Notes under the pieces: model-generated
Database searches by the model: none
What the model was told of the DNA's origin: nothing
What the model saw: only the letters and a program-made list of their open reading frames with translations
Origin: Rhizobiales bacterium IMCC20636
Lineage (GTDB): Bacteria; Pseudomonadota; Alphaproteobacteria; Rhizobiales; GCA-2746425
Length of the DNA: 64,000 bases
Reading direction: 5' to 3'
Assembly (NCBI GenBank): GCA_016865015.1
Contig: CP018226.1
Location: 62,001-126,000 of the forward strand
Shown here: in pieces, positions 1 through 64,000 of the stretch
Layout: each line of letters begins with the position of its first letter
Numbering within the stretch: the stretch's first letter is position 1
Position numbers and translations under genes: made by a program

Positions 1-526
1 TTGCGACGACAATTCCGTCTGCTTCAAGCGTGATCTTGAGCTCTGCCAGGGAAGGCAAGTTCTGCGCTGATAATCCCGAGCCCAAAATCACACCCGCATT
101 GTTCAGATTGTCCGCCAGGATCAAGGGGAAAGGCATCTCATCAGGGCGAGTGTAGCGCGACTGGAACAGCTCTAAGGCCATACTGCAAGCCGACACCGCC
201 AGTTCGGCCTGATCAACACTGGATCGCGCAGGCAATGCCGACCCAAGCGTGAATGCCACCTCAATTTCAATATCCGGAAGCACCCCGCTGAGACGGGCCG
301 GTGAACTGATCACATCGCCTCGCAGTGGCGCGGCGGCCCAGCGGACACCATCGGGGCCCATGCCGACTTTCCACCCGGAGCTGGTGTGGCGGCGCAGGTA
401 GGACGCCTGAACAGCACGCGCGTCTTCCACGCTGTGGGGAGTAACGTCCGCGGAAAGATTGTCTATCTTTGCACTACGGCGCCAAAGCTCATCGAGCAGG
501 TCCGCCGTCTGATCAGCACTGTTCAT
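1..526 (-). CDS. 2-keto-4-pentenoate hydratase (MhpD/FAH)-like protein, 5' part only
   Basis: About 175 N-terminal residues are visible on the minus strand; the rest lies beyond the left edge. It starts MNSADQTADLLDELW, then shows SGWKVGMGPDGV and IEIEVAFTLG, resembling the N-terminal half of 2-hydroxypenta-2,4-dienoate or 2-oxohept-4-ene-dioate hydratases of the fumarylacetoacetate-hydrolase fold. These enzymes hydrate or cleave 2-oxo acids and need a divalent metal. The metal ligands and active site lie mostly in the missing part, so hydratase, decarboxylase and hydrolase activities cannot be told apart. The ATG overlaps the stop codon of the DapA-like gene as ATGA, so the two are probably translationally coupled and act in one pathway. 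Confidence 0.72.
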   Translation of the reverse strand, partial: MNSADQTADLLDELWRRSAKIDNLSADVTPHSVEDARAVQASYLRRHTSSGWKVGMGPDGVRWAAAPLRGDVISSPARLSGVLPDIEIEVAFTLGSALPARSSVDQAELAVSACSMALELFQSRYTRPDEMPFPLILADNLNNAGVILGSGLSAQNLPSLAELKITLEADGIVVA

Positions 527-1404
527 GCAGATGCACTCCGTCGGAAATCCCCATCCAATGGCGGCATGGCGCGTCGCCAGGCGTCATCACCGGTGCGTGC
601 GGCGAGTCGGTATTTTAGGGCCAGAAGACCACCCTCACGGTCGATATCGGCAATGCGCTCGGCCGCCAGCGCCGCGAGCTCTTCTGCCTTCGGCCCCTCG
701 GGATCGTTGTAGAGCGCTACCAGATCGTCGACATAGAGATTGGGTAATCCGCCAATTATGCCCGCGCCGCCTGCCCGCAGCAGGCGCGGGAGCACGCGAT
801 CATCTCCGGTAAAAATTGCAAGATCCGGAAATGCACTGACATATGCCAACCCACTCGCGATATTGCCGGTCGAGTCCTTAACGCCAGCAATGATTGTGCC
901 AAGACGCTCTTGCAGCGCCCTGACAAGATCATGGGTGATGGTCACACCTGTCATTTGCGGAATATTGTAGAGCACAATGCGGATATTCGGCGACCCCGCA
1001 CGCGCGCAAACAGCGTCATAAAAGGACACCAGCCCCTCAAGGCTTGGATTCTTGTAGAAATAGGGCGGAAGCATGAGAATATCGCTGCACCCAAGGCTCA
1101 CCAGGTCCATCATTTCCTGCGCCGCGACTCCTACGGAAGGAGACATGATGGCTGGCAAGAGATGATGGGACTGAATATCAGCCTGCAAAAGCGCTTCAAC
1201 GGCCGCGCGTTTTTCGTCAGAGGTGAAGGCGACGCCTTCTCCGGTGCTGCCAAATGTCGACACACGGCTCCCGCCGCGCGCCAAGAGGTCACGGGCATGA
1301 GTTACAAGCCGGTTGATATCGATGGACAAATCTGGATGCAGAGGCGTCAAGATTGCTGTCATTATACCACTAAGCGGCGGGGCATTAGGCGCTGTAATAA
1401 TCAT
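523..1404 (-). CDS. DapA-family aldolase/dehydratase (dihydrodipicolinate synthase-like)
   Basis: This 293-residue TIM-barrel lyase belongs to the DHDPS/N-acetylneuraminate lyase family. The pyruvate-binding GSTGE motif is at residues 52-56, the family tyrosine in VLYNIP is Tyr146, and the Schiff-base lysine in GVKDSTG is Lys176. Such enzymes condense or cleave 2-oxo acids, or dehydrate sugar acids. Lying in a catabolic operon between an IclR regulator and a FAH/MhpD-like hydratase, it is more likely a sugar-acid or hydroxy-oxo-acid aldolase or dehydratase than the lysine-pathway enzyme; that role is inferred from context. It starts 20 bp after the iclR stop and overlaps the next gene by 4 bp. 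Confidence 0.85.
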   Translation of the reverse strand: MIITAPNAPPLSGIMTAILTPLHPDLSIDINRLVTHARDLLARGGSRVSTFGSTGEGVAFTSDEKRAAVEALLQADIQSHHLLPAIMSPSVGVAAQEMMDLVSLGCSDILMLPPYFYKNPSLEGLVSFYDAVCARAGSPNIRIVLYNIPQMTGVTITHDLVRALQERLGTIIAGVKDSTGNIASGLAYVSAFPDLAIFTGDDRVLPRLLRAGGAGIIGGLPNLYVDDLVALYNDPEGPKAEELAALAAERIADIDREGGLLALKYRLAARTGDDAWRRAMPPLDGDFRRSASA

Positions 1405-1424
1405 TTTGCGTGTTCTTGATCAGG

Positions 1425-2228
1425 TTATGTTTGAGAGTATTTGGGTAAGGATGACGGGACGTATCCAAGATTGCGGGAAATATCCAAACATGCCGATACG
1501 AGAAGTTTGGAGATATCGGGAGTCCTACTTCTGATGATCTCCGGGTCCGTACCAGAAACGGAACATGCCGCTACCACCCGACCACTCGTGTCGTAAATTG
1601 GAGCGCCAACACAAAAGTTGCCGATCTCATTTTCCTGGTCGTCCAATGAGTATCCTCGCTCATGAATAATCTTGAGTTGATCAGTCAGCTCGGCGAGGTC
1701 GGTGATCGTATTTGCAGTCACCCGTGGCATGCCAGAACGCTCTAAAATGTCACGTGCGTTCTGCGGTGGCATGTGCGCAAGGATTGCCTTGCCAACTCCG
1801 GTACAGTGCATCGGCATACGGTCTCCAACAGCGGTGCGGGCCACCAGGCGTCGTGATGATTCAACCGCGTAGATGTAGAGGACCCTGTCTCCATCCAAAT
1901 AAGCCAGATAGACGGACTCTCCGGCATTATCGGCGAGGGCGCGCACATGCGGTGCCGCGCGATCGCGCACTTCAACATTAACCCTGACAGATTGGGTCAA
2001 AGCCAGAGCGCCAGTGCCCAGAGCATAGGCTTCGCCATCGATCTTCTCGATCAATCCTTCAGCAATGAGCGAACGCAGGATTGTGTGGGTCGTGCTTTTC
2101 GGCATCTCCAGACGTTTGCTGATCTCGCCTAGAGAGAGCCGTGGCTCCTGGGCACTGAACAGCTTGAGCATTCGAACCGCCTTGGCTAGGCTCTTATTGG
2201 TCGACAGTTTGGTTTTTCTGGTTGTCAT
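1425..2228 (-). CDS. IclR-family transcriptional regulator
   Basis: A 267-residue regulator. An N-terminal winged helix (about residues 15-75; SLAKAVRMLKLF, then LSLGEISKRLEMPKSTTHTIL) is followed by an IclR effector domain with GDRMPMHCTGVGKAILA and a C-terminal segment with VAACSVSG. The reading frame is open upstream to 2393, but that extension would run deep into the preceding ATPase gene, so the ATG at 2228 (MTTRKTKLST) is chosen; it lies 10 bp past the ATPase stop. IclR proteins usually sense a pathway metabolite and control the neighbouring operon. A near-repeated 17-bp motif ahead of two upstream genes (10681-10697, 11776-11792) is a candidate binding site. Confidence 0.9.
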   Translation of the reverse strand: MTTRKTKLSTNKSLAKAVRMLKLFSAQEPRLSLGEISKRLEMPKSTTHTILRSLIAEGLIEKIDGEAYALGTGALALTQSVRVNVEVRDRAAPHVRALADNAGESVYLAYLDGDRVLYIYAVESSRRLVARTAVGDRMPMHCTGVGKAILAHMPPQNARDILERSGMPRVTANTITDLAELTDQLKIIHERGYSLDDQENEIGNFCVGAPIYDTSGRVVAACSVSGTDPEIIRSRTPDISKLLVSACLDISRNLGYVPSSLPKYSQT

Positions 2229-2238
2229 GTCACAGCCC

Positions 2239-3261
2239 TCAGTCGTCCTGGTCGGGCACGACACCAGCGAGATCGAGGCTTTCAGCGAGATGACACGCCG
2301 ACCAATGCCCCGGTTCAACCTCGCGCAGCGTCGGAGCCTCGGTCCTACAGATTTCCCCGGCATAACGACAGCGGGGATGGAAATAGCAGCCACTCGGCGG
2401 ATTGGCGGCGCTCGCGACCTCCCCTCCCAGAATGATGGTTTCGTCGGGGAGGTCAGGGTCTGGCTTGGGTACCGCCGACAGCAGTGCTTCAGTATACGGG
2501 TGCTGCGGGCGACTATACAACTGTTCCGTATCCGTTAATTCGATAATCTTGCCGACATACATTACTGCAACACGGTCTGCGATGTGTTCAACAACACTCA
2601 GATCGTGCGCGACAAATATAAAACTCAAATTCAACTCCTGCCGAAGATGCTGAAGCAAATTGAGAATCTGGCCCTGAACGGACACATCCAATGCGGAAAC
2701 CGGTTCGTCGGCAACAACAAGGACGGGGTCCGTCACGAGGGCACGCGCTATACAGACACGCTGGCGTTGCCCACCAGAGAAGGCATTGGGGTAGCGCGAC
2801 AGAAAAGCCGGATTGAGCCCGCATGATTCTGCGATGCGTTCTACCTTGCCATTGATCTCGGATTCGGGGATCTTCTGGGCCCGCAGGGGTTCTGCAATAA
2901 TGTCGCGCACCGTCATACGTGGGGAGAGTGAGGAAAATGGGTCCTGGAAAACCATATTCATGTGGCGTCGGTTCCGCCGCAGTGTTTTCTTGTCAGCACT
3001 TGCGAGATCGATGCTCTCGTCATCCAGTGGAGAAAAATGCACCGCCCCGCCGGTGGGATCAATGGCGCGGATTATGCAGCGTCCCAGCGTGGTCTTGCCA
3101 CACCCGGATTCACCCACCAGGCCAAGAACTTCACCCCGGGCCAGCTCAAAACTGACATCGTCGACCGCTTTGACATAGCCAGTGACCTTGCGTAGCGCCC
3201 CACTTTCGATCGGGAAGTACTTCTTGAGACCCTCAATCTTCAATAATGGCTTATTACTCAT
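2239..3261 (-). CDS. ABC transporter ATP-binding protein, OppF/DppF type
   Basis: This 340-residue ATPase starts MSNKPLLKIEGLKKYF. It has Walker A GESGCGKT, signature SGGQRQR, Walker B VVADEPVSALD, the switch histidine in VAHDLS, and the C-terminal oligopeptide/dipeptide domain with a Cys cluster (CYFHPRCRYAGEIC). It should energise the importer with its OppD-type partner. The chosen ATG overlaps the end of the upstream ATPase gene by 8 bp; an upstream in-frame extension to 3369 would lie inside that gene and is rejected. The Opp/Dpp family also carries oligosaccharides and other solutes, so the substrate cannot be read from this subunit. Confidence 0.93.
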   Translation of the reverse strand: MSNKPLLKIEGLKKYFPIESGALRKVTGYVKAVDDVSFELARGEVLGLVGESGCGKTTLGRCIIRAIDPTGGAVHFSPLDDESIDLASADKKTLRRNRRHMNMVFQDPFSSLSPRMTVRDIIAEPLRAQKIPESEINGKVERIAESCGLNPAFLSRYPNAFSGGQRQRVCIARALVTDPVLVVADEPVSALDVSVQGQILNLLQHLRQELNLSFIFVAHDLSVVEHIADRVAVMYVGKIIELTDTEQLYSRPQHPYTEALLSAVPKPDPDLPDETIILGGEVASAANPPSGCYFHPRCRYAGEICRTEAPTLREVEPGHWSACHLAESLDLAGVVPDQDD

Positions 3262-4330
3262 TTGTGGTTCCTGATTCAAGACCGGCGGCAGCGAGGACTT
3301 GGGGGTAGCGGAAGCAGGCGGATTTGTGTCCCGGCGCCACTTCGACCAGTGGCGGTACCACCTGATCACAAATGCCCGCTATGCCGACAGGGCATCGTGG
3401 AAAAAACCCACACGCTGTCGGCTTGTTAATTGGGATGGGGACGTTGCCCATGATCGTTGCAAGCGGCTCACCGGATTTCTTGCCAATGCGCGGCGCCGAG
3501 CCCATCAAACCCTTGGTGTATGGGTGCTTAACCGACCGGAATAGCTCACGAACGGGGGCGTGCTCGACAATCGAACCCATATACATCACCGCCACTTCGT
3601 CTGCCATTCGTGCGATGACACCCAGATCGTGGGAAATATAAAGGATCGCCATTCCAAGGTCTCTTTGCAGGTCCCGCATCAGGCGGAGAACCTGCGCCTG
3701 AACCGTCACGTCGAGCGCAGTAGTCGGCTCATCTGCGATCAGCAGGCGTGGACGCGAGGACAGCGCCATGGCTATCATGGCTCGTTGCCGCATACCACCC
3801 GACAGATGGTGCGGATATTTCTTGAGCGTTTCGGCCGGTGCGGGAATCCCCACCTTATCCAGCATGGCGATGGCGATCTCACGCGCTTCCTTTTTGTCGC
3901 TTGTGCGATGAAGAAGGATCGCCTCGATAAGCTGGTTACCAATAGTATGGACCGGAGAGAACGAAGTCATCGGCTCTTGGAAAATCATCGCGCATTCGCC
4001 ACCCCGAATGCGCAGCAGTTCGGGATCATTTTTGCCAAGCGCAACAATGTCAGTTGGCGGGCGATCAGCATAATGTAACAGAATCTGACCACTCGTTTTG
4101 GCAATTTTGGGTGCAATCTGCAGAATTGATTGCGCCGTCATCGTCTTGCCGCAACCGGATTCCCCCACCAAGCCAAGTGTCTTGCCAGGTTTGATCTGGA
4201 TATTCACGCCATCCGCCGCCACCAGATCACCCTCCAGAATTGGCAGGACCACGCGCAAGTTCTTGATTTCCAGCAATGGAGCGGTGGTGCTTTCGATGGA
4301 ATCTGTGGGCTGAATTACTGAAGTGGACAT
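3254..4330 (-). CDS. ABC transporter ATP-binding protein, OppD/DppD type
   Basis: This 358-residue ATPase has Walker A GESGCGKT (about residues 57-64), signature LSGGMRQR, Walker B LLIADEPTTALD, and the C-terminal oligo_HPY domain with a cysteine pattern (CGFFPRCP, then IAGICDQ). It pairs with the OppF-type subunit encoded directly downstream, with which it overlaps by 8 bp. It starts 3 bp after the stop of the OppC-type permease gene. The order binding protein, BNR protein, B, C, D, F is a complete importer with one foreign gene inserted. Confidence 0.93.
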   Translation of the reverse strand: MSTSVIQPTDSIESTTAPLLEIKNLRVVLPILEGDLVAADGVNIQIKPGKTLGLVGESGCGKTMTAQSILQIAPKIAKTSGQILLHYADRPPTDIVALGKNDPELLRIRGGECAMIFQEPMTSFSPVHTIGNQLIEAILLHRTSDKKEAREIAIAMLDKVGIPAPAETLKKYPHHLSGGMRQRAMIAMALSSRPRLLIADEPTTALDVTVQAQVLRLMRDLQRDLGMAILYISHDLGVIARMADEVAVMYMGSIVEHAPVRELFRSVKHPYTKGLMGSAPRIGKKSGEPLATIMGNVPIPINKPTACGFFPRCPVGIAGICDQVVPPLVEVAPGHKSACFRYPQVLAAAGLESGTTNE

Positions 4331-4333
4331 GGT

Positions 4334-5458
4334 TTAACTCCTGTAGGGATCAGCGGCGTCACGCAGCCCATCGCCGAGGAAGCTGAATGCGATGACGATG
4401 ATGATGATGAGACCGCCAGGCACCAAAAGCCAAGGGCTGAAGACCAGAGTCTGGATATTCTGCGAGTCAATCAGAAGCGTACCGAGGCTCACTGCCGGTG
4501 GACGAAGACCAAGCCCGAGGAAGCTCAGAGCGACTTCGCCCAAGATCATTTGGGGCACGGCAAGCGTGAGATGAACGATCAGATAACTCATGAAGCCGGG
4601 CAGCAGGTGATTGGTGATAATCTTGGCTTCGCTCACACCCGATACTTTTGCTGCCATAACGTAATCTTCCTCCCGCAGACTGAGCAGTTTCCCGCGAACG
4701 ACGCGTGCAAGCGTGGTCCATCCGACTACGGCAAGAATTGTGGAGATACCGAAATAGACCTGAATCGGCGTCCAATGTGGCGGAACCAGAGCGGCGAGAG
4801 CCATCCAAAGCGGCAATGTGGGCAGAGACTGCAGAAACTCGGTTAAGCGTTGCACAAAATTATCGACCGCACCGCCGAAATAGCCAGAAATACCGCCAAA
4901 AAAGAGCCCAAGGCCAAAGCCGATAGCGAGGCCGAACAAGCCAACAAAAAGCGATGTACGGGCTCCGAACAACATCCTGCTGAAGAGGTCGCGTCCGAGT
5001 GTGTCGGTCCCGGCGAGGAAAATCTTACCATCCCCCTCAACTCCAAAAAAGTGAGTGTCCATCGGGATGAACCCAAACAGATTGTAAGGCTCGCCTTCTA
5101 CGAAAAGGCTAATTTTATACCGCACGCTGGTATCAACCATATACTCGCGCTGAAAAGTTTCCCGGTTCAGTTCATTTTTCAGGGCATGAACGAACGGTCT
5201 GAGATGAAAATCTCCATCAGCATCGAAGAAGGTAATGGCCGTTGGTGGCGCCAGAAGATGATCGGTGTGCCTCTGGAAGGGGTCATAAGGTGCCACGAAT
5301 TCGGCAATAAGCACGATCGCATATAGAAACAGGATAAAGCCAAGAGAGACGACTGCTAGTTTGTGCCGGTAAAACTTGGACCAGAATATCTGACTACGGC
5401 TCAGGACCCGGCCACCTTGTGGAGCGGAACTCTCAGAATCAATGGTGATGCTTGTCAT
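4334..5458 (-). CDS. ABC transporter permease, OppC/DppC type, with long periplasmic insert
   Basis: A 374-residue inner-membrane permease. One N-terminal membrane segment (about residues 33-54) is followed by roughly 100 mostly polar residues, then GTDTLGRDLFSRMLFGARTS and five further hydrophobic segments. The EAA-type coupling loop carries VMAAKVSGVSEAKI. The insert between the first helix and the permease domain makes it longer than common DppC proteins of about 300 residues; similar inserts occur in YejE-like members of the family. It lies 10 bp after the OppB-type gene and 3 bp before the OppD-type gene. Confidence 0.92.
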   Translation of the reverse strand: MTSITIDSESSAPQGGRVLSRSQIFWSKFYRHKLAVVSLGFILFLYAIVLIAEFVAPYDPFQRHTDHLLAPPTAITFFDADGDFHLRPFVHALKNELNRETFQREYMVDTSVRYKISLFVEGEPYNLFGFIPMDTHFFGVEGDGKIFLAGTDTLGRDLFSRMLFGARTSLFVGLFGLAIGFGLGLFFGGISGYFGGAVDNFVQRLTEFLQSLPTLPLWMALAALVPPHWTPIQVYFGISTILAVVGWTTLARVVRGKLLSLREEDYVMAAKVSGVSEAKIITNHLLPGFMSYLIVHLTLAVPQMILGEVALSFLGLGLRPPAVSLGTLLIDSQNIQTLVFSPWLLVPGGLIIIIVIAFSFLGDGLRDAADPYRS

Positions 5459-5468
5459 GACATGCGCC

Positions 5469-6464
5469 TCAGTTGGTCCGGTTCATGCGGACACGCGGGT
5501 CCAGAATAGTCAGCAAGATGTCTGACATCACCACTCCCACCACAGTTAGCACGCCAAGCATCATCAGAGAGCTGGCCGCGACATAGGTGTCCTGCGCGAT
5601 GATGGAGCGCAAAAGGAGTGGCCCGATTGTGGGCAGACCCAGTACGATCGCGACGATTGTCGAACCCGACACAATCTCCGGCAGTAGGTGGCCAGCCGTC
5701 GAGATGATTGGATTTAACGCAACCCGAAAAGGATATTTCATCAACAAGCGCCTCTCCGGAACCCCTTTTGCGCGAGCCGTAATTACATATTGTTTCTGGA
5801 ATTCATCGAGCAGCTGGGAGCGGAGAATTCGGATCGTCGCTGCAGTCCCGGCGAGCCCCACCACCACCACAGGAACCGGAAGATGAATGAGCAGATCAAC
5901 GAATTTGTCCCAACTCCAAGGTGCATTCATGTATTGCGGTGAATAGAGCCCGGTGGGCGTGACGCCAAAGAATTTGGCGGAGCCGACCAGCAACAGTAGT
6001 GCCAACAGGAAATTCGGTACGGCGAGGCCGATTACGCCAAGCAGGTTAACAGAGTAGTCTCCGAAGGAATATTGATGGGTCGCCGAATAGAGAGCGACTG
6101 GGATCGACACGGCGTAAACAAACACCATTGAGACGATGGAAAAAATAATCGTGAGCCAGAGGCGGTCTGCCAGCAACGTCCACACGGGCTGTTGCCATTC
6201 AAAGGAATAACCAAAATCTCCCTGCGTAACAAGCGGAACAATCCAGTTCCAATATTGCACATAGAGGGGCTGATCCAGGCCGTACCGTGCGGTCAGATAA
6301 TCCAGTTGCGCTTGGCTGGCTGGAGAACCGGCAGCATCAAGCTGAGTGGAGTAGGTTTCAATAAAACTACCCGGTGGCAGATTGATAATGTAGAAGCACA
6401 CGATCGAAATCAGAGTCAGATTTACAATCATATAGCCAAGACGGCGCACCGTATAGGAAAGCAC
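5469..6464 (-). CDS. ABC transporter permease, OppB/DppB type
   Basis: This 331-residue permease has the typical family start MLSYTVRRLGYMIV, a periplasmic loop after the first helix, and five further membrane segments. The coupling loop carries QYVITARAKGVPERRL, the usual B-subunit EAA motif. It forms the membrane channel with the downstream OppC-type permease. A GC-rich hairpin lies in the 93-bp gap behind the BNR gene, so its transcript level may be set lower than that of the upstream genes. Confidence 0.93.
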   Translation of the reverse strand: MLSYTVRRLGYMIVNLTLISIVCFYIINLPPGSFIETYSTQLDAAGSPASQAQLDYLTARYGLDQPLYVQYWNWIVPLVTQGDFGYSFEWQQPVWTLLADRLWLTIIFSIVSMVFVYAVSIPVALYSATHQYSFGDYSVNLLGVIGLAVPNFLLALLLLVGSAKFFGVTPTGLYSPQYMNAPWSWDKFVDLLIHLPVPVVVVGLAGTAATIRILRSQLLDEFQKQYVITARAKGVPERRLLMKYPFRVALNPIISTAGHLLPEIVSGSTIVAIVLGLPTIGPLLLRSIIAQDTYVAASSLMMLGVLTVVGVVMSDILLTILDPRVRMNRTN

Positions 6465-6525
6465 TGATAACTTCTCCTCGTTTCCTCAAGGACGAGACAG
6501 TCCTGGGAATATAGCCCTAGAATGG

Positions 6526-6548
6526 AGCGCCGCACGGTGCGCGGCGCT
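6526..6548 (-). terminator. Hairpin between BNR gene and permease genes (possible attenuator)
   Basis: Perfect 8-bp arms AGCGCCGC and GCGGCGCT enclose a 7-base loop. It lies right after the stop of the BNR/sialidase-like gene and before the OppB-type gene. There is no clear T-run on the minus strand, so it is more likely an mRNA-protecting or attenuating structure than a full terminator. Confidence 0.45.
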
Positions 6549-6557
6549 GTTGGTGTC

Positions 6558-7769
6558 CTACAGTAATTTGCTCAGGTCCTTGACGGTACCGTACATGATG
6601 CGATTGGCATCATGGAAGTTGGGTGCCCCCCGGTAACCGCAGCGGACCGCGTAGATCAAGTCGTCTTCACCATCGAACTGCCAGTCTGTATATTGGAAGC
6701 CGGTGAGACGGATCGAGTCTTCTTTGCCAAGGCCGGTATCGTCATCGATGAGCAGTTTTATGCGACGCCAGTTCCATAAATCCTTGGAAGCCAGCAAGTA
6801 GGACCGGTTGCGTTGCCGCATGGAGTGGTCAGCATGGAAGCGTGTGAAGGAGGTGTCATCCTCACGCGCCCACTGTCGCAGAATGTCCTGATCATCCAGT
6901 GCGTTTCCTATTGTCAGGTACTCACCTGACACTGGGTCGCGACGGATCGTGAGTTTGGCCTTGCACCCCGGCAGATCGAAATAGTCCTTGGTCGGATCGA
7001 AGGTGATGCGCTGTCCATCGTCCTCAATCTTGATGCGGGCAGACTTTTCGGCCTCGAGTGGGCCGGCTTCGAAGGTCATGATGTCCCACAATTGACCATC
7101 AGGATCGACAACAACATTGCCCTCGCGCCAGCCAGGCTTGAGCGTGCGGCCCCAACTCTTCGGCACCCAAGCAGGGTCAAACGCCAGCTTGTTGCTCATA
7201 GTCCAGTTTTTGGCATTGAGAAGATCTGAATCGACTGGTGCGGAGACCACCAAAGCCTGGAAACCTGTGCCCCATACGCAAGGGGTGCAGTCTTCGAATG
7301 CCTTGTAGATCCGGCCATTGTGGATGGTGACTGCAACAGGGGCGCAATGGTAGTTCGGGCCATCGTGGTAATAGCCACCGGCAAACAGCCAGCCATTTTC
7401 AGAACCGGTCGGATGGGTCCAGGTGAAACCGCCATCATCGCTGCGGCGGATTACGATTGATCCATATTGCTGCGAGGTGCCGAAGATATAAAGGGCGCCA
7501 TTGTGCAGAAACAATGTGCTCCAGTAGCAATTCATGATGTGGGTAACGTTCACCCAAGTCGCGCCATTGTCTTCGGATCGATAGATTGAAGTCAGGCTTT
7601 CTTCGGATTCCTGGTTCCTCGGGCAACCCACGCCGTAGTAGTCGTGGCTAACTACAAGTGCGCCATCTGGCAATCGAACCACGCTCGGGCTGCCGAGAAA
7701 GGTGCGGGTTTTTTCAGGTTGGTATTTAACTTGGCTAAGATTTGCAATCATTCTTGGACCTACGACCAC
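6558..7769 (-). CDS. Cytosolic BNR/Asp-box (sialidase-fold) protein inside the ABC operon
   Basis: A 403-residue protein with two clear Asp-boxes of the form SxDxGxTW (SEDNGATW near residue 66, SDDGGFTW near residue 109), the hallmark of the six-bladed sialidase propeller. It starts with VVRLPDGALVVSHD and lacks a signal peptide or membrane segment, so it should act in the cytoplasm on imported material. It lies between the binding-protein gene and the permease genes and reads in the same direction. Family members include exo-sialidases and other glycoside hydrolases or lyases, as well as proteins of unknown activity; catalytic residues cannot be assigned by eye. The start is GTG at 7769 or, six codons on, ATG at 7751. 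Confidence 0.75.
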   Translation of the reverse strand: MVVGPRMIANLSQVKYQPEKTRTFLGSPSVVRLPDGALVVSHDYYGVGCPRNQESEESLTSIYRSEDNGATWVNVTHIMNCYWSTLFLHNGALYIFGTSQQYGSIVIRRSDDGGFTWTHPTGSENGWLFAGGYYHDGPNYHCAPVAVTIHNGRIYKAFEDCTPCVWGTGFQALVVSAPVDSDLLNAKNWTMSNKLAFDPAWVPKSWGRTLKPGWREGNVVVDPDGQLWDIMTFEAGPLEAEKSARIKIEDDGQRITFDPTKDYFDLPGCKAKLTIRRDPVSGEYLTIGNALDDQDILRQWAREDDTSFTRFHADHSMRQRNRSYLLASKDLWNWRRIKLLIDDDTGLGKEDSIRLTGFQYTDWQFDGEDDLIYAVRCGYRGAPNFHDANRIMYGTVKDLSKLL

Positions 7770-7799
7770 TTTCTGGGCGTTAGAGTTTGTTGGGAAATC

Positions 7800-7826
7800 G
7801 GCCGGGCAAACATGGTCTGCCCGGCC
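7800..7826 (-). terminator. Hairpin behind the binding-protein gene (expression-tuning stem-loop)
   Basis: Perfect 9-bp arms GGCCGGGCA and TGCCCGGCC enclose a 9-base loop, 22 bp past the stop of the ABC binding-protein gene. Such hairpins often stabilise the binding-protein mRNA or stop part of transcription, so that the binding protein outnumbers the channel. No strong T-run follows on the minus strand. Confidence 0.5.
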
Positions 7827-7848
7827 GGAAGTCTTGAGGCGTGAGACC

Positions 7849-9849
7849 CTAGTCGGCTAGATACCACTGCTCAGAGTGAGCGCTACGAGTGTGGTCGATG
7901 AAGAGAGTATCTTTGCCGGGGAAGTTCTTGATCCGATTGGATCGGGCATAGATGTAGGGAACTTCGCCAACAGTGCCGATATGCAGCATTTGCTTGACCG
8001 TATTGGCAACAGCTTCAGTGCCAAGGGTATAGTACTCTGTGGAGCCCAGTTCACTGGCCTGCCACTGCTCGACCAACTTCTGCTGCGCGCGGAACTCTGC
8101 GGGAGGCTCTTCCCCTTCGGCCCCGTCGGTCAACTGCCAGGTGCGCCATGCCATACCGCCACCAAGAGGGTTTGTATCCAGGCCATATGGAGGCCTCAAC
8201 CAGATTGGACGCGTGTACATATCTTTTTCGGAGACTACGTCTGCAAACCATACGGACGCCTGGACCTTATTGGCGGTGATGGCTTGCTGAAATGTCTCGC
8301 GCGTGACCGTGTTGACCTGGGTCGGCACGCCGATATCGGTCCAGTACTCTGCGATCAGCTCTGAGAGCTGCACACGATTGACTGCATCGTTCAGAATGAG
8401 ACGCAACTCTTCACCGTCGGGCCGCAGACGGACACCATCGGGACCCTTTTTCAGACCCATTTCGTCAAGTAGAGCATTAGCCTGATCGACATCGTAGTCA
8501 GCGTAGTACTGACCCATCCAGTCCTGATAGAATGGTGATGCCGAGGAAACGCCCCACTGCCGCGGGGTGCCAAGACCAAAGAAGATCGTATCGTTGATTT
8601 CTTGGCGGTTCACGGCAAGTGACATAGCCTGACGGAACGTGACGTTGTTGAAGATTTCGCGCAGAACGGGGTCATCAACAGTCAGGTTGAACTGATACTT
8701 CATTGCCGCGCCTTGGTCGGCCTTGAATAACATCGTGGTGTAGTTGCCGGTCTGCTCGCCAGCTTTCAGGACAGGCAAGTCCGGCTGGGCGAACTTATCA
8801 GCATAGTCGAGCTGGCCCGACTGAACGTTGAGCTTGACCACTTCCGGGTCCGGAATGAGCATGCGAACCTGCTCGTCAATATAGGGAAGCTGGTTCCCTT
8901 CAGTATCGACTTTCCAGTAATATGGATTGCGCTGATAGTAGCGATTGCCGAACTGATCAACTTCGCTCAGTACCCATGGCTTGAGAACCGGAAGGTTTTG
9001 GTCGACCTGGAAATCTTCCACCTGGCCTTCCTGGTGAGAGACAAATGCATCAACCCAGGACGAGAAGCCTTCTTCCTCTGCCACTTTCTCAGCATCTGGA
9101 TTATAAGCCTTGTGCCATTTTTCCAGATAGTGCTTTGGCGCGATGGGGAAACCCGCTTTCGAGCGCGCAACATTCAGGATAAAGGCCGGGTTTGGCTGAG
9201 GAAAATTGAACTGTACTGTGATGTCATCAATCTTTTCGACAGTTACTGGCTGACCACTGATAACAAAATTGCCGGGCAGGGGCGGCAATTCCGGATTCTC
9301 TCCGATATCGTTGAAATAGAACATAATGTCATCGGCTGTCAGTGGCTGGCCATCGCTCCACTTCATGCCGCGACGCAAGGTGACCTTTGCAGACATGTTG
9401 TCGTCAGCAAGTTCGATATTTCGAGCGATGTCGGGGAAGACAACTTCCCAGTTCGTCGTGAAGCCAGCCAAGTGAGCGTCGGACGCGGCATAGCCGATAT
9501 TACCGAATGACTGTGGATTGGTGGCATTGTAGCGGACCGTGCCACCGTAGGTGCCAATGCTCTCCCGAGGGCGAACAACCATGACGTCTTCACGCACAGG
9601 TAGCCGATCGGCCAATGGCGGCAGGCTGCCATCAGCGACTGCGGCTTCGAACAGGGGTGATTGCTTGAATTCAGGAACGGTCGCTCCCTTTTCTGCTTCG
9701 TAGTCTGATAGACTCCAAGCCATGAAATCATCAACGAGCTTTATTTCCTGCGCCATTGCATAGGTGGCAGTGCCAGTGATATTCAGGCCCACCCCAGTGA
9801 CAACAGCGAGGGCCGCTGTCCCAAGTAACTTTTTAACTCTAGTATACAT
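7849..9849 (-). CDS. ABC transporter substrate-binding protein, large peptide/oligosaccharide type (SBP family 5)
   Basis: A 666-residue secreted protein. MYTRVKKLLGTAALAVVTGVG is a signal peptide, with probable cleavage after TYAMA. The body has family-5 features such as VTLRRGMKWSDGQPLTADDIMFYF, VTFRQAMSLAVNRQEIND and NPYYWKVDTEGNQLPYIDE. At about 650 mature residues it is longer than standard dipeptide-binding proteins of about 510, as in the group often linked to oligosaccharide or large-solute uptake. ATG 9849 is chosen because an AGGGAC stretch lies just upstream; a further in-frame ATG at 9867 is possible. It should deliver substrate to the OppB/C permease encoded downstream. Confidence 0.9.
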   Translation of the reverse strand: MYTRVKKLLGTAALAVVTGVGLNITGTATYAMAQEIKLVDDFMAWSLSDYEAEKGATVPEFKQSPLFEAAVADGSLPPLADRLPVREDVMVVRPRESIGTYGGTVRYNATNPQSFGNIGYAASDAHLAGFTTNWEVVFPDIARNIELADDNMSAKVTLRRGMKWSDGQPLTADDIMFYFNDIGENPELPPLPGNFVISGQPVTVEKIDDITVQFNFPQPNPAFILNVARSKAGFPIAPKHYLEKWHKAYNPDAEKVAEEEGFSSWVDAFVSHQEGQVEDFQVDQNLPVLKPWVLSEVDQFGNRYYQRNPYYWKVDTEGNQLPYIDEQVRMLIPDPEVVKLNVQSGQLDYADKFAQPDLPVLKAGEQTGNYTTMLFKADQGAAMKYQFNLTVDDPVLREIFNNVTFRQAMSLAVNRQEINDTIFFGLGTPRQWGVSSASPFYQDWMGQYYADYDVDQANALLDEMGLKKGPDGVRLRPDGEELRLILNDAVNRVQLSELIAEYWTDIGVPTQVNTVTRETFQQAITANKVQASVWFADVVSEKDMYTRPIWLRPPYGLDTNPLGGGMAWRTWQLTDGAEGEEPPAEFRAQQKLVEQWQASELGSTEYYTLGTEAVANTVKQMLHIGTVGEVPYIYARSNRIKNFPGKDTLFIDHTRSAHSEQWYLAD

Positions 9850-9906
9850 TCTAAGTCCCTCTCCCATGAGTAGTTTCAGTTTTCTTACCCTGTCGACAGC
9901 CGGGTG

Positions 9907-10641
9907 TTACCACTCGCCTGATCGACCAAGTTTTTTACGCGCTGCAGCGCCAAATTTCTTTTCAGCTTCAACCATGGCTGCTCGAGTTTCGTTCATGCTT
10001 CGTCCTCTCAGCTGCTGGCTTGCATCGATGACGGAATTGCACTCGTTGGCGTCCATGAACTCGGTAGCTTCAAGGACGCGCGCTTGATCTTCTTCAGGAA
10101 TGACCATGAAGCCATGCCTGTCAGCATGGAGGAGCTGACCAGAGCTAACCTTAAGTCCGAACACTTCCACTTCATGCCCCCAGCGGACCGGCCAAGCGTA
10201 GGCATGTCCAACACAGAGCCTCTTGGCGAGAGCCTTGTATCCCAGGGATTCCATCTCCACGACATCTCGAATTCCGCCGTCAGTGATCATGCCGACACAG
10301 CCCAGCGCCCGGTGCAGGCTCGCATTAACTTCGCCAAAATATGTTCCGATGATGTCGGGACTGTTTACGTCTTTGACGACTACAATTTTCGGACCGGGGA
10401 CACTTTCAAGATAGGCTCGATATTCCTGCGGGGCATCTTTGCGCTCCATATGAGCAGGGTTGTTCGGGTCAACTTCGAGCGTCACTGCATAGCCAACCAT
10501 GGCGCCAAACTGTGGCATGAAGTCCTGGACATCATCGCGATTTACGACGGTGCGGCGATCTACCTCGCTCACCAACTCCCAGCCATTATAGACTGTCGGA
10601 GTCGAAAAGCGGCGCAGCCGCAATAGGTCGCCATTCGGCAA
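9907..10641 (-). CDS. RraA-family aldolase/decarboxylase-like protein
   Basis: This 244-residue protein of the RraA/HMG-aldolase family has the conserved GCVGMITDGGIRDV and PVRWGHEVEVFGLKVSSGQLLHADRHG motifs; the family binds a metal-pyruvate complex near the GxxxxDGxxRD region. Most members are 4-hydroxy-4-methyl-2-oxoglutarate aldolases or oxaloacetate decarboxylases, and some cleave sugar-derived acids. In this operon a retro-aldol step on a 2-oxo acid is plausible. The frame given begins with TTG. A CTG at 10659 stands 5 bases behind a strong AGGGAGG and would add six residues, so the true start may be there. Confidence 0.85.
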   Translation of the reverse strand: MPNGDLLRLRRFSTPTVYNGWELVSEVDRRTVVNRDDVQDFMPQFGAMVGYAVTLEVDPNNPAHMERKDAPQEYRAYLESVPGPKIVVVKDVNSPDIIGTYFGEVNASLHRALGCVGMITDGGIRDVVEMESLGYKALAKRLCVGHAYAWPVRWGHEVEVFGLKVSSGQLLHADRHGFMVIPEEDQARVLEATEFMDANECNSVIDASQQLRGRSMNETRAAMVEAEKKFGAAARKKLGRSGEW

Positions 10642-10680
10642 TTGGGGTTTCTTGTTCAGTTTAACCTCCCTGTGCGTTCA

Positions 10681-10697
10681 GCATTATGGAACGCTAT
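10681..10697. promoter_or_regulatory. Candidate operator, copy 1 of a repeated 17-bp motif
   Basis: The sequence GCATTATGGAACGCTAT lies just ahead of the RraA-like gene. It matches GCATTGTGGAATGGTAT, ahead of the oxidoreductase gene (11776-11792), at 14 of 17 positions. A motif shared by the two leader regions of the operon is a natural candidate for the IclR-family regulator; that assignment is inferred. A perfect 14-bp palindrome ATTGTTTAAACAAT follows at 10706-10719. Confidence 0.45.
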
Positions 10698-10755
10698 TCT
10701 GTAATATTGTTTAAACAATCATGTTTTGGATTGTTGGTCAATCATTTTTGGATTC

Positions 10756-11721
10756 TTATTCGAAATTTTCATATTGCTGTTTGCGGTCACGTATTGCTGT
10801 GCCCGCCGCAATTGAAAGACGATGCGTAACCAGCGCATCTGCATAAGTGCAGAAGACGTCTGCCGGGGAGTCGGATTGAACAGCGTCGAAGAACCGCTTG
10901 TTCTGGGCCGCGTAACTGTTCGTCCGACAGGTAATGCGCTCTTCGACGCCATTGCGAATAATGCTGAGCCCCTGGAGACTAATTTTCATTTCGCAGCCAT
11001 CACAAATCAGATGAAGTTCAGCGCCAGACCCATGGGGCAATACGCAGGTCGCCGTGACGACACATGGTCTATCGCCGAAGCGAAACAGCGCAGCGCTGGC
11101 GCTCGCGATATCTCCGTCATCGAAGCCGGGTAAAGGACCTTTGTGACCGGTGGCGGCAAGAAACTCTCCATCCCCGACAAGGTGACGCGCGAGGTCGATG
11201 AGGTGACAGGCCTGCTCTACCATCTGGCCGCCACTCTCGGCCTCGAAGCGCCACCATGGAGCCTGGGGGGTTCCAATATGAAAGTGGCCGATCATCATTC
11301 TCGGTGGTGTCAAGGCAAGCTGCTGTTTTACGAGGTTCAGGCAGTCTATGGATCGCCAATTGTAACCGACGGCGGTGACCAGGCCTTTGGCCGCAATACT
11401 GTGTGCGATGGTTTCAGGGACATCCAGAGCAAGCCCAATAGGCTTTTCAACCAGAAAAGGAATCCCCGCATCAATGAGCGTGTGCTCGATCATCCCATGC
11501 TGGCTCGGTGGTACAGTTACGATTACGGCATCAGGCCTCCCCTCCGAAATGAATTTATCAATTTCGCCGTAGGGCTTTCCACCAAATCTCTGAGAAGCAA
11601 GTTCGCTCCTGGTAAATGTGCGGGATAGATGAGCAACGACTTCGATCTCGTCACTCGCCTCCCCAATACAGTTCAAATGCCGAGCCGCAATAGCACCCGT
11701 GCCGATCAATCCTAGTCGCAA
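10756..11721 (-). CDS. Gfo/Idh/MocA-family NAD(P)-dependent oxidoreductase
   Basis: This 321-residue dehydrogenase has an N-terminal Rossmann fold (MRLGLIGTGAIAARH, with GxGxxA), the family EKP motif (LVEKPIGL, about residues 91-98) and the C-terminal sheet domain with GGQMVEQACHLIDLAR, whose histidine often takes part in catalysis. The family oxidises or reduces sugars, inositols and sugar acids. It is the first gene of the leftward run, so it probably performs an early step on the imported compound. About 100 bp separate it from the RraA-like gene, so a second promoter may lie there. Confidence 0.88.
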   Translation of the reverse strand: MRLGLIGTGAIAARHLNCIGEASDEIEVVAHLSRTFTRSELASQRFGGKPYGEIDKFISEGRPDAVIVTVPPSQHGMIEHTLIDAGIPFLVEKPIGLALDVPETIAHSIAAKGLVTAVGYNWRSIDCLNLVKQQLALTPPRMMIGHFHIGTPQAPWWRFEAESGGQMVEQACHLIDLARHLVGDGEFLAATGHKGPLPGFDDGDIASASAALFRFGDRPCVVTATCVLPHGSGAELHLICDGCEMKISLQGLSIIRNGVEERITCRTNSYAAQNKRFFDAVQSDSPADVFCTYADALVTHRLSIAAGTAIRDRKQQYENFE

Positions 11722-11775
11722 GTTTGCCTCCCCACTTCACATTCAATCTGGTAGCCAATTTTTGAACTCTATACC

Positions 11776-11792
11776 GCATTGTGGAATGGTAT
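11776..11792. promoter_or_regulatory. Candidate operator, copy 2 of a repeated 17-bp motif
   Basis: GCATTGTGGAATGGTAT lies 55 bp ahead of the oxidoreductase start and differs from the copy at 10681-10697 at only three positions. Its core CCGCATTGTGG (from 11774) is an imperfect inverted repeat, as expected of an IclR-type site. Confidence 0.45.
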
Positions 11793-11839
11793 GCACTATT
11801 ACAAAACAGATATTTTATCTAACGGGTGCCAAATGCTGA

Positions 11840-12068
11840 CGGTCGTCTGTATCTGCCCGGGATTATCAGAAGCGGTTCCATCGCAGATTTTCTGAAGCCA
11901 GTTCCGAGCTTGAGCTATTCAGTGACGCTGATCTGGGCCGTGACATTGAGTGCTTCACCGACATGACCAAACAGCCGCGTCCTTGGCTTTGACGCCTATC
12001 AGCCAACACCTGACAGCTTCATCCAGGTGTTCGACGAACTGCGCGCCCGCAAGATCATCCCATCCTGA
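11840..12068 (+). pseudogene. Decayed coding fragment with a frameshift, family not recognised
   Basis: Inside the otherwise empty 694-bp gap between the two metabolic groups, one frame reads a coding-like peptide that includes YQKRFHRRFSEASSELELF and ends TDMTKQPRPWL-stop near 11992. The next frame continues without a gap as GFDAYQPTPDSFIQVFDELR...IIPS and stops at about 12066. A one-base shift near PRPW joins the two, which suggests the tail of a broken gene. I do not recognise the family. No start codon or promoter is evident. The rest of the gap (11722-12415) shows only regulatory sequence. Confidence 0.4.
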
Positions 12069-12336
12069 GACCGCACGAAGACGAGCAAAAGCGCTGCGTC
12101 ATCAATGGTTTTGGATATAACGGTGCCGCAGGAGGCATGTCGAAACAGAATCTCTACGCGGATTGTTTGGAATCAATCGGTTAGAACCTTTCTGGATTTC
12201 CGAAGCCCAACTTGTGCGGATGAAACCTTATTTTCCACTGTTGCACTGCATCCCGCGTGTCGATGTCCATCGTGTACTGTGTCTAATTCAGAGCAGATCA
12301 GCTCAACGGACCATTGTTGCGTAACTTCAGACTGGA

Positions 12337-12353
12337 GTTCCGGCTAGCGGAAC
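12337..12353. promoter_or_regulatory. Inverted repeat upstream of the TTT transporter genes
   Basis: GTTCCG and CGGAAC form perfect 6-bp arms around a 5-base spacer (GCTAG), 63 bp ahead of the TctC-like start. The shape resembles operators of IclR- or GntR-family repressors. The half-site GGAAC also occurs in the motif at 10681-10697, so shared control of both groups is possible but unproven. Confidence 0.4.
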
Positions 12354-12415
12354 CCTTGATGATTCAGTCTTTTTCGCTTTCCGAGATTTCGTAAGGTCGT
12401 TCAAGGAGGAACATC

Positions 12416-13441
12416 ATGAAAATAAAATACTTTTTACCTGCAGTATTGGGTCTGACTTTGTCGGCATTTGCTGCCTCAGCGTCAGCGGATGAAGTTTCGG
12501 ATTTCTACGCCGGAAAGACGATCAACGTCATAGTGCCTGCCGGTCCAGCCAGCGGATATGACATTTACGCTCGGCTAATGGCAGAGCATTTTTCCAACTT
12601 TATGCCTGGCAAGCCCACAGTCATAGTGCAGAATATGCCGGGTGGTGGTGGTCTAAAGGCATTACGCTACTACGCAACAGTCGGCAAAAATGATGGTACT
12701 GAACTGCTATTGAGCCCTCAAACGATCGGGACCGATGCGGCGCTGGGGCTGCTTGGTGGTGCGGTCGATGTTGCCAATTTCAATTGGATCGGAAGATTTA
12801 CCACGAACGTGCCGGTTGGCGTCGTTTCTGAGAAAACCGGCATCACAGCCGCTGAACAATTGGTCGATAAAGAGGTCGTGATTGCCGGTACAGCAGCGCG
12901 GTCTCCATCAATCGTTTTTCCGAAAGCATTGAACGCCTTCGCAGGGACGAAAATAAAGGTCGTTTCAGGCTTTCCCGATCCTCGTCAATCCTTTCTGGCG
13001 ATGCTGCAGGGCGAAGTTGATGGACTGGTTCTCGGTTGGTCCGGACTTAAGGCTTCCAATCAGGAAATGCTAGATTCTGGTGAGCTTATCGTGCTGTTTC
13101 AAGGCGCAGCATCACGCCACCCGGATTTGCCAAATGTGCCCACTATAGTGGAGCTGGCCAAAGGTGATGCCAATCAGGCGGCCATGCGCTTTCTGGCCTC
13201 AAGTTCGGGAATCGGACGGTCGATAGCTGCGCATCCAGATGTACCTGATGAACGCGTCGCAGCTTTAAGGGACGCTTTTGCATCAATGCTGGACTCACCT
13301 GAATTCACCGATGCCGCCGAAGCGCGAAATGTGGAGCTGGTTGACCCTGCCGGCCATGATGTTCCGCAAAAACTGGTCGAAGAAACAATGGCAATAGACA
13401 AGGAAGTCTTGGCCACCGTTCGCAAAACACTCGGCCTTTAG
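12416..13441 (+). CDS. TTT-family periplasmic solute-binding protein (TctC/Bug-like)
   Basis: A 341-residue secreted protein. A signal peptide (MKIKYFLPAVLGLTLSAFA, cleavage probably after SASA) leads into the Bug/TctC pattern: FYAGKTINVIVPAGPASGYD, then PGKPTVIVQNMPGGGGLKA. Bug proteins bind carboxylates such as citrate, aromatic acids or amino acids for tripartite tricarboxylate transporters. A strong AAGGAGG lies 6 bases before the ATG, marking the start. It belongs with the fused permease 231 bp downstream; that gap contains no gene. Confidence 0.92.
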   Translation: MKIKYFLPAVLGLTLSAFAASASADEVSDFYAGKTINVIVPAGPASGYDIYARLMAEHFSNFMPGKPTVIVQNMPGGGGLKALRYYATVGKNDGTELLLSPQTIGTDAALGLLGGAVDVANFNWIGRFTTNVPVGVVSEKTGITAAEQLVDKEVVIAGTAARSPSIVFPKALNAFAGTKIKVVSGFPDPRQSFLAMLQGEVDGLVLGWSGLKASNQEMLDSGELIVLFQGAASRHPDLPNVPTIVELAKGDANQAAMRFLASSSGIGRSIAAHPDVPDERVAALRDAFASMLDSPEFTDAAEARNVELVDPAGHDVPQKLVEETMAIDKEVLATVRKTLGL

Positions 13442-13672
13442 CGACTTCGCGACTGGAAAAGGATCGGCAGGGGCAGGCTCTGTCGGTCACCCGACCTAAC
13501 GCCACCACTCCGTTTTTGAATGAGAGCACGCACGTCTGAATTGCAGGCTCTCATCATCGACATTGCTGAACAGATTTCTGTTGGGTTCTGACACGATTCT
13601 CCGTTTCTAGATGTTTGAGCTTTAGGGTTTTTCAAATCCTCACCTATGCTCAAAATCTGTGAGGAATTATAA

Positions 13673-15706
13673 ATGCTAGAAGCCGCAATTGACGCATTCG
13701 GGATCATCCTTGATCCGTCTCGCTTTGGTTTCCTGTCTATTGGCGTGGTCATTGGCCTCGTCGTTGGCATTATCCCGGGGCTGGGTGGTCTGGTTGGGCT
13801 GTCTATCCTGCTTCCCTTCACTTATGGGCTGGATCCCTATGCTGCCATAGCGATGCTGCTTGCATTGTCTGCGGTGGTGGCGACTGGAGACACAATCCCG
13901 GCAGTTCTCTTCGGTGTGCCAGGAACGGTGGGGTCAGCAGCCACGGTTCTGGACGGATACCCGATGGCCCGCAAGGGACAGGCTGGTCGGGCCTTTGGAG
14001 CGGCCTTTTCAGCGTCGCTGGTTGGCGGTCTGTTCGGTGCTGGAATTTTACTTGTCAGTATTCCGATATTGCGACCGCTGGTGCTGCTGGTTGGTCCACC
14101 GGAGCTATTCGCACTTTGTCTTTTTGGTATTTCACTTGTCGCCATGTTGAGTGGAGCTAACCGCTTGAAGGGGTTGGCCGCCGCTTGCCTGGGCCTCCTG
14201 TTAGCCACCGTAGGCGACGATCCAAATACGGCAACATCGCGCTGGACCCTCGGAACACTGTATCTATTTGATGGTATTCCTTTGGTGCCATTGGCATTGG
14301 GGATGTTTGCCTTTCCAGAGCTTGCGGACCTGTTGATGCGCGGCGGCTCTATTTCTGCTGATCGCAAACCCACACGTTTGAACGGTCAGTGGCAGGGCAT
14401 TAAGGATACGTTCGGAAATCTGGGGCTTGTCGTGCGAAGCTCAGCGCTGGGTTCTGCACTCGGCGCAATTCCAGGTCTGGGTGCCTCGATTATCGATTGG
14501 ATTGCTTATGGCCTGGCCGCAAGGACCACAAAAGGCGCAGATAAAACCTTCGGTAAGGGTGATGTGCGCGGGGTCATTGCCTCGGAAAGCTCGAACAACG
14601 CCAAGGAAGGTGGCTCGCTGATACCAACGATTGCATTTGGTGTCCCCGGTACAGCCTCGATGGCGATTTTATTGGGGGCATTCCAGATACACGGAATTGT
14701 ACCGGGTCAGGCGATGCTGACTGATAAGCTGGATCTGACCTATGCGATGGTCTGGAGCATCGCCCTTGCCAATGTTCTTGGCGCCGGGATCTGCTTTCTG
14801 TTTGCCAATCAACTGGCGCGTCTAGCATTGGTGCCGGTTACAATTCTGGTGCCAGGTGTCCTCGCGATGACACTGTTAGGAGCCTTCCAGGCTGGGGCTT
14901 CGGTACAGGATATCTATGCGGTAATCGGCTTCGGCATATTCGGAATGGTCCTCAAACTACTCGGTTGGTCACGCCCTGCTGTCGTGCTTGGTTTTGTCCT
15001 GGGGAGCCTTATCGAGCGCTATCTGGTGATTTCTTATTCCTTGGCTGGCGGTGCGTTTGTGCTCAGACCCGGGGTCGCGGTTATCCTTGCAGTGACCCTG
15101 CTAAGTATTTTGCTGCCGGTGCTCAAGAGGAAGCACCGCGCTTCCGGCTCAAAGGCCGAGCGAGCCGCAACAATCCCAAAAATTCAGATCAACACCAAAG
15201 CCCTGCTTGGCCCCAATGCATTGTTCGCGGTTGGGATCGCAATTCTCTTTGTTTACGCACTGTTCTCGCAGATGGCCTGGCCGTTCACCGCGCGTCTTAT
15301 GCCGATGGTGTTTGCGACGATTGGACTATTGTTCAGCGTCGGGGTCATTTTTCAGGCGCTTTCGGTTACGCCCCCCCAGACGAAGCAACTTTCAACGGTG
15401 ACAGAAGAAGATCGTGTCTCGGCAAACAAAGCAGCCTGGCGAGGTGTTCGGTTTTTTCTGAGCTGCATTGCCTATGCCTTCGCGATCCATATTGCCGGTG
15501 TTCTGCCGTCAATATTCCTGCTGATGCTGTATTTACTGATATTTGAAGGTAGGCAAAAAGTTGGGCTATCCCTCGTTATCGCGGGTGCGGTTGTGCTTGC
15601 CTCCTACGGTTTGTTTCACTTGCTGGTCCACCTGCCTTGGCCCAACGCTTTGCTCGGAGATATTTTCCCCGCGCTCAGAGACTGGTTTCCAAGTGATATC
15701 GTTTAG
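13673..15706 (+). CDS. TTT transporter permease, TctA-TctB fusion
   Basis: At 677 residues this is longer than TctA alone (about 500). Residues 1 to about 490 form the TctA domain of about 12 membrane segments with the two family loops, VVGIIPGLGGLVGL near residue 30 and GAIPGLGASIIDW near residue 263. From about residue 505 on (LLGPNALFAVGIAILFVYALF) there are about four further helices typical of the small TctB subunit, ending in LFHLLVHLPWPNALLGDI. No separate tctB gene is present nearby, so the fusion supplies both membrane parts. It presumably imports a carboxylate with the upstream binding protein, driven by an ion gradient. Confidence 0.9.
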   Translation: MLEAAIDAFGIILDPSRFGFLSIGVVIGLVVGIIPGLGGLVGLSILLPFTYGLDPYAAIAMLLALSAVVATGDTIPAVLFGVPGTVGSAATVLDGYPMARKGQAGRAFGAAFSASLVGGLFGAGILLVSIPILRPLVLLVGPPELFALCLFGISLVAMLSGANRLKGLAAACLGLLLATVGDDPNTATSRWTLGTLYLFDGIPLVPLALGMFAFPELADLLMRGGSISADRKPTRLNGQWQGIKDTFGNLGLVVRSSALGSALGAIPGLGASIIDWIAYGLAARTTKGADKTFGKGDVRGVIASESSNNAKEGGSLIPTIAFGVPGTASMAILLGAFQIHGIVPGQAMLTDKLDLTYAMVWSIALANVLGAGICFLFANQLARLALVPVTILVPGVLAMTLLGAFQAGASVQDIYAVIGFGIFGMVLKLLGWSRPAVVLGFVLGSLIERYLVISYSLAGGAFVLRPGVAVILAVTLLSILLPVLKRKHRASGSKAERAATIPKIQINTKALLGPNALFAVGIAILFVYALFSQMAWPFTARLMPMVFATIGLLFSVGVIFQALSVTPPQTKQLSTVTEEDRVSANKAAWRGVRFFLSCIAYAFAIHIAGVLPSIFLLMLYLLIFEGRQKVGLSLVIAGAVVLASYGLFHLLVHLPWPNALLGDIFPALRDWFPSDIV

Positions 15707-15769
15707 GGAAACATGAAATTGCGCGGATGGAATCATAGAAATTTTTAATCTTCCAAATTGGAGTATGCG

Positions 15770-16411
15770 ATGAAAATCGAACTTTACTACGCCCCAGTTG
15801 CCTGCCCACTTGTTCCGTACGTCACATTGACTGAAGCGGGTGCCGATTTCGATGTGCACATTATCAATCTTCGAAAGCAGGCGCAGAAATCACCGGAATA
15901 TATGCGCATCAATCCCAAGCACAAAGTGCCGCTGCTTATCATCGACGGAAAACCGCTGAGCGAAAACATCGCCATTCAATTGTGGATTGCGCGGAATTTT
16001 CCGAATGCGCATCTTGTTCCAACTGATCCCTGGCTCGAGCTGCAGGCTACGTCCATGCTATCCTGGTTTGCGTCTGGAATTCACCCGCATCTCAGCCGCG
16101 CCAATACACCAAGAAAATTTTGCGACACGGATGGATCGGAAGGCAGCGTGATGCGCCTTGCCCATGATGCTCTGATTGAGCAGTTTGGAATCGCTGAAAC
16201 AATGCTGACAGGGAAGGAGTTCTTCTTTGATCACTTCACCACAGCGGATGCCTATTTTTTCTGGTGTTTTCGGCGGGCGCAAATGTTGGAAGTGGATGTT
16301 GCGAAGTTCACAGCTTGTACGAACCACTTTGAAACTATGAAACTGCGCCCCAGCGTTAAAAAAGTTCTTGCGTTTGAAGCCGAGGTGCAGAGCCGCTTAG
16401 CCGCCGCATAA
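15770..16411 (+). CDS. Glutathione S-transferase-like protein
   Basis: This 213-residue cytosolic protein has an N-terminal thioredoxin-like domain (MKIELYYAPVACPLVPYVTL, then HKVPLLIIDGKPLSENIAI, where the PLL and E-N patterns mark the glutathione site) and an all-helical C-terminal domain containing TTADAYFFWCFRRAQ. Alphaproteobacterial GSTs act in detoxification, isomerisation or ether cleavage; the substrate is unknown here. The start at 15770 is chosen because GGAG stands 8 bases before it; an in-frame ATG at 15758 lacks this. It follows the TTT permease by 63 bp and may share its transcript. Confidence 0.87.
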   Translation: MKIELYYAPVACPLVPYVTLTEAGADFDVHIINLRKQAQKSPEYMRINPKHKVPLLIIDGKPLSENIAIQLWIARNFPNAHLVPTDPWLELQATSMLSWFASGIHPHLSRANTPRKFCDTDGSEGSVMRLAHDALIEQFGIAETMLTGKEFFFDHFTTADAYFFWCFRRAQMLEVDVAKFTACTNHFETMKLRPSVKKVLAFEAEVQSRLAAA

Positions 16412-16452
16412 ATCAACGTCTGAGCTGAAAACCCAACCCGCTTAAACTACTG

Positions 16453-16467
16453 ATATTGCGACAATAT
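16453..16467. promoter_or_regulatory. Perfect inverted repeat ahead of the arylsulfotransferase-like gene
   Basis: ATATTG and CAATAT form perfect arms around CGA, 108 bp upstream of the start codon at 16575. It could be a regulator site. No regulator gene is adjacent. Confidence 0.3.
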
Positions 16468-16574
16468 GGTGTGCGGTCGGGATAGCCCAAAACAAAACAT
16501 GACGGGGTTGGATCTCCGCCAATTTACGCAAAATCAGTCCCAAACCTTTTGGTGACGGACGATCTGAGGTTAAA

Positions 16575-17636
16575 ATGCTAATCCGCACAACTGGTTTACT
16601 CTTAAACGACGAAAAACGCGCCACAGCAGGAATCACATTATTCAGTCCCCTGTTTTCCAGAGAAACATATCTTATCGGCATGCAAGGTGACATTCGCCAT
16701 GTCTGGCAACATCCACTTATTCCCGGGAATTATGCGTATCTGCTGGAGAACGGCAACCTGTTGTGGTCGGGCAAAACCGCCGAGGGGCCACAACCGGGCG
16801 GTGGCAAGGGCGGATTGATACGCGAGTATGATTGGAATGGCGATGTCATATGGGAACATTGTGACGAGGCCCAGCACCATGATTTCCGCCGCCTTCGCAA
16901 TGGCAATACCATGTATCTGGGATGGGAACCCTTGTCAGACAAAGCCGCCGCGCGCGTTGCGGGCGCGGAGCCGGGTAGCGAGAAGGACGGCGTTATATGG
17001 GGCGACTTTTTGAAAGAAGTGGATTCGGAAGGCAAAACCGTTTGGGAATGGCACATTGAAGAACATTTCCCGTTTGAAGATTTTCCACTCAACCCATTGA
17101 GCACAAGAGCCGAGTTCGCCCATGCCAATTCTTTGCAAGAGCTACCAGACGGCAATATTCTACTCAGCTTCCGCAAGATCAGCACCGTCGCCATTGTGGA
17201 TCGCAACAGCGGCGAGGTGATCTGGCACCATCGCGACGAAAAATGGGGCCAGCAACATGATGCGCAAATGCTCGACAATGGAAACATCTTACTGTTCGCC
17301 AACGGTATTCACGTCCCCAGCGGCGTGTTCGGCTCTGAAATCGTGGAGTTCGACCCTGAAACTCGCGAGCGGGTTTGGGTCTATCGCGGGTCACCGTTTT
17401 ATAGTTTTTTCAGCCCACATATTAGCGGCACATCGCGGCTGTGGTCGGGCAACACCCTGATTTGCGAGGGTATCACCGGTCGCATTTTCGAAGTAACACC
17501 GAGCGGTGAGATTGTGTGGGAATATTTTAATCCCCGCTTTGCACAGGGAATGGAAGGAATGTCGAATTCAGTGTTTCGCGCTTACCGGTACAAAGCAGAC
17601 TCACCGCAAATTGCTGGCCGATTGGGAACGCCATAA
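16575..17636 (+). CDS. Arylsulfotransferase (ASST)-family propeller protein without signal peptide
   Basis: This 353-residue protein has repeated blade motifs typical of PQQ/ASST propellers: YLLENGNLLWSG, EYDWNGDVIWEH, QELPDGNILLSFR, RNSGEVIWHH, MLDNGNILLFANG and EVTPSGEIVWEY. Conserved histidines occur in EAQHHDFRRLRNG and GQQHDAQML, where ASST enzymes carry the sulfate acceptor histidine. Known ASSTs are periplasmic and have signal peptides; this one has none that I can see and would be cytosolic. The function may be sulfate transfer or something different. An AGG-containing ribosome site precedes the ATG. The next 340 bp hold no gene. Confidence 0.75.
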   Translation: MLIRTTGLLLNDEKRATAGITLFSPLFSRETYLIGMQGDIRHVWQHPLIPGNYAYLLENGNLLWSGKTAEGPQPGGGKGGLIREYDWNGDVIWEHCDEAQHHDFRRLRNGNTMYLGWEPLSDKAAARVAGAEPGSEKDGVIWGDFLKEVDSEGKTVWEWHIEEHFPFEDFPLNPLSTRAEFAHANSLQELPDGNILLSFRKISTVAIVDRNSGEVIWHHRDEKWGQQHDAQMLDNGNILLFANGIHVPSGVFGSEIVEFDPETRERVWVYRGSPFYSFFSPHISGTSRLWSGNTLICEGITGRIFEVTPSGEIVWEYFNPRFAQGMEGMSNSVFRAYRYKADSPQIAGRLGTP

Positions 17637-17979
17637 CGCCCCATAAACATCTGCTACGGCCGAAAGTAGAGGGCGGCGTCAGTAAACGCGGTCGAGACAT
17701 TCTGGTTCGCGATGCCAATACTGAGAGGTCGCTATCGACCAAAATATTCTGTGGCGACGAAACATTTCAGGGCAGGAAGCGGACTTTCGCCTAGGCAAAA
17801 GTTTATTGCAAGCCGATCACATGTCATCCACGACGCCGCATGATGACAACCGGTCGTGCGAAACACGCCATTCGACAATCCGATGCACCCTGCATCAACG
17901 GTTGAGTTCTTAGGGTATTTCTGGGGTGTGATGTATTCAACTTAAAAATTCATCAATAATATCAATGAATTAAAGTAAA

Positions 17980-18069
17980 TGGCGGAGAGACAGGGATTCG
18001 AACCCTGGAGACAGTTACCCGCCTACACGCTTTCCAAGCGTGCGCCTTCGACCACTCGGCCACCTCTCC
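17980..18069 (-). tRNA. tRNA-Ser (GGA anticodon)
   Basis: The minus strand reads GGAGAGGTGGCCGAGTGG at the 5' end, a class II cloverleaf with a long variable arm. The anticodon stem CACGC/GCGTG encloses the loop TTGGAAA, giving anticodon GGA. The T-arm GGTTCGAATCC is intact, and acceptor GGAGAGG pairs with TCTCTCC (one G-T pair), followed by G and an encoded CCA. The 3' end faces the accessory region to the left, the usual geometry for an island inserted at a tRNA. The 340 bp between this tRNA and the arylsulfotransferase-like gene contain no recognisable gene. Confidence 0.96.
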
Positions 18070-18273
18070 TAGAGGAACTGTCCGGAACCTGAATGCGTCC
18101 GTCCACTTCATCAGCGGGTGCAGCCATATACTGATCATGGGTCACCGCGCAAGGTGCTAATCGCATCTTTTGGGGGTTGGTTGAAGTTTTTTCTCTCAGA
18201 ACTGTGAAGAGGCTTGATTTGCTGGTAAAAGGGCGGCCCTTTATAGTCCAGCCAAAGAAACAGGACCACTTAC

Positions 18274-18585
18274 ATGATACGCTTTATTTTTCGCATTCTC
18301 GGCTTCTGGCTGTTTGCCGGTGCTTTTGTCGCGCTGGTGCTGGACGGCGCGCGGTCCATTACCAGTGGTGATCTGATCGTCACCGCCATGGGCAGCACCT
18401 GGACGGATCTGCATGTAAGTTCCCTGCAAATGGCGCAGGCTGGAATTCAGCGCAATGTGCACCCATATCTGTGGGACCCGGTGATGATCTCCATACTGGC
18501 CGCGCCCACATGGCTGGTGATTGGCATCATCGCACTTGTGTTTATTGCCATTGGCAAAAAACGGCGCGGAGTCGTTGAAGGCTGA
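18274..18585 (+). CDS. Small conserved-type membrane protein of unknown function
   Basis: A 103-residue protein with a hydrophobic segment at the N terminus ([20 protein letters not shown]) and another near the C terminus ([17 protein letters not shown]), followed by a basic tail KKRRG. Between them lies a polar stretch containing [21 protein letters not shown]. Both ends are probably anchored in the inner membrane. I do not recognise the family. It ends 22 bp before msrA and may be co-transcribed with it. The 204 bp between it and the tRNA presumably hold its promoter. Confidence 0.7.
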
Positions 18586-18607
18586 ACGCGAACACAAAGG
18601 AACTGTC

Positions 18608-19267
18608 ATGTTTTCATTCAACAAGCTGCAAACCAAACTGAGCATTCCTGCCGCAGCAGATGCTCTGCCCGGACGCGCAGACGCCCTGCCGACCGCCACC
18701 CAGCATTTCGTCAATGGCAATCCGCTGAAAGGGCCTTTCCCTGATCATCTGGAATCGATCTATTTTGCGCTTGGCTGTTTCTGGGGTGCAGAGCGGATTT
18801 TCTGGAAACTGGATGGCGTCTACACCACGGCGGTCGGCTATATGGCCGGCCATACGCCCAACCCGACCTATGAGGAGGTCTGCAGTGGCGGAACCGGTCA
18901 TACCGAAGCCGTGCTGGTGGTGTTTGATCCAAAAATCGTATCATTTGACACCTTGTTGAAGACATTCTGGGAAAGTCATGACCCGACCCAGGGCATGCGA
19001 CAGGGCAATGATGCCGGCACGCAGTACCGCTCCGGTGTCTACACCACCTCGCCTGCCCAGCTGGACGCTGCGCTGGAAAGCCGGGCGATGTATGAGCAGG
19101 CGCTGGTCAGCGCGGGCCGTGCCAGGATCACCAGTGAGGTGATGGCAGCGCCGGAGTTCTTCTATGCTGAGGAATATCATCAGCAATATCTGGCGAAAAA
19201 TCCGAATGGCTATTGCGGTATCGGCGGCACAGGCGTCAGTTGCCCGATTCCCAGCGCTGTTGCGTGA
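18608..19267 (+). CDS. msrA: Peptide-methionine (S)-S-oxide reductase
   Basis: This 219-residue enzyme repairs methionine S-sulfoxide using thioredoxin. The catalytic cysteine is Cys57 in [13 protein letters not shown], followed by [22 protein letters not shown] and the conserved QYRSGVY. The C-terminal [13 protein letters not shown] carries cysteines that could serve as resolving residues. The N-terminal extension of about 50 residues is common in rhizobial MsrA. ATG 18608 is chosen for its AAGGAA ribosome site; an open frame continues upstream to 18521 but overlaps the preceding gene. Confidence 0.95.
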
Positions 19268-19279
19268 TGAAAGCACCGC

Positions 19280-19672
19280 ATGACGCTTGATGAGTATAAT
19301 GCGGTCTGCAAAGGCCTCACTGGCACCACCCATGTGGTCCAGTGGGGCAGTTCGCATGTGTGGAAAGTCGGCGGCAAGATTTTCGCCATTTCAGACTTGG
19401 GCACCGGGCCGAACAAGGCGGAACCCGGCGCCGATGGTGCTATCGCTGTCGCCTTCAAATGCGGCGACATGTCCTACCGCTTACTGACAGAGCTGCCGGG
19501 CATCATTCCGGCCCCCTATCTGGCACGCGCCAAATGGGTGCGGGTCGAACCGGATGCGGAATTCAGCGATGAGGACCGCACAAGCTATATCACCGAGGCA
19601 CACCGCATCATCAGCGCAAAGCTGACAAAGAAGCTGCAGGCTGAATTAGGACTGATCCAGGCTAAAGACTGA
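19280..19672 (+). CDS. MmcQ/YjbR-family protein
   Basis: A 130-residue single-domain protein of the YjbR/CyaY-like fold. Family features are the central VWKVGGKIFAI, the strand VAFKCGDMSYRLLTE and the end [17 protein letters not shown]. Members are described as DNA-binding-like, but their role is not established. It starts 12 bp after msrA, and its last 27 bp overlap tail-to-tail with the dihydroorotase-like gene on the other strand. Confidence 0.85.
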   Translation: MTLDEYNAVCKGLTGTTHVVQWGSSHVWKVGGKIFAISDLGTGPNKAEPGADGAIAVAFKCGDMSYRLLTELPGIIPAPYLARAKWVRVEPDAEFSDEDRTSYITEAHRIISAKLTKKLQAELGLIQAKD

Positions 19673-20989
19673 CTGACCGTTCACAAAAGTCCGGACGATA
19701 CGGCCACTGAAACGGGCATCTTCAAACGCCGTATTCTTGGAGCGGGAGCGGAACTGGTCTTCGCTGGCAATCCATGGCTCGTTGAGATCGGCAATGGCAA
19801 TATCGGCATCGCTGCCAATTTCCAGAGATCCGGCAGACAGACCCAGCAAACGCGCGGGCGCATCGCTGGCGGCACGCACCAGGTCGAGCAGGCTGAGCCG
19901 TTCGTCATGAACCAGACGCATGGCGGCTGAAAACAGGGTTTCCAGACCAATGGCACCGCTTTCCGCTTCGGCAAATGGATGGCGTTTGGCTTCGACATTC
20001 TGCGGATCGTGGTTCGAGACCACAACATCAATCGTGCCATCAGCAACGCCGTCGATCAAAGCCTGACGATCCTCCTCCAGCCGCAGGGGCGGCGACAGTT
20101 TGAAGAAGGTTCGATAGGCACCAATATCAATCTCGTTCAGCGACAGATGGTTGATCGAGACCCCGGCAGTCACCATTATACCGGCGGCTTTGGCCGCGCG
20201 AACAGCCGCAACCCCGCCAGCAGTGGACAATTGCGCAATGTGGCAACGGCTGCGGGTCAGTTCTGCGAGACGGATATCCCGATCAATCATAATCAGCTCC
20301 GCCGCATGCGGAATGCCGGGCAAGCCAAGCCGTGTGGCATTTTCGCCCTCATTCATGACGCCGTCTGCTGCCAGATCCGGATCTTCTGCGTGATGGATGA
20401 TGAGGCTGTCGAAGTCGCGCGCATAGGTCAGGGCGCGGCGCAGAATCACGGCGTTTTTCAAGGCCCTGTGGCCGCTGGAAAACGCCACGGCACCGGCTTC
20501 CTTCAACAGACCGAATTCCGTCATTTCCTGTCCGGCCTGTCCCTTGGTGAGGGCCGCAGAGGGATGCACCTTGACGATGGCGGTGTCACGGGCACGACGC
20601 AGAATGAAATCAACCAGCGCCGGATCATCAATGATCGGATCGGTGTCCGGGGTTGTGACAATGGTGGTGATGCCACCAGCCGCTGCGGCCGCGCTTGCGG
20701 TCGCAAGAGTTTCCTTATGCTCTTCGCCCGGCTCGCCAAGGTTGACCTGCATGTCGACAAAGCCCGGCAGAACGACCTTGCCGGTCGCATCCAGTGCCGG
20801 AATATTTTCATTGGAAACCGCCAGTTTGCCAGCAGGGCCCATGGCCGCGATGCGGCCGTCGATGATCAGCAGATCACTGATCTCATCAAGCTTCTGCCGG
20901 GCGCAGACAATGCGACCATTGCGAATGTGAATGGAGTTGGAGGCGGTCATGCCGGACGGGCCGAAGCCAGAAGATTGCGCCATGGTCAT
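19646..20989 (-). CDS. pyrC: Dihydroorotase-like protein lacking metal ligands (probable non-catalytic PyrC partner of PyrB)
   Basis: This 447-residue amidohydrolase-fold protein is encoded with pyrB. Active dihydroorotases have DxHxHxREPG after the first strand; here the segment reads [10 protein letters not shown], so both metal-binding histidines and the substrate arginine are gone. The catalytic aspartate site reads SNHDP instead of the usual TDHAP. IHHAED and HIAQLST keep part of the other ligands. In Pseudomonas and other bacteria an inactive PyrC' is needed to assemble aspartate carbamoyltransferase, and I infer the same role. An active dihydroorotase should then lie elsewhere in the genome. 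The start overlaps the pyrB stop as ATGA. Confidence 0.88.
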
Positions 20990-21948
20990 CCCTTCCTGCC
21001 GCGATTGGGCAGATGCTGCGACAAAGCTTCCAGGACGGCCATCCGTACGGCCACGCCCATTTCCACCTGCTCGCGAATCACGCTGTTGGGGCCATCGGCG
21101 ATGGCAGGGTCGATTTCGACACCGCGATTCATTGGTCCGGGATGCATCACCAGTGCGTCCGGCTTGGCATAAGCCAGCTTTTCCGCATCCAGCCCGTGAT
21201 AGCGGAAATATTCGCGCACCGAGGGCACAAAGGCACCGGCCATGCGCTCACGCTGCAGACGCAGCATCATGACCACATCAGCGCCCTTCAGGCCTTCTTT
21301 CATATCACGAAACACTTCGACGCCGAGACGCTCTATGCCCGCCGGCAGAAGGGTCGAGGGGGCAACCACCCTGACCCGCGCATCCATGGCGTTGAGCAGC
21401 AGGATGTTGGACCGGGCCACACGGCTGTGCATCACATCGCCGCAAATTGCCACTGTCAGGCGGGCAAGCGATCCTTTGTGGCGGCGGATTGTCAGGGCAT
21501 CCAGCAGTGCCTGTGTGGGATGTTCATGGGCACCATCACCGGCATTGATGACCGAACAATCGACCTGTTGCGCCAGCAAGGCGGCAGCGCCTGCCGAGTG
21601 GTGGCGCATCACCAGAATATCCGGGTTCATGGCGTTCAGCGTCATCGCCGTGTCGACAAGGGTCTCCCCCTTCTTGACCGAGGATGACGCCACCGACATG
21701 TTCATCACATCCGCGCCGAGGCGCTTGCCTGCCAATTCGAATGAGGATTGGGTGCGTGTCGAAGCTTCAAAGAAAAGATTGATCTGTGTGCGCCCGCGCA
21801 GCACGGATTTTTTCTTCTCAACCTGTCGGCTGACATCAATTTCCTCCTCGGCAAAATCGAGAAGGGCGGAGATGTCCTGCGGTGACAGACCTTCAATACC
21901 AAGAAGATGGCGGTGCGGAAAAAAGGGGGGTGTTTTTAATGTGCTCAT
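20986..21948 (-). CDS. pyrB: Aspartate carbamoyltransferase catalytic subunit
   Basis: This 320-residue enzyme makes N-carbamoyl-aspartate from carbamoyl phosphate and aspartate, the second step of pyrimidine synthesis. The carbamoyl-phosphate site is visible as [20 protein letters not shown], followed by [21 protein letters not shown] and [17 protein letters not shown] 21948 ([10 protein letters not shown]) gives a normal length; 18 further in-frame codons upstream are unlikely to be translated. The 4-bp overlap with the dihydroorotase-like gene fits assembly into one complex. Confidence 0.96.
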
Positions 21949-22048
21949 TAAAAGCAGTGCTTTAAGCGCAAAATTTTGATCGCGCAAGCGCTGGAAGCGC
22001 ATTGCAGGTGATTCACGCGCTTTTCAACAGGACAGAACTGGCTGCAGA

Positions 22049-22975
22049 TCAGTTCACCAGTGAGAGAAACAACGGAATGGTGACAAAGCTGACAACCGTC
22101 TGGACGGTGACCACGGCTGCATAAAGCGGTGCGTCTCCACCCAGTTCCTTGGCCAGAAGGTAGCCATTCATGGCTGTCGGAACACTGGCACAGATAGTGG
22201 CAACGGCGAGTGCATCTCCGGTCAGGCCAAACATCATGGCAAAGCCGATGATAAAAACCGGAAACACAATGAGTTTCAAGATGACACCGACCCAGACATC
22301 GCGCGATGGCTTCAGGGCTGCGCGCAACCTGAGCCCGGTGCCAACCAGCACAAGGCCAACGCCAAGCGCACCATTGCCCAGAATATCCAGTGTCGTCAGA
22401 ACAGGTTGATAGATCGGGATCGAGAGCAGATTGATCACCAGGCCAATGCAGGAGCCAAGGATCATCGGATTGATGAAAACCGATTTCGTCAGACGCAGAA
22501 TCGACGGTTTCTGGTCAGATAGCAGCACAGTGACGATGGTGACATTCTGAATGTTGACGATGGGCACCATGACGGCCAATGCGACAGCCACAAGACTGAT
22601 GCCGGCATCGCCATAGAGTTTTTCCACAATGGCCAATGCAATGAAGCCATGCCAGCGGGTCGAGACCTGATAAATTGTCGAATAGGCTGGCAGGCTCATG
22701 CCCAGACCGCGCACCAGCAGTGGTTTCAGCGCTAGAATCAGAAAACCGTAGATGATAATTGCGACAACCATCATGGTCGCCAGGGTTCCGGTCTGGCCGG
22801 TCTTCAAATCCGCATTGATGAGTGTCTTGGCCAGAAGTGCCGGAAACAGAACCCAGTAGGCCAGGCGTTCCGCGCCAAGCCACAAGGCCGGATCGGTGAC
22901 CAGCTTGCGACGCAATATGACGCCCAGAACAATAATGGCGAACACCGGTAACAGGGAATCAAAACTCTGCAGCAT
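22049..22975 (-). CDS. AEC-family (auxin efflux carrier-type) transporter
   Basis: This 308-residue inner-membrane protein has about ten hydrophobic segments and the AEC pattern: MLQSFDSLLPVFAIIVLGVILRR at the start, GNGALGVGLVLVGTGLRL in the middle and VTIPLFLSLVN at the end. Bacterial AEC members move malate, malonate or other carboxylates, but the substrate cannot be read here. It lies 5 bp behind ruvX and is probably co-transcribed with it. Confidence 0.9.
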   Translation of the reverse strand: MLQSFDSLLPVFAIIVLGVILRRKLVTDPALWLGAERLAYWVLFPALLAKTLINADLKTGQTGTLATMMVVAIIIYGFLILALKPLLVRGLGMSLPAYSTIYQVSTRWHGFIALAIVEKLYGDAGISLVAVALAVMVPIVNIQNVTIVTVLLSDQKPSILRLTKSVFINPMILGSCIGLVINLLSIPIYQPVLTTLDILGNGALGVGLVLVGTGLRLRAALKPSRDVWVGVILKLIVFPVFIIGFAMMFGLTGDALAVATICASVPTAMNGYLLAKELGGDAPLYAAVVTVQTVVSFVTIPLFLSLVN

Positions 22976-22980
22976 AAGTT

Positions 22981-23445
22981 TTATTGACCGCGCAGAAGGT
23001 CGAGTACACCCTGCAAGATCAGGCTGGCCGCAGCGGCGTCAATGCGGGCGGCGCGCTTCTTGCGGGACAGATCGGCTTCCAGCATGGCACGCTCGGCGGC
23101 AACCGTTGTCAGCCGTTCATCCCAGAACAGCATCGGCCGTTCGATCTTTTGTGACAGATTGCGTTCAAAAGCCCGTGTGGCTTGCGCCCGTGGCCCTTCA
23201 CTGCCATCCATATTGAGCGGCAGACCAATGACCAGACCGCCAATATCATGCTCGGTGCAAATGGCCTGAAGGCGCTCCGCATCCTTGGTGAATTTGGTGC
23301 GGCGGATGGTCTCCATGGGTGTGGCAATGCGATGCCCGCCATCGCTGAGGGCAATACCGATGGTCTTGGTGCCAAGGTCAAGACCGATCAGGCGACGACC
23401 GGATGTGGCACCTGCAAATTCCGACAGGTCTGTAAGCAGCATCAA
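22981..23445 (-). CDS. ruvX: Putative pre-16S rRNA nuclease / Holliday junction resolvase YqgF
   Basis: This 154-residue RNase H-fold protein has the nucleotide/metal motif [16 protein letters not shown] (first acidic residue Asp23 in GLDLG), [21 protein letters not shown] with the second acidic residue, and a C-terminal [13 protein letters not shown] where the last acidic ligand lies. The family trims 16S rRNA precursors. Two adjacent ATGs leave the start uncertain by one codon. It is divergent from gatC, and the 185-bp gap shows no gene. Confidence 0.93.
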
Positions 23446-23630
23446 CTTCTCTTTTTTCTAGGGGTTAGCACCCGTATCATGCTGTGCGCCAGAGTCTTTC
23501 TCGGGTTTGACCGCAATTTTCTCGGCTGGAGCGGGTGGAAACTCGGTAAACCATTGCATCGCCTGCAAATCTTCTGCTAGAGCAATGTCGCATTTCAAAA
23601 CATTCTGGCCCGAACGATTAAGGGAATTCC

Positions 23631-23918
23631 ATGTCCGTCGATACAGACACCGTCAAGCGCGTGGCGCAGCTGGCCCGCATTGCCGTCAGCGAAGAACAGG
23701 TCGAGACCATGACCGGCGAATTGAACACAATTCTGGGCTTTGTCGAGCAATTGAATGAAGTCAATATTGACGGGGTCGAAACCATGACATCCGTCCTGCC
23801 CATGGCTGCCAAGCAGCGCAAGGATGTGATCAATGACGGTGGAATGCCCGAGGACATCGTCGCCAATGCACCGCTGAGCGAAGATCATTTCTTCGCAGTG
23901 CCGAAAGTGGTGGAGTAA
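23631..23918 (+). CDS. gatC: Aspartyl/glutamyl-tRNA amidotransferase subunit C
   Basis: This 95-residue GatC has the usual start [17 protein letters not shown], the central [22 protein letters not shown] and the end FFAVPKVVE. It wraps around GatA and stabilises the complex that turns Glu-tRNA(Gln) or Asp-tRNA(Asn) into the amidated form. gatA follows after 5 bp. gatB is not next to them within the window. Confidence 0.96.
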
Positions 23919-23923
23919 GCCCG

Positions 23924-25405
23924 ATGACTGAATTGACCAAACTGACCATTTCCGAAGCGCGCGAAAAGCTGGCGCAAAAGGACATTTCCTCTGCCGAACT
24001 GACAGAGAGCTATATTGGCGCTATTGAAGCTGCCAATGACAGTCTGAATGCCTATGTGGCGCTGACCTTTGATCAGGCGCGGACCATGGCAAAGGCCTCT
24101 GATGAGCGTCTGGCCGCAGGCGCTGGCGGCGCGCTTGAAGGGATTCCCCTCGGCATCAAGGATCTGTTCTGCACAAAAGACGTCCACAGTCAGGCCTGCA
24201 GCCATATTCTGGACGGTTTCAAACCACGCTATGAAAGCGCCATCACCGCAAATTTGTGGGCTGATGGTGCCGTCATGCTGGGCAAGCTGAATATGGATGA
24301 GTTTGCCATGGGCTCATCCAACGAGACCTCCTATTACGGGTCCGTGACCAATCCCTGGCGCGCCAATGGCAGTGACCAGCCTCTGGTGCCGGGTGGCTCT
24401 TCCGGCGGATCAGCCTCTGCCGTTGCCGCGCAATTGTGTGCCGGTGCTACTGCGACTGATACGGGCGGATCGATCCGTCAACCCGCCGCCTTTACCGGCA
24501 CTGTGGGCATCAAGCCGACCTATGGCCGCTGCTCACGCTGGGGCGTTGTTGCCTTTGCCTCGTCACTGGATCAGGCTGGGCCAATTACACGGTCGGTGCG
24601 CGATTCCGCCATCATGCTGAAATCCATGGCATCTGTGGATGAAAAAGACACCACGTCCGCCAATATTCCCGTGCCGGATTATGAAGCCGCTATTGGCAAG
24701 AGTGTCAAAGGCATGCGTATCGGCATTCCCGCCGAATATGTTGTGGATGACATGCCGGAAGAGATTTCCGCGCTCTGGGAACAGGGCAAGGCCTGGCTGA
24801 AAGATGCTGGCGCGGAGATCGTTCCGATTTCCCTGCCCCATACCAAATATGCTCTGCCAGCCTATTACATTGTTGCTCCAGCCGAAGCCTCGTCCAATCT
24901 GGCGCGCTATGATGGTGTGCGTTACGGTCTGCGTGTCGAGGGTGATGACATCACCGACATGTATGAAAAAACCCGCGCTGCCGGGTTTGGTGATGAGGTC
25001 AAGCGCCGTGTGCTGATTGGTACCTATGTGCTGTCTGCTGGCTATTATGATGCCTATTATCTGCGTGCTCAGAAAGTCAGAACCCTGATCAAACGCGATT
25101 TTGAAACCGTCTTTGCTGATGGTGTTGATGCGATCCTGACCCCGGCCACACCGTCAGCGGCGTTTGCCATTGGCGATGAGACCATGACAGCCGATCCGGT
25201 GAAGATGTATCTCAATGATATTTTCACGGTGACGGTCAATATGGCGGGCCTACCGGGGATTTCCGTGCCCGCTGGCATCAACAGGGATGGTCTGCCGCTT
25301 GGTCTTCAGGTCATCGGCAAGGCGTTTGACGAAGAAACCCTGTTCTCGGTCGGTGAAGTCCTGGAACAGGCCGCCGGACGCTTTTCGCCCAAACCCTGGT
25401 GGTAG
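23924..25405 (+). CDS. gatA: Aspartyl/glutamyl-tRNA amidotransferase subunit A
   Basis: This 493-residue amidase subunit releases ammonia from glutamine for tRNA-dependent amidation. The Ser-cisSer-Lys triad is visible: lysine in [11 protein letters not shown] (near residue 79), serines in [14 protein letters not shown] and in [12 protein letters not shown]. Residues near the C terminus ([24 protein letters not shown]) are typical of GatA. It follows gatC by 5 bp, forming a two-gene operon. Confidence 0.97.
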
Positions 25406-25430
25406 GCGGAACAGGTTTGTCGGTTTGTGG

Positions 25431-25453
25431 ATTCTCGGAATAAATCCGAGAAT
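25431..25453. repeat. Dispersed palindromic hairpin, copy 1
   Basis: The arms ATTCTCGGA and TCCGAGAAT are perfect over 9 bp around the loop ATAAA. The element lies 25 bp behind gatA. Copy 2 lies 178 bp further on in the opposite orientation, with paired base changes in both arms. It may also help end the gatCA transcript, although no T-run follows. Confidence 0.7.
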
Positions 25454-25457
25454 GACG

Positions 25458-25700
25458 GCATTGAGCGTATTGGCAGATTGTTGATACGCTCGATTCAATA
25501 GTCCCGCGCACCCATTGTTCCAAAGCGCACGTCACTCCCACGCCCACGCTAGTTCTACGGGCCTGTCGCCTGTCACTTCTGCGCATCCATCATTCCCACA
25601 CACCCGTCGTCCTCGGATTTATTCCGAGGACCCAACTGCTGTGACCAAACGCTTCTCCTGATTGGGCGCGCCTTTGGTGGCGGAGCGTTTTTCCAGGGAT
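25458..25700. repeat. Diverged direct repeat, copy A (includes an extra copy of the mepA 3' end)
   Basis: Within the 426-bp gap between gatA and mepA, blocks recur in the same order and orientation as in 25706-25878: GGxATTGAGCG, CAATAGTCC, CCCACACACCCGTC, and a 43-bp tail. The 43-bp tail at 25658-25700 matches the end of mepA (25836-25878) at 36 positions and would encode PWKNAPPPKARPIR, against PWTNAPPPKARPIR in the gene. Copy A therefore looks like an old tandem duplication of the mepA tail and its downstream flank. Apart from these repeats and the two hairpins, the gap contains no gene. Confidence 0.6.
25609..25631. repeat. Dispersed palindromic hairpin, copy 2
   Basis: The arms GTCCTCGGA and TCCGAGGAC are perfect over 9 bp around the loop TTTAT. 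It is the inverse of copy 1; two arm positions differ between the copies and both changes keep base pairing. Similar palindromes are widespread between genes in Rhizobiales genomes. Confidence 0.7.
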
Positions 25701-25705
25701 GTTAC

Positions 25706-25878
25706 GGTATTGAGCGCAGCGACACACTCTTGATCCGCTATGTCCAATAGTCCTGCGCAGCCCTCACTCTGACGCGCCTGCCCTTCCCATGCACCCGCCA
25801 ATTCAGCGCTACCGTAACTCCCACACACCCGTCACCTGATCGGTCGCGCCTTTGGTGGGGGGGCATTTGTCCATGGAT
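25706..25878. repeat. Diverged direct repeat, copy B (overlaps the mepA 3' end)
   Basis: Partner of the repeat at 25458-25700. Its right end, 25836-25878, is the coding end of mepA. The spacing between matching blocks falls from about 249 to 178 bp along the repeat, so small insertions have accumulated in copy A, including the hairpin at 25609-25631. Confidence 0.55.
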
Positions 25879-26836
25879 AGGGTGGCCAGGTCAGCGCCAG
25901 CTTGCGAACAGCAATACCGCCCGGTGCCGGGGCATCCAGCACTGCGCTGCAGGCCTGGGGCAAATCGCTCAGCTTGGTGTAGCGCGGCTTGGCGGGTTTT
26001 GCCGGTTTCTTGCCGGGTTCCGGCTTTTTGGCAGGTTGTGTCATTTTCTTGAACCAGTAATCCAGAGGTTCGCCACAGCCATCTCCCGCAGGCGGTGCCG
26101 CCTGGTTCTTGCAACCCTGTGACCCTGCCGGGCAATTCAGCCGCACATGGAAATGATAGTGGTGCCCATACCAGGGCCGGATCTTTCTCAGGAACGTCCG
26201 GTCGCTGCCCGCTGTATCACACAATTTCTTCTTGATGCCGGGATGGACAAAAATGCGCGCCACCTCATCATAAGAGGCGGCCCGTTTCAGAACGCGGAAA
26301 TGAGCGTCGGTCCAGATATTGTCATCCACTTTGAGCGTGTTCTTTTTCAGCATCGAGATGGCTGAAATCTCTTCGCGCTCCTTGCGTGACAGCACACGGT
26401 CCGGCATCGGGCGCAGCCAGATATCAGCATCCAGACCAATCTGGTGAGAGGCGTGTCCGGACAGCATCGGTCCACCGCGCGGCTGCGCCAGATCACCAAC
26501 CATCAATCCGTTCCAGCCATCTTGGGTGGCAACGGCCTCGGCCAGCTTCTCCATATAGGCAACAAGCGCCGGATGCCCCCAATTGCGATTGCGGGACAGG
26601 CGCATGGCCTGCCAGTAGGGTCCATCAACCGGCAGCGCTGCACCACCGGCCAGACAACCCTTGGCATAAGAGCCGATGGAGCGTGCACGCATTTCTGCCG
26701 GAGCATCGCGCCGGCCAAACAGCTGTTTGGCTGGAACGGGATCAGCGGCAAATGAAACTGTGGCATCAACAGCGGCAAATGCCAGTGCCACACACAGCAT
26801 AAGCCCCTTTGAGACGAGTGAACGCATGTCAGACAT
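25832..26836 (-). CDS. mepA: Penicillin-insensitive murein endopeptidase
   Basis: This 334-residue secreted LAS-family metallopeptidase cuts cross-bridges in peptidoglycan. A signal peptide (RSLVSKGLMLCVALAFAAVD, cleavage near SFAA) is followed by the zinc motif SGHASHQIGLDADIW and the second ligand motif GHHYHFHVRL. The cysteines in CPAGSQGCKNQ and GDGCGEPLDYW fit the disulfides of MepA. The C-terminal region is unusually rich in Lys-Pro repeats (PAKKPEPGKKPAKPAKP) and ends in an extra domain of about 55 residues. The start may be at 26836 or three codons in at 26827. The tail has a duplicated copy downstream. Confidence 0.93.
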   Translation of the reverse strand: MSDMRSLVSKGLMLCVALAFAAVDATVSFAADPVPAKQLFGRRDAPAEMRARSIGSYAKGCLAGGAALPVDGPYWQAMRLSRNRNWGHPALVAYMEKLAEAVATQDGWNGLMVGDLAQPRGGPMLSGHASHQIGLDADIWLRPMPDRVLSRKEREEISAISMLKKNTLKVDDNIWTDAHFRVLKRAASYDEVARIFVHPGIKKKLCDTAGSDRTFLRKIRPWYGHHYHFHVRLNCPAGSQGCKNQAAPPAGDGCGEPLDYWFKKMTQPAKKPEPGKKPAKPAKPRYTKLSDLPQACSAVLDAPAPGGIAVRKLALTWPPYPWTNAPPPKARPIR

Positions 26837-27026
26837 CAGTGACTCCGAGTTTCAATCTCTGGTCTGCAGATGGCAGACCCGTATTAGAAAGAATGATGCT
26901 ACTGTCAGGCGGAATTTGCAAATTTTTGCTGCGCATAATCGAGTGGGTCATGACAAATTGCATTTTCAACTTCCTCAACCAGCTTTAGAGGGATAAGGCT
27001 GTCAGATCCCCACGAGAAAGCGTTCA

Positions 27027-27929
27027 ATGCCCCAATTCAATGAAAATATGCGCGGTGCAGCCTATATGGTGCTGGCCATGCTGACCTTTGTTCTGAACGA
27101 TGCGTTGATGAAAACGGTCAGTCCTGATATCGGCCTGTTTCAGGCGGTGTTTCTCCGCGGTATCCTGGCGACCACTGTTCTTGGCCTTTTGACGTGGCGC
27201 AGTCACGGATTTGCAACCGCGCGTGGGAAACCGAACAAGTATCTGGTGCTACGCACCATTGGTGAAGTGGGGGCTGGGATCTTTTTCCTGACCGCCCTGT
27301 TTAATATGGAATTTGCGAATGCGGCTGCAATCATGCAAGCCATGCCACTGGTCGTCACACTGGGCGCAGCACTTGTGCTGCGTGAAACCGTTGGCTGGCG
27401 GCGCTACAGTGCCATTACCATCGGGTTGATGGGAGTCATTATCATTATCCGACCAGGTAGCGACGGGTTCAATATTTTCTCGCTGTCTGCATTGGCTGCA
27501 GTCTTCTTTCTGATGTTGCGTGATCTGGCAACGCGCGGCATTCCCAGAGACATGTCATCAAATTTTATCTCCCTAGTGTCCTCCATTGCCGTCATGACGG
27601 TGGGCGGAATCGTGACGCTGTTTGGAGATTGGCAACCGGTCTCAGCGCTGACCCTGTCCAAACTCACCGGCTCGGCCCTGTTTTTGATGGTAGGTTATTT
27701 CTATTCGATCCAGGCTATGCGTTTCGGTGAAGTCAGCTTTACCTCGCCGTTTCGCTACACATCCCTGATATGGTCGATCCTGATGGGTTATCTGATCTTT
27801 GGCGACATACCGGATGTGCCGATGATCATCGGCAGTATCATTGTGGTTGGCAGTGGTCTCTTCACGCTGTATCGCGAGCGCAAGGTCAAACTGTCCAAAG
27901 CCCGGCAGATCAAAGCCGCCTCACCATGA
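27027..27929 (+). CDS. DMT-superfamily (EamA) transporter
   Basis: This 300-residue inner-membrane protein has ten hydrophobic segments in two EamA repeats (first MRGAAYMVLAMLTFVLND, second LSALAAVFFLMLRDLATRG). NAAAIMQAMPLVVTLGAALVL and FTSPFRYTSLIWSILMGYLIFGD are the typical repeat ends. Such carriers often export metabolites; the substrate is unknown. It starts 190 bp from the divergent mepA and overlaps the acetyltransferase gene tail-to-tail by 20 bp. Confidence 0.9.
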   Translation: MPQFNENMRGAAYMVLAMLTFVLNDALMKTVSPDIGLFQAVFLRGILATTVLGLLTWRSHGFATARGKPNKYLVLRTIGEVGAGIFFLTALFNMEFANAAAIMQAMPLVVTLGAALVLRETVGWRRYSAITIGLMGVIIIIRPGSDGFNIFSLSALAAVFFLMLRDLATRGIPRDMSSNFISLVSSIAVMTVGGIVTLFGDWQPVSALTLSKLTGSALFLMVGYFYSIQAMRFGEVSFTSPFRYTSLIWSILMGYLIFGDIPDVPMIIGSIIVVGSGLFTLYRERKVKLSKARQIKAASP

Positions 27930-28437
27930 TAATACGGCCTTGCGCTGGCAGACCAAGCGCTGTCTCTGCATCGAACCTTTCGACGATGGCGCCCGGCAGC
28001 CGGTCCATATCCGCTGCCAGAAATCCGTGCTTGCGGTAGAGCGCGCTGGACCATGGCGCAGCTTCCAAAGTGGACAGCACCAAAGCCGGACAATAGAGAA
28101 ATTTTGCATGATCAATGACCTGCACCACCAGTGCATCACCGATGCCCCTGCGCTGATGATCCGGATCGACGCTGATATCTTCGAGATAGAAAAATCCGTC
28201 AATCATGGCCGCCAGCGCATAGCCAAGCGGGCGATCTGCGGCGTCAATCGCAACCCATAGAAGACCATCCTCCAACCCCGCTTCGAACAAAGCGAGTGGC
28301 ATTTCAGCGCCGTCTGCGATTTCCGGATAGCCGATTGCGGCAAAGGCTGCTGCGGCGCGGCGCTCAATCTTTAAAATCTGTTGCAGATCATCGATCGTTG
28401 CAGGTCTGATTTCTGGCCTGATCGTCGGTGCGATCAA
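27910..28437 (-). CDS. GNAT-family N-acetyltransferase
   Basis: This 175-residue acyltransferase has the acetyl-CoA motif A segment FYLEDISVDPDHQRRGIGDALVVQVI, where QRRGIG binds the pyrophosphate, and the late SSALYRKHGFL motif. The acceptor is not evident. It starts within the stop of the DUF1330 gene (ATGA overlap), so it is the last gene of the dnaKJ-pmtA-pyrF cluster. Confidence 0.9.
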   Translation of the reverse strand: MIAPTIRPEIRPATIDDLQQILKIERRAAAAFAAIGYPEIADGAEMPLALFEAGLEDGLLWVAIDAADRPLGYALAAMIDGFFYLEDISVDPDHQRRGIGDALVVQVIDHAKFLYCPALVLSTLEAAPWSSALYRKHGFLAADMDRLPGAIVERFDAETALGLPAQGRIIMVRRL

Positions 28438-28748
28438 GCAGATTCGCCAAGCTGAGGGCCGTCATAGCCCTCGACAACCACCAATTCGCTGTCTGCCGAT
28501 GATTGGCGCAGGGGAATTGCCGCCTGATAATCGTCAGAGCGATAACAGGCCAGCGCATCCTCATAGGATGGAAATTCAAGGGTCACATTGCGGGCTCTTG
28601 AAGCCCCTTCAACGGCCTCGTATGTTCCACCCCTTGTGACATATTTCGCGCCATATTTGGCAAGCGGTTTTCCAATGGCTTTCACATAGGCCTGATAGCC
28701 TTCCATATCGGTCACATCGACCCGCGCAATCCAGTATCCCTTGGCCAT
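28434..28748 (-). CDS. DUF1330-family protein
   Basis: This 104-residue protein has the DUF1330 pattern: GYWIARVDVTDMEGYQAYVKA, KYGAKYVTRGGTYEAVEG and LEFPSYEDALACYRSDDYQ, a dimeric alpha-beta barrel fold of uncertain function. It is coupled at both ends: its ATG shares one base with the pyrF stop, and its stop overlaps the acetyltransferase start by 4 bp. Confidence 0.92.
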   Translation of the reverse strand: MAKGYWIARVDVTDMEGYQAYVKAIGKPLAKYGAKYVTRGGTYEAVEGASRARNVTLEFPSYEDALACYRSDDYQAAIPLRQSSADSELVVVEGYDGPQLGESA

Positions 28749-29467
28749 CAGAATGCCCCTTCCATTTCCTCAACAATTGCTTCCATCGCAGCCACCGGAT
28801 CATTCACTGCATTGATCGGACGACCAATGACCAGATAGTCAGAGCCTGCCTGCAGTCCCTCAGCCGGTGTCATCACCCGCTTCTGATCCCCATGATCGCT
28901 GCCCTTTGGGCGAATTCCAGGCACCACCAGCGCCATGCTGTCGCCAACGATCTTGCGCAATGCGGCCACTTCCAGAGTGGAGCAGACCAGACCATCCATG
29001 CCCACTGCCAGCGCTTGCGCGCCACGCTTTGCCACCAGTTCGGAGGCTGTCAGACCATAGCCTGCATCGCGCAAATCCTCATCATCCATACTGGTCAGCA
29101 CGGTGACGCCCAAAAGGGTCAGGTCGGTGGCGGCTGGGCTTGCCTTCTTTGCCGCAACAGCGGCTGCCATGGCTTTTGGATAGGCATGCAGGGTCAGCAT
29201 ATCCGCGCCAAGTTCAGCAACACTTGTGACACCGCCCTTGACGGTGTTGTCGATGTCGAGAAGTTTGAGATCCAGAAAAATGCGCTTACCGGCAGCTTTC
29301 AGTTCCGGCACAAGGGCCAGACCACCGGCAAAGGCCAGTTGATGGCCGATCTTATAGAATGAAGCACTGTCACCAAGAGTTTCCACCAATGCACTGGCCT
29401 TGCCAATTGTGGGATAGTCCAATGCAACGATAACACGGTCTCTTGGGGCAAGGTTTGCAGTGCGCAT
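28748..29467 (-). CDS. pyrF: Orotidine 5'-phosphate decarboxylase
   Basis: This 239-residue TIM-barrel enzyme converts OMP to UMP, the last step of UMP synthesis. The catalytic Asp-Lys-Asp set is seen in [13 protein letters not shown], with VALDYPT at the start and [19 protein letters not shown] as the phosphate loop. The start at 29467 is supported by GGAG 8 bases upstream; an in-frame ATG at 29485 lies before that site. It follows the FMN-reductase gene by 24 bp. Confidence 0.96.
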
Positions 29468-29491
29468 ATGGTGGGTCTCCTTCATAGCATG

Positions 29492-30070
29492 TTATAGAAC
29501 CCTGGCTTTATGGACCAGAGAGGTCAGCATGTTTTTCAGCATTAGTCGGGGCCGTTCGGCGATCAGGTTTCCGTCCTCACCAAAGGCCTGCCCGGATTGA
29601 GGCACGGCCAGTTGCTCTGGGACAATGAGAGTGCCGAAGCCATTTTCCAGCATGGAACGGGTCACCGTCATGGCACGCAAGGACCCAAAAGCACCCGGGC
29701 TGGTTCCCGCCAACGCAAAGACAGGCCCCTTGAAGGGTGACAAAATCTCTCCGTCTGCCGGTCTGACGCGGCTGACCCAGTCCAGCGTGTTTTTCAGCAG
29801 TGGTGTGGGTCCGGCATTGTATTCCGGTGAGACAATGATGATCCCGTCATGATCCGACATCAGTCGTGCCAGCTTGCGGGCAGCATCCGGTGCGCCGCTT
29901 TCCGTTTCAAGATCACCATCATAAATCGGCATGGCATAGTCGCGCAGGGAAATGAGGTTTGGTGCCCCACCATATTCGGGAAGTGCGGCTGCAAGTGCCT
30001 CGGCCAATCTTGTATTCGTTGACTCCTTGCGTATCGAACCGGAGAAAATCAGAATACCGGGATCTGTCAT
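29492..30070 (-). CDS. NADPH-dependent FMN reductase family protein
   Basis: This 192-residue flavodoxin-like reductase has the FMN phosphate loop FSGSIRKESTNTRLAEALA at residues 8-26 and the second flavin loop SPEYNAGPTPLLKNTLDWVSR. Related proteins reduce flavins, quinones or chromate. ATG 30070 overlaps the pmtA stop as ATGA, which decides against the longer frame starting at 30124. Confidence 0.93.
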   Translation of the reverse strand: MTDPGILIFSGSIRKESTNTRLAEALAAALPEYGGAPNLISLRDYAMPIYDGDLETESGAPDAARKLARLMSDHDGIIIVSPEYNAGPTPLLKNTLDWVSRVRPADGEILSPFKGPVFALAGTSPGAFGSLRAMTVTRSMLENGFGTLIVPEQLAVPQSGQAFGEDGNLIAERPRLMLKNMLTSLVHKARVL

Positions 30071-30681
30071 CGCGTGGCCTTGTAACGCCAGACACGCGCT
30101 GGCGGCAGGTTCAGCATGATCCACGGACTACCGGTCAGTTCGGACCCCGCAGGCAATTCCTGGGTTTTGACCGGTGGCACCAATGCGTAGGAGAACTGAA
30201 TGAACTCGCCGCCATTTGGCATCAATGACAGGGCAGAGTTGATCAGCTTTATGCGGTCTGCCACTGGTCTGGTAAACAGGGGCAGGCTGGAGACAACACT
30301 GGAAACACGCTCAATGCCATGGTCGATGAGCGTTTTCTTCAATGCATAGGCATCGCCCTGCAAGATATGAACCTCGGGAAATCTATTGCGCAGCAAGGCG
30401 CAGAAGTCCGGATTGAACTCGACGCAGAACAGATTTTGCGGCCTGACACCCCGCTTCAGCAGAGCTTTGGTCACAGCACCGGTTCCGGGGCCCAGCTCAA
30501 TAACGGGCAAATCAGACTGTATGTCGACCGTTTCGGCCATGCGCTCTGTCAGGGCTTTGCCTGAAGGGGAGACCGCGCCAGTGGTGAGGGGTTTGGACGC
30601 CCAGTTTTTCAAAAAGCGGGCATCGTCCTTCAAACCGGCCAGCAGTCGGTCACGGCGGTGGTTCTGCCCAGAATGGTTCAT
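30067..30681 (-). CDS. pmtA: Phosphatidylethanolamine N-methyltransferase, PmtA type
   Basis: This 204-residue SAM-dependent methyltransferase starts MNHSGQNHRRDRLLAGL. It has motif I VIELGPGTGAVTKALL, an acidic residue in CVEFNPDFC, ILQGDAY, and VVSSLPLFTRPVADR, as in the rhizobial/Rhodobacter PmtA enzymes that methylate phosphatidylethanolamine toward phosphatidylcholine. The open frame runs back to 30885 inside dnaJ, so the shorter start is used. The position directly behind dnaJ matches the rhizobial order. Confidence 0.88.
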   Translation of the reverse strand: MNHSGQNHRRDRLLAGLKDDARFLKNWASKPLTTGAVSPSGKALTERMAETVDIQSDLPVIELGPGTGAVTKALLKRGVRPQNLFCVEFNPDFCALLRNRFPEVHILQGDAYALKKTLIDHGIERVSSVVSSLPLFTRPVADRIKLINSALSLMPNGGEFIQFSYALVPPVKTQELPAGSELTGSPWIMLNLPPARVWRYKATR

Positions 30682-30787
30682 GGAGCAGTGTTTCGACGGT
30701 CCGCCAACCTCTTCAGAAGGGCGTTCGTCCTTGAATTTTCCATCACCTTCTCCCACGCAACCTCCCCCTGTGAGACCCGACCAGCCG

Positions 30788-31936
30788 TCAGGAGGCTTCG
30801 CCGCCCAAATTCTCGAAGAAGTCACGCATCCTTGCAAAGAAGCCATGGGATTGCGGATTATTGTCCGCAGAACTTTCTTTTTCAAATTCCTGCAACAATT
30901 CCCGCTGGCGTTTGCTCAGATTGGTTGGTGTTTCAACCGCGATCTGAATATACATGTCGCCGCGCTGTTTGGAACGCAGAACACTCATTCCCTTGGTGCG
31001 CAAGCGGAACTGTTTTCCACTTTGACTTCCATCAGGCACTTTGACACGGGTTTTGCCTCCATCGACCGTCGGCACATCAAACTGGCCACCAAGAGCAGCC
31101 GTTGTCAGTGAAATCGGAACCCGACAGAAAATGTCAGATCCATCACGCTGGAAGAAATCATGAGGCTTTAATGAGACAAAAATATAAAGGTCGCCTGTCG
31201 GACCACCACGTTCTCCCGCTTCGCCTTCATTGGCGAGCCGAATGCGTGTGCCATCTTCAATGCCCGCCGGAATGTTGACAGACAGGGAACGATCTTCATG
31301 GACGCGGCCATCTCCAGAACAATTTTCGCAGGGATCGCTGATGATCTCGCCACGCCCCTGACAGGTCGGGCAGGTCCGTTCAATGGTGAAAAAGCCCTGT
31401 GCTGCGCGCACCTTGCCGATACCGCCGCAGGTGCTACATGGCGTTGGTTCCGAGCCGGGCCGTGCACCACTTCCCGAGCAGATTTCGCATGCGACGGAGG
31501 ACGGAATATCAATATCAACCGTTTTGCCGGCAAAGGCTTCTTCAAGGCTGATTTCAAGATTATAACGCAGGTCAGCCCCGCGATTGCTTGCAGTGCGGCC
31601 ACGCCGGCCACCGCCGCCACCGCCCATGAAATCGCCAAAAATGTCTTCGAAAATATCTGACATGGATGCGCCGAAATCGCCGCCACCGCCACCGCCGCCG
31701 GGTCCACCCTGCTCAAATGCGGCATGGCCAAACCTGTCATAGGCGGCGCGCTTTTGTGGATCTTTCAGCGCCTCATAGGCTGCATTCACATCTTTGAAAT
31801 TTGCTTCCGCCTGTGCATCTCCCGGATTACGATCAGGGTGGTACTGCATGGCTTTCTTGCGATAGGCACTCTTGAGAGTTTTGTCGTCGGCGCTCCGCTC
31901 CACTCCCAGTACGACATAGAAATCGGTTTTGGACAT
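30788..31936 (-). CDS. dnaJ: Chaperone DnaJ
   Basis: This 382-residue co-chaperone has a J-domain with HPD in [11 protein letters not shown], a Gly/Phe-rich linker ([13 protein letters not shown]), and four zinc-binding repeats: [24 protein letters not shown] and CENCSGDG. The C-terminal peptide-binding domains follow. It stimulates DnaK ATPase and delivers unfolded proteins. It lies 198 bp behind dnaK, past a strong stem-loop, so part of its transcription may come from its own promoter. Confidence 0.98.
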
Positions 31937-32085
31937 CTGGAATTTACTCGTCTCTGGCAGGATCAGAAAAAGTCGGGATGGCGCTCAACTGCACGCATTG
32001 CCGCAGTGAGTAACCGTTCGCGAAGCACAATTCCAGAACTTTCGAATCAGCTTGCTGCTTGTCGGTCATGATATGTGCCATCTGA

Positions 32086-32120
32086 AAACGGGCCGGTGCA
32101 TTCAAGCACCGGCCCTTTTT
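32086..32120. terminator. Stem-loop between dnaK and dnaJ (bidirectional terminator-like)
   Basis: GGGCCGGTGC and GCACCGGCCC form a perfect 10-bp stem around a 6-base loop. On the plus strand it is followed by TTTTT. On the minus strand, the direction of dnaK and dnaJ, it is followed by only GTTTT. It starts about 15 bp behind the dnaK stop and may reduce read-through into dnaJ. Confidence 0.65.
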
Positions 32121-32134
32121 CATTGCGATTGAGC

Positions 32135-34051
32135 TCAGGCGGATTTTTGATCATCCGCATCATCGTCGGAGACTTCTTCGAAGTCTGCGTCGATGATCTC
32201 TTCATCATCCGAGCTGTCGTCATCATCCTCATCGGATGCTTCATCCTGGGTGGCTTTGTAAATCGCTTCACCAAGTTTCATCGACACAGTCGCAAGCGCC
32301 TGGGTCTTGGTCATGATTTCTTCCGCATCATCACCTTCAACCGCTGCCTTCAGATCAGTGAGGCCCATTTCAATGGCTTCCTTGTCTTCGTCAGCGACCT
32401 TGTCACCATGTTCGGCCAGTGACTTTTCGGTGGTGTTGATGAGGGCTTCGGCATGGTTCTTGGCTTCAACCGATTCCTTGCGCTTCTGATCCGCATCGGC
32501 ATTGGCCTCGGCATCCTTGACCATATTGTCGATCTCGTCATCCGACAGACCACCAGATGCCTGGATCTGGATCTGCATTTCCTTGCCGGTACCCTTGTCC
32601 TTGGCGGACACATTGACGATGCCGTTGGCATCAATGTCAAAAGTCACCTCGATCTGAGGCATGCCTCGGGGTGCGGGTGGAATTCCGGCCAGATCGAACT
32701 GTCCGAGGACCTTGTTGTCCGCAGCCATTTCGCGCTCACCCTGGAAGACCCGGATAGTCACAGCATTCTGATTGTCTTCAGCGGTTGAATAGACCTTCTG
32801 CTTCTTGGTCGGAATGGTTGTGTTGCGCTCGATCAAACGGTCGAACACGCCACCCAGAGTTTCGATGCCCAGGGACAGTGGTGTCACATCGAGCAACAGA
32901 ACGTCTTTGACATCACCCTGCAGAACGCCGGCCTGAATGGCCGCACCCATGGCAACAACCTCATCCGGGTTCACACCCTTATGCGGATCCTTGCCAAAGA
33001 ATTCCTTCACGACTTCCTGGATTTTCGGCATGCGGGTCATACCGCCAACCAGAACCACTTCGTCGATCTCGCCAGCTGACAGGCCAGCATCTTTCAAGGC
33101 TGATTTACAAGGACCAACGGTCCGCTGCACCAGATCGTCCACGAGAGATTCCAGCTTTGCGCGGGTCAGTTTGATGGTCAGATGTTTTGGACCGGACGCA
33201 TCAGCTGTGATGAAGGGCAGATTGACTTCTGTCTGGGTCGATGCAGACAGTTCAATCTTGGCTTTTTCCGCCGCTTCCTTCAGACGCTGCAGAGCGAGCT
33301 TGTCGCCACGCAGATCAATGCCCTGATCCTTCTTGAACTCATCAGCCAGATAGCTAACCAGACGCATGTCGAAATCTTCACCGCCAAGGAATGTATCCCC
33401 ATTGGTGGATTTCACTTCGAACACGCCATCGCCGATTTCGAGAATGGACACATCAAATGTACCACCGCCCAAATCGTAAACAGCAATTGTCTTGCCGTCA
33501 TTCTTGTCGAGACCATAAGCAAGTGCTGCAGCTGTCGGCTCGTTGATGATCCGCAGAACTTCCAGACCGGCAATCTTGCCTGCATCCTTGGTGGCCTGAC
33601 GTTGGGCATCGTTGAAGTAGGCAGGAACGGTGATAACCGCCTGTGTCACACTTTCACCGAGATAAGCTTCAGCTGTTTCCTTCATTTTCTGAAGAATCAT
33701 CGCAGAGACCTGTGAGGGAGAATAGGTCTCGTTCTGCGCCTTGACCCAGGCATCACCATTGTCTGCCTTGACGATCTGATAGGGCACAAGCTTCTTGTCT
33801 TTGGTCACCATCGGGTCGTTGAAACGACGGCCAACGAGACGTTTGACAGCAAACACAGTGTTTTCCGGATTGGTCACGCCCTGGCGTTTTGCAGACTGGC
33901 CAACCAGCCGCTCGCCATCTTCGGTGAAACCCACCATAGACGGGGTGGTGCGCGCACCTTCAGCGTTTTCAATAACTTTCGGATTTTTGCCGTCCATGAC
34001 GGCGATACAGGAATTGGTGGTTCCCAAATCAATACCAATGACTTTCGCCAT
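32135..34051 (-). CDS. dnaK: Chaperone DnaK (Hsp70)
   Basis: This full-length 638-residue Hsp70 has [21 protein letters not shown] (phosphate 1), [36 protein letters not shown] (phosphate 2), [14 protein letters not shown], the interdomain linker [19 protein letters not shown], and an acidic C terminus. It folds and protects proteins together with DnaJ and GrpE. An RpoH-type promoter stands 187 bp upstream, in a 329-bp gap shared with the divergent alkB gene. Confidence 0.99.
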
Positions 34052-34237
34052 ATTTACTCTCCTTATTTGGCAGACATGACCCTTGCTTTCGCGCCGACCT
34101 CAAGGCATCGGCTTTTTCAGTTTGCGAGGCAGGAACAAATCCCCTTTGCTCAACTTGTTTGTTTACCATGCACATCTTGCATGCCGGATAGTCTATTCCA
34201 AAAGGATAAAAGGCCCGGCACACTGTGCTTCGAGGGG

Positions 34238-34267
34238 TATATAAGAGAGTGAGACACTCCCTGCAAG
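34238..34267 (-). promoter_or_regulatory. RpoH (sigma-32) type heat-shock promoter of dnaK
   Basis: On the minus strand CTTGCAG (34267-34261) is followed, 15 bases after that heptamer, by CTTATATA (34245-34238). The alphaproteobacterial RpoH consensus is CTTG followed at this distance by a CYTAT-type -10 element. The site lies at a suitable distance ahead of dnaK. The assignment is by pattern and was not tested. Confidence 0.7.
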
Positions 34268-34380
34268 CGCCGGATTGCGCGGATTTTTGACAAGGCACGA
34301 CTTTTTTATGCATCAACACTGCAACCAGACCATTCCATGGCCACCAGATAAGTCCCGCAAGGACAATCCGGGAGGCGAGG

Positions 34381-34986
34381 ATGGAGCTTGAACCAGGCCT
34401 GTTTCTGTATAGCGGATATTTTGATCGCAGCGCCCAGACCGTGCTGCGCGATACAATCCGCAAAATTGTCGATGCGGCCCCCTTGTTTCAACCAACCATG
34501 CCGAAAACAGGAAAACCGCTTTCCGTCAAAATGAGCAATTGCGGATCTTTGGGCTGGGTTGCTGACAAGGCCGGCTATCGCTATCAGGATGTCCACCCAG
34601 TGACGGGCGAACCATGGCCACAAATGCCATCTCAGTTACTCGATCTGTGGAGCACAGTGGCTGTAGATGCGCCCAAGCCGCAGGCCTGTCTGATCAATTA
34701 TTATCAACCCAACGCAAAAATGGGGCTGCATCAGGATCGCGACGAAGCCGTGTTTACGGCACCGGTTGTTTCGCTATCACTGGGCGATGAGTGCCAGTTT
34801 CGCATCGGCACAACGCAGCGCAACGGTCCGACCAAAAGCTTCAAACTGACATCTGGAGATGTTCTGGTGATGAGCGGTGAGAGCCGTCTGGCGTTTCACG
34901 GCGTGGATCGGATTTTCCCCGGCACCTCAACATTGCTGAAAGCGCCGGGCCGTATCAATCTGACTCTGAGACGGGTGACCGCCTGA
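34381..34986 (+). CDS. alkB: AlkB-type alpha-ketoglutarate-dependent DNA repair dioxygenase
   Basis: This 201-residue Fe(II)/2-oxoglutarate enzyme removes alkyl groups from bases in DNA or RNA. The iron ligands are visible in MGLHQDRDEAV (HxD) and in SRLAFHGVDRIFPG (second His), and RINLTLRR carries the 2-oxoglutarate-binding arginines. NYYQPNAKMG is the usual nucleotide-lid segment. It is divergent from dnaK, and its stop codon directly abuts that of grpE on the other strand. Confidence 0.93.
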   Translation: MELEPGLFLYSGYFDRSAQTVLRDTIRKIVDAAPLFQPTMPKTGKPLSVKMSNCGSLGWVADKAGYRYQDVHPVTGEPWPQMPSQLLDLWSTVAVDAPKPQACLINYYQPNAKMGLHQDRDEAVFTAPVVSLSLGDECQFRIGTTQRNGPTKSFKLTSGDVLVMSGESRLAFHGVDRIFPGTSTLLKAPGRINLTLRRVTA

Positions 34987-35661
34987 TCAGTCTTCGATGT
35001 CCGCTTCATCATCCGGGACGGCTTTTGGTGCGGGCTTGGGGCCGCCCTTGGAAACACCGACCATAGCCGGACGCAAAACCCGGTCACCCAGCATGTAGCC
35101 TGCCTGCATGACCTGAACCACCATGCCACTGGCAACAGACGGGTTTGGAACCTCAAATACGGCCTGATGGCGATTCGGATCAAATTTCTCGCCGATAGGC
35201 TCTTCTTTGGTCACGCCATGTTTGGCAAAGACGCGCACCATTTCACGGCCGGTCATTTCCACGCCTTCCACAAGCGCTGCCAAAGTCGTGCCGGCACCTT
35301 CCTTCTCTTCTTCGGAGACGGTGGAGATGGCGCGGTCCAGATTGTCGCCAATGCTCAGCACATCGCGGGCAAAATTGGAAATTGCATATTGCCGCGTATC
35401 AGCCACTTCGCGCTTTGTGCGGCGGCGCAGATTTTCCATATCAGCGGCTAACCGCAGCATCTGGTCTTTCAGCGCATCTTTTTCTTCGCGCAGCTTCTGG
35501 TTTTCTTCCAGCAGCGCGTCAATGACTTCTTCCGGCGTACGTTTGCCAGTCTGTGTCAATTCTTCTTCGGTTGCAGCATCGGAAGTGTTCAATCCGCTTT
35601 CCTGTGCCGCATTTTCCAAATTGTCATTTGATGTGTCAGGTGTGTTGGTTTCGTCACTCAT
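34987..35661 (-). CDS. grpE: Nucleotide exchange factor GrpE
   Basis: This 224-residue GrpE has an acidic, low-complexity N terminus, a long coiled coil ([21 protein letters not shown], about residues 44-80), [25 protein letters not shown], and the beta domain with [14 protein letters not shown] and [23 protein letters not shown]. It exchanges ADP on DnaK. It follows hrcA by about 80 bp in the same direction, the standard alphaproteobacterial order. Confidence 0.98.
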
Positions 35662-35740
35662 GATCGATCACGGTCTTTTCGATTTAATCTGATAGTTGGG
35701 ATATCGAAGCTCGGAGGCAAAAAATCAACCGTCAATCTCA

Positions 35741-36823
35741 TTAACTGAGCATTTTTCCCAAAAGCTGGGCGGTATAATCCACAACAGGGATGATTCGGCC
35801 GTAATTCAGCCGTGTCGGACCGATGACACCCAGCACGCCAACAATATTGTCTTCAGCATTGTGATAGGGGGCAACCACCAGCGACGAGCCGGACATGGAA
35901 AACAGGCTGTTTTCGGAGCCGATGAAGATGCGCACGCCATCGCCGGTTTCGGCAGAGCCGAGCAACTCGATCAAATCTGACTTGCTTTCCAGATCCTCAA
36001 ACAGCAGTCGGATGCGGTCGAGATCCTCACCCTGCTCCAAATTTTCAAGCAGATTGGCGCGGCCGCGGACAATGAGATTCTGGGCATTTCTGGCACCCTC
36101 ATTGACGCCAGCCCAAGTGGCAAGTCCAGCCTCGACCAGTCGGGCGGTCAAATCATTCAATTCGCGGCGCTGGGAATCCAGAAGCTGCTGCAATTCAAGA
36201 CGAGCTTCCGGCAGTGTGCGCCCGCGCAAGCCCTCATTGAGATAATTGGATGCCTCGATCAAGGACGCTGCAGGCATGCCTTTGGGAATATCGATGATAC
36301 GGTTCTCGACCGCACCATCCTGCGCCACCAGCACGACAAGCGCACGGCCGTCTTCAATGCGGACAAATTCAATATGCTTCAAAGGCACTTCGCGTTTGCC
36401 GGTCAAAACCAGTCCGGCCCCTTTCGACACGCCGGACAGCATGCGGCTGGCGTCTGACAAAAGCGTATCGCCGGAATGTTCTGGTCTGTTGGCGCCGAAC
36501 TGGGCATCAATCTGTTGGCGCGCGCGCTCATCCAGATCGCCCACTTCCATCATGGCATCGACAAAAAAGCGCAAGCCACGCTCGGTGGGCAGACGTCCGG
36601 CGCTGATATGGGGTGCGTAGATGAGTCCCATCTGTTCCAGATCAGACATGACATTGCGGATCGAAGCGGGGGAAAGATTGATGGTCAGACTGCGCGACAG
36701 GTTGCGCGAGCCAACCGGCGACCCGTCATCCATATAGGCTTCCACAATCCGGCGAAACACCTGATGTGAACGTTCATCCAGATCCTGATCAAACAAGCGA
36801 TTGTCGTTGGCCATCATTTCCAT
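35741..36823 (-). CDS. hrcA: Heat-inducible transcription repressor HrcA
   Basis: This 360-residue repressor of the groESL CIRCE element has the N-terminal winged helix (IVEAYMDDGSPVGSRNLSRSL), SPASIRNVMSDLEQMGLIYAPHISAGRLPTERGLRFFVD, and a GAF-like C-terminal domain with IGSENSLFSMSGSSLVVAPY. I see no CIRCE copy in this window, so its targets lie elsewhere. The start could be any of three close ATGs at 36823, 36817 or 36814. It is divergent from rph. Confidence 0.96.
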   Translation of the reverse strand: MEMMANDNRLFDQDLDERSHQVFRRIVEAYMDDGSPVGSRNLSRSLTINLSPASIRNVMSDLEQMGLIYAPHISAGRLPTERGLRFFVDAMMEVGDLDERARQQIDAQFGANRPEHSGDTLLSDASRMLSGVSKGAGLVLTGKREVPLKHIEFVRIEDGRALVVLVAQDGAVENRIIDIPKGMPAASLIEASNYLNEGLRGRTLPEARLELQQLLDSQRRELNDLTARLVEAGLATWAGVNEGARNAQNLIVRGRANLLENLEQGEDLDRIRLLFEDLESKSDLIELLGSAETGDGVRIFIGSENSLFSMSGSSLVVAPYHNAEDNIVGVLGVIGPTRLNYGRIIPVVDYTAQLLGKMLS

Positions 36824-37007
36824 TCCGCAGACATTCAGGTCAGCCTGATTTGTCGGCTTACAGACCCTGAACTTAGTGTCTGCCGCCCCTCATGAAAAGT
36901 GAAACTTCCGCAAACCGGCCCGGCAACGTTATTTTCTATGCTTTGCTTTCAGTGCGGGCTTGTCTATCAAGAGCGATGATTCGAAGCTAATGATGAGAAA
37001 AAGTCTG

Positions 37008-37721
37008 ATGAGACCATCCAATCGCCAACCTGATGCCCTGCGCGCCGTTTCACTGGAACGCAATGTCTCGAAACACGCCGAAGGCTCGTGCCTGGTAAAA
37101 TTCGGCGACACCCATGTGCTGTGCACTGCCAGTCTGGCTGAAAATGTTCCGCCCTGGCTGCGGGGCGGTGGCAAGGGCTGGGTAACAGCGGAATATGGCA
37201 TGCTGCCGCGCTCCACTGGCGGACGTATGCGCCGGGAAGCAGCCAGCGGCAAACAATCGGGCCGGACACAGGAAATTCAGCGCCTGATCGGGCGGTCCCT
37301 GCGGGCCGTTGTTGACATGAAATCTCTTGGCGAACGGCAAATCACCCTCGATTGTGATGTCATTCAGGCCGATGGCGGAACCCGGACAGCAGCGATTACC
37401 GGCGCATGGGTTGCGCTCAGCGACTGTATTGCCTGGATGCGCCAGCGCAATCTGGTGACTGGCACCGTGTTGAAAGACAATGTGGCCGCCATTTCCTGTG
37501 GTATCTATCAGGGAACACCGGTGCTTGATCTGGATTATGACGAGGATTCAACAGCGGAAACCGATGCCAATTTTGTCATGACAGGGTCTGGCGGGATTGT
37601 TGAAATTCAGGGAACTGCCGAGCAGGAGCCGTTTTCCGAAGAAGAACTGAAGCAGCTGATGGATCTGGCCAAAGCCGGTATTCAGCAATTGGTTTCTCTG
37701 CAGAACATGGCAATCATGTAA
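37008..37721 (+). CDS. rph: Ribonuclease PH
   Basis: This 237-residue phosphorolytic exonuclease trims tRNA 3' ends. It starts [19 protein letters not shown], typical of RNase PH, and has the phosphate-site [19 protein letters not shown] and [20 protein letters not shown]. The C-terminal half contains [18 protein letters not shown] and [18 protein letters not shown]. The frame is open back to 36960, but the family start points to 37008. The rdgB ATG follows the stop codon with no gap. Confidence 0.96.
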
Positions 37722-38363
37722 ATGGACGGGGCGGTTCGCAAACTCTCTGGTGGCAAGCTGGTTCTGGCCAGCCACAATGCAGGCAAACTGCGCGAAATCC
37801 GCGATCTTGTGGTGCCGCACGGCATTGACGTTGTGTCTGCGGCCGAACTGGATTTGCCGGAGCCTGACGAGACTGGCACGACGTTTGCTGCCAATGCAAA
37901 GCTGAAGGCGCTGGCGTCAGCCATCGCAACCGGCCTTCCGGCGCTGTCAGATGATTCCGGCCTGTCGGTCGATTGTCTGGACGGTGATCCGGGCATTTAT
38001 TCAGCCCGATGGGCAGGTCCAGACAAGGATTTTGCCAAGGCCATGCGCAATGTGCAGGAAGCCATGCTGGCCAAGGGCGCAACCGAGCCAGGCAAACGGG
38101 GTGCGCAATTTGTCAGCTCGCTCTGTCTGGCCTATCCGGATGGTGAGACCTTTGTGTTTGAGGGGATCATCCGGGGTGAGATTGTCTGGCCACCGCGCGG
38201 GACGCAGGGGTTTGGTTATGATCCGATCTTTCTGCCGGAGAATCATGATAAGACTTTTGGAGAAATGACGCCGCAGGAGAAGCATGGACCGCGCCCTGAT
38301 GGGGAACCGGGCCTGTCACACCGGGCACGGGCATTTGCTTTGTTTGAAAAATATGCGCTTTAG
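37722..38363 (+). CDS. rdgB: Non-canonical purine NTP pyrophosphatase (RdgB/HAM1)
   Basis: This 213-residue house-cleaning enzyme hydrolyses dITP, XTP and related nucleotides. It has [18 protein letters not shown] (triphosphate loop), [24 protein letters not shown] and the late [11 protein letters not shown] and SHRARA motifs. It is directly joined to rph, and hemW follows 27 bp later; this trio is common in alphaproteobacteria. Confidence 0.96.
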
Positions 38364-38390
38364 GATCAGGGATTCGGTCACTTTAATCTG

Positions 38391-39647
38391 ATGGAACAAC
38401 ACACGGATAAAGCAAAACCTGCAGTCGGAAACCTGCCGCAAGGTGCCCAAAAAGGCCCCGATCATCCAACGCGGGATGCCGGGTTCGGAATCTATGTGCA
38501 CTGGCCCTTCTGCGCTGCCAAATGCCCCTATTGTGACTTCAACTCCCATGTGCGGCACAAGCCGGTTGACCAGGTTCGCTTTCTCGCAGCCTTCAAGGCC
38601 GAGATTGCGCATTTTGCAGCGCGGACGCCGGACCGCCGTGTCACCAGTATTTTCTTTGGCGGTGGTACGCCATCGCTGATGGACCCGGAGACGATCGCGG
38701 GCATCCTGGATGCGATTCACTGGCATTGGCCGGTGGACACCGGTGCCGAGATTACCATGGAAGCCAATCCGCAATCGGTTGAAGCAGGCCGGTTCAAGGC
38801 TTACCGCAAAGCCGGGGTCAACCGATTGTCGCTCGGGGTTCAGGCCCTGAATGATGCTGATCTGAAGTTTCTCGGGCGTTTACACAATGTGGAAGAAGCG
38901 ATCAATGCCATTGGCATTGCGCGCGAAACCTTCCCGCGCCTGTCGTTTGATCTGATCTATGCGCGGCCGCGCCAGAGCGTTGCCGCCTGGAGTGAAGAAC
39001 TGAAACGGGCGCTGGACTACGCGGTTGATCATCTGTCGCTGTATCAGTTGACGATCGAACCGGAGACGCCATTCTGGGCTCTACAGGACGCTGGCAAGCT
39101 GGTGGTTCCAAATCAGGATGAAGCCGCGGAGCTGTATCAGGCCACACAGATCATTTGCGAAGAAGCTGGTTTGCCGGCTTATGAAACCTCCAACCATGCG
39201 GTTCCAGGCGCTGAAAGCCGCCATAATCTGATTTACTGGCATTATGGTGAATATGTTGGTGTGGGCCCCGGCGCGCATGGCCGGCTGGTTGGTGCCAATG
39301 CGACCGCCCGCTATGCAACAGCGACGGAACGCAATCCGGAACGCTGGCTGTCGCTGGTGGAATCCCATGGCCACGGCACCATCACCGATGATGAATTACT
39401 GGCCGAAGAACAGGGTGACGAGTTTCTTGTGATGGGATTGCGCCTGCATGAGGGCATTGATCTGGCGCGCTATCAGGCACTGTCTGGTCGCCGTATCGAT
39501 CCACGCCGTGTGGATGATCTGCTCGAACACAAGATGATCGAACGCCTTGCGCCCCGGTCCCCCGGCTCCAATAGCGAAGACCGTGTGCGCGCCACCCGTG
39601 AGGGCGCCATGGTGCTGGATGCTGTTGTCGCCGATCTGGCGGTTTAG
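38391..39647 (+). CDS. hemW: Radical SAM heme chaperone HemW (HemN-like)
   Basis: This 418-residue radical SAM protein has the cluster motif FCAAKCPYCDF (Cys41, Cys45, Cys48), preceded by GIYVHWP, and FFGGGTPSLM and GVQALND. HNLIYWHYGEYVGVGPGAHG is the HemW-type heme-binding signature that separates it from oxygen-independent coproporphyrinogen oxidase HemN. It probably delivers heme to respiratory enzymes. Its end overlaps the lipoprotein gene on the other strand by 4 bp. Confidence 0.94.
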   Translation: MEQHTDKAKPAVGNLPQGAQKGPDHPTRDAGFGIYVHWPFCAAKCPYCDFNSHVRHKPVDQVRFLAAFKAEIAHFAARTPDRRVTSIFFGGGTPSLMDPETIAGILDAIHWHWPVDTGAEITMEANPQSVEAGRFKAYRKAGVNRLSLGVQALNDADLKFLGRLHNVEEAINAIGIARETFPRLSFDLIYARPRQSVAAWSEELKRALDYAVDHLSLYQLTIEPETPFWALQDAGKLVVPNQDEAAELYQATQIICEEAGLPAYETSNHAVPGAESRHNLIYWHYGEYVGVGPGAHGRLVGANATARYATATERNPERWLSLVESHGHGTITDDELLAEEQGDEFLVMGLRLHEGIDLARYQALSGRRIDPRRVDDLLEHKMIERLAPRSPGSNSEDRVRATREGAMVLDAVVADLAV

Positions 39648-40855
39648 TATCCTCGACCGGTGATACTGGTTGGGGCCGGGCTGACGACGCGGGTGCCGCC
39701 GGACTGGACCTCATAGACAGCCATGGCACGCGTATTGGTGCCATCTGCGTTGAAGCGGAACACGCCATCGACACCGGCAAAACCATCTGTGTTGGTCAAA
39801 ACATTTCGGCTGAATCTCTCATTGCCGAAGCGGGCTGTCAGGCCTGCTGCCAAAATTGTCGCATCAAACGCCAGAGAGGCGTTGCGCGGCGGTGCCGAGC
39901 CATAAGCCGCTCGGTAGCGGGCGGCAAACTGGTCAAAACGATCATTCGGCACGGATGCATAAATGGCACCGCGCAGAGCCGGTTCTGCAGTGATCTGCGG
40001 ATCATCCCACTGACCGGAACCAACATAGAGCACACGCGGCGATGTCAGACCTGCGCTTGCCAGTTGCTGCGCCATGAAGGTGACGGAGGCTGCACTGTCC
40101 GGCATGAACACGCCATCGATCGAAGATGACAATTTGGCGACTTCAGCCACCTTTTGCTGCATGGAGGAGCGGTCCTGCCCGTAGCGTTCGATGGTAGCCA
40201 CCCGAATTCCGAAATTGGAGGCTGCTTCACGGAACAGACCTTCATAGATCAGCCCTGTCTGATTGTTGGGCACCAGCACCGCAAAGGATTTCTTGCCTTT
40301 CTGTGCGGCATAGGCAGCGGCGCGGTAAACCTGATCCCGCGGCAGGAAGCCCATCAGATAAGCGCCTCTGGTGGCAACTTCAGTGCGGGTGGAGAAGGAA
40401 ATAACCGGAACGGAGCGTGGCACGGCCAGCCTGGTGACCGGACCAACAGCGTCGCCGAAGACCGGACCAAGGATCAGCTCCACGCCCTGTGACAGGGCGG
40501 ACGTCGCTGCAACGCGCGCGCCTTCAGGCGTTCCCTGTGTGTCTTTCACCAAAAGCTGAATATTTGCGTTGGGGAACTCACGCAAGGCAAGCGCGGCTGC
40601 ATTCTTGAAGGATGTGCCAATAGTACCGGCATTGCCGGTGGCCGTCAGCGGGACCAGAAGTGCAACACGCACCTCGCCATTGCCAATCACTTCGCCCGTT
40701 GCGTTCTGGGTGGGAGTGCCAAAGGGCGAGCCTGGATTGCGAAAGCCTGTACCACCACCAAAGCCGGACGGCACACATGCGCTCAGAACAGCGCCAGCGG
40801 CCAAAACCGCAGCAGCACGCAGCGAATATTTACGACACACAGTCAAAAAGGCCAT
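39644..40855 (-). CDS. Penicillin-binding protein activator-like lipoprotein (LpoA/periplasmic-binding fold)
   Basis: This 403-residue lipoprotein has the signal peptide RAAAVLAAGAVLSACVP, with lipobox LSAC and lipidation at Cys27. The body is a periplasmic-binding-protein fold of the LppC/LpoA C-terminal type: VRVALLVPLTATGNAGTIGTS, LILGPVFGDAVGPVTRLA, VPVISFSTR and GVDGVFRFNADGTNTRAMAVY. It lacks the TPR half of the E. coli LpoA. A role in activating peptidoglycan synthases is inferred from the family. It is divergent from rsmI across 242 bp. Confidence 0.85.
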   Translation of the reverse strand: MAFLTVCRKYSLRAAAVLAAGAVLSACVPSGFGGGTGFRNPGSPFGTPTQNATGEVIGNGEVRVALLVPLTATGNAGTIGTSFKNAAALALREFPNANIQLLVKDTQGTPEGARVAATSALSQGVELILGPVFGDAVGPVTRLAVPRSVPVISFSTRTEVATRGAYLMGFLPRDQVYRAAAYAAQKGKKSFAVLVPNNQTGLIYEGLFREAASNFGIRVATIERYGQDRSSMQQKVAEVAKLSSSIDGVFMPDSAASVTFMAQQLASAGLTSPRVLYVGSGQWDDPQITAEPALRGAIYASVPNDRFDQFAARYRAAYGSAPPRNASLAFDATILAAGLTARFGNERFSRNVLTNTDGFAGVDGVFRFNADGTNTRAMAVYEVQSGGTRVVSPAPTSITGRGY

Positions 40856-41097
40856 AGCAACACCATATAATTTTTGCGGCCTGTTGTTGACCGGACGCTC
40901 TGAAGAAGCATCAAATGCGGAACCCGACGAGATGCCGCCCTTGCCTTTTAAGGCAAAAGCGCGAGAAATGTGAACATAACAAGGCGATTATTCGCATTAT
41001 TTGTTTCTTTTGCGCTCTCCAAGCTTGGGGAATTCTGCAACTATGCCGATTCTAACCGATATTCCTTAACAGGAATTGGCACCCCAAGGGAGCATGC

Positions 41098-42000
41098 ATG
41101 CCACAACCCGCCGATAAAACGCCGGAAACCGGTGGGTTTTCCATCAACGGATACAGCCTGCGTGCCCCGGGTCTGGAAGCCGGGCTGTATCTTGTGTCCA
41201 CACCAATCGGGCATTTGAAAGACATCACGATCCGCGCACTGGAGACTCTGGCAGGCGCGCAGTTGATTGCCTGCGAGGATACACGGGTCAGCCGGGTGCT
41301 ATTGTCACATTATGGAATCACGACGCCAGTGATGTCCTATCACGAGCACAATGCCGATTTTGCCAGCGTGAAAATTCTTGAAGCTCTGCAGCATGGCTCG
41401 GTGGCGCTTATCAGCGATGCGGGCACGCCGCTGGTGTCTGATCCGGGCAGCCGGTTGGTGACGCAGGTTCTGGAGGCGGGATACAAGGTGTTTCCAATTC
41501 CTGGTGCTTCGGCTGTTCTGGCAGCGCTAGTGGCGGCTGATCTGGGTGACAACCAGTTTCATTTTGTGGGTTTTTTGCCGACCAAGGAAAAAGCCAGAAG
41601 CTCTGTTTTCCAATCCCTTGGCGGGAGTGATGCCACGCTGGTGTTCTATGAAAGCCCGAAGCGGATTGCAGCCTGCCTGAAAAGCGCGGCATCCGTTCTG
41701 GGCAATGACCGGCCTGCTGTTGTGGGCCGGGAGCTGACCAAGCGTTTTGAAACCTTCTATCGCGGTACGCTTGGCGAATTGGCGGAACAATTTGCCAAGG
41801 CTGACACGCCCAAAGGGGAAATCGTACTGCTGATCGGACGCGGAGCGCCTCAGGAATCGGTGTTCGATCTGGATGCCGCGTTGCAGGACCGTCTGGCCAA
41901 AGTGCCCCTGAAACAGGCGGTCGACGAGGTGACCGGAATGAGCGGCATGAAACGGCGCGACATCTATCAACGCGCGCTTCAGCTACGAGATGCGCAGTGA
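41098..42000 (+). CDS. rsmI: 16S rRNA (cytidine1402-2'-O)-methyltransferase
   Basis: This 300-residue SAM-dependent enzyme of the tetrapyrrole-methylase fold methylates C1402 in the ribosomal P site. Visible motifs are GLYLVSTPIGHLKDITIRAL, CEDTRVSRVLLSHYGI, LISDAGTPLVSDPGSRLV, VFPIPGASAVLAALVAA and LVFYESPKRI. AGGGAG lies 6 bases before the ATG. Its stop overlaps the GTG of yraN. Confidence 0.96.
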   Translation: MPQPADKTPETGGFSINGYSLRAPGLEAGLYLVSTPIGHLKDITIRALETLAGAQLIACEDTRVSRVLLSHYGITTPVMSYHEHNADFASVKILEALQHGSVALISDAGTPLVSDPGSRLVTQVLEAGYKVFPIPGASAVLAALVAADLGDNQFHFVGFLPTKEKARSSVFQSLGGSDATLVFYESPKRIAACLKSAASVLGNDRPAVVGRELTKRFETFYRGTLGELAEQFAKADTPKGEIVLLIGRGAPQESVFDLDAALQDRLAKVPLKQAVDEVTGMSGMKRRDIYQRALQLRDAQ

Positions 42001-42374
42001 TCCCTTCGCGCATCCGGCAGCGGGCAGAGGCCCGCGGGCGGCGCGCCGAAATTGCAGCGGCGATGTTGTTGCGGCTGAAGGGGTTCCGGATTCTCAACCA
42101 GCGCTACAAGACAGCTGTTGGTGAAATTGATCTGGTGGCGTGCCGTGGCCGATTGGTGGTTTTTGCCGAGGTCAAATGGCGCAGCAATCTGGACGCGGCG
42201 ATGGAGTCGGTCCACCCCAAAGCGCAGGCGCGTATCGGGCGGGCAGCGGCACACTGGCTCGGCCAGAAGCCCAAATTCGCGAATTTCAATACGCGATTTG
42301 ATGTGATAGCCCTTGCACCAGGGCGATGGCCGGTCCATCTGAAACAGGCTTTTGATCTTTCCGATCACATCTGA
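41997..42374 (+). CDS. YraN-family (UPF0102) putative endonuclease
   Basis: This 125-residue protein has a restriction-nuclease-like core: RGRRAEIAAAMLLRLKGF, then the catalytic-type pattern GEIDLVACRGRLVVFAEVKWR (D...ExK). Members are linked by context to rsmI and to DNA uptake or processing, but the activity is unproven. It starts with GTG overlapping the rsmI stop (GTGA), so translation is coupled. gshB follows after 9 bp. Confidence 0.9.
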   Translation: MIPSRIRQRAEARGRRAEIAAAMLLRLKGFRILNQRYKTAVGEIDLVACRGRLVVFAEVKWRSNLDAAMESVHPKAQARIGRAAAHWLGQKPKFANFNTRFDVIALAPGRWPVHLKQAFDLSDHI

Positions 42375-42383
42375 GGTAATTCT

Positions 42384-43322
42384 ATGTCACTCAAAGTCGC
42401 GGTCCAGATGGATCATATCTCCACCATTCATATTGGTGGCGATTCCACCTTTGCCATGTTGCTGGAGGCGTCACGGCGCGGTCACAGCCTGTTTCATTAT
42501 GAGCCGGACCAGTTGTTGATGCTGGATGGCACGGTCAAGGCCCGCATGGCACCTCTGACCGTACAGGATGTGCAGGGCGATCATTTCAAGCTGGGCAGCG
42601 AAGAGATGGTGGATCTGACCGATATGGACACTGTTCTGCTGCGGCAGGACCCACCCTTTGACATGAATTACATCACAACCACACATCTGCTGGAGCGGGT
42701 GCATCCGCAGACGCTGGTGGTCAATGATCCGGCCCATGTGCGCAATGCGCCGGAAAAGATCTTTGTCACCGAATTTCCTGATCTGATGCCCAAAACCCTG
42801 ATTTCGCGCAATCGGGATGATATTCGTGCCTTCCGGGAGGACGTTGGCGATATCATTTTAAAACCGCTTTACGGCAATGGCGGCGCAGGCGTGTTCCGTC
42901 TGACATCCGATGATCAGAATCTGGTCTCACTTCTGGAAATGTTTGAACAGACCTTCCCCGAGCCCTTCATGGTGCAGCAATATCTGCCGGATGTCCGTGC
43001 AGGCGACAAGCGTATCATTCTCGTCGACGGGGTTGCAGTGGGTGCCATCAACCGGGTGCCAGCCGATGGCGAAGCGCGGTCCAACATGCATGTCGGTGGT
43101 CGTGCCGAGGCAATTGGCATGACCGCGCGCGAGCATGAAATCTGCGAGCGCATCGGCCCGGCCCTGAAAGAACGCGGTTTCATCTTTGTCGGCATTGATG
43201 TCATTGGCGACTTCATGACCGAAATCAACGTGACCTCCCCGACCGGCATTCGCGAAGTGCAGAAATTCGGCGGTGCCGACATCGCATCCCTGATCTGGGA
43301 TGCGATTGAATCGAAGGTTTGA
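42384..43322 (+). CDS. gshB: Glutathione synthetase
   Basis: This 312-residue ATP-grasp ligase joins glycine to gamma-glutamylcysteine. It shows [20 protein letters not shown] at the start, [19 protein letters not shown], the ATP-binding [16 protein letters not shown], and [20 protein letters not shown] with the metal ligands. GAGG stands ahead of the ATG. It ends the rsmI-yraN-gshB operon. A 13-bp palindrome CCTGATCATCAGG (43329-43341) lies in the short gap before the convergent gene. Confidence 0.97.
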
Positions 43323-43336
43323 CGGACGCCTGATCA

Positions 43337-43840
43337 TCAGGAGGGCCTGCCGAACAGTTTCAGCGTGCCGATGACCGCCAGCAGAAAAGCCAGACCCGAG
43401 GCAATCGTCCGGATTTGGTTCCAGACCTGCCAGGGTTTTGAATAATCCTGCCAGATGGTTCTGGCGGCATCGATGTCCTGGGGCACTGTGACCAAAGCCA
43501 AAGCTTCATTCATGGGCACATTGACGACCATCGTCAGAATCAGCCCAAAACACAGATAGACCGCACCACTGAGCGCGAACAGTTTTGCGCTTGCCTTGTG
43601 ATTATGCGTCCACAAAAGCCACGTGGTGATGGCCAGAACCAGTGGCGTTCCGAAGAATGCCGGGGCAAAGACCGCATTTCGCACAGAACCATTCATGGCC
43701 TGCATGGCGGCAATCGCAATGCGTGGATCCGCTGTATCCAGCCCCCACATGGTGGAACACACCCAGGCGTAAAAGAAGCCGAAGATCGCAGCACACATTA
43801 GCAGGGACAGGGATATCATTGCCGAGATTTTCAATGGCAT
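43337..43840 (-). CDS. DUF1772-family membrane protein
   Basis: This 167-residue protein has four hydrophobic segments (SAMISLSLLMCAAIFGFFYAW, VFAPAFFGTPLVLAITTWLL, LFALSGAVYLCFGLILTMVV, RTIASGLAFLLAVIGTL) and the polar VPMNEALALVTVP, with DYSKPWQVWNQIRT before the last helix. This is the DUF1772/anthrone-oxygenase-like pattern; the function is not established in bacteria. GGAG lies 8 bases before ATG 43840; the open frame to 43879 is ignored. It is transcribed away from a TetR-type gene, which probably represses it through the twin sites between them. Confidence 0.85.
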   Translation of the reverse strand: MPLKISAMISLSLLMCAAIFGFFYAWVCSTMWGLDTADPRIAIAAMQAMNGSVRNAVFAPAFFGTPLVLAITTWLLWTHNHKASAKLFALSGAVYLCFGLILTMVVNVPMNEALALVTVPQDIDAARTIWQDYSKPWQVWNQIRTIASGLAFLLAVIGTLKLFGRPS

Positions 43841-43872
43841 GGTCAAACTCCAGATCAATAGGAAAGATTTAG

Positions 43873-43888
43873 CGTACATAAGTGTACG
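43873..43888. promoter_or_regulatory. Operator 1 for the divergent TetR-type regulator
   Basis: CGTACATAAGTGTACG is a perfect inverted repeat with 6-bp arms around a 4-base spacer. A second copy of the same form is centred 28 bp to the right. Placement between the two divergent genes fits an autoregulatory TetR operator. Confidence 0.65.
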
Positions 43889-43899
43889 TATTTACTATT

Positions 43900-43917
43900 C
43901 CGTATAGATGTGTACGG
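43900..43917. promoter_or_regulatory. Operator 2 for the divergent TetR-type regulator
   Basis: CCGTATAGATGTGTACGG is an inverted repeat with 7-bp arms, one mismatch and the same 4-base spacer as operator 1. The 28-bp centre spacing suits two TetR dimers on the same stretch of DNA. Confidence 0.6.
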
Positions 43918-43934
43918 TATTGCGCAAGCTCAAA

Positions 43935-44546
43935 ATGGATTCTGACATGCGGACCGAGAAAAAACAGAAACGGCATCAGGAGATCGCGGAAGCGGCCTAT
44001 GCTCTGCTGGCCAGCCACGGTTACGGCGGAACATCCATGCTGAGCATCGCCAAGGCTGCGGGCGCGTCCAACGAGACGCTGTATCGCTGGTATGGCGACA
44101 AGCAGCACCTGTTTGCGGAGATGGTTCAGGACAATGCTGCCGCCGTGAAAGCCGAACTGGAAGCAAGTTTGAATAAGGATGCAGACCCGGCAGCGGCGCT
44201 TGGTCAGATCGGTGCAAGATTACTGGCGCTTCTGACCAGTGAGCGTGCCATTGCCCTGAACCGGGCAGCGGCTTCTGACAGCAGTGGCACACTTGGCGCA
44301 ACCATCGCAGAGGCCGGACGTGACACAATTGCACCGCTCATCGGAAGACTGATAGAGCGCCTGATGCAGGACAGAAATTCTACTGTGGACGATATGGCAG
44401 AGATCACTGAAACCTATCTGGGCCTGCTGATCGGTGATCTTCAGATCCGCAGGGTTATTGGCCAAATGAAGCCGCTGTCTGATGCCGATTGCATTGCCCG
44501 CTCCAAACGGGCGCTGACGTTGCTCAGGAGACTGTATCCAGAGTGA
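43935..44546 (+). CDS. TetR/AcrR-family transcriptional regulator
   Basis: This regulator of about 203 residues has an N-terminal helix-turn-helix (RHQEIAEAAYALLASHGYGGTSMLSIAKAAGASNETLYRWYGDKQHLFAEMV), ahead of a variable helical ligand domain containing LTSERAIALNRAAASDSSG. The frame is open from an ATG at 43908, but that codon sits inside operator 2, so 43935 or 43947 is more likely; no strong ribosome site decides between them. It probably controls itself and the DUF1772 gene. Confidence 0.88.
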   Translation: MDSDMRTEKKQKRHQEIAEAAYALLASHGYGGTSMLSIAKAAGASNETLYRWYGDKQHLFAEMVQDNAAAVKAELEASLNKDADPAAALGQIGARLLALLTSERAIALNRAAASDSSGTLGATIAEAGRDTIAPLIGRLIERLMQDRNSTVDDMAEITETYLGLLIGDLQIRRVIGQMKPLSDADCIARSKRALTLLRRLYPE

Positions 44547-44661
44547 CTATTGAATAACCACTCCTTTCGGGCCAACACCCGATCAACCAGTGACTTTGCC
44601 AAGGTCAAGTTTCCCTGCAATATTGCAACCTTAGTTCATCCCGAATCAGGAATATTGCTGC

Positions 44662-46194
44662 ATGGTTGCACATGTCACCACAGTCAGTTTTCAGGGTATT
44701 GAAGCGGTGCCTGTGGATGTGCAGGTTTTGCTGGCACCGGGCCTGCCGGCTTTCACCATTGTCGGTCTGCCCGACAAGGCCGTGGCGGAAAGCCGGGAAC
44801 GGGTGCGTGGGGCCTTGCATGCCTCCGGTCTGTCACTGCCGCCGCGCCGCATCACTGTGAATCTGGCCCCGGCGGATCTGCCCAAGGAAGGCAGCCATTA
44901 CGATCTTCCCATCGCCCTTGGGCTGATGGCGGCCATTGGTGCCCTGCCCGCAGAATTCCTCAGTCGCTTTGTGGTGCTCGGCGAGCTGGCGCTGGATGGC
45001 AGTATTGCCGCGGTGACAGGTGCATTGCCGGCTGCCATCGCAGCCAATGCCATGGACAAGGGCTTGATCTGTCCCGCATCCAGCGGCCGGGAAGCTGCGT
45101 GGGCGGGAACCGATCTGGAGGTGCTGGCCCCGGAAAACCTGATTCAGCTGGCCAATCATTTCAAAGGCACGCAAGTGCTGTCCAGTCCCGAGCCTGCAAT
45201 CCATGCTGCGGCAGACAATCTGCCGGACCTGTCTGACATCAAGGGACAGGAAACCGCCCGGCGGGCGCTGGAAGTGGCAGCAGCGGGTGGCCATAACATG
45301 CTGATGATCGGCCCGCCCGGGGCCGGAAAATCCATGCTCGCCGCCCGCTTGCCATCGATTTTACCGCCGCTCTCGCCAAAAGAATTGCTGGAAGTATCGA
45401 TGATTGCCTCCATTGCGGGCAGTCTGTCCGCCGGTGGTCTGTCGGACCGGCGGCCATTCCGGGAGCCACACCATTCTGCCTCCATGGCAGCGATGGTGGG
45501 TGGTGGCATACGCGCCAAGCCGGGCGAGGTTTCACTGGCGCATAATGGCATTCTGTTTCTTGATGAATTGCCTGAATTCACACCGCAGGTGCTGGACAGT
45601 CTGCGCCAACCTCTGGAGCGCGGCGAAACCTCCATTGCCCGCGTCAATTATCGGCTGACCTATCCATCGCGCTTTCAACTGATTGCTGCCATGAACCCCT
45701 GCAAGTGCGGGCGGGCCGGGGAGCCGGGTTACAAATGCCCGCGCGGGCCACGCTGCGCCAATGATTATCAGGCACGCATATCCGGCCCGTTTCTGGACCG
45801 CATTGATATTCGCATTGCGGTTCCAGCCGTGACGGCCAGCGATCTGATTACCCCCAAACCGAGCGAGGCCAGCAAGGAAGTGGCCCAACGGGTGGCAAAA
45901 GTCCGCACGCTTCAGGCCGAGCGGTTTGCCGCCATCGGCCGTCCCGATATTCGCACCATTGCACAGGCCCCGGCAGATTTGATCAGCGCGGTGGCGCAGC
46001 CGGATGCGGCAGGACTGGCATTGTTGAAAGATGCCGCCGAAGCCATGAAGCTCAGCGCGCGCGGCTACCACCGTGTGCTGAAAATCTCGCGGACGCTGGC
46101 GGATTTGGATGGCTCAGAGCAACCGGGCCGCATCCATCTGGCCGAAGCCCTGAGTTACCGCATGGTCGGGGATGGCGGCACAAATGCAGCCTGA
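44662..46194 (+). CDS. comM: ComM/YifB-family AAA+ Mg-chelatase-like ATPase
   Basis: This 510-residue protein has an N-terminal Lon-like fold (VDVQVLLAPGLPAFTIVGLPDKAVAESRERV), Walker A MIGPPGAGKSMLAARLP, Walker B GILFLDELPEF, arginine and sensor motifs, CKCGRAGEPGYKCPRGPRC with four cysteines, and a C-terminal helical lid. In Vibrio, ComM is a hexameric helicase for branch migration during natural transformation; a similar recombination role is inferred. It is about 115 bp from the TetR gene and has no close partner. Confidence 0.93.
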   Translation: MVAHVTTVSFQGIEAVPVDVQVLLAPGLPAFTIVGLPDKAVAESRERVRGALHASGLSLPPRRITVNLAPADLPKEGSHYDLPIALGLMAAIGALPAEFLSRFVVLGELALDGSIAAVTGALPAAIAANAMDKGLICPASSGREAAWAGTDLEVLAPENLIQLANHFKGTQVLSSPEPAIHAAADNLPDLSDIKGQETARRALEVAAAGGHNMLMIGPPGAGKSMLAARLPSILPPLSPKELLEVSMIASIAGSLSAGGLSDRRPFREPHHSASMAAMVGGGIRAKPGEVSLAHNGILFLDELPEFTPQVLDSLRQPLERGETSIARVNYRLTYPSRFQLIAAMNPCKCGRAGEPGYKCPRGPRCANDYQARISGPFLDRIDIRIAVPAVTASDLITPKPSEASKEVAQRVAKVRTLQAERFAAIGRPDIRTIAQAPADLISAVAQPDAAGLALLKDAAEAMKLSARGYHRVLKISRTLADLDGSEQPGRIHLAEALSYRMVGDGGTNAA

Positions 46195-46300
46195 GGCATA
46201 CTAAAAACTGTCATCGAATGTTCAAAAAATGCAGATAAAGCAGTTTGTGTGGACGCAAATTGCGCCTATATGCACGACAGCAGATTTGCAAATTGATTGT

Positions 46301-46316
46301 CTCCCGTTGACGGGAG
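46301..46316. promoter_or_regulatory. Perfect inverted repeat ahead of olsB
   Basis: CTCCCGTTGACGGGAG has 7-bp arms around TG and lies 24 bp before the olsB start. It could be an operator or a small leader hairpin. Nothing else of note is seen in the 146-bp gap. Confidence 0.35.
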
Positions 46317-46340
46317 TTCAATCCACAAGGATGGGAATTT

Positions 46341-47297
46341 GTGATGCGAACGGGGTTGGGGACACCACTATCAACCTGGCAGCGCCTGCGCTCTGCCTCA
46401 CGCAACGGCTTTTCCCCAAGAGCCTTCTTGCCGGCGTCCCAATTGCCCAATAACCCGCTTCCCAATTCGGCTGATCCTTATGCCCAGCCACATGGTGTGA
46501 TTGGCGGTCGCATCGGCAATCTGGAAGTTCGACTGGCGCAAACACCACGCGAATTGCGCAAGGCGCAATCGCTGCGGTACAAGGTGTTTTACGGTGAGCT
46601 GGCCGCAGTGGCCAATGCCAAGACCCGGTTCTTCCGCCGAGATGAAGACCGGTTCGACCGGATTTGCGATCATCTTCTGGTGTTCGATCACGACTCGCTG
46701 AACCACCGCAAGAAACCCCGCATTGTCGGCACCTACCGGTTGCTGCGGCAGGACGTTGCCGAGATCCATGGCGGTTTCTACACCGCTGATGAATATGATA
46801 TTGCACCACTTCTGGCGCGCCATTCCCATTTGAAATTTCTTGAGCTTGGTCGGTCCTGCGTGTTGCCGGACTACCGCACCAGCCGAACGGTTGAACTGCT
46901 CTGGCACGGCATCTGGTCCTATGTACGGGCGCATCATCTTGATGTCATGTTTGGCTGCGCGTCCTTTGCCGGAACTGACCCGCAAGACCATGCAACTGCG
47001 CTGTCTTTCTTGCACCATCATGCAGCGAGCGCGCCGGAATGGAGCGTCAAAGCGCTGCCGGGCCGCTATACGGATATGAATTATCTGTCCAGGGATGACG
47101 TATCCGCCAGAACTGCAATTCGGGATTTGCCGCCGCTCGTCAAAGGCTATCTGCGGCTGGGGGCAAAGATCGGAGATGGCGCGGTGATTGACCATCAATT
47201 CGGCACGACAGATGTGCTGATTGTGTTGCCGGTGTCAGAGATTGACGAGCGCTATATCAGGCATTTTGGTGCCGACGCGACGCGCTACGCGGTCTGA
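46341..47297 (+). CDS. olsB: Ornithine-acyl[ACP] N-acyltransferase-like protein (OlsB, GNAT fold)
   Basis: This 318-residue protein has the OlsB/hemolysin-like acyltransferase pattern: LEVRLAQTPRELRKAQSLRYKVFYGE, DRFDRICDHLLVFD, IVGTYRLLRQDVA, GGFYTADEYDI, FLELGRSCVLPDYR and FGCASFAGTDPQDH. OlsB makes lyso-ornithine lipid from ornithine and a 3-hydroxyacyl-ACP; the second enzyme OlsA is not in the window. GTG 46341 and ATG 46344 are equally possible starts behind an AAGGA. Confidence 0.86.
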   Translation: MMRTGLGTPLSTWQRLRSASRNGFSPRAFLPASQLPNNPLPNSADPYAQPHGVIGGRIGNLEVRLAQTPRELRKAQSLRYKVFYGELAAVANAKTRFFRRDEDRFDRICDHLLVFDHDSLNHRKKPRIVGTYRLLRQDVAEIHGGFYTADEYDIAPLLARHSHLKFLELGRSCVLPDYRTSRTVELLWHGIWSYVRAHHLDVMFGCASFAGTDPQDHATALSFLHHHAASAPEWSVKALPGRYTDMNYLSRDDVSARTAIRDLPPLVKGYLRLGAKIGDGAVIDHQFGTTDVLIVLPVSEIDERYIRHFGADATRYAV

Positions 47298-47397
47298 CTT
47301 CGGGGAATTGCGCATTGCGTAATTAAGGTGGGGGACAAACCCATCTGAAACGGCTAAACAGTGTTTTCCTGTCATCAACAGACCGGCAAACGTTTTT

Positions 47398-48972
47398 ATG
47401 GCTCAATTGCCACCTGTTAAAATTGCCAACAACCGAATGCAGCCGCCAGACATCATGAGCGGGCAGACAGACAATCGGGCTGGTGCTGCCTTTGCTTCCG
47501 ATCCGCTGATCCCTGCACAATCCGCTCTGGATTTCCGACCTGTTCTGCTGGTCATGGGCATTCTGACGTCCATTCTGGGTGTCACCATGATGGCACCGGC
47601 GATTGTGGATGCGGCCCTTGGCAATGCGGATTGGCGCAGCTTTGCAGTGGCCTCCCTGATCACCACCCTGTTCGGTCTTGGACTATGGCTGGCGACGCGG
47701 GGCACAGTGCGCGGTCTTGGGACACGGCAGGCCTTCCTGATGACCGTGGCCGCCTGGCTTGCGCTGACCACATTCGGAGCCTTGCCGATTTACCTGTCCG
47801 GTGTTGTGCCCACTTTCACGGATGCCTTTTTCGAGGCCATGTCCGGCCTGACCACAACGGGCGCCACGGTGATCACCCATCTGGATTCCACCCCACCTGG
47901 AATCCTGTTCTGGCGAGCGATCCTGCAATGGCTCGGCGGGCTTGGGATTATCGTTATGGCGGTTGCCATTCTGCCTATGCTGCAGATTGGTGGCATGCAG
48001 ATGTTCAAGGCGGAAGCGTTTGATTCCACCGATGCCATCCTGCCCCGTGTGACGCAGATTTCCGGAGCCATGAGCCTTGTGTATATCCTGCTGACCATGA
48101 TGTGTGCCTTTGCCTATTTCATCGCAGGAATGAGCCTGTCCGATGCCCTGTTTCACGCCATGACAACAGTTGCCACCGGCGGGTTTTCCACCAAGGACGC
48201 ATCGCTGGCCCATTTCGACAGTGCCATGATCGACACAATCTGCATCGTCTTCATGCTGGCCGGCAGCCTGCCGTTTCTGCTGTGGATTCAGGCGTTTCAG
48301 GGCCGGTTGAAACCGATGTTGAAGGATCAGCAAGTGCGGGGTTTCTTCGGCATATTGCTGTTATTCATTCTTGCCATCTGGGCCTATGAGACCATACGGG
48401 GTGTTCATCCCGGTCTCGACGGATTGCGCTACGGTGCTTTCAATGTGATTTCGATCATGACCGGAACCGGTTTTGCCAATGATGATTATGGCGCCTGGGG
48501 GCCCTTTTCCATCGCACTGTTTTTCGTCGTCACCTTCATTGGTGGCTGTGCAGGATCAACCTCATGCGGCATGAAAGTGTTTCGCATTCAAGTGCTTTTC
48601 ATGGATCTGCGCCAACATTTGAATCGGTTGGCGTTTCCGCACGGCATTTTCATCCGCCGCTTCAATGGACGACCGATTTCCTCCAGCGTATCGCTGTCGG
48701 TAATGGTGTTCTTCTTTCTGTTTCTGCTGAGCTTTGCGATCCTGTCGGTGCTGCTGGCCCTGACCGGCATGGATACGCTGACAGCCATGTCCGGCGCTGC
48801 CACTTCGCTGTCGAATGTGGGCCCGGGCCTTGGAGAGATTATCGGACCATCCGGCAATTTTCAGCCGGTGAGCGACACTGCAAAATGGCTTTTGATAATT
48901 GGTATGCTGGTGGGCCGACTGGAATTTTTCACCATGCTGGTACTGATTCTACCGCGATTCTGGCGATCATAG
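47398..48972 (+). CDS. trkH: Trk-type potassium uptake protein TrkH
   Basis: This 524-residue K+ transporter membrane subunit has about ten or more hydrophobic segments, with four pore-like regions: MSGLTTTGATVI, FHAMTTVATGGFSTKD, FNVISIMTGTGFANDDYG and MSGAATSLSNVGPG. These match the TGA/TGF/VGP selectivity pattern of TrkH. It needs TrkA, which is not in this window. The first ATG (47398) has a weak ribosome site, and ATG 47455 is possible. Confidence 0.94.
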   Translation: MAQLPPVKIANNRMQPPDIMSGQTDNRAGAAFASDPLIPAQSALDFRPVLLVMGILTSILGVTMMAPAIVDAALGNADWRSFAVASLITTLFGLGLWLATRGTVRGLGTRQAFLMTVAAWLALTTFGALPIYLSGVVPTFTDAFFEAMSGLTTTGATVITHLDSTPPGILFWRAILQWLGGLGIIVMAVAILPMLQIGGMQMFKAEAFDSTDAILPRVTQISGAMSLVYILLTMMCAFAYFIAGMSLSDALFHAMTTVATGGFSTKDASLAHFDSAMIDTICIVFMLAGSLPFLLWIQAFQGRLKPMLKDQQVRGFFGILLLFILAIWAYETIRGVHPGLDGLRYGAFNVISIMTGTGFANDDYGAWGPFSIALFFVVTFIGGCAGSTSCGMKVFRIQVLFMDLRQHLNRLAFPHGIFIRRFNGRPISSSVSLSVMVFFFLFLLSFAILSVLLALTGMDTLTAMSGAATSLSNVGPGLGEIIGPSGNFQPVSDTAKWLLIIGMLVGRLEFFTMLVLILPRFWRS

Positions 48973-48986
48973 ACTTTTCTTGTTTT

Positions 48987-49012
48987 CGGGGCGGTTCATA
49001 TGAACCGCCCCG
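48987..49012. terminator. 26-bp perfect palindrome between convergent trkH and DJ-1/PfpI genes
   Basis: Thirteen-base arms beginning CGGGGCGGTTCAT are followed at once by their exact complement, with no loop. It lies 15 bp after trkH and 11 bp before the end of the facing gene. No T-run follows on either strand, so it is not a standard intrinsic terminator, but its place suggests a shared 3' structure. Confidence 0.5.
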
Positions 49013-49022
49013 ATGACAAATC

Positions 49023-49697
49023 TTACAGAAGGGCCAACAATTTGCGTGCGGCTTCTTCGGACGAAGCGGGATTCTGGCCGGTGACGAGTTTACCGTCGAC
49101 AACCACGAAAGATGCCCAGTCGTCACCCTTTCGGTAGGTGCCGCCGTTTTCCTTCAGCATGTCTTCCACGAGGAAAGGCACGATGTCGGCCAGGCCAACG
49201 CCTTCTTCTTCGGTATTGGTGAAACCTGTGACTTCTTTGCCAGAGACAAGCGGCTTGCCATCAGCGCCCTTGGGATGCCTGAACACTGCAGGGGCGTGAC
49301 AGACTGCGCCGACCGGGCGGTCGCTTGCAGCGAAGGTTTCGATCAGCTTTTTGCTGTCGCTGTCCTCGGCCAGATCCCAAAGCGGGCCATGACCACCAGG
49401 ATAGAAGATCGCGTCGAACCCATCGGCTGAGACCGTCGACAGCACTGCTGTGTTGGCCAGAGCTTTCCGGGCTGCGTCATCGGCCTTGAAGCGCTTGGTG
49501 GCTTCAGTCTGAGCATCATCCGCATCGCTTGAAGGATCAAGCGGCGGTTGGCCACCCTTGGGTGAGGCCAGAGTGATTTCGGCACCTGCGTCCTTGAACA
49601 CATAATAGGGTGCGGCAAATTCCTCGAGCCAGAAGCCGGTATTTTTGCCGGTGTTACCCAACTGATCGTGGGATGTGAGAACCATGAGAATTTTCAT
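49023..49697 (-). CDS. DJ-1/PfpI-family type 1 glutamine amidotransferase domain protein
   Basis: This 224-residue protein has the DJ-1/Hsp31 pattern: KILMVLTSHDQLGNTGKNTGFWLEEFAAPYY, YPGGHGPLWDLAED and the nucleophile elbow VGAVCHAPAVF, whose cysteine is followed by histidine as in glyoxalase III and deglycase-type members. A role in methylglyoxal removal is likely by family. It lies 27 bp behind a quinone-oxidoreductase-type gene in the same direction. Confidence 0.9.
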   Translation of the reverse strand: MKILMVLTSHDQLGNTGKNTGFWLEEFAAPYYVFKDAGAEITLASPKGGQPPLDPSSDADDAQTEATKRFKADDAARKALANTAVLSTVSADGFDAIFYPGGHGPLWDLAEDSDSKKLIETFAASDRPVGAVCHAPAVFRHPKGADGKPLVSGKEVTGFTNTEEEGVGLADIVPFLVEDMLKENGGTYRKGDDWASFVVVDGKLVTGQNPASSEEAARKLLALL

Positions 49698-49724
49698 TTG
49701 GCTTTAGCCTTTTGTTTTCTTGTT

Positions 49725-50756
49725 TCAGTTGCTCAACTTGACGACACGTTTGCCGAAGGCCTCGCCGTTCAGCAGACCAACGAATGCTGCAGGCGCTTGT
49801 TCCAATCCATCGATCATTTCTTCACGATACTGGATCTTGCCTGCCGTCACCCACTCGCCCATCTGCTTGGCAAATTCCGGATAAAGATGGCCGAAATCAT
49901 CAAACACGATAAAGCCGCGTACGGTCATGCGTTTGCGCAAAATTGTGCCGAGCAAGAGGTTCAAGCGATCGGGACCATCCGGCAGTGACGTGGCGTTATA
50001 TTGCGAAATCAGGCCACAGACCGGAATACGGGCCGAGGCGTTAAGCAATGGCATCACCGCATCGAAGACTGCGCCGCCGACATTTTCAAAGTAGATATCC
50101 ACGCCGTCCGGGACAGCCTTTTTCAGGGCCTCGGGAAAACCATCGGCCTTGTAATCGATGCAGGCGTCAAACCCCAGCGTCTCAACCACATGAGCACATT
50201 TTTCGGCGCCCCCGGCGATGCCGACAACGCGCAGCCCCAGAATCTTGCCGATCTGACCGACAGTTGCGCCAACAGGGCCACTGGCCCCGGCAACCACCAG
50301 GGTTTCACCGGATTTTGGTTGGCCGATCTGTGTCAGGCCAGCCCAGGCTGTCAGGCCCGGCATTCCCAACACGCCAAGCGCCCAGGACGGTTTTTCGGGT
50401 GACTTGCCCATGTTGATCACACCCGTGCCATCAGACAGCGCGTAATCCTGCCAACCGCCAAATGCGACAACCCAGTCGCCTTTCTCAAACCCGGCCACGT
50501 CAGAGCTGACGACCTGCGCTACCGTGCCACCAACCATCACCGCGCCGATCTCGACGGGAGCCGCATAGGATGGCGCATCGCTCATCCGGCCACGCATGTA
50601 AGGGTCGAGCGAAAGATACTCGTTGCGCAGCAACATCTGGCCTTTGGCCGGACTTGGCAGATCTTCGGTCTCGAGACGCAAAGTGTTGTCGTTTGGTGCG
50701 CCCTTGGGACGCTCGGCCAGTACGAATTTTCGGTTCTGAGTTGTGGATTGGGTCAT
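49725..50756 (-). CDS. NADP-dependent medium-chain reductase (CurA/leukotriene B4 dehydrogenase type)
   Basis: This 343-residue zinc-free MDR enzyme has RGRMSDAPSYAAPVEIGAVMVGG near the N terminus, the cofactor loop VVAGASGPVGATVGQIGKILG and GGAEKCAHVVETLGFDACIDYK, then YFENVGGAVFDAVMPLLN. This is the CurA/YncB group that reduces conjugated double bonds of enones. It is coded with the DJ-1-like gene, so both may deal with reactive carbonyls. The 247 bp between it and the RND genes show no gene. Confidence 0.92.
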   Translation of the reverse strand: MTQSTTQNRKFVLAERPKGAPNDNTLRLETEDLPSPAKGQMLLRNEYLSLDPYMRGRMSDAPSYAAPVEIGAVMVGGTVAQVVSSDVAGFEKGDWVVAFGGWQDYALSDGTGVINMGKSPEKPSWALGVLGMPGLTAWAGLTQIGQPKSGETLVVAGASGPVGATVGQIGKILGLRVVGIAGGAEKCAHVVETLGFDACIDYKADGFPEALKKAVPDGVDIYFENVGGAVFDAVMPLLNASARIPVCGLISQYNATSLPDGPDRLNLLLGTILRKRMTVRGFIVFDDFGHLYPEFAKQMGEWVTAGKIQYREEMIDGLEQAPAAFVGLLNGEAFGKRVVKLSN

Positions 50757-51003
50757 GGATAAATTCCTTATTACGTCAGGCTTGGAACCTGTTTTTGCTG
50801 TTGAGACGACCGATCAACCACCCACAGGGTGTGAAACGGTGTCGGATGTTCGATGGAACGGGCCTAGAGTTTTCTTCTCTGTATAGAACCGTTTGAGTTG
50901 ATCAGTTCATCCCTTAGCTATGACTGCAAAGTTGAAATACAATGCTGCAGGGATATTCTGTTGCCTGATAGGTGATCAAGTTTGTGTGTGTGCAGGCTGA
51001 TGG

Positions 51004-54000
51004 CTACACCAAGCGGGTCCCGGGCTTGCCATAGATGGTTTGACGCAGACGCCGGAAATCCTCACCAACACCAATCAGAGCCGGCACTAGAAACAGCACC
51101 AGAAGCGTTGCGAAGGCCAATCCGAAAACCATGGTGATCGCCATCGGCATCAGAAACTGGGCTTGGCGACTGGTTTCGAACAACAGGGGTGCCAGGCCGC
51201 CAATCGTGCTGAGAGATGTCAGCAACACTGCCCGCAGACGGTCACGGCTGGCACCAGTGGCTGCTGCACGCGCCGTATCACCATCGGCCATGCGCTCTTC
51301 CAGCCGGCTGACCAGAATGATTGAATCATTGACCAGAATACCAGACAGGCCCAACAGGCCAATCACCGACAGGACAGTGAGATCGAACCCCAGAACCCAA
51401 TGGCCAAACACGGTGCCAACAAAGCCGAAAGGAATGATCATCATCACAACAAAGGGCCGCGTGTAGCTGGCAAAAACCCACGCCAGAATGATGTAAATCA
51501 CCAGCATCGCGAGAGCTGTGCCAGTGCGTAACTCACCGAACGACCTGCCCTGCTCTTCTGACCGGCCGGATAATTTGTAGTCCAACCCATACCGGGTGGT
51601 GATTTCCTCAAGGCCGCTGGCCTCCAGCTGTTCCAGAATGGCGTTGGCATTGGTCACCTTGTCATCAACATCAGCAGTGACGGAAATGGTCGTGCGGCCA
51701 TCGCGACGCTGGATCGTGGCAAACCCCTGACGTTCCGACAGATTGACCACTTCGGTCAATGGTACATAGCGCCCATCCGGTGCCCGCAGATTAAGCTCGC
51801 GCAGGGCAGCGCTTCCCTCTGTTGCGCGGTTTTCGCTGATGCGAATGGCGATTTCATCCTCACCATCAAAGAAGCGCCGGGCAATGGTGCCTTCAAAGGC
51901 GTTGCGAATTTGCTCGCCGACGCGATCAACCGTAAACCCAAGAGAAGCGCCCCTGTCTTTCAGGCGCATGACGAGTTCCGGCTTGCCGTAGGGCAGATCA
52001 TCTTCCGCGCCGCTGACACCGGGGAACGAGTTGATGAAGACAATCAATTCGGCGGCGGCTTCTTTCAGCGTACCCGGATCGCTGCCCTTCAACCGCACAT
52101 CAATGTCGCGTCCCGGCGGGCCGAAGCGGTTGCGGGAGATTGAGAACTGCTTCAGACCCGGCATGTCAGGAACAGCTTCGCGCCATTTTGATATGATTTC
52201 CGAAGTCCGGACGTCACGTTCTTCGGACGATGTCAGCTGCACGCGGAAGCTTGCAACATTGTCACCCCGGCTGCGGCCGGAACTGCCCAGCGTCAGGTAA
52301 CTGGAGCGGATCAACGCGCCCGGTGCGGCAAGTGTTTTTTCCACATCAAACAGGGCTGCTTCCAGGATGCGCAATTTTTCAAGCGCGTCCTTTTCGGCGA
52401 TGCCGGCGTTGAATTCTACACCGGCGCGAATTGATTCAGCTTCCGGCGATGGGAAAAATGTGAAACTCACCTTGCCCGACTGAACAAAGGCCAGCGCGAC
52501 AATCATGGCTGCGATTGTAAAGGCAATGGTGATGTAGCGCCCCGCATAGGCAGCCTCGGCCATGGCCGCAAAGGGGCCATCACGAAACCAGTCAAACGCG
52601 CCATCAATTGCGGTGCGCGTGCGCGTGCCAAATCCCGATTTGCCGGATGCGTTCGGTCCTGAGAGCCTCTGGATCAGCGCTTCCACACCGGCTGCAATCA
52701 ACAGACTTGCGAGAGCAAACACGGCTGCAATCGCTACCGGTGGCCAGTCTTCAAGCCCGGCTTGCAATGCGGCAATGCGACCGCCTGACAGGGGCAGTGT
52801 ATTGGCAAATGTGAAGAGCGAGAGCAGCGACAGGGCGATGAAAATCATCCGCCAATGGGACCAGCGCCTTGTGGTCGACGCCGCCATAGAATGCGCCAGA
52901 TGGCCTGGCAGGATCAGGAAACACTCGATCAGACTGGCAATAAGGACTGCGATGACCACCAGTGGCAGCACACCCATGAAAGCACCAATGGTGCCGCCCA
53001 TCAAAAGGATCGGTGCAAAGGATGCAATTGTTGTCAGAGCTGCCGCCATCACCGGCGTCAACATCCGCCCAGCCCCGTTTTCAGCTGCCAACAAGGGTGG
53101 CTCACCATTCTTGAACCGTGTTTCGGTGTGTTCAGCGACGACAATGGCGTCATCAACGATGATGCCGAGCATCATGATCAACGCAAACAGGGACAGCATG
53201 TTGATGGTTTCGCCCAACAGATAGAGCACGCCGATCGTGATCAGCATGGCAACCGGTATACCGACAGCAACCCAAAAGGCTGTGCGTGCGTTGAGAAATA
53301 CAAACAGGATGATCAACACCAGAGCGAGGCCTGTTCCGCCATTCTTGACCAGCAACATGATGCGTTCATTGAGGCTGTCGGACCGCAGATCATAGAGTTG
53401 CAAATTCAACTCACGCGGCAAGGTGGGCCGCAACTCATCCAGATAGGTTTGCAGGATCGCTGCGGATTCCAGCGTATCCTTGCCCTTGCCGGTTTGAACA
53501 GTCATCTCGATGGCGGTCTCGCCATTGGCCAGGCCACGGGTCTGGTCCGGATTGAAGCCTTTGGTGACGCGGCCAATGTCACCGAGCCGAATGGTCTCAC
53601 CATCCGGTGTGGCCCGCAGCACCAGATTGCGCAGTGCTTCCGCATCAAGGTCTTCTGACACCACGCGCAATTGGCGCTCCACATCGCTGTCCAGCGTTCC
53701 TGACGGTCTGTCTCGTGTATTGGCCTGAACTGCAGTGGCAACATCGGACACAGTCAGATCGACGCGGCGCAGGCTGATCTCATCGAGTTCCACCCCGATT
53801 TCGGCATCACGAAATCCGGAAAAATCAACCCGGTCGAGGCCAAGCTCCAGAAGATCATCGCGGATGCGCTTGGCGTAGATTTTCAGAGAGCTTTCTGGAA
53901 ACGGCCCTGAGATGGATATGCGGCCCAGATTGTTGAAGAAACGTGGCACCGAAAGTTTTGGGGTTTCCGCTTCATCGGGCAAGGTGGAAATACCATTCAG

Positions 54001-54441
54001 CGCCTGCTCCACCTTGTCCTGGGTATCCTGCATGTTGGTGCCAGGTTCCAGTTCCAGACGGATGGATGCCGCGCCCTCACGGGCATTGGAGGTCATGTCC
54101 TCCACACCTTCGATAAACCTCAGGCTGGGCTCGACATTGGCCAGAATGTTTTCTGCCACATCTTCAGCACTGGCGCCCGGCCAGTTGATGGTCACGGTGA
54201 CCGAGTTGATTTCGATGGATGGGAACACCTGGGTGTTGATACGGGTGATGGCGGCGATGCCAGCCAGTATCATCAGAACCATCAGAAGATTGGCTGCATT
54301 CTTGTGGCGCACGAACAAGCCAATCAAGCCGCGCCGCCTTGGCGCAAACTCATAGGATGAGCCTAGGCGTGGTTCAGCTGTGTTGGGCCGGATCTGACTG
54401 GGCAGGCCGGACCCGCCGGGCGGAGTTTGTGACGGGGTCAC
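51004..54441 (-). CDS. RND efflux transporter permease with an extra two-helix insert
   Basis: This 1145-residue protein, longer than typical AcrB-type permeases (about 1,030-1,050), has the first helix NLLMVLMILAGIAAI, porter domain VNWPGASAEDVAENI-like sequence and the proton relay MMLGIIVDDAIVVAEHTE (Asp430-Asp431). The second half contains GLLGLSGILVNDSIILVSRLEE. Between the first bundle and the second half, residues of about 525-600 carry two added hydrophobic segments (MIFIALSLLSLFTFA, VAIAAVFALASLLIAAG). Its start overlaps the adaptor stop by 4 bp. No outer-membrane channel gene is adjacent. The substrate is unknown. Confidence 0.93.
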   Translation of the reverse strand: MTPSQTPPGGSGLPSQIRPNTAEPRLGSSYEFAPRRRGLIGLFVRHKNAANLLMVLMILAGIAAITRINTQVFPSIEINSVTVTINWPGASAEDVAENILANVEPSLRFIEGVEDMTSNAREGAASIRLELEPGTNMQDTQDKVEQALNGISTLPDEAETPKLSVPRFFNNLGRISISGPFPESSLKIYAKRIRDDLLELGLDRVDFSGFRDAEIGVELDEISLRRVDLTVSDVATAVQANTRDRPSGTLDSDVERQLRVVSEDLDAEALRNLVLRATPDGETIRLGDIGRVTKGFNPDQTRGLANGETAIEMTVQTGKGKDTLESAAILQTYLDELRPTLPRELNLQLYDLRSDSLNERIMLLVKNGGTGLALVLIILFVFLNARTAFWVAVGIPVAMLITIGVLYLLGETINMLSLFALIMMLGIIVDDAIVVAEHTETRFKNGEPPLLAAENGAGRMLTPVMAAALTTIASFAPILLMGGTIGAFMGVLPLVVIAVLIASLIECFLILPGHLAHSMAASTTRRWSHWRMIFIALSLLSLFTFANTLPLSGGRIAALQAGLEDWPPVAIAAVFALASLLIAAGVEALIQRLSGPNASGKSGFGTRTRTAIDGAFDWFRDGPFAAMAEAAYAGRYITIAFTIAAMIVALAFVQSGKVSFTFFPSPEAESIRAGVEFNAGIAEKDALEKLRILEAALFDVEKTLAAPGALIRSSYLTLGSSGRSRGDNVASFRVQLTSSEERDVRTSEIISKWREAVPDMPGLKQFSISRNRFGPPGRDIDVRLKGSDPGTLKEAAAELIVFINSFPGVSGAEDDLPYGKPELVMRLKDRGASLGFTVDRVGEQIRNAFEGTIARRFFDGEDEIAIRISENRATEGSAALRELNLRAPDGRYVPLTEVVNLSERQGFATIQRRDGRTTISVTADVDDKVTNANAILEQLEASGLEEITTRYGLDYKLSGRSEEQGRSFGELRTGTALAMLVIYIILAWVFASYTRPFVVMMIIPFGFVGTVFGHWVLGFDLTVLSVIGLLGLSGILVNDSIILVSRLEERMADGDTARAAATGASRDRLRAVLLTSLSTIGGLAPLLFETSRQAQFLMPMAITMVFGLAFATLLVLFLVPALIGVGEDFRRLRQTIYGKPGTRLV

Positions 54442-55874
54442 GGCCGTGGTCCCCGCTCACCTGCAGGACGGCTTTGCGCGGCGGAGTTTGGGGTTTCTGA
54501 TATTTCGGTTACCGTACCTGCTTCCCGGACGCGCAGGCCCTCGCCCACTTCCGAAATGCGCGTTGTCAGCACCCTTGTGCCGTCTTCAATGTCGGCTTGC
54601 AAAATAACGTTGGTGCCAGAAAAGGCCAGAACCGTGACGGGTACCGAGCGCAGTCGACCCTCCTCTTCCACATAGATGCGCTGCTCATCGTATAAGGCCG
54701 TCTCGGGCACCTGAATGGAATCGGTATAGATCTGATCCGGCAGACTGACTTCGACAAAGGCGCCCGGACGCAGATCCGCATCGGGCTGCAGGGTTTCAAT
54801 ATCTGCAAACAACGTTACCCCGCCACGGTCTGTGGCAATGGAAGAAGCAACACGGCTGATGGTGGCCGAGATCCTCTTTTGACGGGTACCGACGGTCCAT
54901 TGAACCACTATGTCTGTTCCCAGCAAGGTATTGTCCGGCCCGGTCAGACGGCCATATTGACCATCGGACAGCGTAAACTGAACCTCGAATGTTGACAGAT
55001 CGATCATCTGCGCAATCACCTGATTGGCTGTGACCATCTGACCAAGGGTGACCGATTCGCTTTCAATCACCACATCCTTTGGCGCAATGAGACGGGTCAG
55101 GGTGAGATCCCGTTCAGCCCGGATGCGGGCCAGGGACAGCCGTTCCAGCGCCGCGCGTTGCTGCGCGAGCCTGGCTTCCTCAACCTTCAAGGTGGACCGG
55201 GCGCTGTCCACTGCCGCGGTGCTCTGCAACAATGCCTGCTGGCGCTGATCAAGTGTCTGCTGGGTAACTGACCCTCTGGCCACAAGAGCCTGGGCGCGCT
55301 CCACATCTCGCTCGGCTAAAGCCAGTTGGGCCTGTGCGTTGGACAGATCGGTCCTGACGGCAGACAGGCGCGCCTCGGCCTCCAGCAATTTGGCTTCCCC
55401 GTCGAGAATGTCTACATCAGCTTCAGCAATTGCTGTCTCGAATTCAAACGGATCAAGGGTCGCGATTTCCGTTCCAGCGGACAGAACCGCACCATTGCGC
55501 ACTTGCGGATTAACCGAAATCAAGGGACCGGACAATTCCGTGCGCAGCTCGATCACATTTCCGGCGATGATGGTTCCGTACACCTGAATGGTCGGCTGGA
55601 AATCTCCGCGTTGAACCGAAGCCGTCTGAACTGTAAAGACCTGCTCGCGCGCCGGGCGCTGGCGTGGCGGTTCCTTGTCAGCGAGCATACGCTGCATGAA
55701 AACACTGGCGCCAAAGACAATCGCCATGGCGATCAAAGCCTGCAGAACCAGAAACAGCGGGCGTATCCGCTGGGTGCCGGATTGGGCCGCAGGCGGATTG
55801 GCTTGCGCAGCATCAGCCTGGCTGATCTGCCTTGATGATCTGTCAGAATGCTGATCCAGCACTTCAGTATTCAT
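54438..55874 (-). CDS. RND efflux periplasmic adaptor (membrane fusion protein)
   Basis: This 478-residue adaptor has one N-terminal membrane anchor (PLFLVLQALIAMAIVFGASVFM, about residues 40-60), a lipoyl domain (VQVYGTIIAGNVIELRTELSG-like), a long alpha-hairpin (DILDGEAKLLEAEARLSAVR to ALERLSLARIRAERDL), and the beta-barrel and proximal domains. It links the permease to an outer-membrane channel. It is translationally coupled to the permease (ATGA). The 149 bp between it and dnaQ show no gene. Confidence 0.93.
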   Translation of the reverse strand: MNTEVLDQHSDRSSRQISQADAAQANPPAAQSGTQRIRPLFLVLQALIAMAIVFGASVFMQRMLADKEPPRQRPAREQVFTVQTASVQRGDFQPTIQVYGTIIAGNVIELRTELSGPLISVNPQVRNGAVLSAGTEIATLDPFEFETAIAEADVDILDGEAKLLEAEARLSAVRTDLSNAQAQLALAERDVERAQALVARGSVTQQTLDQRQQALLQSTAAVDSARSTLKVEEARLAQQRAALERLSLARIRAERDLTLTRLIAPKDVVIESESVTLGQMVTANQVIAQMIDLSTFEVQFTLSDGQYGRLTGPDNTLLGTDIVVQWTVGTRQKRISATISRVASSIATDRGGVTLFADIETLQPDADLRPGAFVEVSLPDQIYTDSIQVPETALYDEQRIYVEEEGRLRSVPVTVLAFSGTNVILQADIEDGTRVLTTRISEVGEGLRVREAGTVTEISETPNSAAQSRPAGERGPRP

Positions 55875-56023
55875 TCAGGTCAGCTCCAGGTAACCGGTCT
55901 CGTGATCGCAAACCCTGCGCAAAGGGGCGCATCTTTCGTGATCCTCCCCCTTATCTGGCGCATTTGAGGCACAAGACAAAATGAAATCCCGGTTATTTTT
56001 TAAGGCAGCTCAGGAAATTTTGG

Positions 56024-56755
56024 TCATTTGCGATCTGATCTAGCCACCGTCCGGTCTCTGGGCAGGTATTTTGACCAGATAGGTTCGACGGAGAATGTGG
56101 CGACAAAAGCAGCGTGCGCAGCTTTTTCTGCATCACTCAATCGTGGCTGCAAGGGTTTTGGCCGGGGCTTTGGATGCCAGACATTGCCATCTTCATCGAG
56201 ATCTTCGGTCGGATCATCAGCCCTCAAACCCAGATCAGCCTGCGCACCGCCGAGAAGTTCCAGATAGACTTTTGCCAGCAACTCCGCATCCAGCAATGCG
56301 CCATGAAAGGTGCGGTGTTCATTGTTGACACCGAAACGCGAGCAAAGCGCATCCAGGGAGTTCGGGCCGGCCGGATTTTTCCGCCGGGCCAGCACCAGCG
56401 TATCAACAACGCGCTCCTCAGAATATACAGGTCGGCCAATGGCCTTCAGTTCCGTATTGATGAAGCCCATATCGAAACTGGCATTGTGCGCCACCAGAAT
56501 TCCGTCATCGCCAACGAAGTCGAGAAAATGTGAGGCTATGTCTTTGAAGACCGGATTTTCCTTGAGACTGTCCCAGGACATACCATGCACATCAAAGGCA
56601 CCCTGACTGACGTCGCGCTCGGGGTTGATATATTGGTGATAGGTCTTTCCAGTGGGAAAGCGGTTGACCAGTTCCACACAGCCGATCTCTATCAGCTTGT
56701 CACCCTTGCGCGCATCAAGTCCGGTGGTCTCTGTATCAAATACGATTTCACGCAT
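56024..56755 (-). CDS. dnaQ: DNA polymerase III epsilon subunit (proofreading exonuclease)
   Basis: This 243-residue DEDDh exonuclease has VFDTETTGLDARKGDKLIEIG (Exo I, Asp-Thr-Glu), LVAHNASFDMGFI (Exo II) and HRTFHGALLDAELLAKVYLEL (Exo III, with His and Asp). The C-terminal tail past residue 190 would bind the polymerase alpha subunit. It removes misinserted bases during replication. The gene lies beside coaE, as in most alphaproteobacteria, near the origin. Confidence 0.97.
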   Translation of the reverse strand: MREIVFDTETTGLDARKGDKLIEIGCVELVNRFPTGKTYHQYINPERDVSQGAFDVHGMSWDSLKENPVFKDIASHFLDFVGDDGILVAHNASFDMGFINTELKAIGRPVYSEERVVDTLVLARRKNPAGPNSLDALCSRFGVNNEHRTFHGALLDAELLAKVYLELLGGAQADLGLRADDPTEDLDEDGNVWHPKPRPKPLQPRLSDAEKAAHAAFVATFSVEPIWSKYLPRDRTVARSDRK

Positions 56756-56837
56756 GGCAGGATTTTCTCCGTCTCACGGCAGTTTTGTCAGGATTTATTC
56801 TCATCGAATCCAATTGCTCGATGTCTACCACACAGAA

Positions 56838-56853
56838 TGTTTCACGTGAATCA
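56838..56853. promoter_or_regulatory. parS: parS-like centromere site (one mismatch), overlapping the coaE stop codon
   Basis: TGTTTCACGTGAATCA matches the bacterial parS consensus TGTTTCACGTGAAACA at 15 of 16 bases. The deviating half contains TCA, which is the coaE stop codon read on the minus strand. ParB should bind here for chromosome segregation. It is about 3.2 kb from the predicted origin. Confidence 0.8.
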
Positions 56854-57453
56854 CGCGTTCAATTTCTGCAGAATTTTTGAAAGCTGCTGCCGCGCATCTT
56901 CAATACCCTTGTCTGTCACGATGATGAAATCCGCTTTGGCGCGTTTTTCAGCGTCGCTCATCTGTCGTCCAAGCAGGTCTTCAAATTTGTCTGGCGTCAT
57001 TCCCGGACGGGCCAGCACGCGATCACGTTGGATTTTCTCAGGAGCCGTGACAACCAACACCTTGTCACACAAAGTGTCAGCGCCGCTTTCAAACAACAGG
57101 GGAATGTCCAGAACAATAAGCTTCGAACCGGCTTCCCTCTGGCTTTCAATGAAATCCAGTTCGGCGTTGCGCACCAGCGGATGAATGATGCGCTCCAAAT
57201 CCGCCATTGCTTCGGTATTGCCTATGACCGCTTGCGCAAGTTCTGCCCTGTCCACCACACCGTGCACGATAACATCGGGAAAGCGTTTTTGGATATGTGG
57301 CACCGCTGCGCCCCGATAGAGCATGTGGACGGCAGCATCTGCATCAAACAGTGCTATGCCCGCGTCGCGAAACAACTGGGCCGTTGTCGATTTGCCCATG
57401 CCGATGGAGCCGGTCAGGCCAAGGACAGTCATTTTGGGGCTGGTGCCGCTCAT
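56851..57453 (-). CDS. coaE: Dephospho-CoA kinase
   Basis: This 200-residue P-loop kinase performs the last step of CoA synthesis. It has VLGLTGSIGMGKSTTAQLFRDAG (Walker A), LFDADAAVHMLY with the catalytic aspartate, IIHPLVR, LDIPLLFESG and LVVTAPEKIQRDRVLAR. ATG 57453 overlaps the aroE stop as ATGA and is preferred over the frame extension to 57513. Its stop codon is part of a parS-like site. Confidence 0.96.
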   Translation of the reverse strand: MSGTSPKMTVLGLTGSIGMGKSTTAQLFRDAGIALFDADAAVHMLYRGAAVPHIQKRFPDVIVHGVVDRAELAQAVIGNTEAMADLERIIHPLVRNAELDFIESQREAGSKLIVLDIPLLFESGADTLCDKVLVVTAPEKIQRDRVLARPGMTPDKFEDLLGRQMSDAEKRAKADFIIVTDKGIEDARQQLSKILQKLNA

Positions 57454-58325
57454 AGGTCCTGCAGCAGATGATTGCGCAATTGATCTGTTACTTCCGGGCG
57501 GATTCCAAACCATTTCTCGAAACCGGGAACGGCCTGGTGCAGCAGCATGCCCAGCCCGTCAACGGTTCGATTGCCATTGGCCCTCGCCTCTTTCAGCAAG
57601 GATGTTTCAAGCGGCGTGTAGACAATATCGGTGACAACAGCTGTTGCGGGAATGTCTTTCAAGGAAAACACCAATTCATCCTGCCCGACCATTCCAAGGC
57701 TGGTGGTGTTGACCAGCAGATCGGCATGGGACACCTGTGTTTGTGCCTGTGCCATGCTCTGGGGACTGATGTTGCATGATTGAGTCAGTGCAATGTCTGA
57801 AAAATGTGCGGCCAATGCCTGAGCCCGTTCGACCGTGCGATTGGCCAGGATGATAGATTTGAAACCACGCATCATCAGACCATAAAGGATTGCCCGCGAG
57901 GCACCGCCCGCCCCCAACACAATCGCGGTTTTCGCGCCCGTGGTTTTGGGCGCGTCCCAGCCAGGTGCCTGATCATCGAGATTTGCCAGAAACCCGTAAG
58001 TGTCGGTGTTGCTGACATGGAGCATACCATCTTCCACCCAATAAGTGTTGGCCGCGCCCAGTATCCGGGCCGTCTCATCAGCATGATCGGCCAAAGCCAG
58101 AACCGCTTCCTTGTGCGGGATGGTGGCATTGCCACCGCAATAATCCAGCGCGCCCTGTTTGAGAGATGTCATGAAAGCGGGCAAATCTTCCGGCGCAATC
58201 GATTCGGCAACGTAACGCCCTGCAATATCGTACTGCTTCAGCCAGAAACCATGAAGGCGTGGGGAGCGGGAGTGCTTGATCGGGTATCCGATTACACATG
58301 CATTTTTGCCAGTGGACTCAACCAT
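57450..58325 (-). CDS. aroE: Shikimate dehydrogenase
   Basis: This 291-residue NADP-dependent enzyme reduces 3-dehydroshikimate. It has ACVIGYPIKHSRSPRLHGFWL, the catalytic lysine in GGNATIPHKEAV, NTDTYGF with the paired aspartate, the Rossmann loop AIVLGAGGASRAILYGL, ANRTVERA and GMLLHQAVPGFEKWFG. It starts 17 bp behind maf and is coupled to coaE by a 4-bp overlap. Confidence 0.96.
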   Translation of the reverse strand: MVESTGKNACVIGYPIKHSRSPRLHGFWLKQYDIAGRYVAESIAPEDLPAFMTSLKQGALDYCGGNATIPHKEAVLALADHADETARILGAANTYWVEDGMLHVSNTDTYGFLANLDDQAPGWDAPKTTGAKTAIVLGAGGASRAILYGLMMRGFKSIILANRTVERAQALAAHFSDIALTQSCNISPQSMAQAQTQVSHADLLVNTTSLGMVGQDELVFSLKDIPATAVVTDIVYTPLETSLLKEARANGNRTVDGLGMLLHQAVPGFEKWFGIRPEVTDQLRNHLLQDL

Positions 58326-58342
58326 CGATTCGGACCCGTTCC

Positions 58343-58966
58343 CTAGGACATCAGAACATTTTCGGCCCTCAGCCAGGCCAATAGCGGCAACAGCGGAAGA
58401 CCAAGAATGGTGAAATAGTCGCCTTCTATCTGATCGAACAGCTGGGATCCGATACCCTCAAGCTGATAGCCGCCAACACTGCTGAGGGATTCAGGCAAGG
58501 TTTCTGCCACATAACGCCCGATAAACTCCGGAGAGAGTTTGCGCATCCGCATCTGAGCCTGATCTGTGTGCCGCCAGATGGTTTCTCCATTGCGGACCAC
58601 GGCAATTGCAGCGTGGAGGGTGTGGGTTCGACCGCTCAGCCAAAGCAATTTTCTGCGCAGATCTTCGTCACTGTCAGCCTTGTGCAGGGTTTGTCCCTCA
58701 CAGGTCAGTGTCTGGTCAGCGCCAATGATCATCGTATCGGCAAAACGCGGTGACACATCACCGGCCTTGGCCTCAGCCAGAACCTGTGCCAGATCTTCGC
58801 CATTCACATCTGATCCCATCGCCGCCTCGACGGCCCTTTCGTCAATGTCGGCGGATGTGGTGGTAATCTTCAAACCTGCATCGCGCAGCAAGCTGGCGCG
58901 CACAGGACTTTGAGATGCCAGGACCAGAGGGGCCGTCTGGAATTCTCCGTAAGGTAATTCGGTCAT
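58343..58966 (-). CDS. maf: Maf-like nucleotide pyrophosphatase
   Basis: This 207-residue protein of the Maf/Ham1 fold has LVLASQSPVRASLLRDAG, IIGADQTLTCEGQTLHKA with the catalytic aspartate, LLWLSGRTHTLHAAIAV and DQIEGDYFTILGLPLLPLL. It hydrolyses modified pyrimidine nucleoside triphosphates by family. It overlaps the ppsR stop by 4 bp. Confidence 0.95.
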   Translation of the reverse strand: MTELPYGEFQTAPLVLASQSPVRASLLRDAGLKITTTSADIDERAVEAAMGSDVNGEDLAQVLAEAKAGDVSPRFADTMIIGADQTLTCEGQTLHKADSDEDLRRKLLWLSGRTHTLHAAIAVVRNGETIWRHTDQAQMRMRKLSPEFIGRYVAETLPESLSSVGGYQLEGIGSQLFDQIEGDYFTILGLPLLPLLAWLRAENVLMS

Positions 58967-59799
58967 TCGGTTTCCTGTCGTGCCTTGTGGGCACTGTAGA
59001 GGGTCAGAATTGCAGCTGCGGTTTCTTCGATAGATCGACGGGTGACATCAATGATCGGCCAGCCACGGCGGGCACACAGACGGCGGGTCTGGGCAATTTC
59101 TTCGGCCACTGCATGTTTGTCGATATAGGCGGTGTCTCGGCTTTCAGCGTTAATCGAGAGCAGTCGGTGCTGTCGGATCTGTACGATCCGATCCGGGCTC
59201 GCTATCAGACCGACAACAAGCACGCTGGTGGTTTTCTCAATAGCATCTGGCAGTGGGACATTCGGGACCAATGGAATATTTGCAGCCTTCACACCTCGGT
59301 TCGCCAGGTAGATGGATGTCGGGGTTTTTGAGGTACGACTGATCCCCAGAAGCACAACATCCGCTTCTTCAAGATCATCGCTCATTTGGCCGTCATCATG
59401 AGACAGGGTAAAATTCAGTGCATCAATCCGCCGGAAATAGGCGGTATCGAGGGCATGTTGCGCACCAGCTTTCTGTGAAGATTTAGCACCGAGATAGGTC
59501 TGAAACAGGGAGAGGATGGGATCCAGCACCGAAAGCGCCGGCACGCCGAGGTCGCGACAGCGTTCTTCGAGCAATTCTGCATGTTTCGGTTCTATCAAGG
59601 TGTAGAGGACGATGCCAGGCGCGGCTTCAATATCATGGACGACCTGAGCGATATCCTTCTCGCTTCGGACCATCGTGTAGATATGTTCACGCGCCTGCGC
59701 GGAATCATACTGGGCCGCAGCAGCGCGGCCAATATTGATGAGGGTTTCACCAGTTGCATCTGAGACCAGATGAAGATGGAAAAAGGTAGATTTTTTCAC
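58963..59799 (-). CDS. ppsR: Bifunctional pyruvate, phosphate dikinase / PEP synthase regulatory protein (DUF299)
   Basis: This 278-residue protein starts FFHLHLVSDATGETL and has the P-loop-like GISRTSKTPTSIYLANRG, both marks of the ADP-dependent kinase and phosphorylase that switches PPDK or PEP synthase off and on. DAESRDTAYIDKHAVAEEI follows. In Caulobacter and Rickettsia the homologous gene (RP001 type) borders the replication origin opposite hemE, and the same arrangement is seen here. Transcription leads away from the origin. Confidence 0.94.
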   Translation of the reverse strand: MKKSTFFHLHLVSDATGETLINIGRAAAAQYDSAQAREHIYTMVRSEKDIAQVVHDIEAAPGIVLYTLIEPKHAELLEERCRDLGVPALSVLDPILSLFQTYLGAKSSQKAGAQHALDTAYFRRIDALNFTLSHDDGQMSDDLEEADVVLLGISRTSKTPTSIYLANRGVKAANIPLVPNVPLPDAIEKTTSVLVVGLIASPDRIVQIRQHRLLSINAESRDTAYIDKHAVAEEIAQTRRLCARRGWPIIDVTRRSIEETAAAILTLYSAHKARQETE

Positions 59800-60328
59800 G
59801 ATTGGTTATCCACAAACTGTGGGTGACGCCTGTTGACGAATCATGAATGAGTTTTGGAGAACTCTTGTCCAAATGTCCAGCGGGGCTACTTATCGCCATT
59901 GGTTAATGAAAACTTAACAATCTGGCCTGTGGGGAGGGAATTTGATACTGTTGTCTGAACAAAGTGGATAAAATTTCATGAAAACTTATCCCCAATTGAC
60001 ACACAGACGATATCCAAAAGTTACCGTCTTAACCTTTTGTTTACAATCTGATTTTTCTTGTATGCCCAGATTTGAGACATTGATTGTTTGAATTCTCAAC
60101 GCTGTTTGGGCGAATTTTGGAATGTGGATAATTTTTAGGTTCGTGTTGAGAAAAATGAATTACCGTTTCCCACAGCCTAATAATAGAAATACTAAGAAAT
60201 TAAGAAATTATTAGGGAATTTTTGGGGAGTAAAATCGCTGCGCTCTGTGCTAGTTACAGTGGCAATGAAAGACAGATAAGTGAGTCTCGTCAGACTATGA
60301 ATTTCGTAATTTTGATCTCCGGTGGTTT
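59800..60328. other. oriC: Predicted chromosomal replication origin (oriC)
   Basis: This gene-free, AT-rich 529-bp segment between ppsR and hemE carries DnaA boxes: perfect TTATCCACA at 59806-59814 and, on the minus strand, at 60123-60131, plus one-mismatch boxes at 59963-59971 (minus strand) and 59986-59994. A perfect CtrA site lies at 59903-59917. The AT-richest part, about 60171-60235, may be the unwinding element. GANTC sites occur at 59838-59842 and 60282-60286. Genes run away on both sides, as in the Caulobacter origin. The promoter of hemE presumably also lies here. Confidence 0.85.
59903..59917. promoter_or_regulatory. CtrA-type binding site in oriC
   Basis: TTAATGAAAACTTAA is a perfect TTAA-N7-TTAA full site, the recognition pattern of the alphaproteobacterial cell-cycle regulator CtrA. 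It sits between the first DnaA box and the next two, where CtrA binding could block initiation, as known for the Caulobacter origin. Confidence 0.65.
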
Positions 60329-61363
60329 ATGAACAAACGCTTGTTACAAGTTTTACGCAGTGGTCCGGAGGATGAAGTCCTTTGGCCGCCACCGATCTGG
60401 ATGATGCGTCAGGCTGGACGATATTTGCCGGAATACAAGGCAACCAGGGCAGAAGCAGGCTCATTTCTTGATCTGTGTTATTCTCCAAAACTTGCGACTG
60501 AAGTCACGTTGCAGCCAATTCGACGCTTTGGCTTTGATGCCGCTATTCTGTTTTCCGATATTCTTGTGGTTCCTGATGCGCTTGGACGAAAGGTAACTTT
60601 TGAACCAGGTGTTGGCCCAAGGCTCGATCCGATCAAGGTTTCAGAAATTTCAGAGCTCACAATAGCAGGCGCACTGGATCATTTGAAGCCTGTCTTTCAG
60701 GCTGTGAACGATATTCGTGCAGCACTTCCACCGGAAGTGACCTTGTTGGGATTTTGTGGTGCTCCCTGGACTGTTGCTACTTATATGGTTGCCGGTCGTG
60801 GTACGCCTGATCAGGCACCGACCCGGGTGTTTGCACATCAACACCGCACTGCTTTTTTGAATCTGATTGGCATTTTGACCGAAATTTCGATTGATTATCT
60901 ATGTGCTCAAATTGAGGCCGGAGCGGATGCGGTTCAGGTTTTTGACAGTTGGTCTGGAATTCTTGGAGAATCGGACTTCAATGATTTTTGTCTTGATCCG
61001 ATGAAGCGGATTGTGGCTGGTGTGAAACAACGTCATCCGGACACCCCAATTATCGGGTTTCCCAAAGGCGCATCCTTACATTATGAGCGATATGTCCGCG
61101 AAACCGGTATTGATTGTGTCGGTCTTGACTGGACGTATCCTATGAAACTGGCCCGTGAACGGTTGGGGGGACATGCGGTACTTCAGGGAAATCTTGATCC
61201 AACCCGTCTTGTGGCCGGTGGTGATGCGCTTCGCGAAGGCGTTGCAACGATCTTGTCAGAAGCCAAGGGATCGCGCTTTATCTTCAATCTTGGTCATGGC
61301 ATTACCCCTGAGACTCCCATTGATCATGTGGCCGAGATGATTGCTCAGGTTCGCGCAGGTTAG
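60329..61363 (+). CDS. hemE: Uroporphyrinogen decarboxylase
   Basis: This 344-residue TIM-barrel enzyme makes coproporphyrinogen III. It has PPIWMMRQAGRYLPEYKATR with the active-site arginines, ILFSDILVVPDALG with the catalytic aspartate, GFCGAPWTVATYMVAG, QVFDSWSG and HAVLQGNLDP, all family marks. It is the first gene to the right of the predicted origin, and hemJ follows after 8 bp, forming a heme operon. Confidence 0.97.
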   Translation: MNKRLLQVLRSGPEDEVLWPPPIWMMRQAGRYLPEYKATRAEAGSFLDLCYSPKLATEVTLQPIRRFGFDAAILFSDILVVPDALGRKVTFEPGVGPRLDPIKVSEISELTIAGALDHLKPVFQAVNDIRAALPPEVTLLGFCGAPWTVATYMVAGRGTPDQAPTRVFAHQHRTAFLNLIGILTEISIDYLCAQIEAGADAVQVFDSWSGILGESDFNDFCLDPMKRIVAGVKQRHPDTPIIGFPKGASLHYERYVRETGIDCVGLDWTYPMKLARERLGGHAVLQGNLDPTRLVAGGDALREGVATILSEAKGSRFIFNLGHGITPETPIDHVAEMIAQVRAG

Positions 61364-61371
61364 GACGATAG

Positions 61372-61800
61372 ATGTATCTCTGGATGAAAGCGTTTCATAT
61401 TCTTGCGGTCATATCCTGGATGGCAATGCTGCTCTATCTGCCGCGGCTTATGGTTTATCATTGTTCGGCGGAAATCGGTGGACGGCAATCAGAGACTTTC
61501 AAGATTATGGAAAAGCGTCTGTTGCGTTTTATCGGAACACCTACGATGCTTTTGACTTGGGTTTTTGGGCTCTATTTGTTGATTTCTGCCGGGTATCTGT
61601 CTGATGGCACTTTGTGGGCGCATATCAAATTGTTGTTGGTCGTTGTCATGTCGGCGCTTCATATGCGGCTTGCCTGGCATGTGAAGCGGTTTGCAGCGGA
61701 TGAGAATAGTCATTCAGAACGGTATTTCCGGATCATGAATGAAGCCCCTGCCGTGGTGATGGTGGCTATTGTGATTTTGGTTGTCGTCCGTCCGTTCTGA
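61372..61800 (+). CDS. hemJ: Protoporphyrinogen oxidase HemJ
   Basis: This 142-residue membrane protein has four hydrophobic segments and the HemJ start WMKAFHILAVISWMAMLLYLPRLMVYH, with the conserved histidine near residue 9. KTFKIMEKRLLRFIGTP-like and HMRLAWHVKRFA segments follow, and the end reads NEAPAVVMVAIVILVVVRP. It oxidises protoporphyrinogen IX in many alphaproteobacteria that lack HemG and HemY. It lies 8 bp behind hemE. Confidence 0.93.
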   Translation: MYLWMKAFHILAVISWMAMLLYLPRLMVYHCSAEIGGRQSETFKIMEKRLLRFIGTPTMLLTWVFGLYLLISAGYLSDGTLWAHIKLLLVVVMSALHMRLAWHVKRFAADENSHSERYFRIMNEAPAVVMVAIVILVVVRPF

Positions 61801-62101
61801 TTTGTTTGACCGATGCGGTCATGCGTTGTAGCTGGATTGATAAAAATACCTTGTGATTCTTTGCATTTATCGCTATCTGAGAGAAAACCTGCCTTTAGCC
61901 CAGTTAGGGCGCTTTCAAAAACACAACAAAATGTTCTACGTGGATCTTATCGTCGGACAAAAAGCGACTTAATTAGCTGAAACAGATATTATGCAGCCTG
62001 TTTGCGTATGTTTCTGGTTCGCTGAGTCCGCTTGTAACTTTCAACATTTATTCAATTAACAGACATATGTGCGCAATGCGTACAGGGATTTAAACAAACA
62101 T
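61801..62101 (+). other. Gene-free leader region of rho
   Basis: These 301 bp between hemJ and rho contain no convincing ORF or stem-loop terminator. The region is AT-rich near the rho start and presumably holds the rho promoter and leader. Rho leaders are often autoregulated, but I see no definite signal for that here. Confidence 0.5.
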
Positions 62102-63367
62102 ATGGCCGAAATGAAGCTTTCTGATCTTAAACTGAAAAGCCCGACCGCATTGCTGATGCTTGCTGAACAGCATGACATCGAGAATGCAAGCACGATGCGC
62201 AAACAGGAATTGATGTTTGCCATTTTGAAACAGCTTGCTGAAGAAGAAGTCGAGATTATTGGCGAAGGTGTGGTCGAGCTGTTGCAGGATGGCTTTGGCT
62301 TTCTTCGCTCCCCGCAATCGAATTATCTTCCAGGACCTGATGACATCTACATATCACCGTCCCAGATACGCCGCTTTTCATTGCGGACTGGCGATACCGT
62401 TGAAGGTCATATCAGAAGTCCAAAAGACGGCGAGCGTTATTTTGCGTTGTTGCGTGTCAACACGATCAACTTTGCTGATCCTGACCAGGCCCGTCACAAG
62501 ACCCATTTTGATAATCTGACACCGCTCTATCCTGATGAGCGGTTCCGTATGGAGATCGATGATCCCACGCGTAAGGATTTGTCCGGTCGCGTGATCGATT
62601 TGGTGGCGCCCTTGGGTAAAGGTCAACGTGCTTTGATCGTCGCGCCGCCACGGACTGGTAAGACGGTTCTGTTGCAGAACATCGCAAACTCCATCGCGGC
62701 CAATCATCCGGAATGTTATCTCATTGTGTTGCTGATTGATGAGCGGCCGGAGGAGGTGACCGATATGCAGCGCTCGGTGAATGGCGAAGTGATTTCTTCT
62801 ACATTTGATGAGCCCGCTTCGCGTCACGTCCAGGTTGCTGAAATGGTGATCGAAAAAGCCAAACGTCTGGTTGAGCATGGACGCGATGTTGTGATCCTGC
62901 TGGATTCGGTTACGCGTCTGGGCCGAGCCTACAACACTGTGGTGCCTAGTTCCGGCAAGGTTCTGACCGGTGGTGTTGATGCCAACGCTCTGCAGCGTCC
63001 AAAACGTTTCTTTGGTGCTGCCCGTAATATAGAAGAAGGTGGCTCTTTGAGTATCATTGCCACTGCCCTGATCGATACAGGCAGTCGCATGGACGAAGTC
63101 ATCTTTGAGGAGTTCAAAGGCACTGGTAACTCTGAAATTGTGCTTGATCGCAAGGTTGCTGACAAGCGTACGTTCCCATCAATCGATATTCTGAAATCCG
63201 GTACAAGGAAGGAAGATTTGTTGATGAGCAAGGCGGAATTGCAGAAGGTATTTGTTCTGCGCCGTATTCTGTCTTCGATGGGTACCGTGGATGCGATTGA
63301 GTTCCTGCTGGATAAATTGAAGCAAACCAAGTCGAATGAAGAATTCTTCGACTCCATGAATACCTGA
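62102..63367 (+). CDS. rho: Transcription termination factor Rho
   Basis: This 421-residue hexameric RNA helicase has an N-terminal helical domain ([20 protein letters not shown]), the RNA-binding cold-shock-like fold with [22 protein letters not shown], Walker [18 protein letters not shown], Walker [17 protein letters not shown], and the Q- and R-loop parts [23 protein letters not shown] 62102 (MAEMKLSD) is chosen as the family start; a GTG at 62069 in frame is less likely. It ends about 90 bp before mnmE. Confidence 0.98.
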
Positions 63368-63457
63368 TCTGGAATCAAGTGAGATCATGCTAGATCGGGT
63401 TCGATTCGTATCCGTAATTAATGATCTTGCGAGTATGATGTATGTCTGGTTGTCCCG

Positions 63458-64000
63458 ATGAACACATCTAGTTGGTATCCGGAGACAATTTTTGCACTGG
63501 CCAGCGGTCGCACTCCAAGTGGTGTGGCCGTTGTTCGTGTCAGCGGCCGCGATGCACGCTCCGCGCTCGACGTGTTTCACGTGAAACAACCGGAACCCCG
63601 CCGAGCGCAACTATCCCTTTTGACAGGCTCAGAAGGCCTCCCTCTCGACCAGGGCCTGGTGTTCTGGTTTCCCGGGCCAGCCAGTTTTACCGGCGAAGAT
63701 GTTGTTGAATTCCACCTTCATGGCAGTGCGGCCGTTTTGGATGCTGTCTTCCAGACTCTCGGGACTCTGCGAAACTGGCGTATGGCTGAGCCCGGGGAAT
63801 TCACCCGGCGTGCTTTTGAAAACGGACGCATGGACCTGACGGAAGTTGAGGGCCTTGGAGACTTGTTGGCAGCACAGACCGAGGCTCAGCGCAGACAGGC
63901 CTTGAATCAATATACCGGCGCCTTGAGCATGCTCTATGATGGTTGGCGGCAGGCATTGTTGTCGCTCAGAGCTGCCGTTGAAGCGGATTTTGATTTTTCT
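63458..64000 (+). CDS. mnmE: tRNA modification GTPase MnmE, N-terminal part (cut by window end)
   Basis: 181 codons are visible from ATG 63458 (MNTSSWYPETIFALASGRTPSG), running off the right edge. The formyl-tetrahydrofolate-binding N-terminal domain is recognised by GVAVVRVSGRDAR, FWFPGPASFTGEDVVEFHLHG, AEPGEFTRRAFENGRMDLTEVEGLGDLLAAQTEAQRRQALNQ. The GTPase domain lies beyond the window. With MnmG it modifies the wobble uridine of several tRNAs. Codons 39-44 (VFHVKQ) are formed by a perfect parS site. Confidence 0.95.
   Translation, partial: MNTSSWYPETIFALASGRTPSGVAVVRVSGRDARSALDVFHVKQPEPRRAQLSLLTGSEGLPLDQGLVFWFPGPASFTGEDVVEFHLHGSAAVLDAVFQTLGTLRNWRMAEPGEFTRRAFENGRMDLTEVEGLGDLLAAQTEAQRRQALNQYTGALSMLYDGWRQALLSLRAAVEADFDFS
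63573..63588. promoter_or_regulatory. parS: Perfect parS centromere site inside mnmE
   Basis: TGTTTCACGTGAAACA is an exact match to the conserved bacterial parS palindrome. It is about 3.3 kb right of the predicted origin and inside the coding sequence of mnmE, where it is translated as VFHVKQ. ParB loads here and spreads to organise origin segregation. Confidence 0.93.

What the first reader, a model, noticed from the sequence alone, without database searches (positions are those of the whole stretch)
1..11721. Possible undescribed uptake and breakdown pathway (ABC importer, BNR protein, three lyase-type enzymes, dehydrogenase, IclR)
Eleven leftward genes combine a large family-5 binding protein and full importer with a cytosolic sialidase-fold protein, a Gfo/Idh/MocA dehydrogenase, and DapA-, RraA- and MhpD/FAH-type enzymes. 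All three lyase types act on 2-oxo or hydroxy-oxo acids. Import, internal hydrolysis or lyase action, oxidation, then hydration and aldol cleavage form a coherent route for a glycoside or sugar acid, but I know of no standard pathway with this set.
Basis: inference. Interest (0 to 1): 0.7.

Follow-up and report, generated by a model that had tools for sequence, protein, structure and literature searches.

The report
Sugar-acid uptake and breakdown operon
A block of bacterial genes that appear to be switched on together imports an unidentified, probably acidic sugar compound and breaks it down inside the cell with an unusual sialidase-shaped protein, and its core recurs in very distant bacteria, so it looks like a real pathway that has not been characterised.

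Summary
The eleven leftward genes are real. The order Gfo-RraA-SBP5-BNR-OppBCDF-IclR-DapA recurs in four other Hyphomicrobiales loci, three with an FAH gene at the end. SBP5 with Opp genes accompanies BNR in 21 of 24 loci of one scan, 19 of the 24 from Anaerolineae/Chloroflexota. A palindrome fit for IclR precedes RraA in 5 of 5 operons; a strict form occurs twice in the 4.79-Mb genome, before RraA and before Gfo. BNR models as a sialidase-type propeller. It keeps the catalytic Glu, Tyr and third Arg, lacks the first Arg (27 of 27 rows) and has Thr for the second: not a classical sialidase. DapA looks an intact Schiff-base enzyme but not DHDPS. Distant BNR relatives lie in Kdo-exopolysaccharide clusters in 7 of the 7 Burkholderiaceae genomes found with one, of 200 searched. 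Best reading: import and cytosolic hydrolysis of a sugar-acid glycoside, perhaps a 3-deoxy-ulosonate, then aldol cleavage. Activity and substrate are unproven. My paper searches found no described operon of this make-up.

The parts
10756..11721 (-). Gfo/Idh/MocA dehydrogenase, TTG start
   Evidence: Pfam PF01408 8e-18; relatives 55-61% in four sister operons
9907..10659 (-). RraA-like class II aldolase type; start probably CTG at 10657-10659 (first ATG/GTG/TTG start is at 10641)
   Evidence: Pfam PF03737 6e-18; DG..RD motif in 8 of 8 rows; in-frame CTG after GGGAGG in 5 of 5 operons
7849..9867 (-). Family-5 solute-binding protein, 672 aa
   Evidence: Pfam PF00496; PDB relatives 5ipw 294 bits, SPH1118 236 bits
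6558..7769 (-). BNR protein, sialidase-type propeller, no signal peptide seen by eye
   Evidence: Model pLDDT 86.4, pTM 0.89; Foldseek best GH93 and GH33; residues
5469..6464 (-). OppB-type permease
   Evidence: Pfam PF00528, PF19300
4334..5458 (-). OppC-type permease
   Evidence: Pfam PF00528, PF12911
3254..4330 (-). OppD-type ATPase
   Evidence: Pfam PF00005, PF08352
2239..3369 (-). OppF-type ATPase (true start probably further in)
   Evidence: Pfam PF00005, PF08352
1425..2228 (-). IclR-family regulator
   Evidence: Pfam PF01614, PF09339; 73-75% in four sister operons
523..1404 (-). DapA-superfamily Schiff-base aldolase or dehydratase
   Evidence: Pfam PF00701; Lys176, Tyr146 and GSTGE present, DHDPS Arg absent
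1..526 (-). FAH/MhpD-type hydratase, cut by the window edge
   Evidence: Full gene L009:11801-12526; Pfam PF01557 31.1 bits; PDB hydratases and 4-oxalocrotonate decarboxylases, best 43 bits
10675..10693 (-). Putative IclR operator before RraA
   Evidence: Palindrome conserved in 5 of 5 operons; the only match with fewer than 2 mismatches in the genome
10736..10741 (-). TTGACC, putative -35 box
   Evidence: Present in 5 of 5 operons
11774..11787 (-). Second copy of the strict operator form, before Gfo
   Evidence: not found before Gfo in the four sister operons with the patterns

Best explanation
An IclR-controlled catabolic operon. SBP5 and OppBCDF import a glycoside or oligosaccharide that contains a sugar acid. 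In the cytosol BNR hydrolyses it with a sialidase-type Glu/Tyr pair and an altered carboxylate pocket. DapA then splits (or dehydrates) the released 2-oxo sugar acid, most likely of the 3-deoxy-2-ulosonate type, giving pyruvate and an aldehyde. The Gfo-type enzyme oxidises or reduces the sugar or aldehyde, and the FAH/MhpD-type hydratase and RraA-type aldolase finish the route. Shown: gene set, conservation, operator-like sites, predicted fold, retained catalytic residues. Inferred: activity, substrate, order of steps, binding of IclR.
For: Conserved order in five operons; SBP5 and Opp beside BNR in 21 of 24 loci; shared operator form before RraA and Gfo; BNR keeps Glu216, Arg320 and Tyr360 in 27 of 27 rows on a sialidase-type fold; DapA-superfamily gene in 10 of 24 loci; distant BNR relatives in Kdo clusters in 7 of 7 Burkholderiaceae genomes that have one; DapA catalytic residues kept.
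Against: No activity is shown. The first Arg of the sialidase triad is lost in all 27 rows and the second in the window's clade, which weakens a carboxylate-bound ulosonate substrate. The Kdo clue comes from about 36% identity, and the B. pyrrocinia strain in the paper read made cepacian while other species made galactan-Kdo. 14 of 24 loci show no DapA-type gene in the fetched flank. Gfo and RraA are in only 4 and 5 of 24.
Confidence: 0.4

Rival explanations
1. The operon imports pectin- or ulvan-type uronate oligosaccharides; BNR acts as a lyase or uronidase, and DapA, RraA and FAH process 2-keto-3-deoxy sugar acids.
For: The binding protein is related to the pectin-binding SPH1118 (236 bits); the PL25 ulvan lyase is among the fold matches (TMq 0.44); sulfatases stand near BNR genes in L036, L022 and L033.
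Against: Only 3 of 14 alignable SPH1118 ligand contacts are kept; sialidase and GH93 folds match better than PL25.
Confidence: 0.2
2. BNR is a GH93-like glycosidase for a neutral glycoside, and the Gfo, FAH, RraA and DapA enzymes oxidise and cleave the released sugar after conversion to a sugar acid.
For: The top fold match is a GH93 exo-arabinanase (3a71, TMq 0.59); two of three carboxylate-binding Args are absent in the window protein.
Against: Arg320 invariant in 27 of 27; 15% identity over the fold alignment only; Kdo-cluster linkage of distant relatives.
Confidence: 0.15
3. BNR is not an enzyme but a carbohydrate-binding or assembly factor, and the operon imports oligosaccharides or peptides that other enzymes break down.
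For: The importer matches oligopeptide-type families; the triad is incomplete.
Against: Catalytic-type Glu, Tyr and one Arg are invariant in 27 of 27 rows, and identity between phyla is 57-70%.
Confidence: 0.1
4. A classical sialic-acid operon.
For: Sialidase-type fold with a DapA/NanA-superfamily enzyme.
Against: Arginine triad broken; none of the eleven genes fell in a NanK, NanE or NagA/B family; NanA's Asp-Glu reads Asp-Arg in 5 of 5 operon DapAs.
Confidence: 0.03

Closest known systems
GH33 sialidases and KDNase (fold matches 8t1y, 1eur, 7p1s)
   Same: Predicted fold (TMq 0.53-0.58); Glu, third Arg and Tyr positions, Asp boxes
   Different: First Arg is Gly, second Arg is Thr; no significant PDB sequence match for the single protein
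GH93 exo-arabinanases (3a71, 2ydp)
   Same: Best fold match, TMq 0.59-0.60
   Different: 11-15% identity; GH93 catalytic residues not compared
BNR protein of Burkholderiaceae Kdo-exopolysaccharide clusters (L039 and seven genomes)
   Same: About 36% identity; same GSPS, EGNVV and FQYVDWQFDG motifs
   Different: Lies in a biosynthesis cluster, signal-like N-terminus by eye, second Arg present; no function known to me
SPH1118 pectin-binding protein of Sphingomonas sp. A1 (PMC9314435, passages read)
   Same: Same large family-5 binding-protein type (236 bits)
   Different: Only Arg466, Asp483 and Val484 of 14 alignable ligand contacts kept
E. coli NanA and DapA
   Same: Schiff-base Lys and Tyr; NanA-like GSTGE
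   Different: 23% identity to each; no DHDPS Arg; Asp-Arg for NanA's Asp-Glu

Membership tests
GH33 sialidase | Six-bladed propeller fold | tested here: met
   Confident model and Foldseek matches; the number of blades was not counted from coordinates
GH33 sialidase | Three carboxylate-binding arginines | tested here: not met
   Gly26 in 27 of 27, Thr232 in the window protein, Arg320 kept
GH33 sialidase | Catalytic Glu and nucleophile Tyr | tested here: met
   Glu216 and Tyr360 in 27 of 27, aligned with two full-triad environmental sialidases L084, L087
GH33 sialidase | Acid/base Asp | tested here: inconclusive
   No Asp aligns clearly; Asp43 and Glu57 are invariant nearby
GH93 exo-arabinanase | Its own catalytic residues | not tested
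   Only fold similarity was seen
DHDPS (DapA proper) | Arg in the YNVPSRTG motif | tested here: not met
   YNIPQMTG in the window, M in 5 of 5 operon rows; below the TIGR00674 cut-off
N-acetylneuraminate lyase | Asp-Glu pair that stands in YDE of E. coli NanA | tested here: not met
   DDR in 5 of 5 operon rows; that this pair binds the substrate tail is recalled
SPH1118-type pectin-binding protein | Ligand-contacting residues | tested here: not met
   3 of 14 alignable contacts kept, two more lay beyond the alignment
RraA-like class II aldolase | DG..RD motif (recalled as active site) | tested here: met
   8 of 8 rows
FAH/MhpD hydratase | Glu-x-Glu motif (recalled as metal site) | tested here: met
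   Glu87 and Glu89 in 4 of 4 rows

The most novel reading that the evidence does not exclude
The operon is a dedicated pathway for ulosonate (Kdo- or Dha-type) glycosides of plant, algal or bacterial surface glycans. It uses a new branch of the sialidase superfamily: Arg-bearing members act on Kdo polymers, and the window-type branch has swapped an Arg for Thr to take a different acid. The package moved between Chloroflexota and Alphaproteobacteria.
Probability: 0.2. Interest if true: 0.7.

Novelty: new variant of a known kind. Interest (0 to 1): 0.45.

Why it matters
It defines a compact, testable module (binding protein, sialidase-fold protein, importer) shared by uncultured Anaerolineae, a Trueperaceae genome and Devosia-like bacteria. 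If the substrate is a Kdo-type acid, it would be a dedicated breakdown route for a sugar of outer membranes and of some plant and algal glycans (the occurrence is general knowledge). It also shows a sialidase-type propeller that has lost part of the signature arginine triad while staying 57-70% identical between phyla.

Tried and rejected
Classical sialidase, DHDPS, N-acetylneuraminate lyase and pectin-binding readings were tested and not met (membership table). A profile of the BNR family against PDB sequences gave 16 weak matches: an oligoxyloglucan hydrolase at E 1.2e-6 made of short Asp-box pieces, and GH93 and sialidase chains at E 0.05-1.1. Single-sequence phmmer gave no PDB match for BNR up to E 1, none for RraA up to 1e-3, none for Gfo up to 1e-10. 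The looser operator search gave 19 hits with up to 3 mismatches against 11 for the reversed control; the one with 2 mismatches lies inside an ABC-transporter gene and I take it as chance. The RraA homologue of G258 lies among tripartite-transporter genes, with no SBP or BNR recognised by eye. An empty site in genus mate G040 was sought: its PRISE gene has other neighbours, so none was shown. Paper searches for such an operon or for Kdo hydrolase and aldolase links gave nothing on it (listings only); RG-II papers were seen as a listing. Passages on Kdo hydrolases of other germs held no mention of a sialidase; no sequence comparison was made.

Dropped rows: the L037 row was given out of frame, and the rows from L077, L078, L079, L088, L090, L092 and L093 read as wrong-frame stretches; L076, L080, L083 and L085 gave no row. 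All were disregarded. Of the BNR_2 rows that read as real, L084 and L087 have the full triad, and L082 lacks the first Arg; the distant rows L072, L073, L075, L018e and L036c lack it too, so that loss is not special to this family. Alignment A1 holds 27 rows, not every BNR copy found. The ORF ladder is unreliable in GC-rich loci and was replaced by tblastn.
Full report
What is there. The eleven leftward genes are present as described. The leftmost is cut by the window edge and complete in the contig. Pfam gives Gfo/Idh/MocA, RraA-like, SBP_bac_5, a sub-threshold BNR_2, two permeases, two ATPases, IclR, DHDPS and FAA_hydrolase. Left of the window lie a D-2-hydroxyacid dehydrogenase on the same strand and a PRISE-like reductase on the other. 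On the right, tripartite-transporter genes run away from the operon.

It is a conserved unit. Four other Hyphomicrobiales loci (L015, L016, L017 and L071 of G201) show the order Gfo-RraA-SBP5-BNR-OppBCDF-IclR-DapA. Identities to the window: BNR 86-87%, SBP5 75-80% and Gfo 55-61%, RraA 75-83%, DapA 61-71%. Three of the four also gave an FAH match, 41-45%; L015 gave none. The unit is rare: BNR is in 3 of 397 genomes of the order, one match very weak, and in none of four genus mates; a strong SBP match is in 2 of 297.

The core crosses phyla. One scan of named genomes with BNR gave 24 loci: three alphaproteobacterial, 19 Anaerolineae/Chloroflexota, one Trueperaceae, one Lentisphaeria. At the identity limits set, SBP5, OppB, OppC, OppD and OppF are each in 21 of 24, IclR in 10, RraA in 5, Gfo in 4; several loci are cut short by contig ends. 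Fifteen loci have two BNR copies, one has four, eight have one. A DapA-superfamily gene is in 10 of 24 (the profile was seeded from seven sequences, four of them from loci counted here; the L036 one is a fragment). The DapA rows of L021 and L031 are only 18-19% identical to the window's. In a tree of 37 rows the window-type BNR is in a clade of 17 rows (100/100). Inside it the five alphaproteobacterial rows stand beside L019 and L031, both Anaerolineae isolate UWPOB_ANAER3; this genome also has RraA, Gfo, DapA-type and IclR genes near its BNR copies. I infer that a package moved between phyla. The tool warns of long branches, so the outer part of the tree is unsure.

Regulation. Before RraA a palindrome of the form GCGTTCMRYAWTGCTGAACGC (with up to a few changes) follows a TTGACC box in 5 of 5 operons. 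The strict form RTTCCAYAATGCNG, read off the window itself, occurs twice in the 4.79-Mb genome, before RraA and before Gfo, against one hit for the reversed control. With up to three mismatches the fuller pattern gave 19 hits and its control 11, so only close matches mean anything. The second site was not found before Gfo in the four sister operons. That the operon's own IclR binds here is inferred.

The BNR protein. The model is confident (pLDDT 86.4, pTM 0.89). Foldseek's best matches are GH93 and GH33 enzymes: 3a71 TMq 0.59, 8t1y 0.58, 1eur 0.58, the KDNase 7p1s 0.53; PL25 ulvan lyase 0.44. Against two environmental sialidases with the full signature (L084, L087), the family keeps the Glu, third Arg and Tyr (27 of 27) and has Gly for the first Arg (27 of 27). 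The second Arg is Thr in 16 rows, Ala in 1, Arg in 10. The 17 Thr/Ala rows are the 17 of the window clade, so the loss of this Arg looks derived. Other distant BNR proteins also lack the first Arg.

A clue to the substrate. Among 72,556 plasmid records the one match is a 36%-identical protein of Burkholderia pyrrocinia, beside kpsF, kdsB, a HAD gene and kdsA in an exopolysaccharide cluster. Of 200 Burkholderiaceae genomes 7 have it. In 6 of 7 kdsA, HAD, kdsB and kpsF lie near it; in the seventh kdsA, HAD and kpsF lie further along the same cluster and kdsB was not seen. Species of the Burkholderia cepacia complex make a galactan-Kdo polymer; in that paper the B. pyrrocinia strain was the cepacian producer (PMC3983119, passages read). 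That this cluster makes galactan-Kdo is my inference. In G552 a weak BNR relative (E 6.6e-4) stands beside a DapA-type gene (26%) and a gene that I took by eye for YhcH; YhcH is an anomerase that feeds NanA (PMC8141875, start of abstract in the listing).

The other enzymes look intact. DapA keeps the Schiff-base Lys, the Tyr and GSTGE, lacks the DHDPS Arg, and has Asp-Arg where E. coli NanA has Asp-Glu, in 5 of 5 operon rows. RraA keeps DG..RD in 8 of 8 rows. FAH keeps Glu-x-Glu in 4 of 4. The binding protein is related to SPH1118 but keeps 3 of 14 alignable ligand contacts (contacts from PMC9314435, passages read).

Conclusion. This is a genuine, probably co-regulated catabolic operon, likely passed between phyla, built round a sialidase-superfamily protein that fails the sialidase signature. 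A sugar-acid glycoside is the likeliest substrate and a Kdo-type acid the boldest reading. Nothing here proves activity or substrate.

Noticed in passing
window 10657-10659: RraA probably starts at a rare CTG codon: an in-frame CTG after a GGGAGG box stands at the same place in 5 of 5 operons.
   Followed up: partly
window 11920-12183 and L009:9953-10218: Direct repeat of 267 columns, 88.8% identical, flanking the operon region; it holds the end of a PRISE-like reductase gene. Perhaps a trace of insertion; no empty site was found in G040.
   Followed up: partly
L036:517-7745; L022:601-3232; L033:13608-14969: Sulfatase genes stand near BNR genes in several Chloroflexota loci, hinting at a sulfated glycan there.
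   Followed up: partly
L039:11878-13077; L070, L102-L107: A BNR relative sits next to a putative polymerase gene in Burkholderiaceae Kdo-exopolysaccharide clusters.
   Followed up: yes
L072:3662-10977: Cluster with a PdxA-like gene, an alcohol-dehydrogenase-like gene, DapA type, symporter, BNR, YhcH-like gene and SDR, mostly named by eye.
   Followed up: partly
L009:10335-11957: A D-2-hydroxyacid dehydrogenase follows FAH on the same strand; its relative was in 0 of 24 loci.
   Followed up: partly
MT840048.1:1986-3053 (hit H2): A 32%-identical BNR relative in a short record filed as a phage from human faeces.
   Followed up: no
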